Both the position numbers and the translations under genes were made by a program. DNA of 64,000 bases from Haematococcus lacustris (taxonomy: Eukaryota > Chlorophyta > Chlorophyceae > Chlamydomonadales > Haematococcaceae), in assembly GCA_030144725.1 (NCBI GenBank), contig JASKMD010000003.1, forward strand, positions 8,147,237-8,211,236. Direction: 5' to 3'. Under the pieces are notes generated by a model. That model had not been told where the DNA came from and searched no databases. It saw only the letters and a program-made list of their open reading frames with translations. Positions 1 through 64,000 of this stretch are shown one piece after another; the stretch's first letter is position 1; every line of letters starts with the position of its first letter.

Positions 1-117
1 AAGGGGCTGACGCCCTGTGGGGTCTAGGGGGGCAGAGGCGGCCGTTGGGGCCCACCCAGTGGGAGGGCGGGAGCATGGGGGTGCGCCGCATCACAAACCC
101 CACCCCAGGCGCAACCC

Positions 118-501
118 TCAGGCACTCCCATTCAGGCTGTGAAGGCTGGAGGCCGTCCACCATGCCCTGCCAGGGCTCGGGGAGGCAAGCTTTGACCAGG
201 TCAGCAGCCCAGCGGGTCGCCTCTCTAGCTGGGGCAGGTGTAGGGCGTCCCGCACATAAACGACGTGGGTCCAACCCTGCTCAGCTGCCGCATCCCTTGC
301 TGCCGGGTTCAAGCGGACTTGCGCGGTGTACCACAGCGGCTCCGCAAGCACTGAGAAGAAGGACTGGCCAGCCGGGGGCACTGTCCGGAACAGCTTAAGA
401 TGAGCCAGGGCCGCCACGTGAGCTTGCAGCCGCTGGCTTAAGCATCGCGAGGGGGGGGCGGTGGGGTCGGTGATGACCCGGTGCCCACACCCCACAAGCA
501 T
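118..501 (-). CDS. Unrecognised ORF, 127 codons, possibly retroelement-derived
   Basis: An ATG-started open frame of 127 codons on the minus strand. The translation is Ala/Leu/Arg-rich, with stretches such as HVAALAHLKLFRTVPPAG and RDALHLPQLERRPAGLL that read like a real protein rather than low-complexity sequence. I see no catalytic motif, signal peptide or zinc finger. It lies downstream of the gypsy integrase across an N gap, in the same orientation. It could be the tail of another retroelement polyprotein or a cellular exon; I cannot decide. Function unknown. Confidence 0.25.
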   Translation of the reverse strand: MLVGCGHRVITDPTAPPSRCLSQRLQAHVAALAHLKLFRTVPPAGQSFFSVLAEPLWYTAQVRLNPAARDAAAEQGWTHVVYVRDALHLPQLERRPAGLLTWSKLASPSPGRAWWTASSLHSLNGSA

Positions 502-898
502 ACCCCTACCTAGGACAACTCCTCCTCACAAAACTACCCACACGAGTTTAAGCCCAGCCCCGACCTGAAACCTAGAACCCTACCCCCAACACTCGAACCA
601 AGACCACCTAAGCCCCTGGTCCCCCGACACCCAGACAGAACCCCGAGGCATAGCCCACCCCACCCAAGGAACGCACTAAGCCCCCAGCAGCAACCCTGTT
701 GCTCAGGCTGGCTCGACGGGGAAGGGGACGGACCACTGCAAGGAGGGGCGAACCACCAGCTCACCCCCACCCTATGCCCTGACCTCCCCCTGCCTAGGCC
801 TCCCTTCTGCCCTCCCCTCCTCCACTCCTCCTGCCCCAACCCTCCCCTCTGCCCCCTCCTGCTCTCCCCTCCGCTCCCTCCTAGGCTGCTTGGAAAAC
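502..898. other. Pyrimidine-rich stretch without a gene
   Basis: C/T-rich, CCCC-laden sequence running into the first N gap. I see no coding signal, tandem array or copy of the LTR found at 11225-11422. Confidence 0.5.
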
Positions 899-1398
899 NN
901 NNNNNNNNNNNNNNNNNNNNNNNNNNNNNNNNNNNNNNNNNNNNNNNNNNNNNNNNNNNNNNNNNNNNNNNNNNNNNNNNNNNNNNNNNNNNNNNNNNNN
1001 NNNNNNNNNNNNNNNNNNNNNNNNNNNNNNNNNNNNNNNNNNNNNNNNNNNNNNNNNNNNNNNNNNNNNNNNNNNNNNNNNNNNNNNNNNNNNNNNNNNN
1101 NNNNNNNNNNNNNNNNNNNNNNNNNNNNNNNNNNNNNNNNNNNNNNNNNNNNNNNNNNNNNNNNNNNNNNNNNNNNNNNNNNNNNNNNNNNNNNNNNNNN
1201 NNNNNNNNNNNNNNNNNNNNNNNNNNNNNNNNNNNNNNNNNNNNNNNNNNNNNNNNNNNNNNNNNNNNNNNNNNNNNNNNNNNNNNNNNNNNNNNNNNNN
1301 NNNNNNNNNNNNNNNNNNNNNNNNNNNNNNNNNNNNNNNNNNNNNNNNNNNNNNNNNNNNNNNNNNNNNNNNNNNNNNNNNNNNNNNNNNNNNNNNNN
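899..1398. other. Assembly gap (500 N)
   Basis: Exactly 500 Ns, a conventional placeholder of unknown true size. It removes the end of the gypsy integrase and probably the 3' LTR. Frames drawn across it are not evidence of coding. Confidence 0.99.
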
Positions 1399-2476
1399 GT
1401 GTTCCGAAAGGCCCCACATACCGTGGAAGCAGCTTCCTGGCTTTGCCCACCATGTTACGCAGGTTCATGGTACTAAGCAGCACACGGTCACCCACTTGGA
1501 ACACACTGTCCGAGGATTTCCTGTGTGGATTAGCACCATTAGCCTGGCGGCTCTGTGCCAGTTTCATACAACGTCTGGCTTCTTGAACACCCTTCTCCCA
1601 GCCTTCAGAGAAGAACTGGGCCATAGGAGGTGGCAACCGAGGTAACTCATGGGTCACCGGTGTCACTGGGGACTGTCCATAGTTAACCAGGAAAGGTGTA
1701 GACTTAATGCTTTCTTGCCATGAGTTATTAATTGCAAACTCGGCAAACGAGAGGTGTTTAGGCCAGTCTCGTTGAGTGGGAGAGATATAATGCCTAAGCA
1801 TCTCCTCCAACACTTTGTTGTAACGCTCAACCTGCCCGTTTGACTGGGGGTGATAGCTGGAGGTAAGTGAGTGCTTCATGCCCATTAGCTTGCATACAGC
1901 TTGCCAGAACTTACTCACGAAAAGGGAACCCCGATCACTCACAACTTCAGAGGGTAGCCCATGATGGACAAATACCTTATCAATGAAGAGTTGTGCAAAC
2001 TCAGGAGCGTCCATGCTCTCTTTGCAGGGCACTAGATGTACCATCTTAGAGAGCCTGTCAACGAATACACAGATGGAATCATATCCATGTGACCCGGACG
2101 GTAGTTTGGTTATGAAGTCCATGTGCATGACTTCCCAGCGGTATCCAGGTATAGACAGAGGATGAAGGAACCCCCATGGCTTAGCTGTAACCGACTTGTT
2201 TCTCTGGCATGCATCACATGTTGTTACATAGTGACGCACATCAGTGCGTAAGTGTTTCCACCAGAACACACGCATGACATGCTCCAACGTCTTAGTGATC
2301 CCAACGTGGCCAGCATACTTAGCATCGTGCATCTCATGCAGGATATGCTCTCGTAGCTGTTTGTCACGGGGCACAATGACGGTGCGTCGTTTGTTATGTC
2401 TCCATAGGCCATTATCATCCAGGTAGTAGTTCTTAGTCTTCCTACACTCGTGCAAATTAAGGGCTGGCTGGCTTAA
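1399..2476 (-). CDS. Gypsy integrase (3' part of pol), truncated by gap
   Basis: The integrase segment starts with an HHCC zinc-binding module (HDAKYAGH ... CDACQRNK). The catalytic core follows, with Asp in HMDFITKLP, Asp in VVSDRGSLF and Glu in SNGQVERYN. There are 35 residues between the second Asp and the Glu, the DD35E spacing of retroelement integrases. A GPF-type module (RYVGPFGT) is cut by the N gap. It inserts element cDNA into the genome. The fragment has no start of its own: the natural N-terminal part of the polyprotein lies at 11208-6901, on the other side of the palindromic-repeat insert. The upstream frame meets a stop about five codons before the residues at 2509. Confidence 0.9.
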
Positions 2477-2754
2477 AAAACCTGAGAGTTCAGGTCTGAA
2501 ACTTGGCATGTAGGTTGTTGAGACCTAGGGGAGGTCAAGACTCTATTGGGCCAAAGTGTAATTCTCACTCGGTGTCGAGTTGTTGGACCAGGTGTGGGGC
2601 TGTGACCCTGATTTTGGCTAAGGGAGTTGGCACCGAGTGATCAAAGTGTCTTTTCATGAAATGTGAGTATGAGAGGTTGTAGAGGGTGGTTACAGCTGCC
2701 CAACCTAGTAGGTAGCATGCAAAAAGTCCAAGCCAGTGATGAGCTATGGCCCGT

Positions 2755-3640
2755 GTCCTAGGACCCTGCGCAGGGTCCTAGCGTCACCATGGTCGTAGGA
2801 CCCTGCGCAGGGTCCTGGCGACCCTGCGCAGGGTCCTACTGACCCTATGAGTCAGGAGTTTTCCAAGTTTTGTTCTGACCCTGTGTGCCAGGACCTTGTC
2901 AGGCTTCCCGCAGACCCTTTGCTAGGTCCTCTCGTTTCTGTTTGGTATCCTCCCGACTCTGTGTGCCAGGACCCTGCGCAGGGTCCTACGACCATGGTGA
3001 CGCTAGGACCCTGCGCAGGGTCCTACAGACCCTGCGCAGGGTCCTGGAAACCCTGTGCAGGGTCCTGCTGACCCTGTGTGCCAGGACCCTGCGCAGGGTC
3101 CTACGACCATGGTGACGCTAGGACCCTGCGCAGGGTCCTACAGACCCTGCGCAGGGTCCTGAAAACCCTGCGCAGGGTCCTGCTGACCCTGTGTGCCAGG
3201 ACCCTGCGCAGGGTCCTACGACCATGGTTAGAATTGAAATTAAATATTAGGACAACTATTTTGTAGTTTATTTTTAATATTACATGTATTTAATATTTAA
3301 AAGGCGCTAGGACCCTGCGCAGGGTCCTACAGACCCTGCGCAGGGTCTTGGTGACCCTGCGCAGGGTCCTGCTGACCCTGTGTGCCAGGACCCTGCGCAG
3401 GGTCCTACGACCATGGTGACGCTGGGACCCTGCGCAGGGTCCTACAGACCCTGCGCAGGGTCCTGAAAACCCTGCGCAGGGTCCTGAAAACCCTGTGTGC
3501 CAGGACCCTGCGCAGGGTCCTACGACCATGGTTAGAATTAAAATTTAAATATTAGAACAACTATTTTGTAGCTTATTTTTAACATTACATGTATTTAGTA
3601 TTTAAAAGGCGCTAGGACCCTGCGCAGGGTCCTGCCGACC
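2755..3640. repeat. Satellite of 18-bp perfect palindromes, block 1
   Basis: About a dozen perfect copies of GGACCCTGCGCAGGGTCC, which is its own reverse complement, plus many copies with one or two changes. They are separated by short spacers such as TACGACCATGGTGACGCTA or TGCTGACCCTGTGTGCCA. Short frames here (GPCAGS/TLRRVL repeats) are artefacts of the repeat. Confidence 0.9.
3229..3612. repeat. Duplicated AT-rich spacer within the palindrome satellite
   Basis: Two near-identical AT-rich stretches of about 80 bp (about 3229-3305 and 3529-3605) start after ACCATGGTTAGAATT and end in TTTAAAAGGCGCTAGGACC. With the palindromes between them they form a higher-order unit of about 300 bp. Confidence 0.85.
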
Positions 3641-4180
3641 CTGTGCAGGGTCCTGGTGACTCTGTGCAGGGTCCTGGCGCTCTGGCCTTCTGCAGGGTCC
3701 TACTGACCCTTTGTAGGGTCCTACTGACCCTGTGAAGGGTCTTGCTGACTAGCACAGGTCGGTGGCATCTGGATGAAAGCCATAATGAAAACTTCAAAAA
3801 AATCCCTATCATCATGTTCTTTAGGATTCTTAGTGCTGATGAACATGACTAAGTGCTTCAGACCCTGTGCAGGGTCCTGGTGACCCTGTGCCGGGTCCTA
3901 GTGACCCTGCACAGGGTTACAGTGACCCTGCGCAGGGTCCTGGTGACCCTGCGCAGGGTCCTAGTGCACAGGCCTTTTGCAGGGTCCTGTTGCCCATTTG
4001 CAGGGTCCTGGTGACCCTGTGCAGGGTCCTAGTGACCCTGCGCAGGGTCCTGGTGCACAGGCCTTTTGCAGGGTCCTAGTGACCCTTTGTAGGGTCCTAC
4101 AGACCCTCTGCAGGGTCCTGCTGACTGGCAGAGGTCGGTGGCATCTGGATGAAAGCCATAATGAAAATTTCAACATTTTC
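3640..4180. repeat. Degenerate palindrome block with a duplicated 60-bp tail
   Basis: Further GACCCTGTGCAGGGTCC-type units, more diverged than those to the left. A non-palindromic tail beginning AGGTCGGTGGCATCTGGATG occurs twice (about 3756 and 4133), ending in near-identical GAAAGCCATAATGAAAA. This gives a second, longer repeat unit of about 380 bp. Confidence 0.8.
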
Positions 4181-6249
4181 GCAACATGGCATGCAACCTC
4201 GCAGCCTTCTTGTCACCCAGCCAACTTGCAACGTCCCTGCTCTACAACACGCCTAGCACAAACGCGATGTACGTGCTCTACATTGCGACATCTCGTACTG
4301 CCGTAAGTCGATGAACAACGCCTAAGGTGCGTCTCTAGCTAGTAGCGACTTCCAATTGCAATGAGTCAGCTCCACGCATTCAGAGCCTCGTAACTCAGCT
4401 CGCAGCCAGGCCCGAAACTATGCTCGCTTCCAGTCACATCGCACCTAGCTAGCTAGCTCAGACACGCAACTTAGCCGCAACTTAGCCTAGCCAGCAGTGC
4501 AGCCCCAGCCACTTCCCCTACCATGAGGCAGCCAACCCGGATGCTAGGCGTACAACCATCTACGTCGCTAGCTCAGCCACGCAGTCCAGCTACTTCACCA
4601 GCATCGCAGCCATCCACACAACCTCGCAATCTCGATATGTTACAGCCACGCAGCAACGCAAAAAGCCAACGTAGCAAGCCTAGCCACGCATCGACACACA
4701 ACGACCGAGCCTCGCCGTCAGCCATGCAAACATCCATGCGAAGTTGTCAAGGTGAGTGGCTATCCCTCTGCAAGTATGTGGCACCGCTTAACATCTGGCA
4801 TGCCTTTTGTGCTGCTGCAGGATTAATGGTTTGACCCTTCCCCTTTGCCACCACCACCTCCCAGGCCGTCGTCGCACCTTGCCCCACTCCCTATCCTACC
4901 TTGCAGCCTGGAGCAACCTCCTCCTTCCCTCCCTCCTTCCCTCCCTCCTTCCCTCCCTCCCTCACGCCCTTTCTCACGCCCTCCCTCACACCCTCCCCCC
5001 CTCTACATGTCTCTACAGGTGGCTACAGGTCCCCTTACCTTCCTGACCTACCATTCCCCTTCCCTTCCCACTCGCCCTTGACCTCACCCTCACCCTCACC
5101 CTCACCTTGGCAGGTGAGTAAGCATGCATGTTGTGGTTCGTATTGCCTAGCATTTGGGAGCCTATGCTGGGTTGCATAAGAGAAGCCACCAGCAAGGTTT
5201 GAGCGCTTGTACACCTCTTCGCAACACACAACGAGCTTGGAGCGGTAGCCAGGACTTCCGGTGGGTGCACATGCTCTGGTGGTGTCAGCCTACCCAGCCC
5301 AGTTCTGGTCATGCATGTCCTTATTCATCTGCTTGCTGGCTTATCTTTGCTTGCAGTTGTTGACAGCTTGAGTATGACAAGTGTAGCAAGGCTTGGTGAT
5401 TGCAAGCAAGGTGGTAGCGGCGTGACATGGAGGGGGGCATTGAGCATAGCTGTAATTGGCCAGTCCCTGCACATGAGTTGTCACCAATGCCAAGCCTAAG
5501 TGCAAGGATGCCTCTTGCTGCCGCAGGTCTGATGGTCACACTGCTGCCCCTTGCCCCCTTCTCCCTTCCCCCTTCCCTGCCCAATCCCACCACCACCACA
5601 TCCGAGTCTGCCACCTACCTCCCCTCCTCCCCTCCCCTCTCCTCTCCCCCACCCCATGGCACCCAGCAGCCCTTGGCGTAGCAGCATGGAGTGGGCAGCC
5701 TGGAGCGGGCAGCCCGGAGTGGGCAGTCTGGAGCGGGCAGCCTGGAGCGGGCAGCCTAGAGCGGGCAGCCTGGAGCGGGCAGCCTGGAGCCAAGCCTGGA
5801 GCCAAGCCTAGCCCAGCCTAGCCTAGCCTAGCCCAGCCCAGCCTAGCCTAGATCAGCCTGATTTGATGCCATGGGGCATAGGCAGCAAGGCAAAGTGCTT
5901 AGCAGTCCCGTGATGAGGTGTTAGCCCATAGCAAGTGCATCCAATCCTTGTGGTTGTGCTCATGGCATAGGTTGTGAGTAAGGCATGAGTCGTTGTGTTG
6001 TTGTTGTTGCAGTGGTATTGTGTTGTGGTGTTGTGTGGTGTGGCCATCTGGCATCAATGCATGTGCTTAGCATCAGCAATGCATGCCGTTTGTAGTGGTG
6101 TTGCATACATTGTAAGGTTGTACCATAAGACATGACATGGCAGGTTTGCGCGTGCAAGGTGAATGTCATGATGGCTTAGATGACATGCACGTGAGCAACA
6201 AGAGGGAGAGTGCATGAGGGGTCATGTTGTAGTAGCAAGTACAAGAATC
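4181..6249. other. Core of the insert: no recognisable gene
   Basis: The first part (4190-4740) is rich in GCAACC/AGCCACGCA words. Two places look like splice acceptors followed by a shared motif (CTGCAGGATTAATGGT near 4817 and CCGCAGGTCTGATGGT near 5523), each leading into a CCCTT-rich tract. Near 5690-5790 there is a GGAGCGGGCAGCCT tandem repeat (about 8 units). Near 5810-5850 there is a CCTAGCCTAG stretch. None of the frames carries a motif I recognise. Confidence 0.5.
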
Positions 6250-6255
6250 ATGCCT

Positions 6256-6815
6256 TGTAGACCCTGTAGACAGGTCAGCAAGACCCTGTATAATGATCAG
6301 CAGGACCCTGTAAAAACTGCCATCAGAACCCCGCACAGGGTCACCAGGACCCTGCGCAGGGTCACCAGGACCCTGCAAATGGTCAGCAGGACCCTGTAAA
6401 AACTGCCATCAGAACCCTGCACAGGGTCGCCAGGACCCTGCGCCGGGTCACCAGGACCCTGCGCCGGGTCACCAGGACCCTGCGCAGGGTCACCAGGACC
6501 CTGCAAATGGTCAGCAGGACCCTGTAGAAACTGCCATCAGAACCCTGCACAGGGTCGCCAGGACCCTGCGCCGGGTCACCAGGACCCTGCGCCGGGTCAC
6601 CAGGACCCTGCGCAGGGTCACCAGGACCCTGCAAATGGTCAGCAGGACCCTGTAAAAACTGCCATCAGGACCCTGCGCCGGGTCACCAGGACCCTGCGCC
6701 GGGTCACCAGGACCCTGCGCAGGGTCGCTAGGACCCTGCAAATGGTCGTCAGGACCCTGCGAATGGCCGATGCGCTAGGACCCTGCGCAGGGTCGGCAGG
6801 ACCCTGCGCAGGGTT
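6256..6815. repeat. Satellite of 18-bp palindromes, block 2
   Basis: Units of the type AGGACCCTGCGCAGGGTCAC and AGGACCCTGCGCCGGGTC alternate with CAGCAGGACCCTGTAAAAAC. A higher-order unit of about 125 bp recurs near 6380, 6510 and 6640, each containing TGCAAATGGTCAGCAGG and AACTGCCATCAGAA. The last unit runs straight into unique sequence at 6816. Confidence 0.85.
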
Positions 6816-6900
6816 TTTTCGGATTTTAAATGGTAATAACATCGCACGAACTTTGAGTTTTTCAATGACAACAACGGCGTTGAGTCGGCCTTTCCTGGGG

Positions 6901-9651
6901 CTATCTGCGGTATGCCTCCCGGGAGAAATGGTTCTTGTGACTTTCGGCCTTAATCGGCGCGAGTGTACGCTTGGTGAAGTTGGAGTCAGCAGCATAGGCT
7001 CTGACCAACCACTCATGCAGGTTTGACAAGGGACCTGGTGGTTTGGGTGCACTGGGTTCTCCATCTGCTGGTACATCCGCAGCCCAAGTGACACGTTTGG
7101 TGGGTGGCCTTACGGCAGCACCATCACCTTGGCCTGGTGGTGGTTGTGTGGGTGGCACAGCGGCATCACCAGCACTCGTTTTACGTGCCTCAGCACCAGT
7201 TTCCTCCCCCTCCTGAGAACGCCGCTTACTCCTAGTCATGACAAGGATACTCTTCACATTATCAGCACCAGGGCCTTTACACGTCTGTACTGTGGCAGCT
7301 GGAATGCGTGACAACGGATCAGCGGGATTAGATATACCAGGTAAATACTCAATGGTATATGAGAAGCGGGCCAGGAATTCCATCCATCTAGTCTGCCTGC
7401 GTGAGAGTATGTTTTGAGTGGGCAGAGAGATGAGTGGCCGGTGATCTGTGTACAGAGTGAATGGTACCCCTTCTAGGTAACACCTCCACTGTTGACACGC
7501 AGATACCAATGCCAGCAGTTCCTGTTCGCCCGTGGTGTAATTAACCTCAGCAGGGATTAAGTTCCTGGAGTAATACGCCAACGGGTAGCCATCCTGCATC
7601 AGGACTGCACCGATGCCCTCAAGGGACGCATCGCAGTGCACCTGGAAGGGTTTGCTGTGATCAGGAAGCTTGAGCATAGGCACATTAGAAATGGCCTGCT
7701 TCAAGGCATTGAATGCATCCAGCTCAGCCTGAGGCCATGCTTTCCAAGGGAACGAGTCCTTCTTGGGGCCAGTCAGGTTTGTGAGGGGTGCAGCAATGGT
7801 GCTAAAATTATGTACGAATTTACGGACATAATTAGCAGCGCCCAGGAAAGACTGCAGGGTTTTGAGGCTTGTAGGGACAGGCCAGTTAGAGATGGCAGTA
7901 ACTTTACAAGGGTCGACAGATATACCCTGAGCACTTATGATATGGCCCAGGAACATCAGTGTGCGTTTCATAAACTCACATTTAGATAACTTAGCATAGA
8001 ATTTATTCTTACGCAGTAAGTCAAATACACGTCTGAGGTGGACTAGGTGCTGCTCAGTGTTCTCGGACATCACCAGGATATCATCGAGATACACGAGGGC
8101 ACAGTCATTTATCACCTCAGCAAATGCTTCATTCATTACACGCTGGAACGTGGCAGGAGCATTTGTCAGGCCAAAACACAGTACCTTGAATTGGTAGTGT
8201 CCCTCAGGTGTCCTGAACGCAGTTTTAGGGACATCCTCAGCCGGGATGCGGATCTGGTGGTAACCAGCCTGCAAGTCAAGGGAGGAGAACACAGTTTTTC
8301 CTGCAAGCTGATCAAACAGATCATCAATGCGTGGCAAAGGATACTGGTCCCTGATTGTAATTTTATTGAGCTGGCGGTAATCAATGCACATGCGCAGCTC
8401 ACCTGATTTCTTCTGGACAAACAGCACTGGTGCAGCAAAGGGAGAGGAGCTGGGCTCTATCAGGCCTTTGGCAAGGAGATCAGTGATCTGTCTACGCAGT
8501 TCATCATGCTCAGGTTTGGACATCCTATAGCTGGGCCTAGCTGGAGGCTTAGCATCAGGCTGCAAGGGGATGGAGTGCCCTACTGCACGCTCTGGTGGGA
8601 GTCCAGTGATGGGTTCGAATACATCAGAGTATTCATCAAGCAGAGCTTGGAGGTGCTGTCTATGGACAGGTGAAACATCTGCTGGCAAGGTAAGGTCTTC
8701 CAAAGACACCATAGCAACCATAGCAGAGCCCCCTTTACGCAACCATCTGGCTGCTTGCTTAGCTGTCACAAAGGCCTTTGGATTGGCTTTGGACACAGCA
8801 GCAAGTACAGCAGCAGGTGGGCGGGGCAGTGAGTGGGTGGACCCAGGTGGCCTGTTGGCAACACACTGGCCAGCAGCACCCATGTCACTTGTGTGTGGAT
8901 GCAAGGTTGTGTTACCTTGGGCAGTGCGCAGGGTCAGGGTCTGGTCGACGTAGTCGATCAAGGCCCCCTGCACAGACAGCCAGTCAGCACCCAGGAGCAC
9001 GTCATAAGCATGAACAAGGTCAGGCATGACAGTCAGCAGGCACATGCAGCTAAAGCTGGCAATGTGCAACTGTACCTTGACATAGTGCTCACAGATCACA
9101 GGTTGATTGTTAGCAACATCAAACCTAAGTGACACAGGATAGGTATAGAGAGGAATACCATGCAGCTGAACATAGCTAGCACTAATGAATGACGCGTCAG
9201 CACCACCATCAGCTAACATATGGCAGACATGGTTGTCGATGGTGCCAGAGAACTGGAACCTCACCTTGTTGTCTTGTCCAGCAACCCCCAGGATGACTTG
9301 GGACGGCAGCATGGGGCAACAAAGGGCTGTCTTACATGATACCACATGACTCAGGCATGGGTCAGCAGCCTCACAACAGAAACCAGCAAAGCTAGCTGCC
9401 AGCACGGCAGTCTTCTCAGGCTTTGACTCAGACACAGGCACAGCACACTTGCAGTTGTCCACAGCACTCATGGCAGGACCCTGTGGCTTAGGTTTGTTGT
9501 TGGCAGGCAATGAAACACAGAGTGCATCAGTCTGCTTCTCAGGCTGTGTGCAGGCAAAAGCAGCACTGTTGCATGCAGCAGACAGTTGATCAGGCTCAGC
9601 AGTTGTTGCTACCGCAGCACAGGAACAGCACCTGCCTGGCTGGGCAACACC
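6901..9651 (-). CDS. Gypsy pol: protease, reverse transcriptase, RNase H
   Basis: The frame continues directly from gag past one UAG (9652-9654). I read no other stop until 6901. Domain order: an aspartic protease around HMLADGGADASFIS; then reverse transcriptase with CIDYRQLN, SLDLQAGYHQ, FGLTNAPATFQ and the catalytic YLDDILVMS; then RNase H with VHCDASLEGIG, GEQELLAL and YTDHRPL. The enzymes copy element RNA into DNA. The protease motif is odd: the usual D-S/T-G is D-G-G. The frame ends in the RNase H-integrase linker because of the inserted satellite, so integrase is not fused. There is no ATG at the pol start, so expression must depend on gag. Confidence 0.92.
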   Translation of the reverse strand, partial: GVAQPGRCCSCAAVATTAEPDQLSAACNSAAFACTQPEKQTDALCVSLPANNKPKPQGPAMSAVDNCKCAVPVSESKPEKTAVLAASFAGFCCEAADPCLSHVVSCKTALCCPMLPSQVILGVAGQDNKVRFQFSGTIDNHVCHMLADGGADASFISASYVQLHGIPLYTYPVSLRFDVANNQPVICEHYVKVQLHIASFSCMCLLTVMPDLVHAYDVLLGADWLSVQGALIDYVDQTLTLRTAQGNTTLHPHTSDMGAAGQCVANRPPGSTHSLPRPPAAVLAAVSKANPKAFVTAKQAARWLRKGGSAMVAMVSLEDLTLPADVSPVHRQHLQALLDEYSDVFEPITGLPPERAVGHSIPLQPDAKPPARPSYRMSKPEHDELRRQITDLLAKGLIEPSSSPFAAPVLFVQKKSGELRMCIDYRQLNKITIRDQYPLPRIDDLFDQLAGKTVFSSLDLQAGYHQIRIPAEDVPKTAFRTPEGHYQFKVLCFGLTNAPATFQRVMNEAFAEVINDCALVYLDDILVMSENTEQHLVHLRRVFDLLRKNKFYAKLSKCEFMKRTLMFLGHIISAQGISVDPCKVTAISNWPVPTSLKTLQSFLGAANYVRKFVHNFSTIAAPLTNLTGPKKDSFPWKAWPQAELDAFNALKQAISNVPMLKLPDHSKPFQVHCDASLEGIGAVLMQDGYPLAYYSRNLIPAEVNYTTGEQELLALVSACQQWRCYLEGVPFTLYTDHRPLISLPTQNILSRRQTRWMEFLARFSYTIEYLPGISNPADPLSRIPAATVQTCKGPGADNVKSILVMTRSKRRSQEGEETGAEARKTSAGDAAVPPTQPPPGQGDGAAVRPPTKRVTWAADVPADGEPSAPKPPGPLSNLHEWLVRAYAADSNFTKRTLAPIKAESHKNHFSREAYRR

Positions 9652-11208
9652 CTATTTGGCGTTGGCAGAGGCCAGCTTGCCCTTGCCCTGCCCCTTATCA
9701 TCATCATCTGGGCGGCTGCGCTTCTGAGGCACATTGGCCCCAGGAGGTGGCCTAGAGTAGCCTGACTGTTCACGGGCCTGCTTGGCAGGCAGGTGCTTCC
9801 AAGGGCACTGGGGCTTCAGGTGATCAGGAGAGTAACAGTGGTGGCAATACTGGCCAGGCTTGACAGCCGTGGCAGCAGCAGCAGCACCAGCTTTCTTGCC
9901 AGCAGCAGCAGGGGGTGGCCCAGGCCGCATGCCACCACGCCTGGGCGCAGTGCGGCCAGCAGGACGAGGAGCAGCAGTAGTAGCCTGACGACCAGCAAGA
10001 CCCAGTGTTCTGTTGGCGTCATTGATCTCATGCTCAGCTTGTTTGGTGATGGCACGACCCTGCACAGCAGCCACATGGCGCTTAGAACTGACTGCACCGG
10101 CCAGGAACACAGCATTACGCTGTGCCTGCCTGGCAGAATCAATTGCCTGGGTCAATGTAGGGTTCTGCAAGGGGACAATGTCCTTCAAGACAGTCTCACG
10201 CAGGCTGGGAGAAAGCCCAGTGACAAACAGATTGACCAGGAGGGACTCGTCCATGCACTGCGCACCAGCAGTCAACAGGTTGTTCCTAAACGCAATGAGG
10301 TACTCAGAGAGTTCAGGATAATTGGGACCCATACGGATCGACCTGTCGAGCAGTCTGTCGCGAGCCTCAAGCATGTCATCCCGCAAGTCATCCCCTGTAT
10401 ACTCAAGGAACGACGCACGTAAGAACTGCCAGGGAGGAGCAACACCTGTCTGCGCAAAATGAGCTTGATGGACCGAAGGGTACCAAGCATTGCGAGCTGC
10501 ACCAGATAGGAAGGCAGGGAAGACAGAGACAATGTCCAAAGAATAGCGAGCACAGTGGGCCTCCAAGTCATCGCAGAAGGCCGAAGCCCTGCGGACTGAT
10601 TTAGCGCAGGCATCTGTCCACTTGTCTGGGCCAGGCACAGCCTTGGCAGCCGGGACAGAAGTAGGAGCAGGGGACAGGAGGTGGTGCAAAGCGCCACCTC
10701 GTCCACCAGCAGACAGATAAGTGCCAGGAATACACGCAGGACGTGTACCTGACCTGCTTGGGGAGGGCGTGCGCATTCCAAACAGCCTGTCCTGATAGGA
10801 AGACGATCTACCAGGAACTAGGCTCACCTGAGCAGCCAGAGAAGACAGAGCGCGGTCCATGTTCCTCTGGCGTATGCGCAGCGAGTTCAGCTCCATTCTG
10901 GTAGCCGCCAGTTCCTCGCGAAGCTGCTCAGCCTCATCCTCTTCTTCCTCATCTTCATAAGGCTCCTCATCCTCAACCTCCTCCTCGTCATTGAGAAGTT
11001 CGTCGTCCAGTGGGCCAGTGCCAGGACGGGAATGGTTAGCAGAAGTACCCGCAGGGTTCAGAGCTGCCTGCAGGTCTCTGCGGAAGTTGGGGTCAGTGCG
11101 AGCGAGTGCTAGCAGACCTCTGAAGTTGTCTGGGTCGGCGGATGTGCCGGCGCCAGGTGTCTCTCCAGTAGGAGTACCGTCTGCCATGTCTGCGGCGTTG
11201 AGAGTCAT
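9652..11208 (-). CDS. Gypsy gag (capsid-nucleocapsid), 518 aa
   Basis: The ATG at 11208 is followed by an acidic N-terminal segment (a Glu/Asp-rich run around residues 75-100) and a capsid-like helical region with WYPSVHQAHF and FLRASFLEYTG. Next is a basic Arg/Ala/Gly-rich stretch and a CCHC zinc knuckle, CHHCYSPDHLKPQC (C-x2-C-x4-H-x4-C), which binds RNA. It ends at TAG, codon 519, inside AAA-TAG-GGT. The next pol codons are in exactly the same frame (11208 to 9510 is 566 codons), so Gag-Pol could be made by readthrough. Gag would form the virus-like particle in the cytoplasm. Confidence 0.9.
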   Translation of the reverse strand: MTLNAADMADGTPTGETPGAGTSADPDNFRGLLALARTDPNFRRDLQAALNPAGTSANHSRPGTGPLDDELLNDEEEVEDEEPYEDEEEEDEAEQLREELAATRMELNSLRIRQRNMDRALSSLAAQVSLVPGRSSSYQDRLFGMRTPSPSRSGTRPACIPGTYLSAGGRGGALHHLLSPAPTSVPAAKAVPGPDKWTDACAKSVRRASAFCDDLEAHCARYSLDIVSVFPAFLSGAARNAWYPSVHQAHFAQTGVAPPWQFLRASFLEYTGDDLRDDMLEARDRLLDRSIRMGPNYPELSEYLIAFRNNLLTAGAQCMDESLLVNLFVTGLSPSLRETVLKDIVPLQNPTLTQAIDSARQAQRNAVFLAGAVSSKRHVAAVQGRAITKQAEHEINDANRTLGLAGRQATTAAPRPAGRTAPRRGGMRPGPPPAAAGKKAGAAAAATAVKPGQYCHHCYSPDHLKPQCPWKHLPAKQAREQSGYSRPPPGANVPQKRSRPDDDDKGQGKGKLASANAK

Positions 11209-11224
11209 CGATTGCGGAAACCAA
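11209..11224 (-). promoter_or_regulatory. Putative primer binding site of the gypsy element
   Basis: Directly inside the LTR end the minus strand reads TTGGTTTCCGCAATCG, abutting the gag ATG. A TGG just after the LTR is the usual start of a tRNA-primed site. I cannot assign the tRNA. Such a short leader is unusual. Confidence 0.4.
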
Positions 11225-11422
11225 TGTAGCGTTCAGGAAGAGCGCGCCTTAAATCTTTTCAACGTGTGAGCGCCATGCAACGCTAGAAGCTGTTACAGGT
11301 GTCAGACTGTCTCAGCGTAACCAGGCCAGGACATAGAACGGCCCCCGGGGATCGAACCCGAATGGTGGGTAGGCAATACAACCCACCATTTAACCTGCCT
11401 GTATCACACTTCGTCAGTGACA
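11225..11422 (-). repeat. Putative 5' LTR of the gypsy element (about 198 bp)
   Basis: On the minus strand the segment begins TGTCACTGACGAAGTG and ends GAACGCTACA, giving the TG...CA ends of LTRs directly before the primer-site candidate. Inside are an 8-bp inverted repeat (TGGTGGGT/ACCCACCA) and GGTTCGATCCCC, close to a Pol III B box. The call rests on position and ends only, because the second LTR is not visible. Confidence 0.5.
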
Positions 11423-11718
11423 CTAGCGGCCGACTGCTTAGTGCAGAATCGGAACGCTACACGTGGTCGGCCCTTCTTGTACGCCAACCTTGCAAGACCT
11501 CACCTTGAGCTTTGGACCGTGATGTGGATTGGGTAGCATAGGACAGTAGCGCTGAATTGTGATGGGCATTGCTTGTGCCAGTATGAAACACTTGCTAGCC
11601 TAGTCCTCATGCTGGACATGGTGTCTGGGGTCTGTGCATTGTGCCTTTACCTGTACTTTCGTTCTCACGAGTTTACGATTAGAAGCCCGCAGCCTCTCAG
11701 TTGTTCCTCAGGAACGTG
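11423..11718. other. Short unique spacer between gypsy LTR and TIR element
   Basis: I see no gene or repeat in this stretch. Confidence 0.4.
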
Positions 11719-11736
11719 CGTCGGACATTTTCCCCC
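11719..11736 (+). repeat. Left terminal inverted repeat
   Basis: CGTCGGACATTTTCCCCC, an 18/18 match to the reverse complement of 15153-15170. Confidence 0.75.
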
Positions 11737-11950
11737 GGGTCATCGAAACCTGTCGATTTTTGCAAAATCGATGGGGTCATCGAAATAGGATCGATTGCGA
11801 TCGAAGGCGGTCGAAGCTGATCGAAATATGTCGAGTGACCGATGGCTGGCCGCCAGAGACTCCACCCGGGTCATCGAAACCTGTCGATTGTCGCAAAATC
11901 GATGGGGTCATCGAAATAGGGCCGATTGCGGTCGAAGCTGGTTGAAACCG
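11734..11950 (+). repeat. 131-bp TCGA-rich direct repeat at the left end
   Basis: CCCGGGTCATCGAAACCTGT occurs at 11734 and again at 11865. The copies continue alike through AAAATCGATGGGGTCATCG and then diverge after about 80 bp. ATCGAT, TCGAAG and CGATTGCG words recur, typical of subterminal transposase-binding repeats. Confidence 0.8.
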
Positions 11951-12844
11951 ACCGACCGACCGATGGGCCGAGAACGATGGGCTGAGACGGGCGAGACCGG
12001 CAACAGGCATCTCAGGTCGTTGCGGTGTATCCCAACCATCATAACCACAGCGCCACTGGCACTTACTGAGGCAACGTATTGAACACACTAGAGGTGGTGC
12101 GAACCCAGCAGGCCATCTACGGATTTATGTACTTTCAGGTTGCATGCAGGTTTCTCAAGGGAAGCGCGAAGGAAGCGAAGGAAGCGAAGGACAGCAGGAT
12201 GAGCTAGCAGCCAGGATGAGCTAGCAGCCAGGACCAGCCAGCAGCAGCCCGGACCAAACACGCCACAATCGATTCGCCACCAGCGATAGAAGGCATGCGA
12301 CCAGGTCGAGCGAAAGGAGCAAGAGGCAGCGAGGAGAAAGAATGGTCAGCCAGGGAAAGGTGCGCTGTGAGGAGCAAGGTGGCGCTCATCGATTTTGTGG
12401 CACATGTGGAGTGCCTTGTAGGTAAAGAAGAAATGCAGTCAGATAGAAGAGAAGTAAGAAGATTTCTCCGGCAGAGCGTCCGCCTGGAGCGCGGCCTGCT
12501 TCCACAACTTATGCCAAGTAGCACGGGAAGGTGCGAAATAGTCAATTTCCCTTCCTTGTACACCCACCCCCACACCTAGGTCACCTAGGTTACCTAGGAA
12601 GTGAGTGAGTGGTGAGTGGCTAGCCTTTGCAACTTTGTGGCTTTTTTAACCTAGTCTGACCGCTGTCATGCCGTTGTTTTTCTGCAGGTTCTAATGGTCA
12701 CACCCATCCCCCTTTCCCACTACTACCACCAGCACCTCCCCTCCCCCTTCCCTTCCTTGTACACCCACCCCCTCTCAACCTGTCAACACACTTCCACCCC
12801 CTGCCTGCGCCCAGCCCAGCCGCCAATCCCAACACCCATACCCA
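11951..12844. other. Element interior without a recognised gene
   Basis: There is a small GAAGCGAAG/GATGAGCTAGCAGCCAG tandem patch at 12160-12240. Near 12685 there is an acceptor-like CTGCAGGTTCTAATGGTCAC leading into C/T-rich sequence, a motif shared with 4817 and 5523. Confidence 0.4.
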
Positions 12845-13100
12845 TCCTCCCCTCCCCTCCCCTCCCCTCCCCTCCCCTTCCCTCCCCTCCCCTCCCCTCC
12901 CCTCCCCTCCCCTCCCCTTCCCTCCCCTCCCCTCCCCTCCCCTCCCCTCCCCTCCCCTCCCCTCCCCTCCCCTCCCCTCCCCTCCCCTCCCCTCCCCTCC
13001 CCTCCCCTCCCCTCCCCTCCCCTCCCCTCCCCTCCCCTCCCCTCCCCTCCCCTCCCCTCCCCTCCCCTCCCCTCCCCTCCCCTCCCCTCCCCTCCCCTCC
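12845..13100 (+). repeat. CCCCT pentanucleotide microsatellite (about 255 bp)
   Basis: About 50 head-to-tail CCCCT units with two CCCTT variants. It directly precedes TCCTAATGCGTGCAGCT, which recurs at 14128 as a real-looking splice acceptor, suggesting a local duplication. The open frames here are an artefact of the repeat. Confidence 0.97.
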
Positions 13101-13291
13101 TAATGCGTGCAGCTTTGCCTCAGCCCCAACCCATGCACCACCTCATTAGGGCAGCTTGGCCAGCGCAGCATTGGCACCACACCGTAACAATGTGACAGCC
13201 AGCACAGTGACAGCCTCTTCACTCCCAGCACCAGGAAGCTGGTGAGGGGGCTGGGCACAGCATCACACTCCACCGCGGCTCACTGGCTCAC

Positions 13292-13415
13292 CTTGATGTA
13301 GAAGGAGTCAGGCTCGCCCAGCATCTCACCAATGGGCCCCTTGGACAGCCCCGGGCAGGCATGCAGGAAGCAGCCCAGCACAGAGGCCAGCTCCTCCTCC
13401 GGCAGCGCCTCAGCC
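13292..13415 (-). pseudogene. Orphan Sec7-domain exon (ARF-GEF fragment)
   Basis: The exon is bounded by an acceptor (CTGCCTGCAG) and a donor (GTGAGC). It encodes 41 codons including GLSKGPIGEMLGEPDSFYIK, preceded by LPEEELASVLGCFLHACP. This matches the part of the Sec7 domain that runs through the invariant GLDK..IGEYLG motif of ARF guanine-nucleotide exchange factors (GBF1/GNOM/BIG type), which activate ARF GTPases on Golgi and endosomes. No further Sec7 exons are seen on either side, and the fragment lies inside the inverted-repeat-bounded element. It is therefore most likely captured and non-functional. Family assignment is from motif reading. Confidence 0.65.
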
Positions 13416-13746
13416 CTGCAGGCAGGCCGCGTGCAGTCACCCAACATCCACAACCTAGTAAACCTCAGAGAAACACCTCCCTCAGCACGATGACCCCATG
13501 ACCGCACTGTGTGGCGGCAATTCTGGGAAATGGAGGCAGCCACGATTGGAGCAGCAGTGAGGAAGTGTGGGGAGCGGCTTTTCAGACACGTGGAGACATA
13601 GCAGGGCACAAAGGATGTGACCAATCAGGTGAACAATACAACACCAAATCATACATACCAGCCATTCCAGCCATACCAGCCATGCCGCATACCAGCCATG
13701 CATACCTTGCTTGCATCACAGACTAGCCCTTGTTACATGTATACAG

Positions 13747-14431
13747 TTCGTCACGTACTGCAAGGTGAAGGGCATCACAGTGCCCAAGGACCCCAAAGGG
13801 GACTATGCCTTCAAGCAGTTTGTGAAGAGGGAGTTCGAGGCAGCAAGCAAGTCCCTTGGGGCACCCTCCCTGCGCACTGCAGATGGAGACCCACTGGGCA
13901 GCTTGGCCTTCTTGGTTGTGTGCGCAGCAGGGTTTGACAAGGACTCAAGGACTGTGGTTGACCACCAACTGAAGGAGGGCCTTGCAGGCAAGCCAGTGAT
14001 GCCATTGTTGCTCGTGGATCACATGGCCTTCACTAACTTTAAGGTACTTTTGCTTGCTTTGGGTTGCATGTAGCACCAGCAGCTTGCCCATCATGTGCAT
14101 GCTAGTACCTTGACGCCTACATTTGCTCCTAATGCGTGCAGCTATACTTCCGCCTTACGGACCTCTACCGGCAGGTCACCGGTGAGAAGGAGCCCTTCAA
14201 AGAGCTGATGGCCTCCAACCACACAACGCTAATGTTGCAGTTCCGTGAGGTGCTGATGAAAGATTGCAAGACATTCGGTTGGGAGAAAATCAACAATGTG
14301 CGTGTGTGCGGCATGCAAGGTTAGTATTTGCTAGCACGTGACAACTTGGATAGCAAGGGCGTAAGCTGACTGCTGCTCAAATGCCTGCCTTCATTTCTTC
14401 TACAGGAGCAACCATGGCGCGCAACGGCTAA
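13747..14431 (+). CDS. Three-exon gene tail, unknown function
   Basis: Exons 13747-14043 (99 codons, acceptor TGTATACAG, donor GTACTT), 14142-14319 (acceptor GCGTGCAG, donor GTTAGT) and 14406-14431 (acceptor TTCTACAG, stop TAA) join in phase to about 167 codons. The peptide is soluble, mixed alpha/beta in composition and not low complexity (for example DPKGDYAFKQFVKREFEAAS and GSLAFLVVCAAGFDKDSR). I recognise no family. The 5' end is missing: no ATG exon is evident upstream. It lies inside the TIR-bounded element, so it could be a captured host gene or a protein of the element itself. Confidence 0.55.
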
Positions 14432-14890
14432 GCGTGGGAGTGGAGAGGGTTGGGTTGACCGGGTCAGTGACCCACACAGGCATTAGTTATGTAGTTGTAC
14501 CTCTTTCCATACCCCTTACAAACTACCAACACCCCCATCAACTCAGCATATTGGCATACCATGGCTTTCGTGCATTGCATGGGCGACATGGCTGACTGCA
14601 CGGCATGACATGTTTTTTTCTTGCAGGTCACCTCCTTGTTCTTGTCTGGTTCCAACCCAACCCGTTCAGCATTGGCACAGATGAAGCCTAGCCAACAGCG
14701 GAATGCAGCTTAGCCCACAGGGCATACCTGATAAGTAAGAGGGCACTAGTGCCACTTTGCGTGGCATGCCTAGCATACTTTGTGTCCTACCATGCACAGT
14801 GTCATGGCAGCAAGCCTAGTGCTCTGATTCGGGCTTGGTGCTGTGCTGGTAGGCCTTGTACTTTGGCAGAGGGTCTTGTGCTCTGGCCGT
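14432..14890. other. Element interior, no gene seen
   Basis: T/C-rich stretches with one acceptor-like TTTTTTTCTTGCAG near 14620. No coding signal that I can support. Confidence 0.4.
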
Positions 14891-14894
14891 GAGC

Positions 14895-15152
14895 CAATGT
14901 AACATCGATGAGTTTCCTGCATTGATCCCCCATCGAATCGATGGATGGAGCCGACTCGAATCATGCCTCGAACATGCCCCGAACATGCCTAAAACATGCC
15001 TCGAACATGCATTAAACATGCCTCGAACATGCCTCGAAATCACAAAAATCGATACCCCCATCGAATCGACAGCTTACCCCATCGAAAGACTGGGCCGATA
15101 TCAGTCGGCGTCGATCCCCCTATTCGGTCCGCAATCGAGGCGGGATCGATGG
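14895..15152 (+). repeat. TCGA-rich right subterminal repeats
   Basis: A run of short direct repeats (CCTCGAACATG, six variants between 14968 and 15035) is followed by CCCATCGAATCGA and GGATCGATGGGG words next to the right TIR. It mirrors the ATCGAT-rich left end. Confidence 0.75.
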
Positions 15153-15170
15153 GGGGGAAAATGTCCGACG
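15153..15170 (-). repeat. Right terminal inverted repeat
   Basis: Exact reverse complement of 11719-11736. Confidence 0.75.
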
Positions 15171-15786
15171 TGTCTTGAAAACAGCAGTACTACGCACCCG
15201 GCTACATTCGCTTGCCTTCATTTGTAAGCATTATGAAGCTAACGTCATCGCCCGTCGAAGACCAAGTTGGCTAGCACAAGGCCACCCTATTCATCCTGGT
15301 GGCAGGGCTAGTCAATGCTTATTACTTGCCTACAGGTTGCTGCCAAGTCCCCTCATCGCCGGATGCCCGGTGCGTGAACGGTGAGGTCGCCATCGAGTCA
15401 GTGAGTGCCCACAATCTGTTGCCAGCCGCCAAGATGTATTGCCACTGGTACATTTACAGTACAATTGCCAGTCCGTTGTGCACCACACACACACATGCGT
15501 GCACCCTACCCCTTCCCATGTGCAATGAATATACACAAAACAGACACTCTAACGCTGCGCAGCGTAGCCTCTGGGTTAGCGTGGCCTCTAGTGTGCGGCG
15601 CAATTGGGTGCAAAATCACTAGTATGGGTGCATCCCTGCGAGCTCACAGCCACCTCCCAGCGACCTGTTTGCATAACCTGTTGAGCACCCCGTAAAGGCA
15701 AGCAAGGCCATCGATGTAAAAACAGGGTGGGCGGGAGTTTGTATCGACAAAACAAGGCTAAGAGCCAGTGGCATCTCCTCCCACAG
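15171..15786. other. Region upstream of the large gene, no exon assigned
   Basis: I could not place a start codon, TATA-like element or exon here. The first plausible exon of the downstream gene starts at 15787 in mid-codon, so the true 5' end lies here, or further left beyond the inserted element. Confidence 0.4.
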
Positions 15787-15974
15787 CCAACAACGATGCG
15801 CATACACACATGTGGTTCGCAGGACTCGCAAGCATGCCCCCCAAGCTTGTACTGAGGAACGATGTGTTGGACGGCATCAGCGACAAAGCTATGTCCCTGT
15901 GGCATGCTGCCATCCGGCGAGCCACACAGGGCAGGCAAATGGCCAGCCAGGGCATGATGGCAGTGATATTCCAG
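15787..15974 (+). CDS. Candidate 5' exon, possibly of the large gene
   Basis: The exon is bounded by acceptor CTCCCACAG and donor GTAGGG. It encodes about 63 residues with MWFAGLASMPPKLVLRND and QGRQMASQGMMAVIFQ, a natural-looking sequence without repeats. It enters in phase 1 and leaves in phase 0. The next assigned exon (17441) needs a different phase, so at least one exon between them is missing, or this exon belongs to something else. Confidence 0.4.
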
Positions 15975-17440
15975 GTAGGGCTCTGAACAGAGTGGGCTCA
16001 TGCCAACCAGACAGTGCCTAGCATGCTGTGCTACAGGCTGCTGCTCCTGAACACCAGGCATGCGGGCTCACAGGCACTGGCAGCCTAGGTCCAGGTACTC
16101 ATTGCTTTGGGCAGGCAGTGCAGGCAGCCCAGCCCAGCTTCAGCTCCACCACCCACTTGCTCTCCCCAATGTGCTGCATGTTCAGCGCTGCATTGCAGTC
16201 CCGGTCCAGCCACCTGCCAGACTGTGGTCCTGTGGTGGGTGGGCTGCACAGCCTTGCCTCTCCTCTCGCCCTTGTGCTTCGTGCACATGGCTGGTGTCGG
16301 GCTCAGCACACGTGGGCGTCGGGCTCAGCACACGTGGTGGTGCTTGGCAGCCTTGCCTTTGCTCTTGCCCTTCAGCTCCAGGCAGCCTCCTCAGCCTTGT
16401 GGCTCTTGGTGCACAGCAGTGGCCGGTCAGCACAGCTGCCCCAGGCGCCCCATTGCCCTCCACCACCGAATATCAACCTGGGTGTGAGTAGTAGAGGTGT
16501 GAGTCTGCCGCCATCCCCACTGCTGCCAGCCGCACTGCAGCCAGCTCTGCCGGTGAAGGGGTAGCCATGGGCCCCGCGATTCTTAAGAGCAGCTCGGGGC
16601 AGCAGGACTGGCTGTCATAGCTAACTCGGTTGTAGCACAGGCTGCAGGCTGGCCTCTCCAGATGGTCCTGCACCTGATGTGCTGGGGGTACCCAGCTGGT
16701 GTGGCCTGAACCCACCATCACCACAATGCCCCGTCTGCTTATGTGGCTCTATGGAGGTGCTGGAGCATGTGAGGGGCAGCCCTGTCCAGTGGCTCCAGGG
16801 GCAATGCAGTGCAGCAGGTCTGAGCTCCACAAGCCCCAGCTCACAAAGTGCATTTGCTTAGATAAAGAAGAAGAAGAAGCAGACGACTCCGGCGTGAGAA
16901 CCGGCGTGCAGTAAGGGAGGAAGTTTGACCTGGGGCGCAGCCTGCTCCTACGACCTACCTCAGATGTAGAGGGGCCCCGGCAAGCCCTGGGTCTGCAGCT
17001 GTTTTGGTGATGCTGTGAGAGCTAGTAAGAGCTATGGGAGCTGTTTTGGGATATGTGAAAGTACCTAACTTGGGTCGGTAGCGAGTCTGCAATGAAGCTA
17101 TGGGAGCGCTGCTGTGATGTGCAGGTGGGCTATATGCTGGGCATTGATGGCGGCCTCATCGGTGCGTGGCCCAACTTGTCTGGCATGGCTCACTGCGCAT
17201 GGACCGCTTCCTCGATGCACACGTGTCAATGCTTGTTCTTTAAGTAGCATGCATCGTGGCTTCACCGCCACACCCAACACCAGCACCACCATTAGAAGAG
17301 AGACCACCACCACCACCACCACCACCACCAGCAGATGGCATGGTATGTGCCAGGTGGTTTGCTGCATCACATGTGTGACTGTGCAAGTCTTAAGCGTGAG
17401 ATGTGAGTAATGCCTAATTGTCTGCTTGTTGTCCTTGCAG

Positions 17441-20400
17441 GGGACCAGCTGCACCTGACAGAAGATTTGGCTCATCAGGAGGTGAGGATGGGATCGTCAG
17501 CGGGGCAGCAGGGGCAGCAGGAGCAGGCAGAGGCAGGAAGGGGCAGCAGGGGCAGGAAGGAGCAGCAGGGGCAGCGGGTCAGCAGGGGCAGGAAGGGGCA
17601 GCGGGGCAGCAGGGGCAGGAAGGGGCAGCAGGGGCAGCAGGGGCAGCAGGGGCAGCGGGTCAGAAGGGGCAGGAAGGGGCAGCAGGGGCAGCGGGGCAAC
17701 AGGGGCAGGAAGGGGCAGCAGGGGCAGCGGGGCAACAGGGACAGGAAGGGGCAGCGGGGCAGCAGGGGCAGGAAGGGGCAGCGGGTCAGCACGGGCAGCA
17801 GGGGAAGCGGGCCAGCAGGGGCAGGAAGGGGCAGCGGGTCAGCAGGGGCAGGAAGGGGCAGCAGGGGCAGCGGGCCAGCAGGGGCAGGAAGGGGCAGCGG
17901 GTCAGCAGGGGCAGGAAGGGTCAGCGGGTCAGCAGGGGCAGGAAGGGGCAGCAGGGGCAGCGGGCCAGCAGGGGCAGGAAGGGTCAGCGGGTCAGCAGGG
18001 GCAGGAAGGGTCAGCGGGTCAGCAGGGGCAGGAAGGGGCAGCGGTCAGCAGGGGTCATGTCATGAGGGGTTGTCACACCCAGCTGGTCACACCATGAGCC
18101 ACACCATGTGCAGGTGACTCAAGGCAGGTTCATGGAGCTGTGCATCAAGCTCGTCAAGCTACACAACGAGCTGGTGCACTTGCAGCTGCCTCAACTTGCT
18201 GGTAGGTGGACCGGGTATGCGGTTTGGGCCATTGCTGTTGTTGCCATTGCTGCTGCCTCTGCTGCTGTTACAGCGGGTGCCTCTGCTGCTGCTTGTAACT
18301 CATATGTAGCTGGTATGGGTGTTTTTGTGACATGACTGGACAGACACACAAGACAAGACAAGACAGAGTGCCAGGCAAATGTGACAGGGGTGCTTATGAT
18401 GGCAGTCAAGGCAATGATATGTCTAAATGGCAGTCTCGTACCTGGGGCCTGCACCTTGTATATTGTGTGCAGAATAGCATGACTTGTCTGTATGAAGTCT
18501 GGCTGACGAGGCAGACTTTTGAGCCGCGTCACCCCACTGACCATGCCAGCAGTCAAGGCAGGGGTAGGGGTACACCCAGGCAGGCTAGAGCACCCCATAC
18601 TGACAGGCAAGAGCTAGACCACTCCATACATACATACAAGACAAGGAGGCGACATGGCCATGCCAGCAGTCAAGGCAAGGGTTAGGGCCAACCCGCACCC
18701 AGACTGTGCGGTTGGCACCCTCACTGCCTGGTCCTTGGTCTGCAGAGAAGCGGCTGAGCGTGAGCCAGGCGCTGCGGCATGCCTTTGAGGAATACAGTGG
18801 GCAGCTGGCGCCTGGGAGCTCTGACTCTGTGCTCGGACAGCTCAGTGAGGCACAGCTGTTGAGGATCTGCCAAGACGCTGGCTGCATGGAGCCACAAGGT
18901 ACGGAGCGGGACAGGAAGGCTGGCAGCAGGAGTGGGAGTGGGGCTGTGCAGGCAGGCAGTAGATGGCTGGGGTTGTGCAGGCAGTCAGTATGGTGGGCTG
19001 CGCACACAACAGGGTAATGAGCAGGGTCGCATCGGCAAGAAACAAAGTCAGCAGCAAACAACAAGGGGGAGGTTCAGTGTATACATGGTCAGACAGCTCA
19101 ATGCTTGTGGAGATGGAGCAGAAAAGCATGTCAGCAGAGTACCCTGAGCGGAGGCTCCTGATCCCACCACCCTCTCCATGCGTGCGCACAGCATGCACCC
19201 TCTCCATGCGTGCTTACAGCATCGGTAGCAACAACCCTCCTAAGCCCATTGCTCGAACCATGCCAATGTCCAGAATAGCAAGAGGAAGAGGTGCACACAG
19301 AAGAACCAGAGAGGTGGCCAGCTGCTGGGCAGCTACCACTGCCAGGCGCTAAGCACTGACCTGCTGCTGCATGGCTAGCAGGACCCCTGTCGCAGTCCGG
19401 CCTGAAGAACGTCCTGGCAGCGTTCCGCCCTCAAGCATACGAAGGGCCGCTGGCTGTCGATTATCCTACTTTCTGCAAGGTGAGCCGTACCTGGGCCTTC
19501 CACCGACCCGGCCTGGCCTGACCTGGCCTGACCTGGCCTGACCTGGCCTGACCTGGCCTGACCTGGCCTGACCTGGCCTGACCTGGCCTGACCTGGCCTG
19601 ACCTGGCCTGACCTGGCCTGACCTGGCCTGACCCGACCCGACCTGGCCTGACCCGACCCGACCCGACCCGACCCGACCCGACCCGACCCGACCCAACCCG
19701 ACCTGACCTGACCTGACCTGACCTGACCTGACCAGACCTGGCCTGACCTGACCTGGTTCCTAAGGTGTTGGCTGCCATCGCATCAGAGATCATGGTGGAC
19801 CTATACACCCCGGTGGCCGCACTGGGGCTGGCTGTGCGACCTTTGCCGCTGCTCAGAGAACAACTGTCAGTGAGTGCCTCTCCCCAACACACACTGGCCT
19901 CTGGTTCCTGTGCCATGACACTGGTTGACATGACACTGGTTTCTGTGCCATGACCAGCAGCCATCTGCTTGCCTGGGCCTCTGCTGATATGTGCCCCCCA
20001 CACCTTTTGACCCCAATGGGTACCCACTGAACATGCCCGCCCTTCCACCATCCAGTATGCAGTGCCATATGCCTTGTAGCCAGTGGTGAACCCTATGCTT
20101 GCATGGGCTTCTGCTGGCAGCAAGCCAGCTGCCAAACCTAGAGTGCTGGCCTGAGGGATGACATGTCGAGTCAAGCTTCAGCACCTTTCTCTAGGGCCCA
20201 ATCAGGAAGAATCCCTTGCTCACTTGTCTGTCTTGTCTGTGCTGGACTCACTCGTCTGTCTTTGCTCACTTACTTGTCTGTCTTATCTGTATGGACTTAT
20301 AACCCACAAAGCAGCACTTCCCTCATTGGCCCGAACAGGCAGAGCCAGGGCCCCTCCCTAGGAGTGGTGTCTTGATTGTGTGGAGTTATGTTCCCATGCA

Positions 20401-23400
20401 TGGGCATGTGCGCCTTCCACCTACACTACTGCCTGACCCCTGTGACAGGGCTATAGCCTGGAGTTGGCATGACTGACATGCACTGGTGTAAGCTGATGAC
20501 AGACACTACTGTGCATGACACACACTACTGTGCATCAGCAGGCTGCTGCTGCTGGGCGTGGGGTCAAGCAAGAGGCTCACAAACCAGCATGCAGCTCAGC
20601 GGTCCCCCTCAAGGTTACCAAACCTAGAGTAGTTGAGGAGGTGGCAGCAGCAACGTCTGCAGTTGTCATTCCTTATGGCATAGTTGCGGCTCTGTACATA
20701 CTAGGCGGTGCAGCACTTCAAAACTTAGCACGTCCCGTGTGAGCCCCATATGCGGTGCGCTTTGTTTGTCGCAGCTCTGGCATTGACATGTGGCATTCAA
20801 GCTAGCTCATTGTGCCTAGTTGTATGGTCCCTTGCAGCAATGAGCCATGCAACCTTACCTCAGCTTACTCCATGCAGGACCCTTGCACACCACCACTGGG
20901 CTGCCACGCCATGTATGCCTCACCTACTGCTGCATATATACACTGGACATGGCCTGTTGACTGGCTGTTGCAGGTACAACTGGACCTGGACTGCCATTGG
21001 CAGCCACCCACTGCTTTTGAAGGTAAGGGACTGGCTGGCGATGGGCTAGCTCCAGAGAGTGGCCCTGAACCTGAACCTGAACCTGACCCCTGACCTGACC
21101 CTAACCTTTGCAGGGCGCCCTCTGGCATATCCGTATTCTTACTGCCCTGCCCGTTTTGAGTATGATACAATATGTTTATGCATGCAGAGCATTACACAAG
21201 TTCTCTGCCATGTCTCATAACCCACAGACTCAAAACTGCGACCTGCCATGTGCATGCAGAGTGTTGGACTCTGAAGCTGGAACCCCCGCATGAAACCACA
21301 AAGCGTGACAACAAAACCTCAGCCAGAAGAGGCGCTGGCCCGCCATTGAACTTTAAAAAAACAGTTGCTAAGAGCACGGACGGCCAAGACGATGGCGAGG
21401 AGAGCGACGATGTGGACCGCTTAGTGTTCACTGGGGACCTTGACGACAATGGATACCATGCTGTAGCGGACAACAACCCGTTTCTTCAACAGCGAGTTGG
21501 CCGCAAGGCACCCACGCTGAAGATACCGGATGATGCCGAGCCGCGAGACGCTGCCCCCGAAGCTCGGGCGAAGCCCCGCCCGGTTAAGGCAAAAGAGGGC
21601 TCGCCGAGCCCTGGGTCGAGTAGCGCCTCACCGACCAGCCCGAGTTTGGTGGGATATCAAGGACCCAAACTTGGTGCCGACGCTTCCAGCCCTCCATCTC
21701 AACGCACTGCACATACCAGCTCGCCTGAGCGCACCTCCGCGCCCAAGTCCAGGCTTGCTCCGCTGGCCGTTAAGCAAGGTCGAGTATCGCGAGCAGGAGG
21801 GTCGTCTCAAGCACAAGTAAAGTTGGAAGTGCCGCTTGACGTGGGACCGGCAGTCGCGACCGCCGGCAAGGACATGCCGGAGCTGGAGACAGCCACATAC
21901 AAGGCAAAGCAGGCCAAGGATTACTCGGTACGTGTCAGAGTGCCCTCTCCGCTCATCCCTAATGCCTCCTCTAATGCTCTGGGCAAGAGCAGAGTCCGAC
22001 TCACCTCGTGAAGACCAGAGCATGCGCATGCTACTAGCTATCAGCTTACACCTCAAGCAGCTCAGCCCAGTGAGGTTACGGGTAGTCAGGCAGTGAAGGG
22101 AAGAGGTCAGCTGCAAGGTTGCCTCTGTGCTGATGCTGATGCTGATGCCGCTGCTACTCTGGGCATCCACTGGGTATGACTTCGTGTCTGTCCATTCAAC
22201 AACAGGCAATCAAGGGCACGCTCGTTTCGCGAAGGGCGCATGATATGTTCTGATAGTCTTCTCTACTGATGTTGCTAAGAACATACGCATCCATCTTCTC
22301 TGCCTCGCCATACTCGCAATCTTCTCTACTGATGTTGCTACGAGCATACGCATCCCATCTCCACTGCCTCCCCACACCCCATGTGCCTCCCCGCTCCCCA
22401 CACCACCACTCAGTGCATGTACACGCCTGATGGGAGGGAGGGGGCGGCAGGTCCCGCCTATCCCTGCAGCGCCCCAGACTCTACTGCTGCCCGCATTAAG
22501 CCCAGCAGGGCCGCGCCCAACTCCCAGCGCTGGCTGGCCTGCTGGTATGGCCACTGGGGGTGCTGCACACCACCACCTAGTGTATGTACACGCTCATGCC
22601 CTTCACATGTGAAGCTAGAGTACCTGCCCCCTCCCTACCCCAGCCCACCCACCCCCTGCTTGCCTCCCTGCCCACCAGGACCGCCCTGACCCCCTACCAC
22701 CACCTGCCAGCCTCAAATCCCGCTTACCCAGCTGGACGGACCGCCGAGGCGAGTCCCGGGGCCCCCCAGCCCCTCCGGCCCCTTCCATAGCGCTCACGTC
22801 CCTGGCTGGGGCACCGGGGCTGGAGGGGGAGCGCCACAGCGGACCACCCCAGCCCATCGCCTGGCAGCCAGCGGAGGAGAGAGGGATGGCAGGTCCTGGG
22901 GCCCTCAATGCCGGCGGCGGCTGGCTGCTGGCTCCTAAGATCACGGCACTGGAGGGCCAGGTGGGAGGCGTGAGGGCTGGGGGCTAGGGTGGGTGGGGGC
23001 TGGGGGGCGCATGGGGCGGCACAGGGAGGGTTGTTGAGGGTGGTGGTGGGCTGGCTGGTGAGGGGAGCGGTGGGCTGCAGTGACGAGGGGATCCCTAAGC
23101 AACAGGGACAGCAAGGATAGGTTGCAAGAAGGCTGCACAGGGAGTGTGAGAGAGAGTGAGTAGAGTGGGGTGCAGGGGCAGGGTGGCGTTGCAGTGAGGA
23201 TTGAGTTGGTGGGTGGGTGGGTGGGCGGGGGCGGGCAGCATGCTCCCGACTCGCCTTGTACAGAGCCCTACCCATCCATCCTTCCTACTCCCCTCACAAG
23301 CTGCAGGCTGTTTCTGCCACCCGTGCCTGCTTGCATGGCTGTGCGGCCACACCTGATGAACCCACCTGCCTCCCAGTCATGCTGTGCTGTCTCCGCCATG

Positions 23401-26400
23401 AGCAGTAGCTGCTGCTGCTAACACGCCGTCCGTGCGTGCGATGGCCGTGCCCCTGCTGCAGCTGGCCAGTCTTTGGGAGCGTATTGAGCAAATAGCTGCA
23501 GAGGTGGTCAGCAACAAGCAGTGGGCTGCCGACAACCATGAACAATTCAGGGTGAGGCCAGCCACACCTTAGCAGTTCCCTGCCTTGCCTGTCCAGCACC
23601 AGGGGTGGTGCCTAGATAGGCCACAGAGAAACACAGGGACACGGTGAGCGTGAAGGTACATTTTGTCCATGGAAATGAGTTGGTTGGGTTGGTTGGGTTG
23701 GGTTGGGTTGGGTTGGGTTGGGTTGGGTTGGGTTGGGTTGGGTTGGTGAATTGGTTGGGTCTGTAGCCCTGCAGTGGGTCAATTGGACTTGGGTCTCCTT
23801 AACCCTGGCTGTGATTCGCACTAAGTGATGCCAAGCTTGACACTGGTGCTTGGCCTTCCTGGCTGCAGGATGCCTTGGGCGTGTGCAGCAAGGAGCAGAA
23901 GTCGTTTGACGCCCGCTTAGCTGCGTTCCAGGAGCAGCTCGCTAAACTCCTGCAACAGGGCAAGACCTTGGACGCATTCCTGGGCCCGGACGAGCCAGAG
24001 GAGCCGGACGACGAGTTCAAGGGCGTTTTGTTGTCCCCCGATGCAAAAGTCGGTTCTGCCAGCGGTGTGGACATGCAAGCTGAGAGCGAGTCACGAAAAT
24101 CACCGACCGGCCGCCGACAGCAGCTGCAGCAGCAAATCGTCGACATGGCGATGCGGCGCATGCGCGGGGAACTGCGGCCGCAGATGCTGGCTGAGCTGGA
24201 GGAGTTTCGATCCGGCGTGGCGGCGGCGGTGGCTGAGGCTTCCGCCGCAAAAGGCGCCGCCGCCCGAGCATCCGGCCGCGCTTTTCAAATGTCTGAGCAG
24301 GTACGTTGGAACGTGTGTGTTCTTGCGTGACAGGTGAAACCCACACAACCCGATGTTATGTCTTATGGTCATGTTAGCTAGATCTAGACATGTCAGCGCA
24401 ACCCGACCCGGCCCAACCTGATGTGACCCAACCTGACCCGACCTACTTCGCCTACCTCCGCCTCATCCCACCATCACCCTGCCCCACCTTGCCTTGCTTC
24501 CTCAGGTGCAGCAGTTGTCCAAGTCTGGCACCCAGCTGCAGGCGTCTCTTCAAGAAGCCCAAGTTCAACTGGATGGCTTGGACACAGACCTGCGGCGGCA
24601 GCTACAGGCCCGTGCCACCGCCCTGTCTGACCTCGCCACCAGCAGCAAGGCCGCGCTGAAAGACTTGAAAGACCAGCTGGATGCAGGGTTGGCCGCCGCA
24701 CAGCAGCACAGGGCAGAGGTGAGGTCAGAGCTGGCTGAGCTGCAAGCGGCACAGCAGCAGCAGGAGGCTGGTGTGGCTCTGCTGGGCAAGGAGGCAGCGG
24801 ATGCGAAGGCAGGGGTGGAGCGCCAGGGTCGGCTGCTGGCAGGGGTGCAGGACCAGGTTCAGCTGCTGCAGGTGATGGAAACTCAGCATGGTGTGGAGGT
24901 GGAGGCGGTGCATCAGCAGGTGCGGGTGTTGCTGACTCAGGTGACGACAGCACAGCAGCAGGTGCAAGAGGTGCAGACACAGCAGGCTGCTGCTCAGCAG
25001 CAGGTGCAAACATTGGCACAGCAGCAGGCTGAGGCCCGGCAGCAGGTGCTCGACATGCAAGCACAGCAGGCAGTGGTGCAGCAGCAGCAGGAGCAGCAGC
25101 AGGCTACACTGCTTCAGCAGCAGCAGCGGCTGGTGCAGGCCGTTGAAGGGGAGCTGCGGCAGGAGGTGGCAGCTGTGCAGGGCTTGCTACAGTCTCTTCA
25201 AGGTGTGGTGCAGCAGCAATCCCAGGTGGGGCAGGAGGCAAGGGCGGAGGTGGAGAAGGAGGTCAGGGACCTGGCAGCTCAGGTGCAGGCAGGGCTGGCA
25301 GTCCAGACAACTCAGCAGCAGCAGACTGCCATCCTGCAGTCACAGCTGCTGGCTCTGCAAGCCAATTTGGCACAAACAATTAGCCAGGCAGGAGGGCGGG
25401 AGGAGGAGGAGCAGGAGCAGCAGCTGCAGGGGGTCAAGGCACAGCTGCAAGACGCAGTAACAGCACTGGCTTCCGTGCAGCAGCGGGAGGAGGCAGTGGC
25501 AGCGCAGCTGCAGGGCCTGAGTGCAGCCCGAGCTGAGCAGCAGAAGCAAGCGCAGGATGTGTTGCAGCGTGTCGAGGCGGCCGAGGCAGCGCGAGTGGCG
25601 CAGCAGCAGGCAGGGGAGGCCCTGACCAGCCAGCTCCACACCCAAGTGCTGCCGCAGCTGCATGACCTGTCAGCAGCCCAGGAGGTGCAGGCGACTGCCA
25701 GTGCAAAGCACGCGACCGCGATCGCCGCCATGCAGGAGCAGCTGGCAGAGGTGTCTGCAGCTGAGGGGGCGCGGAAGGCCTGGGAGGAGGGGGTGCAGGC
25801 GCAGCTGGAGTCGCTGCAGGCTGTGAAGGACTCAGTGACACATGCCAGCCCTGATGGTGATGATGTGAGGGGGAGTCATGAGGCTCTGCAGGCGCTGCAG
25901 GCGACAGTGGAGGCCGCGCAAGCCTCGCAGCAACAGCTGAGCAGCACGGTGCAGCAGCAGGTGCAGCAGCTTGACAACAGCTTTCGGCAGCAGGTGCAGC
26001 AGATGGACATCTCGTTGCAGCAGCAGGTGCAGGCAGTCCAGACAGCCCACCAGGCCGTCACTTTGGATGTGCAGTCCCAGTTGGCCACGCTGGCTGCTGA
26101 GCAGGCCGCTTTGCAGCAGCGCCAGACAAAGGTGGAGCAGGCGCTGGCAGCTGTGTCAGTAGCGCAGGCTAGCCTGAGCAGCCAGGGGCAGGAGGCTGCT
26201 GCCCGGCTGAAGGCTGAGTCGGAGTTGCAGGTGCAGCGGGAGTTGCAGCGGCAGCAGAAGCTGCAGGGTCAGGTGGAAGCTCAGGTGCAGGCAGCAGTCG
26301 CTGCCCTGGAGCAACAGTTTGCGGCAGAGCAGCAGGCAGCAGTGGCACAGCTGGAGGCGGTAGTCAGCGCTCAGGTGGCTGCACAGCAGCAGCAGCAGGA

Positions 26401-26753
26401 GGAGGGTGTGCGGGCGCAGATGCAGGCGGCAGTGGCAGCAATCGCGACCCGGCAGCAGCAGCAGGAGCAAGAGGAGCAGTTGGGGGTCAAGATTCTCGAG
26501 TCTGTCACCAAGCAGGTGGCCGACTTCCAGCAACAGCAGCAGCAGGCAGTGGCGGCCCAAATCCAAGCGGCCATCATGGAACAAACAGTGCAGCAGCTGG
26601 AGCAGCAGCAGCAGGCAGTGGCAGCCCAAATCCAGGCTGCAGTTGCAGAGCAAGTAGTGCAGCAGAAACAGGAAATCCTAGCAATGGTTGCAGCCCAGGT
26701 AGCTCAACATCAGCTGGAGCAGCAGCAGCAGCAGCTGGAGCAGCAGCAGCAGC

Positions 26754-26804
<51 letters not shown>

Positions 26805-27036
26805 CTGACGCCAAGGTGCTGGCCAGTCCCCCGGACGAGGCTCTTGCAGCTCAGGTCCAGGCCCTGGCAGCTGCCCTGTCTGCCCAGCGGCAGCGTGAGC
26901 AGGAGCTGCGCGCTGAGTTGTCTGCTGTGAAGGCGAGCCAGCAGCAGCAAGAGGCGCTGCAGGCTGAGTTGGCTGCTGCAAAAGAGCATAAAGCCAGCGC
27001 TATGCAGTTTGAGGATCTGAAGCAGCTCAAGGAAAG

Positions 27037-27088
<52 letters not shown>

Positions 27089-27448
27089 GCACTGCAGGCT
27101 CAGTTGCAGGGAGTGCTTGCCCGCTTAGATCGCCAAGAGGCCCTGCTGGCAGAGAATGAGCAGGCCAGGCGACTGGCCCAGCAAGCAGCATTGGAGTCGG
27201 CTTCAGCAAAGCAGCGGGAGGAGCAGCAGCAGCAAGCAGCAGTGGCAAAAGAGACGGCAGAGCAGGATACAGTGGCTGGGCAGCATGAGGCGGAGCGGGA
27301 GGCTTTGGTGGTGGCAGTGAGACAGCAGGTGGAGGAGCAGATGGCGCAAAAGGTGCGGTGTTGTCTCACTGGCCTTCCACCTATCCTGCCTGCCTGCCTG
27401 CCCGCCTGCCTGCCCGCCCGCCCACCCACCTGCACACCAGCTTACGCA

Positions 27449-27544
<96 letters not shown>

Positions 27545-30500
27545 CGCCATCAGTGTGCTATTTGTGCTCAACTTCATGACCGCATTTGACCTCATGACCT
27601 CATGACCGACATCTCAAAGGGAACATCATCTTTCCACGCCTTCAATCTGCAGTGTCGGTCCCCAACCTTGCCACATGTGTGTCACACTTGACATGTGTAA
27701 AAGTGCCCCTGGCCTTGCAGCTGGCAGCCGCGGAGGCGTTGGTGGCCCAGCTGAGGGTGCGTTGCAGCCAGCTGGAGAGCCAGGTGGAGGCGCAGGGGGA
27801 GGGCATCAGCAGCCAGGCAGCCACCATCATTGGGCTGCACAAGGTCAGTCTTCAAACCTAGCCTCTGGCTATGTGTGTTGCCCAGCCTGGAGCTGTGGGT
27901 CCAACCAAACTCGAGCTGTGTGTCAGCTCCCTTGGCAACCCCACACACCGCTGCCCTTCATGGTGGCCTCCTGCGTGCACCTACTCACTGCTGATGCTGC
28001 GCTTGCTACCATTGAGTCCCACAGCTAGGTGCTGGCTGCGTAATGTCACATCATAGCTCAGGTACCGCATCCAAGCAAACAGTGATATGCAATAGTAGCA
28101 CCATAACTTGCCACAGAACCACCCCAACGATCAGGTAAGCCGTGCCAAATATACGGCAGCAGTGTGGGGGTGGCTGCACACACACTGCCACACACAGCTG
28201 GCTGCCACACAGGACCTGCTGGATTACAGCCTAGCTCTGGCTGTGTGCGGATTTGCACAGCAGCCCCTCAACACACCGTTACCCTTCACGGCTGCCTCAC
28301 ACGCATGCCTCCATAGGCACCTGATGCTGCCCTACCCGCCATTGGCACTGGCTGCTCTGCATCCTCTGTATGGAGCAAATTTATTACTATAGCCGAGCCA
28401 GAGCCTGCTATCAGCCTGCTTAGCTGCTCTTGTTTATTTCAGTCGTGTCAGCCCTCTGTTCATCTGATTTCGTGGCAGCTGCACATCGCGTCTCACGGCT
28501 GTGTGCTGTGGCTGTGCTCCTTCCTTCTGCCACCAGGCCCTACAGCAGCGCTTCGACGCGCTAGAGGACGCACTGGCGAGTCGCGAAGCGGAAGACCTGG
28601 AGCCCCCCGCAACCCCTCCTCCCGGCCTGTCTCCGGCACTCGAGCAGCGCCTCGCGCAGTTGGAGCTGGCTGCCGTCAAAGCACAGTCGCTGACCATGAC
28701 TACAGGACTTCCTCCTGCTCTGCTCAACTTCCTTCAGCAAGCATTGGGACCGTCCGCAGTCACACCTGCTAGCTCACCGAAAGTGGAGGGTTCCGGTGCG
28801 GAGGATGGCCTCGGCGGGGCCGCGTTCCCCGCGCCGCGCACACTGGGCGCCCTGATGTCGTACCTACAAGCCAAGGAGCAGCAGCTTGGCGCAGGCCAGC
28901 CTAGCGCGGTGCAGTTCGAACCCCTTCCCACCGTCTTCGCACCCAGCGGGGCAGGCCAGGGGCAGGGCGTCGCGTCCAAGGCTGACGCCAGGCAGGAGTC
29001 GCAGCCACAGCTGCACCACCCTGCACTAGTAGCCAACACTGGCAGCACCAGCACCGGCAAGTCCAGCCCTGAGATTGACTACTTGGCGCCGTTTCGTAAC
29101 CTGCAGCTGTTAGGCCTGTCAAGCGTGGCAGTAGCTCAGGAGGGGCATATCGGTGGGGTCAGCCAGCAGGGCGTGGGCAACCCAGGGCTGTGGAACAGCG
29201 GCATGGCAGGTCAGTCTCAGAGCATGGGCAAGCAACTGAGCAGGCTGCTGCCGCAACCCAGAGGCTGGCCTGGAGCAGGCCAGCCCAGGGGTGGTGGGCG
29301 AGGAAGTAGTGAAGACGGCAGGCAGGGGGCAGGGGGGCCGGTTGGAGGAATCTGGCCTGCAAGTTTGACTGAGCCGCCAGGGCAGGCAGGGGCAGCAGGA
29401 GGCCTGAGGGAGGTAGCAGGAGCAGCTGGTGTGGGAGGTGCTACCACGTCCTCCAGCACTGACCCTCACGCCGACCCCACTACCACCACCACCACTACCT
29501 CTGCTGCTGCTCTTGCTGCTGCTGATGCTGGTGGCAGCAGTCCTGCCCCGACTGTGGCTTTGCTCAATAGCCAGGGCGAGGGTGGTGAGGTGAGTGCCCT
29601 GCCCAACCTGCAGCAGGTGCAGGCACTAGTGGAGCACAGCGTGGCAGCGGCAGCGGCGGCCTGTGGTGTGCAGTCTGTGGAGTCAGTGGCTGTGGCAGCG
29701 CGAATGGGCATGGCCCTGACAGACTACAACACCTTGGTGGCAGCCAGCGGTCAGGCGTCAGGCGGCCTAGCAGCAGTCAGCCAGGAAGTGAGTGACCAGG
29801 CAAGAGGCAGCGTGGCGACCGGGACCCCTTCAGACGGTGCCAGCGGTGGGGAGGCGAGCAGTGGGGGAGCTGGAGCAGCTCCTGCAGCAGCAGGGGCATC
29901 ACAGCCTGGGCCTCAGCCTGGGTCAGCAGCAGCAGCCACAGCTGGTCCTAGGGTGGCCCAGGGGCCTGCCAGCCTAAAGCCAGCCCACATCGCCACCAGT
30001 CCAGCTCACCAGCTGGCATCACTGGCCCTGGCATCACCCACTTGGGCCGAGGCCATGGCTGCTGCCCGCCTGGCCCTGTCCCTCTTCGGTCCTTCCCAGC
30101 AGGCAGCAGGCACGCTAGCGGCTTTGCTGCTGCCCGCTCACTCATTCCGTGGCAGTGCAGGGCCCCCGCCTTCGTTGCGATGGCCTTGGCAGGACGCTGC
30201 TGGGGCAGGCCCCTCTCCCGCTGGCGCACAGCTTGCGACCGCGAGTCGTGCACCGACGGTCGCCGCTGCAGACAGCATCGCACAGGCTGCACACGAGGCG
30301 CGGCAGGTGCTGCAACGCAAACCCTTGAGCCCGGCCGAGGACGTGAAAAGCGCTCTTTCTCGAGTTGAGACTGCAATGTGGTCACAGGCAGACGTCATGT
30401 CAGCTGTCGTGGCAGAGGTGGAGCGCAGTGCCGCCCAGGGCCTCGGGTCGGCATTGCACTTGGCCCGCGGACTTCTGCTGCCCTCAGCGACCTGCAACCC

Positions 30501-31457
30501 CGCGCAAGCAAGGGAGGCCGCGCAGTTGGCTGCGCGCATTTGGGGTCCCGGGTCAGCAGAGGCCGAGCTGGGTCGCGTCGTCGCCAGCCTACCTGGCTCG
30601 AGCTTGTCTGCCAGCAATCAAGACGACATTGCACGCGAGCTGGCCGCTGCGGTTTCGCAGCATGGCGTATACAGCCCACCTGCTGCAGTGCTGCGAGCAC
30701 GCTTGGCGGTGACCAGCTCTGGTCCCGACTCGCCCGAGGCTGCAGTTGCCATTGCCGCGGCGCTGGCTGCCTCTAAGGCAGAGGCCGCAAGCACAGCCGG
30801 CGCAGGCAGCAGCGGCTATGACACTGCCACACCCTCGTTGCCACAGCTGCCAGCGCTTGTAGCCGCACTGGAAAAGACGCAGGCACCAACACCGGGTACC
30901 ATGGACGCTGTGCTCGTCCACGCTGCGGCTGCCCGCAAAGCTGCTGAGGAGATGGGCGTGGACAGCCCAGCTGCGGCTGCCGCAGGGGTCATGTTGCTGT
31001 CCACTGCGGTCACAGCAGGAGAGCCGTCTGTAGCCCAGGTGGCCGCCCGCCTGGCGACGTCCGTGTTTGGCCCCGCCGCCAAAGTCACCACCGCAACCTG
31101 CGCAGTCACTGCCCTGCCACGCAGCTTTTTTGACGCCGCAACTGCAGCTAGTGCCGCGGAGCTCTTCGCATTGACGCGTGAGACGAAAGGAACAGAGGAC
31201 GCGGCAATGGAGGTTGCGGCAGTAGACGCCAGATCGGTGCTGCTCTCACATGCATCCTCTGGTGGAGAACGCGCGCAGTGCCTGCAGCGCTTCATCTCGG
31301 CCGCAACACAAGCAGCGGGTGACGCGGTCCAGCCAGCGGTGGTGGACGCCGCGGTTGCCTCCGTCTCCGGCTTTGGCACAGGCACACATGCGGGGCTCGG
31401 TTGTGCTGAGGCTGTTAGCAAGGCTATGTTTGGACCCACCAACAGTGAAGAAGCGCA

Positions 31458-31493
<36 letters not shown>

Positions 31494-34400
31494 TTTGCCT
31501 AATGGCTCACCTGCAGATCAGTTGGCCATGGTGTTTGGTGCGCAGTCAGCTGAGGCCGTCCTGGGCCGTTTGCTTGCCAGCCTGCCCCCTGCATCCAACC
31601 TGCTTCAAGCCCAGCAGGCGCTGGCAGCACTGCAACAGCAGCATGGCATGGCTTCGGCAGAGGCCATGGCTGCTGCTGCCCGCGTGGCTGGCTTGCAGCA
31701 CGGCTCCAGATCTTCTGAGGCTGTAGCAGCAACGCAGGCGGCTCTGCCCCTGGCGCTCTCAGCTGCCATGGCTGCATCACCGCGGTCACCCTGGCAGGCA
31801 GTGGGACAGGGACACAGGGCTGCTGGCACCCACCCCCCTGCCGCCACCAGCCCCTTGGGCGCCTTCCCCCCTGGCAGTGAGGCCCTGACCTTGACTGCAG
31901 CAGCTGCTGCCGATGCCGCAGCTGCTCGGGCCGCTGCCACTGAGGCAGCTGTCACAGCCTGCATGGTGGGGGCTGTGTTTGACGCAGCCTCTCCGCTTGC
32001 AGCCCTGGCCAGTGTCAAGGCGAACCTGCCACATGCAGTTGACGCTGCCAGTGCCCTGCTCGTCCAGCGTGCTGTGGAGGCTGAGCATGGACTAAACTCC
32101 CCGCAAGCCCTGGCTGCTGCAGCTCGACATGCGGTGATGCAGTTCGGTGCCCAGTCCCTTGAGGCACAGGAAGCAGTTCAAAAGGCAGCGGCAGCGGCAT
32201 TGGCCGCAGCGTCCAAAGATGCCCTCTCTTCGTCCTTGCGACATGTCGTGGGCGTGGATGGTGAGAGCTCTGCAGCAGGGACCAGGGCCGGGGTGGAGGT
32301 TGGGAAGGAGGCCGCATCTGCAGCCAAGGTGCGAGGCGCGGTCGCGTTCTCCTTGGAGCCAAGCGAAGCGGACGCTCTTGACTCAGCACTCTCGCCGCCC
32401 CTGCTGCGCGCCAGCCGTTCGTGCAGCTTGGCACACTCAGACAACCGACCTTCCCCGATTTCCGTCCCCACGGATCCGCTGCCCTCTACCAACGCGCTCC
32501 ACTCCAGAACTTCCTCCTCCTCCACCGTGCAATTTGCAACCCCCCAACAGCTGTCAACCTGTGGGTCCCTCCGCCGCGTCCCCACCCTGAGCCGCATGCC
32601 TCGCGCGAAGTCCTTCGCGTTCAACACCGCCAAGTCGATGCGACGCACGGCCACCCTCGCTCGCGGAATTCGCACGGCGTCAAGCGGTTCGCCAAAAGGA
32701 GAGTCACGCAGTACAAGTGCGGGCGAAGTACCGGAGATGGGCTCGTTGCACCACAGTGTGCTTGACATCTTGACCAAGGAAGACAGCGAGGACGAACACG
32801 TGGATGAAGACGATGGCGATGATGAGGACGTGTACCCTCTGGTATGCTCTGCTCCATGTCTACCTTTTCATGGCAATCGTAGGGAATGCCTTTAATGCTG
32901 CTGCCGTCACCACCAACTTTCCAACACCACCACCATTGCCACCATTAATCCCCACTTTTAAGCACTGCCCCTGGCAGGACTAGTAACATGCGCCCTCCAC
33001 CTCTTCCTAGACACCTGGCTGTCTCGGTTTCCTTCCTCCCCTGCCTGCTGCCCCGCTTGCTGTCCCTCCTATGCTTGGCTGCACAGTCGTCTCACTCATG
33101 CCTGCATTGACCTATACCAAGACAGGGCCCTATTTGTTTGCATGTTTGTGCTCAGCACTGCTATCAATATCACTGGCATCGACACCACCGGCACCACTGC
33201 CCTAACTCTTGCTGTCAGTCATTCACATCAAGCCAGCCTGAGTTGGCCAAGTTACTTGTCACACTCGTGGGTTTATGATGGTGGTGATGTTAGCCGCCGT
33301 TGATGACCACTGCCCTGATCACTCTGTGCCATTCACTGTTAACATGCAGTCTCCTTCTGAGGCATGTTCCAGTGCACCACTGCTTTGACCACAGCCTGCC
33401 TCCACCATTCCTGCCGTGATCATTACCACCACTGATACCGCAACTGCCACCACCACCACCACTGCCACCATCACCACGACCACCACCACCACCACCACCA
33501 CCACCACCACCACCACTGCCATCACTACCACCACCACCACACATCTGCTGCTGCCCACAGCCGTCCCTGCCTGTCTTTTTCATGTCTGGTCTCTTCAACA
33601 CTAGCATCAACACGACCACATGCCCACTGATTCTTGGTTACAGTCACTGCCACCACCACCACCACCACTACCATTGCCACCCGCATTGGAGTGCACAGTG
33701 GCACAGCAACCTTCAGTCGCCAATGCAGACATGCGTGTTTGCCTTGTTTGACCTCCTCTCTGTGTGCCACCACCACCCTAATTACTGCTCACCTCCATCA
33801 TTCCTTCTGCCAGCATAACCGCCAGTGACACTACCCACCACCCCTACCACCACTGCTTTCATTTGCCACTCAAGGTGCTGCCTGACCCTGCTCTGAAGCC
33901 TGTCGCCACGTGCTCTGCTTCCGCCTGCTGTTTTCAGACACCCATTCACGAGGGGGCCAACTTAGCCTCCACTGACAATGGCAACGTCAGCAGTGCATAC
34001 AGGATGCCCCGCAGCAGGACCCTGGTGCGGCCCTCGGGCTCATCCCGACCTTGGTCTGGCTTTCGCCCACGAGGGATGCAAAGGCCCATGTCAGCCCTGC
34101 GCTCGCCAGTCTCACTGCAGCAGTCGCAGCAGGAGCAGCAGGAGTGTGAGCCAGCACAGCTGGTGCTGCAGCAGCAGGCAGCTGCTCGGTCCGAGCTAGA
34201 CGCTGTCATGGCGGGGCTGCCGCCGGACATGAAAGTAGGTTGGCCTCAAGGCTTAAGATGGGGCCGGGAAGATGGGTGTGGATTGGCTGCACTCTCTGTC
34301 ATCATCATCGCCACCATCACACCACCACCACCGCCACCACCATCATCACCATCATCACCACTATGTGGCATCCGCTGAAGTGCAGCACAGCCAAACACTG

Positions 34401-36652
34401 CTAGCGCTATTGCAAGCCACTTACATAAGAGCAAAGACTGGAATCGCCAGGCTTGCTCATTGGTAGAGCTGTTCTGCTTCCACTGGTAGCCACTCCATAC
34501 TCAACCCATTGCAGCTAAAAGTGACAAGTAGCCTGAACAGCATACCTACAGCTAGCCTAAACAGCCTTCCGCCTTGGAACAGTTTACTACTGCTAAGTGA
34601 CAGGGTGGCTTGAGCAAGTGCTTGAACCAGGTGTTCCTTGCTGCAATGTCAGCGTGCTTCCCGCTGCCGCAGATTCTGGCGACCACTTTGGACCGAGTGC
34701 TTGAAAAGTCCAAGACCGGCGAGCAAGTATTTCGAGCAGAGTTGGAGCACCTTGCGGTAGTAGTCAAGGTGTGTGCTCTTTTGGCAGCGCCATCAAACCC
34801 ATCACCGCACCGCATCACCGCACCGCACCGCACCGCATGAATCACAACCATCACCGCACCCTATGACCTCGACTTGTCCGTGCCCTGAAGCATGTGCCTG
34901 ACCCTATGCCTCTTGCCCTGCACCTACCCGACGTCCTGTGCCGACCTAAGCCTTCGCTCTCGACTTCCCCCTGCCTTGTGCCCATGTTGCTTACACCAGG
35001 ATCAAGGCGAGGCTCAGCAGCGGAATGACAACTACATGGGCCGCGTAGAGCTCGCCCTGTTGCGCATGGCGCAGCAGGTCGACACGCTCCGCAACCAGCT
35101 CCGCAATGCGTTGAACGATCTAGATATGCAGGCAGAAGTCAGAAGCCACACGCGCGTGGTGCTGCCCATAGGCGCAACCACACGGGTTCAGCGCCCAGGC
35201 CCAGAGACCGACGCGGATGCGGCACAAGTCACGCTTCCCACACATCCCAACGTCGAGGCCGAGGTGGTGTTCGAGCAAATGATGGCCGCTGGCGCGTCCG
35301 CCGCAGCGGAACAGATAGCGGCTGACAGCTACCAGCAGCAGCAGCAGCAGCAGGTTGTATCTCCGCCGCAGCAGCTCAACAACAATGCATCCGCAGCTAT
35401 ACGACGCAGCACGCAGAAGGAGTCTGGCAGCATAGCGGCGGGGACGCAGCGCGTCGCTGCTGCCACGCAGGTTATGACTGGCCGCCCTGCATTGCCTGGG
35501 ACTCCTGCCTGTAGGATCAGCTCATCTGAAGCTCTCGACTGCACCCCTCAATCGCAGCACTCTGCATCAGAGCCGCTACAGCCTGGCAGCGTTCGGCGCC
35601 CTCCCGCAAAGCAGGAGTCATATCACAGTATTGCTGGGGACGCCAGCTCCTTGGCTGCGCTCTCATGCACGCACACAGCATCCACGGCGTACATGGACCC
35701 CCCTTCGCCGCTTGGAGATGATACTGGCATGGAGACGATCGCATCGCCGCTGATGTCGCGTCGGAACAGCAGGCCTAGCCGCTCCCAGTCCGGCGCCCAC
35801 TCCCCACTCGGTGGCGCCATGTATGGCGTCCTCAGCCAGGAACACTCGGGACTCACTCCACCACGAGAGCTCACGAGTTCATTTCGTGGGCGGATGAGCG
35901 ATGCCGGCAGCTTCGCAGGAGGACATGTGTTTACCGCTCGCCCCAATCTTCCACCTGACGACACTGCTGTCCAGCAGCTTACTGTCGACAGTCCGGTGTT
36001 CGAGGATCGACCCAGCAATGGCGTGTCACCGCGCAACTTGGCATTATCACGCCGCCTGGAGAATTCCTGCACCACAATCTCTGCGCAGCTGTCCGCTGTA
36101 AAGGCGTCCCTACAAACACCATTGTCCAGGCACCACCCCCATGACTCACCACCGCACGGTGGCCGGCTGAGCGAGTCCGGCTTGAGCTCACGCAGCATGG
36201 TGGGTTCGCCCATGCAGACCCACACCCTCGCTGCTCCCCCAAGCCGCCCAACGTCTCGGCTCAGCCCCTCCCGGCCACTCCGTAGCATTGCCACCTTCAG
36301 TGGAGAAGCTGGGGCAGCGGCAGAGGCTGCAGCAACAGCAGCACCAGCAGCCACCACCACAACCTTCCAATCCACCTCCACTGCCGGCTTCCTCCCGGCT
36401 GTGTCCCGACCCAATCCTGTATTGCACGCACAACACTTGTCCACCGCAGCCCAGCGTGCACCGTCACAACGCATGCCCTCAGCCATACACCACAGCCCCG
36501 GCCCCTTGTCCGCCCTTCCCTCTCACCCCACCGCCTCCCCCTCCCCACCTCCCCCTAACTCCCCAATCTCATCCTTGCCTGATGCGTCCCGGGTGGCAGC
36601 AAAGCAGGTCAAGTCGCGGTTGGCCGGCACGTCATCACAAATCTCCCCGCAG

Positions 36653-36683
<31 letters not shown>

Positions 36684-36988
36684 GGGTCACACCAGGTCAG
36701 CCCCACAGCCCCCAGGCACTGCATGCCACCTTTCCTCTCGGCCCCCCCATGCACCCAGCACCCCAGCTGGCACAGCCACACCCTATAGTAGGCCAGGGGC
36801 CGGGCCAAGCACTAAGCCAGCCCCACCCTCCTGCCCAGCTCGTGAAGCCCCAACCGCCCCGCACAGCAGCTCCCTCCAAAGCCATGGCTGGGGGGCTACT
36901 GGGGGCGGCCCACACCCTTCAGAGCCAGCCCTCCGTCATGTCCAGCAGGGCCCAGCAGGAAGCGGCTAAGCTGACCCGCAAGCTGTGA
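17441..36988 (+). CDS. Giant coiled-coil/repeat protein, 3,884 codons, 5' end open
   Basis: Exons 17441-17481, 18114-18201, 18746-18898, 19382-19479, 19765-19869, 20974-21022, 21268-21927, 22679-22960, 23462-23551, 23869-24300, 24506-27352, 27721-27843, 28537-32841, 33938-34234, 34673-34768 and 35000-36988 all have AG/GT borders and compatible phases. They sum to 11,655 nt, which is 3,884 codons plus TGA. The nine introns from 21928 on are all phase 0. Layout: an EF-hand/p25-alpha-like module, a disordered acidic segment, a long Gln-rich coiled coil, an Ala-rich repeat region, basic Ser/Arg patches and a Ser/Pro-rich tail. I see no signal peptide or membrane segment. A structural role (cytoskeletal, centriolar or flagellar) is only a guess from composition. 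Confidence 0.75.
17515..18050 (+). repeat. GGGGCAGC/GGGTCAGC minisatellite in an intron
   Basis: About 530 bp of units such as GGGGCAGCAGGGGCAGGAAG in mixed order. All plus-strand frames stay open and look collagen-like (GQQGQEGAAG), which is a by-product of the unit length. Confidence 0.9.
18114..19869 (+). CDS. EF-hand/p25-alpha-like module of the giant protein (4 exons)
   Basis: Four exons join in phase to about 148 residues. The centre reads LSVSQALRHAFEEYSGQL, then LLRICQDAGCMEPQ, then GLKNVLAAFRPQAYEG and LAVDYPTFCKVLAAIASE. The spacing of a helix, W/L..(I/L)C.D.GC, a second helix ending in AF, and a final Y..F...L..IA recalls the EF-hand-like fold of p25-alpha (TPPP) proteins, which bind tubulin. 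The Ca-binding loop residues are not obvious, so calcium binding is doubtful. The resemblance is by eye. A further phase-0 exon may exist near 20542-20614. Confidence 0.5.
19509..19757 (+). repeat. CCTGACCTGG / CCCGA minisatellite in an intron
   Basis: Decamers CCTGACCTGG (about 12 units) pass into pentamers CCCGA and CCTGA. The array ends just before the acceptor at 19761-19764. Confidence 0.95.
21268..21927 (+). CDS. Disordered acidic exon of the giant protein
   Basis: 220 codons with TKRDNKTSARRGAGPPLNFK, then DGQDDGEESDDVDRLVFTGD and a long Ser/Pro/Ala/Lys-rich stretch. The acceptor is GTGCATGCAG and the donor GTACGT. It joins in phase with 20974-21022. No domain is recognised; it is likely a flexible linker carrying phosphorylatable Ser-Pro sites. 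Confidence 0.65.
22250..22371 (+). repeat. Local tandem duplication (about 60 bp) in an intron
   Basis: TCTTCTCTACTGATGTTGCT is repeated at about 60 bp spacing with matching downstream ACATACGCATCC/GCATACGCATCC. Confidence 0.8.
23683..23746 (+). repeat. GGTTG pentamer array in an intron
   Basis: About 12 units of GGTTG between 23690 and 23746. Confidence 0.95.
24506..27352 (+). CDS. 949-codon Gln-rich coiled-coil exon
   Basis: A single exon between acceptor CTTCCTCAG and donor GTGCGG. Heptad-type Leu/Val/Ala spacing with Gln, Glu and Ala elsewhere continues almost without Pro or Gly, as in long rod-like coiled coils. CAG-coded polyGln runs occur near 26760-26803 (about 15 Gln) and 27040-27085 (about 15 Gln). 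Minus-strand frames here (Leu/Cys-rich) are shadows of the CAG repeats. Confidence 0.85.
27387..27545 (+). repeat. CCTG tetranucleotide array in an intron
   Basis: CCTG units, nearly uninterrupted from 27451 to 27545, with CCCG variants to the left. Open frames (ACLPACLP) are artefacts. Confidence 0.95.
28537..32841 (+). CDS. 1,435-codon Ala-rich exon with degenerate internal repeats
   Basis: Acceptor GCCACCAG, donor GTATGC. The exon begins with the end of the coiled coil (QRFDALEDALASREAEDLE). From about codon 400 on there are repeated helical modules built on HG-x-x-S-x-E/Q-A, A-A-R and FG-x-x-S-x-E-A: for example FGPSQQAAGTLAALLLP, WGPGSAEAELGRVVASLP, FGAQSAEAVLGRLLASLP, HGMASAEAMAAAARVAG and HGLNSPQALAAAARHAV. 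This is followed by a Ser/Arg-rich basic patch and an acidic end (EDSEDEHVDEDDGDDED). Function unknown; the modules may form a helical solenoid. Confidence 0.8.
33425..33545 (+). repeat. CAC trinucleotide-rich stretch in an intron
   Basis: ACCACC-type repeats interspersed with ATCACC in the 1.1-kb intron 32842-33937. Confidence 0.9.
35000..36988 (+). CDS. Terminal exon: short helix then Ser/Pro-rich tail
   Basis: 662 codons plus TGA after acceptor TTACACCAG. The first 50 residues (RVELALLRMAQQVDTLRNQL) continue a coiled coil. The rest is Ser/Pro/Gln/His-rich and probably disordered, ending EAAKLTRKL. Short Gln and Ala runs come from CAG/GCA repeats near 35334 and 36655. Confidence 0.8.
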
Positions 36989-39193
36989 GCCAGCATCACC
37001 TGGGCCACGTGGCTGTAGGGGAGGGCTGCCAGGGCGTGCTCTGCCACCGTGCGCCCTAGCCAGCTATGTCAGCTACTGTCCAGGAACACCAGCTGATTTG
37101 TAGTACATGAGATAAACGCACCCACCAACACTGTTGACACCAGCCTAACACGGCTGACAGCGTGAGACTGCACTTGTGACCTCATGCCTCCATCTTCCGC
37201 TGCACCCCCTTGGCCACCCCACTGCCCTTGCACTTGCACGTGCCCTTGCTTTTACACACATCTGCTGGAGGCCTCCTTCACGGCCGGCATTGCTGCTACC
37301 CTGCCTTGTCGATAGCTCCCTGGGCATCAGGTCGCCCCTGCCACCCTACCACTACGCTGCTTGCCCCAATACCTCATCACAGCTTTCACCGAACTCCTGC
37401 CATGGGTCTGGTGGAGGGTCTGGTGGTGGATTGCCCTTGTTCGTATCGCGCATGCCCACAGGCCTGTCACGGCAGCAAGGGTCATCATGCATCCAAGCAG
37501 TCAACAAGCGTCAAGTGTCGATGTCATGGCATAACAGTATCCTAGCCCTACTATGGCATAACAGCATCATAAAGGCTCTTCGCTTCGTGGGAGAGCCTCT
37601 GCTTATCACTCGCCATGCACAGTATTGAGACACGTACATACACAGCGGTCCAGGCTGAGTGGATGCACTGAATAGCCCCGATAGCACTGCTTTTGGTCGC
37701 ATTTGGGCTCCTCATTACTAAGAATCGATGGCAACCAACGCGTAGCGCATGCGGCAGGAATTGATGAACATGGCGTGGCACTTGTTTATCTTCATGCGCA
37801 TGTTGACAGTGCCAATCCCTGGGTTTACTCCTTGTCACTAGCGGTCCTGGCTGTGAATAGACCTTGTGATCCCCGAAGCTGACGACGATGGTTTACACTG
37901 TATATTACAGCGCATTATCCGTCAGCCGTAAGGCTGTTTAGCCGCCCTTCCCCTGCAGACTTCTAGGACTTTTCGGGTGCGTTCCCCGAAGCGAGGATTT
38001 GTATTATTAAATGAGACTTTCCGAGTGCTTTTGTGCAAGGGGGTCCTTTTCCTGTGTGGCTGGCTAGAGAGACCTCTTTCCATTCGTACCTCGCTGCAAT
38101 GTCGAGTTGATAGTTGCCCAACGACGGTCCGCCGACGCCGCCTGCACCAATAAAAGGCTCGCGGAGCGAGCCTGGCGGGCTGGAATGTGATTGTACTTCC
38201 TGCTCGATGCCAGGCGCAGTTCACTTGTTGGTGCCGCTACACACCACTAGAACAATCGGTGCTGAGCAGCTGAGGTGTGTCCGCGATCGCTTGCACCGGC
38301 AAGGACTCTGATGCAACGATTAACGCGCCGCTTGCCAGGATACGAGCAATATTGCGCAGCTGCCAATGCGATAGACGCTATCGAAAATGGTGCAGTCTTG
38401 AGCCAGCATTTGCATGAAGATTATCACCCCCATGTTGGCGACACCTGACCTTGGTGCCGCCGTTTGAGGCCGCTTGGGGTCGTCTGAGCCCGCGTGCCGC
38501 CACAGCCGCCAGTACCTTGTTGACCGTGTCTCTCTAGCACTGCAAGCGAGACACCAGGCATGCTGCAGCCTGCAGGCGGCTTCATGCCATCATGACTGAG
38601 GCGGCTTCATGCCATCATCATCGTGCCTCCTCCCTTAGTTCTGTATTTCATCACGCAGGGCGGTTGTGCGTCATACGACGTGCGGTGTACTGTGTCGAGG
38701 TATCGAGACATGCGGCTTCTTCAACGAAAGGACGTCTGCTTTACCAAGGCTTACTGATTCAGCCATCGCAATAGTATCCGCAGGTCATGTCTATGCTAGG
38801 CGGCTGAGGTACCTAGAAGAAGCAAGCGTCACGTGATGGGTTGTGTTCTCAATGCCATTCGGCAGGCCCTGAGTATGCAACATGCTCCATAACCCCGTAA
38901 GTCATGCTCTGAATCATCACAGCGAATATTGGAGTGCGGCGAGTATGGGGAGTGTTGAGCTCTGGCAAAGTTTAAAAGGCGATGGTTGCGCATTTAAACG
39001 TTGTGCAGCTTGGATCATGGTTACCTAGTCTGCTACCATCTGGCTTTAGTGCATCTGACAGCAGTCGTCGTCGCGGAGTCGCCGCCTCGTTTTGCTATAC
39101 GCATCGGCCCTGCCCCGGAGTTCGTTGTGAGCTTCTGGCTCTCACCTTAGTAGCTTGAACAAGCTGCGGCGCATGAAACGAGGCTACCCAGAC
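36989..39193. other. Intergenic region, 2.2 kb, no gene supported
   Basis: It follows the stop of the giant gene. No exact TGTAA polyadenylation motif is seen in the first 150 bases. A frame of about 50 codons on the minus strand (38078-37922) shows no motif. At 38360-38450 there is a dispersed repeat (CGATAGACGCTATCGAAAAT) with a diverged copy at 57858. Confidence 0.5.
38360..38450 (+). repeat. Dispersed repeat, copy 1
   Basis: About 85 bp starting GCCAATGCGATAGACGCTAT and ending CCCCATGTTGGCGACACCTGA. It aligns with 57853-57942 at roughly 75-80 percent by eye, in the same orientation. Confidence 0.7.
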
Positions 39194-40043
39194 ATGTTGA
39201 CCAAATGTCACCGCGTCGGGTTGCTTTGGACGGTTGCGCTGGCTCTGGGTGCGTACAGACAGTCATATGGGTATTCACAGGGGCATTGCAGCACGACCGG
39301 AGTCTTGCATAGGTGTCGCGTCTCGTCGTAATGACCAGCCATTACTTGCGCGCCACCCCACCTCCAAGTCACGATCTCGCATTCACATATGTTTGCTGCC
39401 ACAGGTGCTTTCCTCAACGCTGAGGCCGCCATCCCAATCACCATCTCTCTCGTGACCGGCAGTCGCTCTGGCCAGACCCCTGCATTCACCCCTTTATCCA
39501 AGCAACCCTCTGCCTCTCTGACGTGAGTGCTCAACCACACTCCTCGCCTATGCAAGATCGTGCCCCAGTGAGCCATACTGGTGCCTACACACGAGACCAG
39601 AACAGGGCGGGCCCCCGCCCATCAACCACCAAGTCCAACAATTCATGCAAGCGTCTCTTGTGTGCTCTTCCGCAAGGGCACAGATAGCACCGGGTATTGC
39701 TATGTCCATTGTGGCAGTGGCAGTTGTGTTTGATGGTGTGCCCCAAAGCCCACAGCTAGCCTGCAAGCCCTGGAATCTAGCCCCAGGGACCCAAGCGGGC
39801 TTGGGTGTGCACTGCTCAGGCTGTAGCTGTACCACACCTCACTGCTTGTGCACTGCACTGCATAACAGCTGCCAGGGTGGCTGCATGATGGGTCTCAGAC
39901 GGGTGTCAGGGTGTGTCAGGGTGTCTCAGGGTGGCTGCCTGGAGCTGGAGCTAGAGCTAGCCAACTACACTTCACAGGGCACAGGGCCCAGCAGCTTGGC
40001 AGCGCTGACCCAGCTCACCCTGCCCTATGGCCCGCCATGTTGA
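39194..40043 (+). CDS. Probable secreted Cys-rich protein (3 exons)
   Basis: Exon 39194-39248 starts with ATG and gives MLTKCHRVGLLWTVALAL. Exon 39405-39522 (acceptor CTGCCACAG, donor GTGAGT) continues GAFLNAEAAIPITISLV; together they form a classical signal peptide with a likely cleavage after AEA. Exon 39677-40043 joins in phase after a weak acceptor (CCGCAAG) and encodes a Cys-rich segment with an N-glycosylation site (NYTS), ending at TGA. A further exon near 40248-40334, with APSPPPPPGTISIQL and donor GTGAGG, has the Ser-Pro-rich look of pherophorin-type wall glycoproteins and may be the real continuation. Extracellular matrix function is an inference. The first two exons are firm, the rest uncertain. 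Confidence 0.5.
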
Positions 40044-40922
40044 AGCCCTCTCCTTCCTCCCCTCTGCCCACCCTTGCCTCTGCTGCTCCCTCCCCATCTC
40101 CACTCCTGCCTGCCCATCATTCACACCACCAACACCACCACCACCACCACCACCACCACCACCCCGCATGGCTGCTCATGTGTCCTGCAGCCCCGGTGTT
40201 ATGCATGCCTCACACACACCATCACCACATGGCTGCTCAAGTGCCTCGCAGCCCCGGCTTGCAAACCTTCGTACCGGCTCCCAGCCCCCCGCCCCCTCCT
40301 GGGACCATCAGTATCCAACTCAGGGTGCTGCAGGTGAGGTGTGGAGAGGCGCCCGGGGGAGGTGTCAGCATCATGTTCATAGTGCTCCATGTGCTCTTAG
40401 GCACGAGCAGCTTGAGCCGAGGCCTTTGTAGCTGCGGCTGCCTCTTGCTGTATGTAGCTGCACGGCAGCTGGGAGGGAAGGGACAGGCCAGCTGCAAGGC
40501 CTGGGCATGTCTGTGTGCCAGCTTGATGAATAGTGTGAACAGATGACAGCCTGCTCCGTATGCCTAGGCAGGAGCTAGTGCATAGGCAGGAGCAGCTTCA
40601 GCGTAGGCCCATGGCCTTCGATAGTTGCATCATGTGCTCAACGGTGACAGCCAGATCAGGCCAGGGCCAAAGCAGCACCAGCAGCAGCAGCAAGCCTTCT
40701 GCACTTGCGCCTATGCGCATTGATGGAGCAGCTTGGTTGCTAACTGGGGGGCTGACTATTCCAGCTTACAGCACCCTCACCACATGACATCACATGCCTG
40801 CCTGTGTGCTTGCTTGCCATGCATCGCAGCCGCCATCCTCACGCCCCTCCCCCCTCGACTCACCGCCCCCCTCGCCTTCACCCATTCAGCCCTCTCCCCT
40901 CCCTCCCCTCCCACCCCCTCCG
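40044..40922. other. Region before the gap: one possible Ser-Pro exon
   Basis: It contains CCA/CAC-rich low complexity (40120-40165), the candidate exon ending at 40334 and a C/T-rich run into the gap. The missing 3' exons of the nucleoside hydrolase (minus strand) were looked for here and not found. Confidence 0.4.
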
Positions 40923-41422
40923 NNNNNNNNNNNNNNNNNNNNNNNNNNNNNNNNNNNNNNNNNNNNNNNNNNNNNNNNNNNNNNNNNNNNNNNNNNNNNN
41001 NNNNNNNNNNNNNNNNNNNNNNNNNNNNNNNNNNNNNNNNNNNNNNNNNNNNNNNNNNNNNNNNNNNNNNNNNNNNNNNNNNNNNNNNNNNNNNNNNNNN
41101 NNNNNNNNNNNNNNNNNNNNNNNNNNNNNNNNNNNNNNNNNNNNNNNNNNNNNNNNNNNNNNNNNNNNNNNNNNNNNNNNNNNNNNNNNNNNNNNNNNNN
41201 NNNNNNNNNNNNNNNNNNNNNNNNNNNNNNNNNNNNNNNNNNNNNNNNNNNNNNNNNNNNNNNNNNNNNNNNNNNNNNNNNNNNNNNNNNNNNNNNNNNN
41301 NNNNNNNNNNNNNNNNNNNNNNNNNNNNNNNNNNNNNNNNNNNNNNNNNNNNNNNNNNNNNNNNNNNNNNNNNNNNNNNNNNNNNNNNNNNNNNNNNNNN
41401 NNNNNNNNNNNNNNNNNNNNNN
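40923..41422. other. Assembly gap (500 N)
   Basis: Exactly 500 Ns adjoining the large minisatellite. The gap is probably a failure to assemble through the array, so the true array length is unknown. Confidence 0.99.
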
Positions 41423-44400
41423 GGCAGGAGGGAGGAGGGCAGGAGGGAGGAGGGCAGGAGGGAGGAGGGCAGCAGGGAGGAGGGCAGCTGGGAGGAGGGC
41501 AGCAGGGAGGAGGGCAGCTGGGAGGAGGGCAGGAGGGAGGAGGGCAGGAGGGAGGAGGGCAGGAGGGAGGAGGGCAGCAGGGAGGAGGGCAGCTGGGAGG
41601 AGGGCAGCAGGGAGGAGGGCAGCTGGGAGGAGGGCAGCAGGGAGGAGGGCAGCTGGGAGGGGGGCAGGAGGGAGGAGGGCAGCAGGGAGGAGGGCAGCTG
41701 GGAGGAGGGCAGCAGGGAGGAGGGCAGCTGGGAGGAGGGCAGCAGGGAGGAGGGCAGCAGGGAGGAGGGCAGCAGGGAGGAGGGCAGCTGGGAGGAGGGC
41801 AGCAGGGAGGAGGGCAGCTGGGAGGAGGGCAGCAGGGAGGAGGGCAGCTGGGAGGAGGGCAGCAGGGAGGAGGGCAGGAGGGAGGAGGGCAGCAGGGAGG
41901 AGGGCAGCTGGGAGGAGGGCAGCAGGGAGGAGGGCAGCTGGGAGGAGGGCAGCAGGGAGGAGGGCAGCTGGGAGGGGGGCAGGAGGGAGGAGGGCAGCAG
42001 GGAGGAGGGCAGCTGGGAGGAGGGCAGCAGGGAGGAGGGCAGCTGGGAGGAGGGCAGCAGGGAGGAGGGCAGGAGGGAGGAGGGCAGCTGGGAGGAGGGC
42101 AGCAGGGAGGAGGGCAGCTGGGAGGAGGGCAGCAGGGAGGAGGGCAGCTGGGAGGAGGGCAGCAGGGAGGAGGGCAGGAGGGAGGAGGGCAGCAGGGAGG
42201 AGGGCAGCTGGGAGGAGGGCAGCAGGGAGGAGGGCAGCTGGGAGGAGGGCAGCAGGGAGGAGGGCAGCTGGGAGGAGGGCAGCAGGGAGGAGGGCAGCTG
42301 GGAGGAGGGCAGCAGGGAGGAGGGCAGCTGGGAGGAGGGCAGCTGGGAGGAGGGCAGCTGGGAGGAGGGCAGCAGGGAGGAGGGCAGGAGGGAGGGGGGC
42401 AGCTGGGAGGAGGGCAGCAGGGAGGAGGGCAGCTGGGAGGAGGGCAGCAGGGAGGAGGGCAGCTGGGAGAAGGGCAGCAGGGAGGAGGGCAGGAGGGAGG
42501 AGGGCAGCAGGGAGGAGGGCAGGAGGGAGGAGGGCAGCTGGGAGGAGGGCAGCAGGGAGGGGGGCAGCTGGGAGGAGGGCAGCTGGGAGGAGGGCAGCAG
42601 GGAGGAGGGCAGCTGGGAGGAGGGCAGCTGGGAGGAGGGCAGCTGGGAGGAGGGCAGCAGGGAGGAGGGCAGCTGGGAGGAGGGCAGCTGGGAGGAGGGC
42701 AGCTGGGAGGGGGGCAGCTGGGAGGGGGGCAGCTGGGAGGAGGGCAGCTGGGAGGGGGGCAGCTGGGAGGAGGGCAGCTGGGAGGAGGGCAGCTGGGAGG
42801 AGGGCAGCAGGGAGGAGGGCAGCTGGGAGGAGGGCAGCTGGGAGGAGGGCAGCTGGGAGGAGGGCAGCTGGGAGGAGGGCAGCAGGGAGGAGGGCAGCTG
42901 GGAGGAGGGCAGCAGGGAGGAGGGCAGCTGGGAGGAGGGCAGCTGGGAGGAGGGCAGCTGGGAGGAGGGCAGCAGGGAGGAGGGCAGCTGGGAGGAGGGC
43001 AGCTGGGAGGAGGGCAGCTGGGAGGAGGGCAGCAGGGAGGAGGGCAGCTGGGAGGAGGGCAGCTGGGAGGAGGGCAGCTGGGAGGGGGGCAGCTGGGAGG
43101 GGGGCAGCTGGGAGGAGGGCAGCTGGGAGGGGGGCAGCTGGGAGGAGGGCAGCTGGGAGGAGGGCAGCAGGGAGGAGGGCAGCTGGGAGGAGGGCAGCAG
43201 GGAGGAGGGCAGCTGGGAGGAGGGCAGCTGGGAGGAGGGCAGCTGGGAGGAGGGCAGCAGGGAGGAGGGCAGCTGGGAGGAGGGCAGCTGGGAGGAGGGC
43301 AGCTGGGAGGGGGGCAGCTGGGAGGAGGGCAGCTGGGAGGAGGGCAGCTGGGAGGAGGGCAGCTGGGAGGAGGGCAGCTGGGAGGGGGGCAGCTGGGAGG
43401 AGGGCAGCTGGGAGGAGGGCAGCTGGGAGGAGGGCAGCTGGGAGGAGGGCAGCTGGGAGGAGGGCAGCAGGGAGGAGGGCAGGAGGGAGGAGGGCAGCTG
43501 GGAGGAGGGCAGCAGGGAGGGGGGCAGCTGGGAGGAGGGCAGCTGGGAGGAGGGCAGCAGGGAGGAGGGCAGCTGGGAGGAGGGCAGCTGGGAGGAGGGC
43601 AGCTGGGAGGAGGGCAGCAGGGAGGAGGGCAGCTGGGAGGAGGGCAGCTGGGAGGAGGGCAGCTGGGAGGGGGGCAGCTGGGAGGGGGGCAGCTGGGAGG
43701 AGGGCAGCTGGGAGGGGGGCAGCTGGGAGGAGGGCAGCTGGGAGGAGGGCAGCTGGGAGGAGGGCAGCAGGGAGGAGGGCAGCTGGGAGGAGGGCAGCTG
43801 GGAGGAGGGCAGCTGGGAGGAGGGCAGCTGGGAGGAGGGCAGCAGGGAGGAGGGCAGCTGGGAGGAGGGCAGCAGGGAGGAGGGCAGCTGGGAGGAGGGC
43901 AGCTGGGAGGAGGGCAGCTGGGAGGAGGGCAGCAGGGAGGAGGGCAGCTGGGAGGAGGGCAGCTGGGAGGAGGGCAGCTGGGAGGGGGGCAGCTGGGAGG
44001 AGGGCAGCTGGGAGGAGGGCAGCTGGGAGGAGGGCAGCTGGGAGGAGGGCAGCTGGGAGGGGGGCAGCTGGGAGGAGGGCAGCTGGGAGGAGGGCAGCTG
44101 GGAGGAGGGCAGCTGGGAGGAGGGCAGCTGGGAGGAGGGCAGCAGGGAGGAGGGCAGGAGGGAGGAGGGCAGCTGGGAGGAGGGCAGCAGGGAGGGGGCA
44201 GCTGGGAGGAGGGCAGCTGGGAGGAGGGCAGCAGGGAGGAGGGCAGCTGGGAGGAGGGCAGCTGGGAGGAGGGCAGCTGGGAGGAGGGCAGCAGGGAGGA
44301 GGGCAGCTGGGAGGAGGGCAGCTGGGAGGAGGGCAGCTGGGAGGGGGCAGCTGGGAGGGGGGCAGCTGGGAGGAGGGCAGCTGGGAGGGGGGCAGCTGGG

Positions 44401-45199
44401 AGGAGGGCAGCTGGGAGGAGGGCAGCTGGGAGGAGGGCAGCTGGGAGGAGGGCAGCTGGGAGGAGGGCAGCAGGGAGGAGGGCAGCAGGGAGGAGGGCAG
44501 CAGGGAGGAGGGCAGCAGGGAGGAGGGCAGCAGGGAGGAGGGCAGCAGGGAGGAGGGCAGCAGGGAGGAGGGCAGCAGGGAGGAGGGCAGCAGGGAGGAG
44601 GGCAGCAGGGAGGAGGGCAGCAGGGAGGAGGGCAGCAGGGAGGAGGGCAGCAGGGAGGAGGGCAGCAGGGAGGAGGGCAGCAGGGAGGAGGGCAGCAGGG
44701 AGGAGGGCAGCAGGGAGGAGGGCAGCAGGGAGGAGGGCAGCAGGGAGGAGGGCAGCAGGGAGGAGGGCAGCAGGGAGGAGGGCAGCAGGGAGGAGGGCAG
44801 CAGGGAGGAGGGCAGCAGGGAGGAGGGCAGCAGGGAGGAGGGCAGCAGGGAGGAGGGCAGCAGGGAGGAGGGCAGCAGGGAGGAGGGCAGCAGGGAGGAG
44901 GGCAGCAGGGAGGAGGGCAGCAGGGAGGAGGGCAGCAGGGAGGAGGGCAGCAGGGAGGAGGGCAGCAGGGAGGAGGGCAGCAGGGAGGAGGGCAGCAGGG
45001 AGGAGGGCAGCAGGGAGGAGGGCAGCAGGGAGGAGGGCAGCAGGGAGGAGGGCAGCAGGGAGGAGGGCAGCAGGGAGGAGGGCAGCAGGGAGGAGGGCAG
45101 CAGGGAGGAGGGCAGCAGGGAGGAGGGCAGCAGGGAGGAGGGCAGCAGGGAGGAGGGCAGCAGGGAGGAGGGCAGCAGGGAGGAGGGCAGCAGGGAGGG
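41423..45199 (+). repeat. 15-bp minisatellite, about 3.78 kb (GGGAGGAGGGCAGCW)
   Basis: About 250 head-to-tail 15-mers with three main variants: GGCAGGAGGGAGGAG, GGCAGCAGGGAGGAG and GGCAGCTGGGAGGAG. A higher-order duplication is present: 42541-43020 and 43501-43980 are identical over 480 bp at 960-bp spacing. From 44461 to 45197 it is homogeneous GGCAGCAGGGAGGAG. The unit has no stop in several frames, which explains the 1,400-1,600-codon frames. It sits in an intron of the nucleoside hydrolase gene. The G-rich strand (GGGAGGAGGGCAGCAGGGAG) has G-quadruplex potential. Confidence 0.97.
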
Positions 45200-45209
45200 G
45201 GGAGCTCAC

Positions 45210-46182
45210 CTGCTCAGCATCCCCCAGACCATCTTTCCCAAACCAGTTGTTGGGCGGTGTGGGGGGAGCCAGGAGGGGCTCCTCTGCTCCCAGGTACACT
45301 GCGGGCAGCCTGCGGCACACTCATGGCCGCCCTGCATGCGGGTGTACTCGCAGCTGTGGTGGGTCACACTTGCTTGTATGTGCACAGCACTCATTGCCAA
45401 GAGGCGTGCCATGCTTTGAAAGTGGTGGTGACGGTGCTTGCGATGGGTGATGCAAATGATGGACGTTGTTTAGACATGTCCGCGCCATTGCTTTCATCCC
45501 TCCTTAGTCCCTGGCCTCTGTCTGACTCTCTAAGTCTTACTCTTAGTCCAGGGTCAACCCTCCATGTTCCAGGCTTCCCAGATGACTTCATCACTGGTAA
45601 ACCTTGCAAGATTACTGCAACCAGTGAATGCTGTGGATATGATTTGTGGGTGGCATTGACGTTGATGATGGTAGTGGTTCTAGAGTCAAGCTCATCAGCT
45701 GAGTTGAGCTCTTGAATTAAGGTGAGCTGTCAAGCTACACTTTACCAGTCTTGTTTAGATGGAACCGTACTGCATGGACACTCGCAGGCTTCAAGAGCTG
45801 TGTTGGGAGGGGCGTGTGGGGGGAGTGACCTGAGCTGTGAGACACATATATGCTTAAATTGAGTGCAGGGGTATGCCTTCAGAGTCATAACTTACTCCCC
45901 AGCAACGCACCTGGGATGTCAGTCCGTTCGCACAGCGTTAACACGCGGCACACATTGCGAGCCACTTGTGCGACTGCCTGCGGCCGCATGCCAGTGGCGG
46001 GTTGAGGACTGGTGCTTGCAGTCTTGTAACTTGCATTCGCATTAAACGCAGACCGTGTTGCCATGCACGCACGAGATGCCGAGCACATTGCATTCCGCAT
46101 CCGCCAGGGCCAGCAGCAAGCCTTGAGCATCGTCCACCCCCGCATCGCAGTCGATCCAAATGTCCCGTTTTCCTTTAGCCAT
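45210..46182 (-). CDS. Nucleoside hydrolase (IUNH family), 5' three exons
   Basis: Exon 1 (46182-46054) starts with ATG and encodes the IUNH signature IWIDCDAGVDDAQGLLLAL (D-x-D-x-G-x-D-D, the Ca-binding aspartates) and VLGISCVHGNT. Exon 2 (45977-45911; acceptor CGGCCGCAG, donor GTGCGT) gives QVARNVCRVLTLCERTDIP. Exon 3 (45298-45210; acceptor CTGCCCGCAG, donor GTGAGC) gives VYLGAEEPLLAPP and FGKDGLGD. The phases fit (129, 67 and 89 nt). These enzymes hydrolyse the N-glycosidic bond of purine or pyrimidine ribonucleosides in salvage. About 95 of roughly 320 residues are present. The rest must lie beyond the minisatellite, in the gap, or be lost. Confidence 0.85.
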
Positions 46183-46526
46183 GGAATGGCGTTTGCGATA
46201 CGCCTGGTGCAGAGTGGGCCTGATGCGATTGATACAATGCGAAAAACAACACCGCATCCGCCAAGAACAGGGGGAAGTGTGTGCTTCAATTGAAGTTGTG
46301 CCAGAGGGAGGCATGCAAGCAGAGGGAGGCATGCAAGCAGATGCGACGGGAGGCATGCAAGCAGTTTCCCGGGCGCGTGGTGCTGGTGCATGAGTTCCGG
46401 ACCAGCCGTGTCAGCTCTGCCCGCACCAACGTGGTGGCAGGTCAGGCTGAGTCCTTCAGGTGAGAGACCTCAGATGCACTCGCACTGTAGGAGTGGAGTC
46501 ATTACATAGCTGTCTAGACTGTGCCC

Positions 46527-46530
46527 TGCA
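46527..46530. repeat. Target-site duplication TGCA, left copy A
   Basis: TGCA directly before GGTCACCCCC, repeated at 50421-50424 directly after GGGGGTGACC. Confidence 0.7.
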
Positions 46531-49500
46531 GGTCACCCCCGCCATTGGCCCCGCAATTCACTTTTTGGCACCGTCTTTGATCTGCTACATGTAATTATTC
46601 CACCGTTTGGCTCTACATCTCACAACGGTGTCGCTAGCAGGTTAGGCCCTCTTTTGTCAATTGTACTTCATTGTCTCGACGACTTAATTAGCTTCGCAAT
46701 GTGATTCTCTATCTGTTTATATGCGTGTCGCAACAGGAGAGATGAATTGGTGGCCGGAGGCATGTCCGTGCCGAGCAGCCTTTGCTGCCGTCGGACTCGC
46801 AACTCGCGTATACTTCCCAGGCAAGCACGGGGTGCTGTTTCTTAACGCGTGTTGCATACGATGCTAACACATGCAACCAAATCTGCTAACCTCCACAGGT
46901 GCTTGGCTGTTGTGAGGATCAGCATCAAACCCACATCAGCCCAAGGCTCTTCCAAGCAGGAGTGCAGCAAGGTAATCAGCTCTTGAAAACAGTGAGGAAG
47001 AGGTGAGTAAGGTTGTACTATAACTCACCTTGTCTAGGTCAGTTTGATGTTCACTCGCACACTTCCGCAACGCATGACAGGCATGAACAGCTGAGGGTAG
47101 CACACAACTGTCATGAGCCTTAGTTTCATATTATTTCTACTTATTTCCAACCATTTATTGTGGTGTGTGCCCCAAGCGACCTTGTCTTTTTGATTGTGTG
47201 TGCAGGATGCCTGTAAATCACCCCCATCTCAAAAACCCATATGCAAGGGATGAGCAAGATGCAAGACGGTGTGCTGTTTGTGGACTCACGTCAGCAGCCA
47301 AGAATAGGGATGGGTATGTGAAGGTTGACCGAGTGGGGGAGGATGCGTGCCACAGCAGCTACCTGGTTGTCTTTGGCCACGCTAGCGTGCCAGTCAGCCA
47401 GTCAGCCTGCCAGGAGCACCCCAGCCACAGTTTGACAATGAGGCGGAGCTTGCTAGGGTAGCACAGTTCCAAGAGCACTTCCGTGAGCTGGATCAGGCAT
47501 TGACTGCCTTGCAGCTACTTCCAGGCCCACCTGCACAGCCTACCGGAACCCCTCTGAGGCTGTTCAACCGGTTTGCTGTGCTTGACCTTGAGTCTGGTGT
47601 GCCACAGGAGCAGGAGGCACTTGAAGTGCAAGTGCTGCCTTCGGCACGCAGCCAAAAGCGCCGCCGCTTGCTGCTAGCCACTCCTTCAGCCCACCCCACC
47701 CTACCCACCCTCCCCACCCCACCCTCCCTCCCCACCTTCCCCACCCTCCCTCCTTCCCCTCCCCACCCTCCCCACCCCTTCCACCCTCCCACCCTCCCCA
47801 CCCTCCCCACCCTCCCCACCCTCCCCACCCACCCTCCCCACCCCACCCTCCTTGCAGCCCACCCTTCCCTTCCTACAGCAGCCCTGCAGCCCTGCAGCCT
47901 TGGAGCAGTCTTGCAGGAGGTGCAGCCAATGTTGCTGCCTGTCACAGGCTCCCGAAAGCGACAGCGTACACAGCCCCCCTCCACAGCTACACCTGACCTC
48001 ACCCTCACAACAGACGCAACCACCAGCCCCGCAAGCACATCCCACTCGGTGGTGTTGCGTCACATGGGCAGTGTGGCCCGTGTCCTAAAGCGGCTGTCTT
48101 GGAGTGACAGGGCTGCCGTCATCAGCCTGCTTGAAGAGCAGGGCATCATTGAGCAACTAACAGACTCGCACATCTTAGGTGCCATGGTTCTAGCCCGCAT
48201 GAAGACCCAAAAGCCAACCTAGCGCGCTTGGTGCCCCCAGAGGTGAAGGAGCAGCGTCGTGTCACAGCGTTTGCTAAAGCCTCCGGTATGGACAGAGCGG
48301 CTGTTGCACAAGCAGCTAGCGAGAACGCTACAGCACTCACAACAGACCCCACCGGTCGCCTGTTGTACTTCACTGAGCGCTTGGACCAACGCGGCAACCC
48401 AGGGATCAGCCAGGCGCAGTTTGATGGGGTACGCCAGGCTTGGCATGACTACACTAAGCCATCTCCTTCCGTGAAGGACCTGTGCCAGTTCTCTGAGCGC
48501 ATGGCGGCCGGGTGCGTTGCTCAGCTTGGCATGCATGGGGTAGGCAGATAGGGTAGTGGGGTAGCAATGGGCATGCATGCATGGGGTAGGCAAATTGGTA
48601 GTGGGGTAGGCATGGGGTAGGCAGAGGGGTAGTAGGGTAGGCATGGGGCATGGGGACAGTTGCTCAGCATGTGACGACTTGTCATGCATATCATGCTTGC
48701 GCAGAAGCCAGAAGAGGACTCTTGTCACGGAGACAAAGCGATACTATGACAGCTCAGAGGAGGAGATATGGCGGCAGTATTTCGAGAACTTTCCTCCTTG
48801 TCGTGAAGCACGGGGGCCAGTGGCGCTGAGTCTGTTTGGGGAACTGAAGCCTCGATGGGTCAAGAAGCTCACTGAGGCTCAGAGGCAAGTGTGCGTGTGC
48901 CGGACTTGCTGCAACATCAATTTCCTCCTCAAAGCCCTGGCCAAACACAAGAGCCTCTTGCAACTGCCTAGCCTTGTGGACCCCCCAGAGCCCCACCCCC
49001 AGCCCCACCCCCACCCCCAGCCCCAGCACCAGCACCAGCCATTGATTGATGACGGTGATGAGGACATTCACTCACCATTCTCAGATCCTAATCACGAGTT
49101 TGAGCACGGGGCAGCTGCATTCAGCCACCAGACCACCACCTCCCAGATCCCCACTCTCAGTGCCAGTGTTGTACGTGCCATGTGCATGTGCCCATGTGAC
49201 GCTGGTGTGCATCACATAGAGTGCATGCGTCGGTCTTGCTCAATGTGCAGAAGCAAGCAGTTGCATCTAAAGCCGGGTGTGGATGGGTCCACCATGTCAC
49301 GGATGGTTGTGCTGGGCAATTCAAAGGTACCCCAGCATTGCAACAGCACCGTCGCATGGCACTGAACTTGTCTGTGCCAACGTGGTGGTCGTATGGTGCC
49401 ACCTCCCACTTCAAGGGCAGGCATGACTCAGAGGGTGGAGTCTTGAAGCATAAGCTCAGGGATATGGTCCTGGCAGATCATGATGGCTTGGCCACGTGCA

Positions 49501-50420
49501 AGGCTCAACTGCTTTCAATAGTAAGCACACAGAGCCTGCATCTCAAGTTGGTGCGTGCAAGGCCCACCGGGACAGGGCAAAAGTGATGTGGAGGGAGTGC
49601 TTGGTGTTGGATGAGGGGGTGGGGAAGGAGTGCTACAAGCAAGATGAGGATGCTGACAGCTTCAAATGTACAGTACAAGGGTCTCGTGCACAACACAGCA
49701 TGTATTTTCCTGTCGACACTCATGGTGAGCTCATGTGGTCGATGACGGCATGTGCTTGTGGTGCACGCATGAGCAACCCCCCTCAGCCGTGTGGTGCACA
49801 ATGCCGTGGTTCGATGCCTCTTGAGCCAATGCCCATGCTGCTAGACAAGGAAGCTGCTAGGCAAGCTGCTTTGAACGCAGAGTGTATTAGGCTCATGCGC
49901 TTGGACAACCCTGGTATGCCTCAGTTTGATACACTGAACAAGGACCTATTGAAAGCATGGTGCAAGCATAACAACATCAGAGGGGTTTCAAGTAAATCAA
50001 AGAGAGAAGGTTGAGGCACCACGGCACATGTAACAATGAGAGCCAGAGCCAGCCCGAGCCATCCCGACAACATAGTGCCAAGTGATGATGTAGCGCTGTC
50101 AAGATGCAGCTTGTATTTGCATCGAGTCATGCCGCGACGTAAATGAGGTAAGGGATGCCAGCTGGCTGACTTGTGCGCCGTTGGCACTTGTGCCGTTGGC
50201 TTACGGCGTGCGTAGAAGGATGGCCAGCCTCGCCTTATGATGTGCGTGAGTCTTTTAGGAGCGGAAGGCACAGGTCAGGTTTGGGCGGGCGCCGATCTGA
50301 GCTAGTGTTTTGCGGCTGGTGGGTGTCGCATACGCCTGTTACACCCGGCTGCGTCAAAACTTTGTCACGAGCTACACGGAGATTCGCGCCCCAGACCCTC
50401 TCACATTGGCGGGGGTGACC
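46531..50420 (+). mobile_element. DNA transposon copy A (3,890 bp), GGTCACCCC family
   Basis: The left end GGTCACCCCCGCCATTG (46531) matches the reverse complement of the right end, GGTCACCCCCGCCAATG (ending at 50420). TGCA flanks both sides (46527-46530 and 50421-50424) as a 4-bp target duplication. The element sits in the intron of the Fanzor remnant: removing it and one TGCA leaves an intron of about 160 bp with GTGAGA and TTGCAG borders. Inside is a frameshifted, internally deleted relative of the protein encoded by copy B. It is probably non-autonomous. Confidence 0.8.
47205..50014 (+). pseudogene. Broken DDE-like transposase of copy A
   Basis: Pieces in order: an N-terminal Cys motif (NPYARDEQDARRCAVCG); a helical region interrupted by a CCCACCCTC-rich insertion (47695-47860); an exon after acceptor TGCTTGCGCAG (48707) with VCVCRTCCNINFLLKALAKH; then DGCAGQFKGTPALQQHRRMA and SHFKGRHDSEGG; and a C-terminal part with WSMTACACGARMS. 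The frame breaks near 47440 and near 48210 (a 1-nt shift), and is lost again near 49260. There the segment with the first catalytic Asp present in copy B (CDWSEKL) is missing. Inactive by inspection. It would have been a nuclear, TIR-binding recombinase. Confidence 0.65.
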
Positions 50421-50863
50421 TGCACTGTTCAGGCTGTACATGGCTTGACTTAACACTTGGTTTGGTGAGGAAGGGTCTTACAAGTGAGCATTGACATATG
50501 TTGCCTTGCAGGTGGCTGTACCCGGTGCGCAGCATGGCGACGCGGTCCCGGATCCGGGGCTTGATGTGCTCTACAAGCAATGTCATCAAGCGCAAGTTCT
50601 ACGACCGAGACGTGTCAGCCGCGCTGACCATCGCCCGCATTGCAGCCGGGCCGGGCCGCCCACGCGAGCTCAGCAGCTGGCTGGGCCGCCCCGCCATGCC
50701 CAGGCAGAGTGGGCCAGGAGTGGGTGCAAGTGCGCGACAGAGGCCTGCTGCGGAAGTTGCAGCGGCGGCACCAGCGGCAGCGACAGTGACATGTGTATCA
50801 TGCCATGAGCCAAACAAACAAACAATACGATTGCCCCTTACAAAGGGGGTGTGTGTGCGCTAG

Positions 50864-50912
50864 AGTGTGCATAGGGTAGGGCTCTAGCGAATAGGTTAGG
50901 GACACGTAGGGT
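50864..50912. other. Spacer between Fanzor remnant and copy B
   Basis: Contains GGTTAGGGACACG, and TTAGGGACAC recurs just outside the right end of copy B (54356). This may be an older flanking repeat. Confidence 0.4.
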
Positions 50913-51439
50913 AGGTGGTCACCCCTCCCATTGAACCACCAACCCGCCTAACGATAAGGGACAACGGCTTTTCCGGACTCATTTCTGCACACTGAGCCAC
51001 ACGCTGAGCTGGTCGGGCATGTTGCCGGGTATCCGACCCTACCGAGCCTGCGGACTTGATGTACGTTGACCCAGTAGCAGTGAGTCCCTGTTAAACGCGA
51101 TGGATAGTGCGCGATGTGCGAGGGGCCCGACCTCATGTCCAACATGATAACCAACATGCGCTGGCTCAGGGGCTCTGAAACTTGGAGGAGACCACAGTAG
51201 GAGCACAGCAGTGGCAACTGCATCAATCCCTTGTTGATTAGGCTCCATAAGGTGGGCAAACACTCCTCCATGCTGCCCAATCTGCTGATGCCAGTATGAC
51301 GACCATCAAACTCAATCGAACTCTCCAGCCCTGCGTCACTGGCTAGGGAACTTAGCTGTGGACCCCCTGCCAAGTTCTCATCTCTTGCTGAGATTTGCCC
51401 ATATGTGTTTAAGAAGCTGGCGTGTGCACATGCTTGCAG

Positions 51440-52848
51440 GATGCTCGCATCCAAGTACCACCCCTACAAACGGCAGGGGGGCCAGGCTGCCCGATGTGTG
51501 TGTTGTGTGAGGTCTACGCCAGCTGGCAGCACTGGCTGGGTGGAGATCCATGTGGAGGGGGAGACAGCCTCGTACCGCTCCGGACAGAGTCGGCCAGGTC
51601 ACAGCCCAGATGGATGATGTCATCACAGCCTGCAGATGCCTGAAGCCTTCACAGGTTCCACTGGCCCATAGAAGTTGTGCCGAGGCTGCTGCAGCTGCGC
51701 ATGCTGTGTGCCAGCGGCTGCGGGGGCAGGAGCCAGCCAGCCAGCTCCAGCCCATGCCCAGTCTTTGCTCCACACCCTCGCAAGCAGTTGCACAGCCTGG
51801 GCCAGCCCATGCGCCCTGCCCCCACCATCTCCCAGACCACCACCCATCACAGTCTCAGCTGCAGGGACTGCTGCACCTACCAGGGCTCTCCATCCTCACC
51901 AGGCCTGCCACCAACCCCGTGACCTCACCTGCCGAGGAGCAGCTGCCCATCATGTGAGTGCCCCTGCTGGATGATGGGCTGACGTGGCAAGCCAGCTGCA
52001 CAACATCAGTTGCACACTCAGGTTGCAGCCTGTTTTTGGCCATTTCACCTAGCACCCTGGTGGCAACACCACTCGTCACACTCCTGTGTGTGGTGTCATG
52101 CAGACACACCACTGAGGAGCAGGACGAGCAGACCATGCCCCCAAGCATGCCCAAGCAACAGCAGGACTGGGCCACCGCAAGGTGCGCTTTTCACTCCTCA
52201 GCCATGACCTGCAGCAGCCCTACCTTGCACCAGCCTTGCCCAGGCTATGGCCATAGCCTGACCTTCCCTTGGCCCTAGCCTGCCTTGCCCTTCTTGCTCC
52301 TTTGGTCCTTTGGCTGCAGGGCAATTGCTGCCGAGGTTCTCCAGCAGATACAGCAAGTACCCGTTGCAACCTGGACAACTTTTGCAACCTGTTGCAACCT
52401 GGACAACTTGCTCACTGCACTAGCCCAACACAAAAAGAGCTTGCAGCTGCCCCCCGCTGCAGCCATTGCTGCCCCCCTAGCTGCCCCCCTGGCTGCAGCA
52501 GGCGCTGCCCCTCAGCCGCCCCCCTACCAGGGGGTTGATGTCCCCCCTGTTGCTGAGGAGGAAGACGAATCCCTCACCGTGGCTGCCACTCCCTTCATCG
52601 ACCCACTTGGTGAAGTCGAGCAGCAGGAACATAGGTGGCAAGCAGAGCAAGAGCGTCAGCCTTGGCAGGCCGCCCCACCCTTCCCCCCTTCCCCCCTTCC
52701 CCCACCCCTCTCCCCTCCCCTCTACACTCCTGGCCTTCCGCCTGTCCCGCTGCATTCACCACCTCCCCTCCCCCCCCACTCCCCCATCCTAATCCCACCA
52801 CCTCCCAGCAAAACCACCTCCCAGCACCTCCCACCACCTCCCGGTTGA
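51440..52848 (+). CDS. N-terminal exons of the copy B transposase-like gene
   Basis: After acceptor TGCTTGCAG the first exon reads HPYKRQGGQAARCVCC, the counterpart of NPYARDEQDARRCAVCG in copy A. Later exons appear near 52105-52181 (donor GTGCGC) and from 52320 (acceptor TTGGCTGCAG), with CCNLDNLLTALAQHKKSLQL, matching CCNINFLLKALAKH of copy A. The Pro-rich end of this exon runs into a TGA at 52846. The catalytic part continues in another frame from about 52820, so there is an unrecognised intron or a 1-nt shift here. Confidence 0.55.
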
Positions 52849-52858
52849 GCTGCTGTGC

Positions 52859-53920
52859 ATGAGGGTGAGCTTGAGTGATGCTGTCGGCATGCTGAACAAG
52901 CAGATGCCAGAGTACATCAAGCACCACCGGTTGGCACATCATCAGCTGCAGGTTTTCCGTGAGCACCGTGAGGCCGTCAAGGCAGGCCAGGATGGGAAGG
53001 TTGTGATTTCATGTGATTGGTCAGAGAAGCTGACTGTTGAGCGTAGCGTTGAGATCATGTCAGAGCATTGGCATGCGCAGCAGATAGGCATTCTCGTGGC
53101 GTGTGCATACTTCAAGAAGAAAGAGGGGGCCTACTATGAGCACACCGTGTATGTGATGACAGATGGGAAGGAGCAGTCGGCAGCCATTACCCAAGCAGCA
53201 GTAAACCAGGTGGTGTGTTACGTGCGGGCAGAGCATGACATGGACATGCGGCAGTTGTACATGTGGTCTGATGGGTGTGCAGGGCAGTTCAAGGGCGCCC
53301 CAGCCATGCGACAACATTGGGGCATGGCACAGAGGTTCAGCATGCCGGTGTGGTGGAGCTATGGGGCTACAGCTCACTTCAAGGGCAGGCATGATTCCGA
53401 GGGAGGGGTGATGAAGCAGTGGCTGAGGGGTGAGATCCTGGCAGATCGTTTTGGGAAGTGCAATGCATTGGGGTTTGTGCAGCATTGCAATGCATATCAC
53501 AAGCCAGCTGCTGCTGCTGACCCCAGCAAGGCTCACCGTGCACGAGCAAGTGTGGGTCATCGGTGGTGCTTGGAGCTGAGCACGCAGGAGGTAGAGCTTT
53601 GCAGTGCTCCACAACGGGATGCACATGCCTTTGCATCATCCATCCCCGGCTCTATGAGCATGCACAGCTGCTTCTTCCCTGCTGCAGGGATCCAGGTCGA
53701 GTGGTCACAGACTGCATGTGCATGTGCCCAATGCATGACCCCCGCACCAAGGTGTGTGTGCATGAGGCCCTCCATCACAAAGCCCTTTGTGGCCATGCCC
53801 ATGTTCGATCAGAAGAGGGATGACAAGCACTGGGACGATGACTGCATCACCCTTCTGTGCTCATTTGCACCCAGACAGCGTGAAGCAGCTGTGCACCTTG
53901 GGCAAGAAGCTGAGCGTTGA
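52859..53920 (+). CDS. Copy B transposase core with SDGCAGQFKG motif
   Basis: An uninterrupted frame of 353 codons. Candidate catalytic acids are Asp in VVISCDWSEKL, Asp in YMWSDGCAGQFKG and Asp/Glu in HFKGRHDSEGGVMK, an arrangement like RNase H-fold (DDE/DDD) transposases. SEHWHAQQIG and WWSYGATAHFKG are further conserved blocks shared with copy A. A Cys-rich motif (ACACAQCM) follows. Near 53860 the frame shifts relative to a sensible C-terminus (PDSVKQLCTLGKKLSVEDV in the next frame, to 54038). The family resembles uncharacterised SDG..xQFK proteins with a GK..DG.GG motif. I cannot name the superfamily. Confidence 0.7.
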   Translation: MRVSLSDAVGMLNKQMPEYIKHHRLAHHQLQVFREHREAVKAGQDGKVVISCDWSEKLTVERSVEIMSEHWHAQQIGILVACAYFKKKEGAYYEHTVYVMTDGKEQSAAITQAAVNQVVCYVRAEHDMDMRQLYMWSDGCAGQFKGAPAMRQHWGMAQRFSMPVWWSYGATAHFKGRHDSEGGVMKQWLRGEILADRFGKCNALGFVQHCNAYHKPAAAADPSKAHRARASVGHRWCLELSTQEVELCSAPQRDAHAFASSIPGSMSMHSCFFPAAGIQVEWSQTACACAQCMTPAPRCVCMRPSITKPFVAMPMFDQKRDDKHWDDDCITLLCSFAPRQREAAVHLGQEAER

Positions 53921-54621
53921 AGATGTTGCAAGGCAGTGGGATTGTATGTGCCAGCCAACACCTTGCGTGCTGACCTACGGTACATGGTACTGGAGCATCT
54001 CAATGGGCAGGCAGAGTGGGATTGAGCTGGCTGTGTAAGATGACGTTGAGAAAACTGGGCTCCATGCGTAAAGTGTACCGCAGTGTACCGCAGCGGAGAA
54101 CTCTGCATCCCGCGTTGTGGGTGTTGTTAGGCAGCACTTGAAAGGCCCATCGCGCACAGCGGAACCGTTCGCGTGCCTGGCAGACTGCCGGTCACCGTGG
54201 GTGCCAGATGCTCGGGCGCGCAGGCGCAAGCGCGGCGCAGAGATAAGGCATTTCGCGTTAAAATGACAACTCAACTCTCACCAGGCATGCCGCAAAGTCA
54301 AATGTCCCTTACGTGGTGGTTCAGTGGGAGGGGTGACCAGGTCCCGACTCCTAGCTTAGGGACACACCGGTCTCAGGGATACAGCATTGTTGATATATCC
54401 ATTCAGATATATCTACTGTCATACAGGTAGGTGCATGGCAGAGCTGAAGTTGTTCACCATTTGGGGGATGTTTGTATGTCACCGCTTAGTGAGCAAGCAT
54501 AGACGCCATACGTGAAGCAGTGCAACCACATATCCGCCGGCCAGTCGCAACATTGGTAATAATGCCGGTGGAGAAGTAGTTATGTTTCTAACAATCCACG
54601 ACATAAGGCATGTGGCTTAGA

Positions 54622-54667
54622 AACCCGTATCAGGCAGAGGTCATGCATGTAGCCCAACCTGCAAGCC
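54622..54667 (+). repeat. Dispersed repeat near 54.6 kb, partner at 59.0 kb
   Basis: CGTATCAGGCAGAGGTCATG followed by CATGTAGCCCAACCTGCAAGC. It is matched at 59013-59052 by CGTATCAGGCACAGTTTATG followed by CATGTAGCCCGACCTGCACGC. Confidence 0.65.
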
Positions 54668-56084
54668 AGGTCAGACATAGAGCCTTGTCTAACCACTCTA
54701 ACCAAAGACTGTTAGCTTAGTCTAATGATTGTCCTCTTTCCTAGAGGACCCAAGCCAGAGTCCTCTTGTCATGGTAGTCGGTCTTCAGCTCCAGTTTGTG
54801 GCTCGTGCCGGGTCGTAGGTCAAGCCGGGCAAGGCTGCGATCACATGGTACATGGTACAACAGATTAGCCAAGGGCGAGGGCTTTCTACAGGCTAGGCCA
54901 GGCCAGGCCAGGCAGGTGAGTGACATATGTGATTGGAAGCAGTGATTTGACAGACAAATGGAAGGTGGTGGGGCACATGCAAATGTTGCACGCGTTAAGC
55001 TCGCAGGAGCTGGTTCAGCAGGCGCTACACAGGAGGTTGGCAGTACAGGGTGTACAGAGTAACACGGTAGCTCAGAATGAGTAGGAGGTAACGAAGTTGA
55101 GTCATCAATCTGATCAGATATGTGATCGTGTTTTCCTCACAGCCACCAAAGTCTTCAGCTTGCCAGCTGAGTGTGATGCCAAATCAAAGGGTAGGCAGTC
55201 ATGCACGAGGGAAGAGTTGTAGCCCTGCCTCAATTCACCCAACATCATTCCCACCACTAGTTCCCAGCCCCAATCCCTGCCCCTACCACGCCAGTCCCCT
55301 ATTACTATTCAAGTCTCCCCACTGCACCCTAGCCCTCTATTCCACTTTCCCACTCCCCATACACCACACCACCCCACCCGACTCTTACCATGCTTTACTC
55401 TTATACAGGTTCCAAGGAGTGCCGTAACAGTAAGTGCCTCAACAATAGGTGAGGCACATTGCCGGCTGTGAGCCTGGAGTATTGCCTGCAGCAGGAGGTC
55501 ACGGAAGCAGCGAGTGAGCTTGGCATTGCTGGACAACAGTAGCCAGCAGCCCAGTAGCCAGCTGCCCTCCACCAAGCCCCTATCCACACACGCAAGCAAG
55601 AGAGCGCAAGCAAGGGAGCACAAGCAATGAGCACATGCAAGGGCAAGGCAAGGAGACATGGGGTGGCAGCTAGCACCAGGCGGCCAGGAATGTGGAGTGA
55701 CAGATTGAGCCTCAGATCAGGGAAAGGGAATTCACCGGGCTCACCCAAAGCCAGCTCCCCGGCTCCCTTCCACCTACCCACCCGCAAGCAGGCAGGCAAG
55801 CAGTCAGGGCACCAGATGCTGTGCCTGAGCGTGACAAGAGAGCAGGTCAGGGCAGGCCGCACTTGCCCTGAGGGGTGAGGGCGGATTGCATACCAGCTCT
55901 CTGCTTTTGCCAGGGGTGCAGGGTGGTGGGATGGGCCAGACAGTCGCAGGGAACATCAATGGCTGGCATTCAGCAGGTAAAAGGCTTTTCATGTCTCATT
56001 GTGATGGGCTTTATTTCAATGCCATCACTAGTAAACGAAACATGTAGGAGGCAAAGCTGATCTTCGTACTTACCACTCATTCGC

Positions 56085-56260
56085 GGCCTGCGGCTGGTCC
56101 ACTTGCTAGCGCGACGGTCCATCACTTGCCCAGCACGACAAACGCTCCCGTTCTGGCCGGGCAGCTGCGGCGCAACAATGTTAAGCGTCATTTGTATCTG
56201 GTTGCAGACATCTTTCGCTACTGCATGAAAGCTATCCGCCGTCAAATGGCAAGCAGCACA
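56085..56260 (-). CDS. Candidate exon, unknown gene (weak)
   Basis: On the minus strand an acceptor (GGCCTCACAG) precedes an open frame with NIVAPQLPGQNGSVCRAGQ and DRRASKWTSRRPRMS, and a strong donor GTAAGT follows at 56084. The peptide is not low complexity. I found no neighbouring exon that joins it and no family. Confidence 0.3.
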
Positions 56261-57852
56261 CCTGTGAGGCCGCTGGCGGCTGGTCGCCGATCAGGTCACA
56301 GATACGACCAAGGGATGAGACAGATGCTGCGACGGTGTCGTCGGCGCAGGAAGATGGGAAGTATGTACATCGTGACTAGCGATCTGGCTCTCGGTCTAGT
56401 TTCTTACGACTTGTACCAGTCAATATTGAGATCCATAGTCGCATGATTGACTTGTACCCACAAAAGGAAGCGGGGGGTTACGACTCAGTGCGGTGTGATT
56501 TGTAAAGGCAAGCATGGGCAAGCATGCATGATTCACAACTAACGCACGAAATAGGTAGGTCAGGCGCCCCCAACATTCAAAAAATGACAGTAAACCGACC
56601 CCTGGTAGGAGAACGGCTGTAACTCTGCACTCGCTGCGCCAAATTTAATGCTAGCTGGCTCAGTATGTAGCCAACCCAGCCAGCTACCTTTCACCCATCC
56701 AGAACAATTATCCAGTCAGTAGGCCGTGCACAGCGAAGCATCAAAGTTAGTGATTCAAATTTGAGCCGGTTGCGGAGCATGCAGTCATCGCTGCGACCGC
56801 CCGCGCCGCTTAGGCTGCTCTACACGAGCACGCGCATCAGCAGCAGCAGTCGGATCGGAAAGCGGTTGCGGCAATGTGGCAATGAGCCCACCTCCCCCCC
56901 ATACCTAGAGGGCAATGCCACAGCTCGACCATATGGACTTACAACATGCTACTGACTAGGTTAAGCTCCTCTAAGACAGTGCTACAAACGCTCATACTCA
57001 GCTAAGCCAAGAGCTCACTTTGGTCGGTGACCCCCAACTCCCTCAGCCGATTGCAGGGCCAGGGCCATGCAGTCAGTCACACAACACCACACCATGACCG
57101 AATCTGGACTCGTCTCCTCTGAGAGTTATACTCCCCTACATGCCATCCACCTGCGTACAAAGTTTCATTGCTCAACAGCCACCCCACAGTGGTGTTCTGG
57201 GAGGGGTGGGTTGGGAGGGGTGGGCTAGCAGGGGGTGTGCTTGGGGAGGGGGCGAGGGGAAGGGCTGGGAGGGGGTGGGCAGGCTCAATGAGGTGGGCTC
57301 CTGCAATGATGGGTAAAGGGGGGGCGGGCATGGTGAGTCGTTGCATGCCGTGGCCTTGAACCTGCCTAGTGAACATGATGTAACTTCAAAGCTGTCAAAC
57401 AGATAGAGGCCTAAGCTGTTTGTTGTGCGGTTTGTTTCAATAGATGCGCTAATGGGTCAAGAACAAATAAAATGTGAGCCATTTTCCTGTGGGTGCAGCG
57501 GGTGCAACACAGTGGAGGACACAGTGGAGGAGGGGGGGGTGTAACCCGGTGATACCTTAGTGTGCGCCGACCCAAATGGTGTACTTCGGCGGAAGCGAGT
57601 ACAGTTTATATGTTCCAAACACCCCGTCAAGGTGCCCTGCACGCCCGGCAGGCATCGCGTTGGGTGTCAGCCGGACATTCCATTTGTGCACAACCAGCTC
57701 ACTACGCTAGGTAGATGGGTCCACAGCGATGTGGCTCACGGTGCCAAGGAGACCCGTCTCGCCGATGTGAGTTGTTCGCGGGCACATGTGGCAGTACGCG
57801 AGCAAAGACTCCAATGGCTAGCGCTGATGGTCAGATAACGCGGGCTAAACCG

Positions 57853-57942
57853 CCAATGCCAATGTGATAAACGCTATCGAAAACGGTGCAGTATTGAGGG
57901 AGTAATCGCATGCATATTACCAACCCCATGTTGGGAGGCGCC
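57853..57942 (+). repeat. Dispersed repeat, copy 2
   Basis: Counterpart of 38360-38450: CCAATGTGATAAACGCTATC, then GAAAACGGTGCAGTATTGAG, ending CCCCATGTTGGGAGGCGCCTGA. Confidence 0.7.
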
Positions 57943-58101
57943 TGAAGGTAGGAGCGTTCGAGCCCATGTAACACCTATAAAGCAATATTGTTCCTGTTTG
58001 CCACAACACTGCATATGGGGCGGTTATGAACATAGCGTGCGACGGGTTGACATGAGTCAGCCTACGATAGCAACACGCTTACACATCTGTCATTACTTTA
58101 C

Positions 58102-58225
58102 TGATACCCAGTAAGTAGGGCGCGGCTCCCCCCGCCTAATATTAGGTATTAGATTATATTAGATCTAATCCGGCCGGTATTAGATCTAATATGCGTATTA
58201 GATGACGATGTTTGATCCTGGGCGC
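58102..58225 (+). repeat. AT-rich palindromic unit with Pol III box-like flanks, copy 1
   Basis: AGTAAGTAGGGCGCGG (A-box-like) is followed by CCTAATATTAGG, by ATTAGATCTAAT twice, and by other TATTAGA palindromes. It then ends near TGTTTGATCCTGGG, which resembles a B box. The AT block stands out sharply from the GC-rich surroundings. Confidence 0.5.
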
Positions 58226-58881
58226 TGTGAGTGCAGCCGTGCGACCCTAGCGCACTGGTCGCAATTGCAAGCGCGTCATATTGTCACTTCCAGCCGGCAG
58301 GCAGGCCGGCAGCTGCATTGGCAGCCAAGCGGCGATGGCCGCAATCAGATAACAGAAGTACAATGGCAAGAATACTGACACGTCTGTGGTGATGTTGAAA
58401 GTCCAGTCGCAAGTTCACCGCAACTTGGGACTTTGAGTTCATGGAGGGCATCGCCAAAGCATTCTGCAAGCGATGCCCGCGTGCAGAGAACAATGAGGGC
58501 GCCAGCGTAAAAAATTTGACTCAAACTGAGAGGCAGCATCCGCTGCGATGCACACTACATACGGCACTCGTTGGCAAGTGGCGCATTGATGAGGACAACT
58601 ATAACTACTTTAACAACTTTCACAAGACTGTCACAGCGGACATCAGCGTACGCCGCGATCTCTGGGACCTCACAGCCCGATAGTAACAATACGACAGCTG
58701 CGGCAGAGCTGCGGCTGCGGCCTGACCTACGAAAATAATCACTGCCACCCACCCATCCATCGCCCAGCATGGCCTTCAGATGCACGTGCAATGTCAACAA
58801 CCGTTGTTAAGGGGTTGAGCAAGCCTCACTGGCGAAACACAGAGCTTGGCGCAAATGAACAACCTACTGAGATCCCCGCGA

Positions 58882-59010
58882 TTTGAACCCCGGTGGGGAC
58901 CTGCTCTTGCCGTCTAATATTAGGTGCGTATTAGACCCGTATTATATTAGGTCGTCTAATATAGATCTAATATAGATTGACGCACCCTACCAGTAAGCCA
59001 CCGACCAACT
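58882..59010 (-). repeat. AT-rich palindromic unit with Pol III box-like flanks, copy 2
   Basis: On the minus strand GGTGGCTTACTGGTAGGGTG (A-box-like) is followed by an AT-rich block of TAATATTAG/TATTAGA/AGATCTA words and then GGGGTTCAAATC, a good B-box match. It lies in inverted orientation to 58102-58225. The tRNA stems do not pair convincingly, so it is more likely a SINE-like unit or tRNA relic than a tRNA gene. Confidence 0.5.
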
Positions 59011-59210
59011 CAACGTATCAGGCACAGTTTATGCATGTAGCCCGACCTGCACGCTTTGCCCATGCTGCCAGGGAACAGTTTTTGAATCAAAGACAATGTT
59101 GTCTACATTAACAACTCAACCAAGACCAAGCCTTGGTCGGGAGTGACACCATACCGCTCATCTACTCAACTGTGTGCGTTCCAGTCCCGCCCCAATTACT
59201 TGTGCCCCCC

Positions 59211-63782
<4,572 letters not shown>

Positions 63783-63895
63783 CTGCACAGTCACACAATG
63801 TCACACCGTGCCATGGCAACGCTGCTGCCATGCTCATGCTCCCAGGCCCATGCTGTGCCCCCTGGCCCCCAGCCTCGACCCTGGCCCTGCTCTGT

Positions 63896-64000
63896 CTCAC
63901 ACAATGTCACACAATGTCACACAATGTCACACAATGTCACACAATGTCACACAATGCCACACAATGCCACACAATGCCACACAATGTCACACAATGTCAC
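63896..64000 (+). repeat. ACAATGTCAC decamer array at the window end
   Basis: About 10 units with three GCCAC variants, cut by the window end. It lies upstream of the first visible ClpB exon and is presumably intronic. Confidence 0.95.

Follow-up and report, generated by a model that had tools for sequence, protein, structure and literature searches.

Sola elements have been described largely from Hydra, and the Sola1, Sola2, and Sola3 superfamily was reportedly set out by Bao et al. in 2009. Ginger elements are related to retroviral integrases. The KDZ transposase domain is presumably Pfam PF18758. In the available text of PMC10741241, Sola elements have DDD transposases, 4-bp target-site duplications (TSDs), and terminal inverted repeats (TIRs) 11-1124 bp long, and most measure 2-9 kb; in that of PMC3627910, the TSDs of Fanzor-bearing Sola2 elements are AT-rich (AWWT, ATAT, AAAT, and ATTT). 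Profiles of 17 superfamilies, including Sola1-3, were used in PMC10294476, according to its accessible sections. KolobokP, with duplications of 3-5 bp in the excerpts at hand, is an exception within Kolobok to the TTAA rule, and the accessible part of PMC9587614 gives hAT, P, MuDR, Kolobok, and Dada elements a C/DxxH motif between the second D and the last acidic residue. The corresponding part of PMC10045372 assigns IS3EU and GingerRoot TA..TA ends (occasionally TG..CA in GingerRoot) and a 6-bp TSD. KDZ elements (Zisupton/Kyakuja) have been reported in relatives of Chlamydomonas (PMC8226300).

The locus studied here lies in the window, the whole 64,000-nucleotide stretch of Haematococcus lacustris DNA that was analysed. 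Taken jointly with the mechanism and placement proposed below, its copies A and B are very probably relics of a high-copy H. lacustris DNA transposon family, most likely of the cut-and-paste kind, that is best placed in or next to Sola.

Ends and coding content of copies A and B

The window has four exact occurrences of GGTCACCCC (46531 (+), 50412 (-), 50917 (+), and 54330 (-)), which form the two inward-facing pairs that the original prediction had placed at the ends of both copies (Table 1). The chance expectation is 1.19 occurrences, and the word count alone is thin evidence because four or more were also reached by four of 100 shuffles; the inward-facing pairing and the duplications carry the weight. 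By eye, 16 of 17 terminal positions match between the ends of copy A, and the inverted arms of copy B extend over 26 nt with 96% complementarity. The predicted 4-bp duplications are present as well, with TGCA/TGCA flanking copy A and AGGT/AGGT flanking copy B. The former is by itself poor proof of duplication because TGCA is palindromic; AGGT is non-palindromic.

The protein blocks CCN[IL], DGCAGQFKG, and HFKGRHDSEGG are found in both copies, as had been claimed. The further claim that the two are sister copies of one family needs correction: they are not copies of a single family but represent two subfamilies, with a DNA alignment of only 178 bp at 74% identity and 47% identity between the catalytic frame of copy B and the A-type protein P0028. 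Both are defective members of their subfamilies, and neither appears to be autonomous. The coding remnants of copy A are spread over several frames, and the pieces at 49299..50030 encode DGCAGQFKG, HFKGRHDSEGG, the C-terminal Cys, and a weak Ish1/SAP-like tail. With P0028 residues 230-387 gone, copy A no longer has the first catalytic Asp, nor strands 1-3 of the predicted RNase H fold. Copy B retains all three Asp within one open frame, which has its stop at 53920, and similarity to P0080 runs on to 54022. No match to P0080 residues 242-371 was found in copy B by tblastn; by eye, its proline-rich stretch is present and the CPCE...CxxC cluster after that stretch is absent.

Table 1. Positions of features of copies A and B in the window.
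Feature	Position	Strand	Remarks
Target duplication TGCA, 5' copy, copy A	46527..46530	.	
Copy A, defective member of A-type subfamily (P0028/P0027 group), 3890 bp	46531..50420	+	TIRs, TSD, coding pieces
5' TIR of copy A, GGTCACCCCCGCCATTG	46531..46547	+	
N-terminal exon of copy A (MPVNHPHLKNPY...RRCAVC), like P0004 N-terminus	47207..47350	+	by eye, limits approximate
Coding piece of copy A, P0028 residues 29-229, with CVCRTCCN and Cys cluster	48706..49296	+	tblastn, 94.5% identity
Deletion junction of copy A	49297..49298	+	P0028 residues 230-387 missing
Coding pieces of copy A, P0028 residues 388-627 and 637-646, two frames	49299..50030	+	
3' TIR of copy A	50404..50420	-	1 mismatch in 17
Target duplication TGCA, 3' copy, copy A	50421..50424	.	
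Target duplication AGGT, 5' copy, copy B	50913..50916	.	
Copy B, defective member of B-type subfamily (P0080 group), 3422 bp	50917..54338	+	
5' TIR of copy B	50917..50941	+	arms 96% complementary
Coding piece of copy B, P0080 residues 146-241	52387..52674	+	tblastn, 86% identity
Open frame of copy B with putative DDD catalytic core	52793..53917	+	P0080 match from 52844
First predicted catalytic Asp, copy B (CDWSE)	53015..53017	+	
Second predicted catalytic Asp, copy B (WSDGCAGQFKG)	53270..53272	+	
Third predicted catalytic Asp, copy B (HFKGRHDSEGG)	53393..53395	+	
3' TIR of copy B	54314..54338	-	
Target duplication AGGT, 3' copy, copy B	54339..54342	.	

Genomic copies and target-site duplications

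A search for further genomic copies, the check attached to the original prediction, was made in the H. lacustris assembly (307.9 Mb, 597 contigs). The 17-base end GGTCACCCCYSCCAYTG has 1,884 forward and 1,894 reverse occurrences (3,778 in total, with autonomous and non-autonomous copies pooled), and its reversed control pattern has 0 occurrences in the genome. The frame of copy B identified at least 111 places (109 of 1,418 candidates scored), and the top protein match is P0002, an H. lacustris hypothetical protein (90% identity, 97% query coverage).

Exact 4-bp duplications are carried by 42 of 44 end pairs, in three sets (12/12, 7/8, and 23/24). Together with the thousands of genomic ends, they speak against the first refutation named with the original prediction, a lack of further copies with these ends and duplications. 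The first set comprised the window and loci L002-L030 (L001, being the window's copy B, was left out), with up to two substitutions allowed in the end and five loci extended upstream with L031-L035. Identical 4-mers flank all 12 elements with both ends in reach; three further pairings, which join ends of different nested or neighbouring elements, mismatch, and the remaining loci have one end, no end, or two ends wrongly ordered. In two of the five copies extended upstream, L005 and L024, no 5' end turned up over a distance of about 3 kb. For the other sets, 100 of the 3,778 places were sampled, all from two contigs. The second set had 30 ends forming eight plus/minus pairs less than 7 kb apart, with AGGA/AGTA as the one exception, and the third consisted of all 24 such plus/minus pairs in the other 70 listed places, with CGCT/TCCT as the exception and no 5-bp duplication in any of the 24. 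Since L074 and L076 have common flanks, one duplicated site is counted twice, and the third set has 22 distinct matching sites. In controls with non-partner ends, the 4-mers agree in 5/215 (second set) and 12/552 (third set).

The TSDs include AGCT, TGCA, CACT, and TGCT, while A/T-only ones (AAAT, TTTT, and ATAA) are a minority. At 69 distinct ends, some of which belong to one and the same element, the favoured last six bases before the element are G, C, A/T, G, C, and T/A, with WGCW duplications at 25. At the 23 complete sites of the third set, mostly from A-ended short elements, C precedes the duplication in a fraction of 0.57 and A/T is at its outer positions in 0.85, in a profile that is symmetric by construction (both strands pooled); WNNW occurs at 16/23 of these sites and WGCW at just 4/23.

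Coding copies with both ends are 2.3-5.8 kb long. In L006, which is 5,770 bp long, an open frame of 745 codons spans P0080 residues 48-767, and upstream blocks in other frames match the P0082 and P0004 N-termini, a pattern expected of exons. Shorter elements include L051, a 751-bp derivative of B type, and L036, L053, and L064 (0.94-0.98 kb), which are 82-86% alike and have only the terminal 19 bp in common with copy A. L002 contains a B-type element nested inside an A-ended element, each with its own duplication. Over the 2.0-2.5 kb leading up to the element 3' end, L005, L006, and L018 are 99.8-99.9% identical, and their flanks differ; this near-identity at unrelated sites suggests that they moved recently. 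L010 and L011 show no difference across 4,068 bp, flanks included, and are either a single site represented twice or a duplicated site.

Putative transposase

A cysteine-rich DDD/E transposase had been predicted. The cysteine clusters and a predicted RNase H fold support this; however, the predicted triad is DDD, and copy A is without its first Asp. In P0028 the conserved triad is D304, D389, and D430, in a predicted RNase H-fold domain, with a spacing of 40 residues between the second and third Asp. The third residue is Asp in 53 of the 55 rows with letters, and the triad is read as DDD, not DDE, because the Glu near the third Asp is replaced by I/L/V in 30/30 aligned P0112-type (animal-type) rows. 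The structure prediction called for by the original prediction returned an integrase/transposase-like fold, which speaks against the other refutation named there, a fold unrelated to RNase H. Retroviral integrases are nearest after realignment of Foldseek's own list; Foldseek against the PDB gave no match at E<=0.001, with Argonaute, SPARTA, and EndoV chains as the top rows. No sequence similarity to PDB chains was detectable. A Pfam scan of 56 relatives at E<=0.1 matched 24 families, of which 0/24 are transposase/integrase catalytic models; the KDZ domain is likewise not among the 24 families in these single-sequence scans. DxxH/CxxH between the second and third Asp is absent from the alignment by eye. 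The protein encoded by the fullest members has an N-terminal Cx2C segment, more cysteine clusters, a predicted RNase H-fold DDD domain, a C-terminal Cys segment, and a weakly SAP-like tail.

Relatives in algae and animals

The algal profile A1, built from 7 sequences, retrieved 77 proteins, nearly all from Haematococcus, the others being six ENA proteins, one labelled Tisochrysis, one labelled Bosea, and P0112. The Bosea-labelled protein is 94% identical and is probably contamination. All Haematococcus rows among the matches listed are named hypothetical proteins. P0112 (Hydra vulgaris LOC136081787), the first animal relative found, matched 1,304 proteins; organisms are named in nine of the 120 listed, all of them animals (Hydra, Penaeus, Bemisia, Araneus, and Brienomyrus), and precomputed Pfam domains are found in 0 of these 120. 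In hhalign, A1 and an alignment of 30 P0112-type proteins match over 294 columns with a probability of 99.4 and an E of 5e-21. A midpoint-rooted tree of the 56 core sequences less two that were too short (54 in all, with the six ENA rows included) places the 24 algal-type rows in one group with support 1.0, separate from the animal-type rows, and has four Haematococcus subfamilies. By sequence comparison, the family belongs, as a deep algal-type lineage, to a larger group that animals also have. The cut-and-paste family originally proposed is supported as a TIR family with 4-bp TSDs and probable cut-and-paste movement, but it is not isolated, and it may belong to a named superfamily.

Proposed mechanism and significance

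Transposase subunits would bind and pair both GGTCACCCC-type ends, cleave them at the terminal GG, and link the two 3' ends to the target over a 4-bp stagger, with A or T preferred at the outer bases; repair would then leave the 4-bp duplication. Fuller copies acting in trans could mobilise defective and non-autonomous derivatives, including A, B, and the elements of 0.75-1 kb. Movement is taken to be cut-and-paste, although copy-out is still conceivable because no excision footprint was seen; comparison of the nested site of L002 with the fetched loci found no spanning sequence.

The host is an alga grown commercially, its 308-Mb genome contains thousands of the ends, and the family looks recently active. 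A profile of the family would help to clean gene sets of both algae and animals, and a transposition assay is feasible with near-complete copies that have known ends and a target preference. The family matches a large group of proteins for which Pfam has no catalytic model, which points to a gap in domain libraries and perhaps also in the classification of transposons.

Classification

The assignment to transposons is secure. No direct evidence favours a dispersed host gene family with duplication breakpoints as its repeated ends, although segmental duplication affects one site or more (the common flanks of L074 and L076); the exact 4-bp duplications in 42/44 pairs, the near-identical copies with unrelated flanks, the nested insertion of L002 with two correct TSDs, and the integrase-like predicted fold make that explanation scarcely credible. 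Compared by description of features and not by sequence, the family is best placed in or adjoining the Sola superfamily. It may well be a member of Sola, falling in Sola1, Sola2, or Sola3 as an algal lineage in which only lineage and host are new, and P0112 comes from Hydra, the main source of described Sola elements. All four described features (DDD, 4-bp TSD, TIR length, and size) fit the available text of PMC10741241, with TIRs of about 17-26 bp and coding copies within the size range, the non-autonomous copies being shorter. Against membership, A/T-only duplications are a minority here, in contrast to Fanzor-bearing Sola2 in the available part of PMC3627910, and the name Sola is on no row among the matches listed (75; 77; 120 of 1,304).

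Tentatively, and with lower probability than membership in Sola, the algal family and the animal CDFAENY/HGKxPCDGxGG proteins could form one unnamed, widespread eukaryotic DDD transposon superfamily. Its members would make 4-bp duplications, prefer symmetric C|W..W|G targets, have an N-terminal half rich in cysteine, and have been overlooked for want of a domain model. The absence of catalytic models among the Pfam matches of the 56 relatives and of precomputed domains among the listed P0112 matches is consistent with this, and neither the algal and animal motif strings nor a description of the algal lineage was found in the literature searched (full text, figures unseen). Such absence is weak evidence, as full-text search is blind to figures, and the features coincide with those of Sola. 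Another DDD/E superfamily with duplications of about 4 bp (Ginger1/2, Kolobok, piggyBac, Academ, or Chapaev/EnSpm) is improbable, judged mainly by the features of Ginger, Kolobok, and piggyBac. The predicted fold, once realigned, is nearest to retroviral integrases, which are relatives of Ginger; the TSD length suits Ginger and some Kolobok (KolobokP), and the GG..CC ends agree with the RR..YY termini of Kolobok, in the accessible parts of PMC9587614 and PMC10045372. However, Ginger termini are TG..CA in the available text of PMC10741241, Kolobok and piggyBac typically duplicate TTAA in the excerpts at hand and 0 TTAA are among the duplications recorded here, DxxH/CxxH is absent by eye, and no Pfam transposase/integrase catalytic model was matched.

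The P0112 group, known here from proteins alone and compared by catalytic and Cys motifs, has the same three Asp as the algal family, with the motifs DFAENY/CDWSE, SDGCAGQ[YF]K, and H[GF]KxxxD..GG..K in register and, by eye, LRPxW...VCVCxxxxN and CMxxxCxxC collinear upstream. It differs in having about 20% identity to the algal proteins, and in HTH_23 (5/56 rows) and a weak chromo-like C-terminal match, whereas the algal tail is weakly SAP-like. Retroviral integrases, IS21 IstA, and mariner Mos1 are without detectable sequence similarity to the family, in which the putative triad is DDD with 40 residues from second to third Asp. The C/DxxH motif of the hAT/P/MuDR/Kolobok/Dada group was not seen by eye, and IS3EU/GingerRoot is ruled against by the GG..CC ends and 4-bp TSDs. 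Ginger1 and Ginger2 also have TSDs of about 4 bp and an integrase-like fold, but their TIRs are 40-270 bp with TG..CA in the available text of PMC10741241, compared with about 17-26 bp and GG..CC here. Fanzor-bearing Sola2 elements have AT-rich TSDs in the available part of PMC3627910, whereas those of the H. lacustris family have A/T outside and often GC inside.

Terminal sequences and relatives of the family

The ends of the B-type subfamily, to which copy B belongs, are variable, since eight of its copies carry GGCTACCCC in place of GGTCACCCC. The four-base-pair target duplications of these copies were read where both ends were in reach, giving TGCA for L009 and AGGG for L015. Elements of ~0.95 kb at three loci (L036, L053, and L064) have A-type ends but share only the terminal 19 bp with copy A, the defective A-type transposon; they are a non-autonomous family, and elements of this kind recur among the genomic end matches listed. 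A protein relative of 131 amino acids (P0098), filed under the alphaproteobacterium Bosea, has 94% identity to the algal transposase and probably reflects algal contamination of the Bosea assembly.

Surroundings of copy A

Features of the window and B-type copies with variant ends
Feature	Window position	Details
Tandem array	~42000-45400	very long, GC-rich, strong purine skew; preceded by a run of N; translation of EEGSREEGSW type
Apparent GT...AG intron	46460-50511	copy A inside
B-type copies with GGCTACCCC ends		L008, L009, L013, L014, L015, L016, L021, L029

Joined by eye across the apparent intron, the exons read VHEFRTS... / ...RGLMCSTSN...RDVSAALTIARI. Pfam gave no support for a Fanzor/TnpB likeness of these joined exons; by eye, their motifs resemble the C-terminal part of a Fanzor/TnpB protein.
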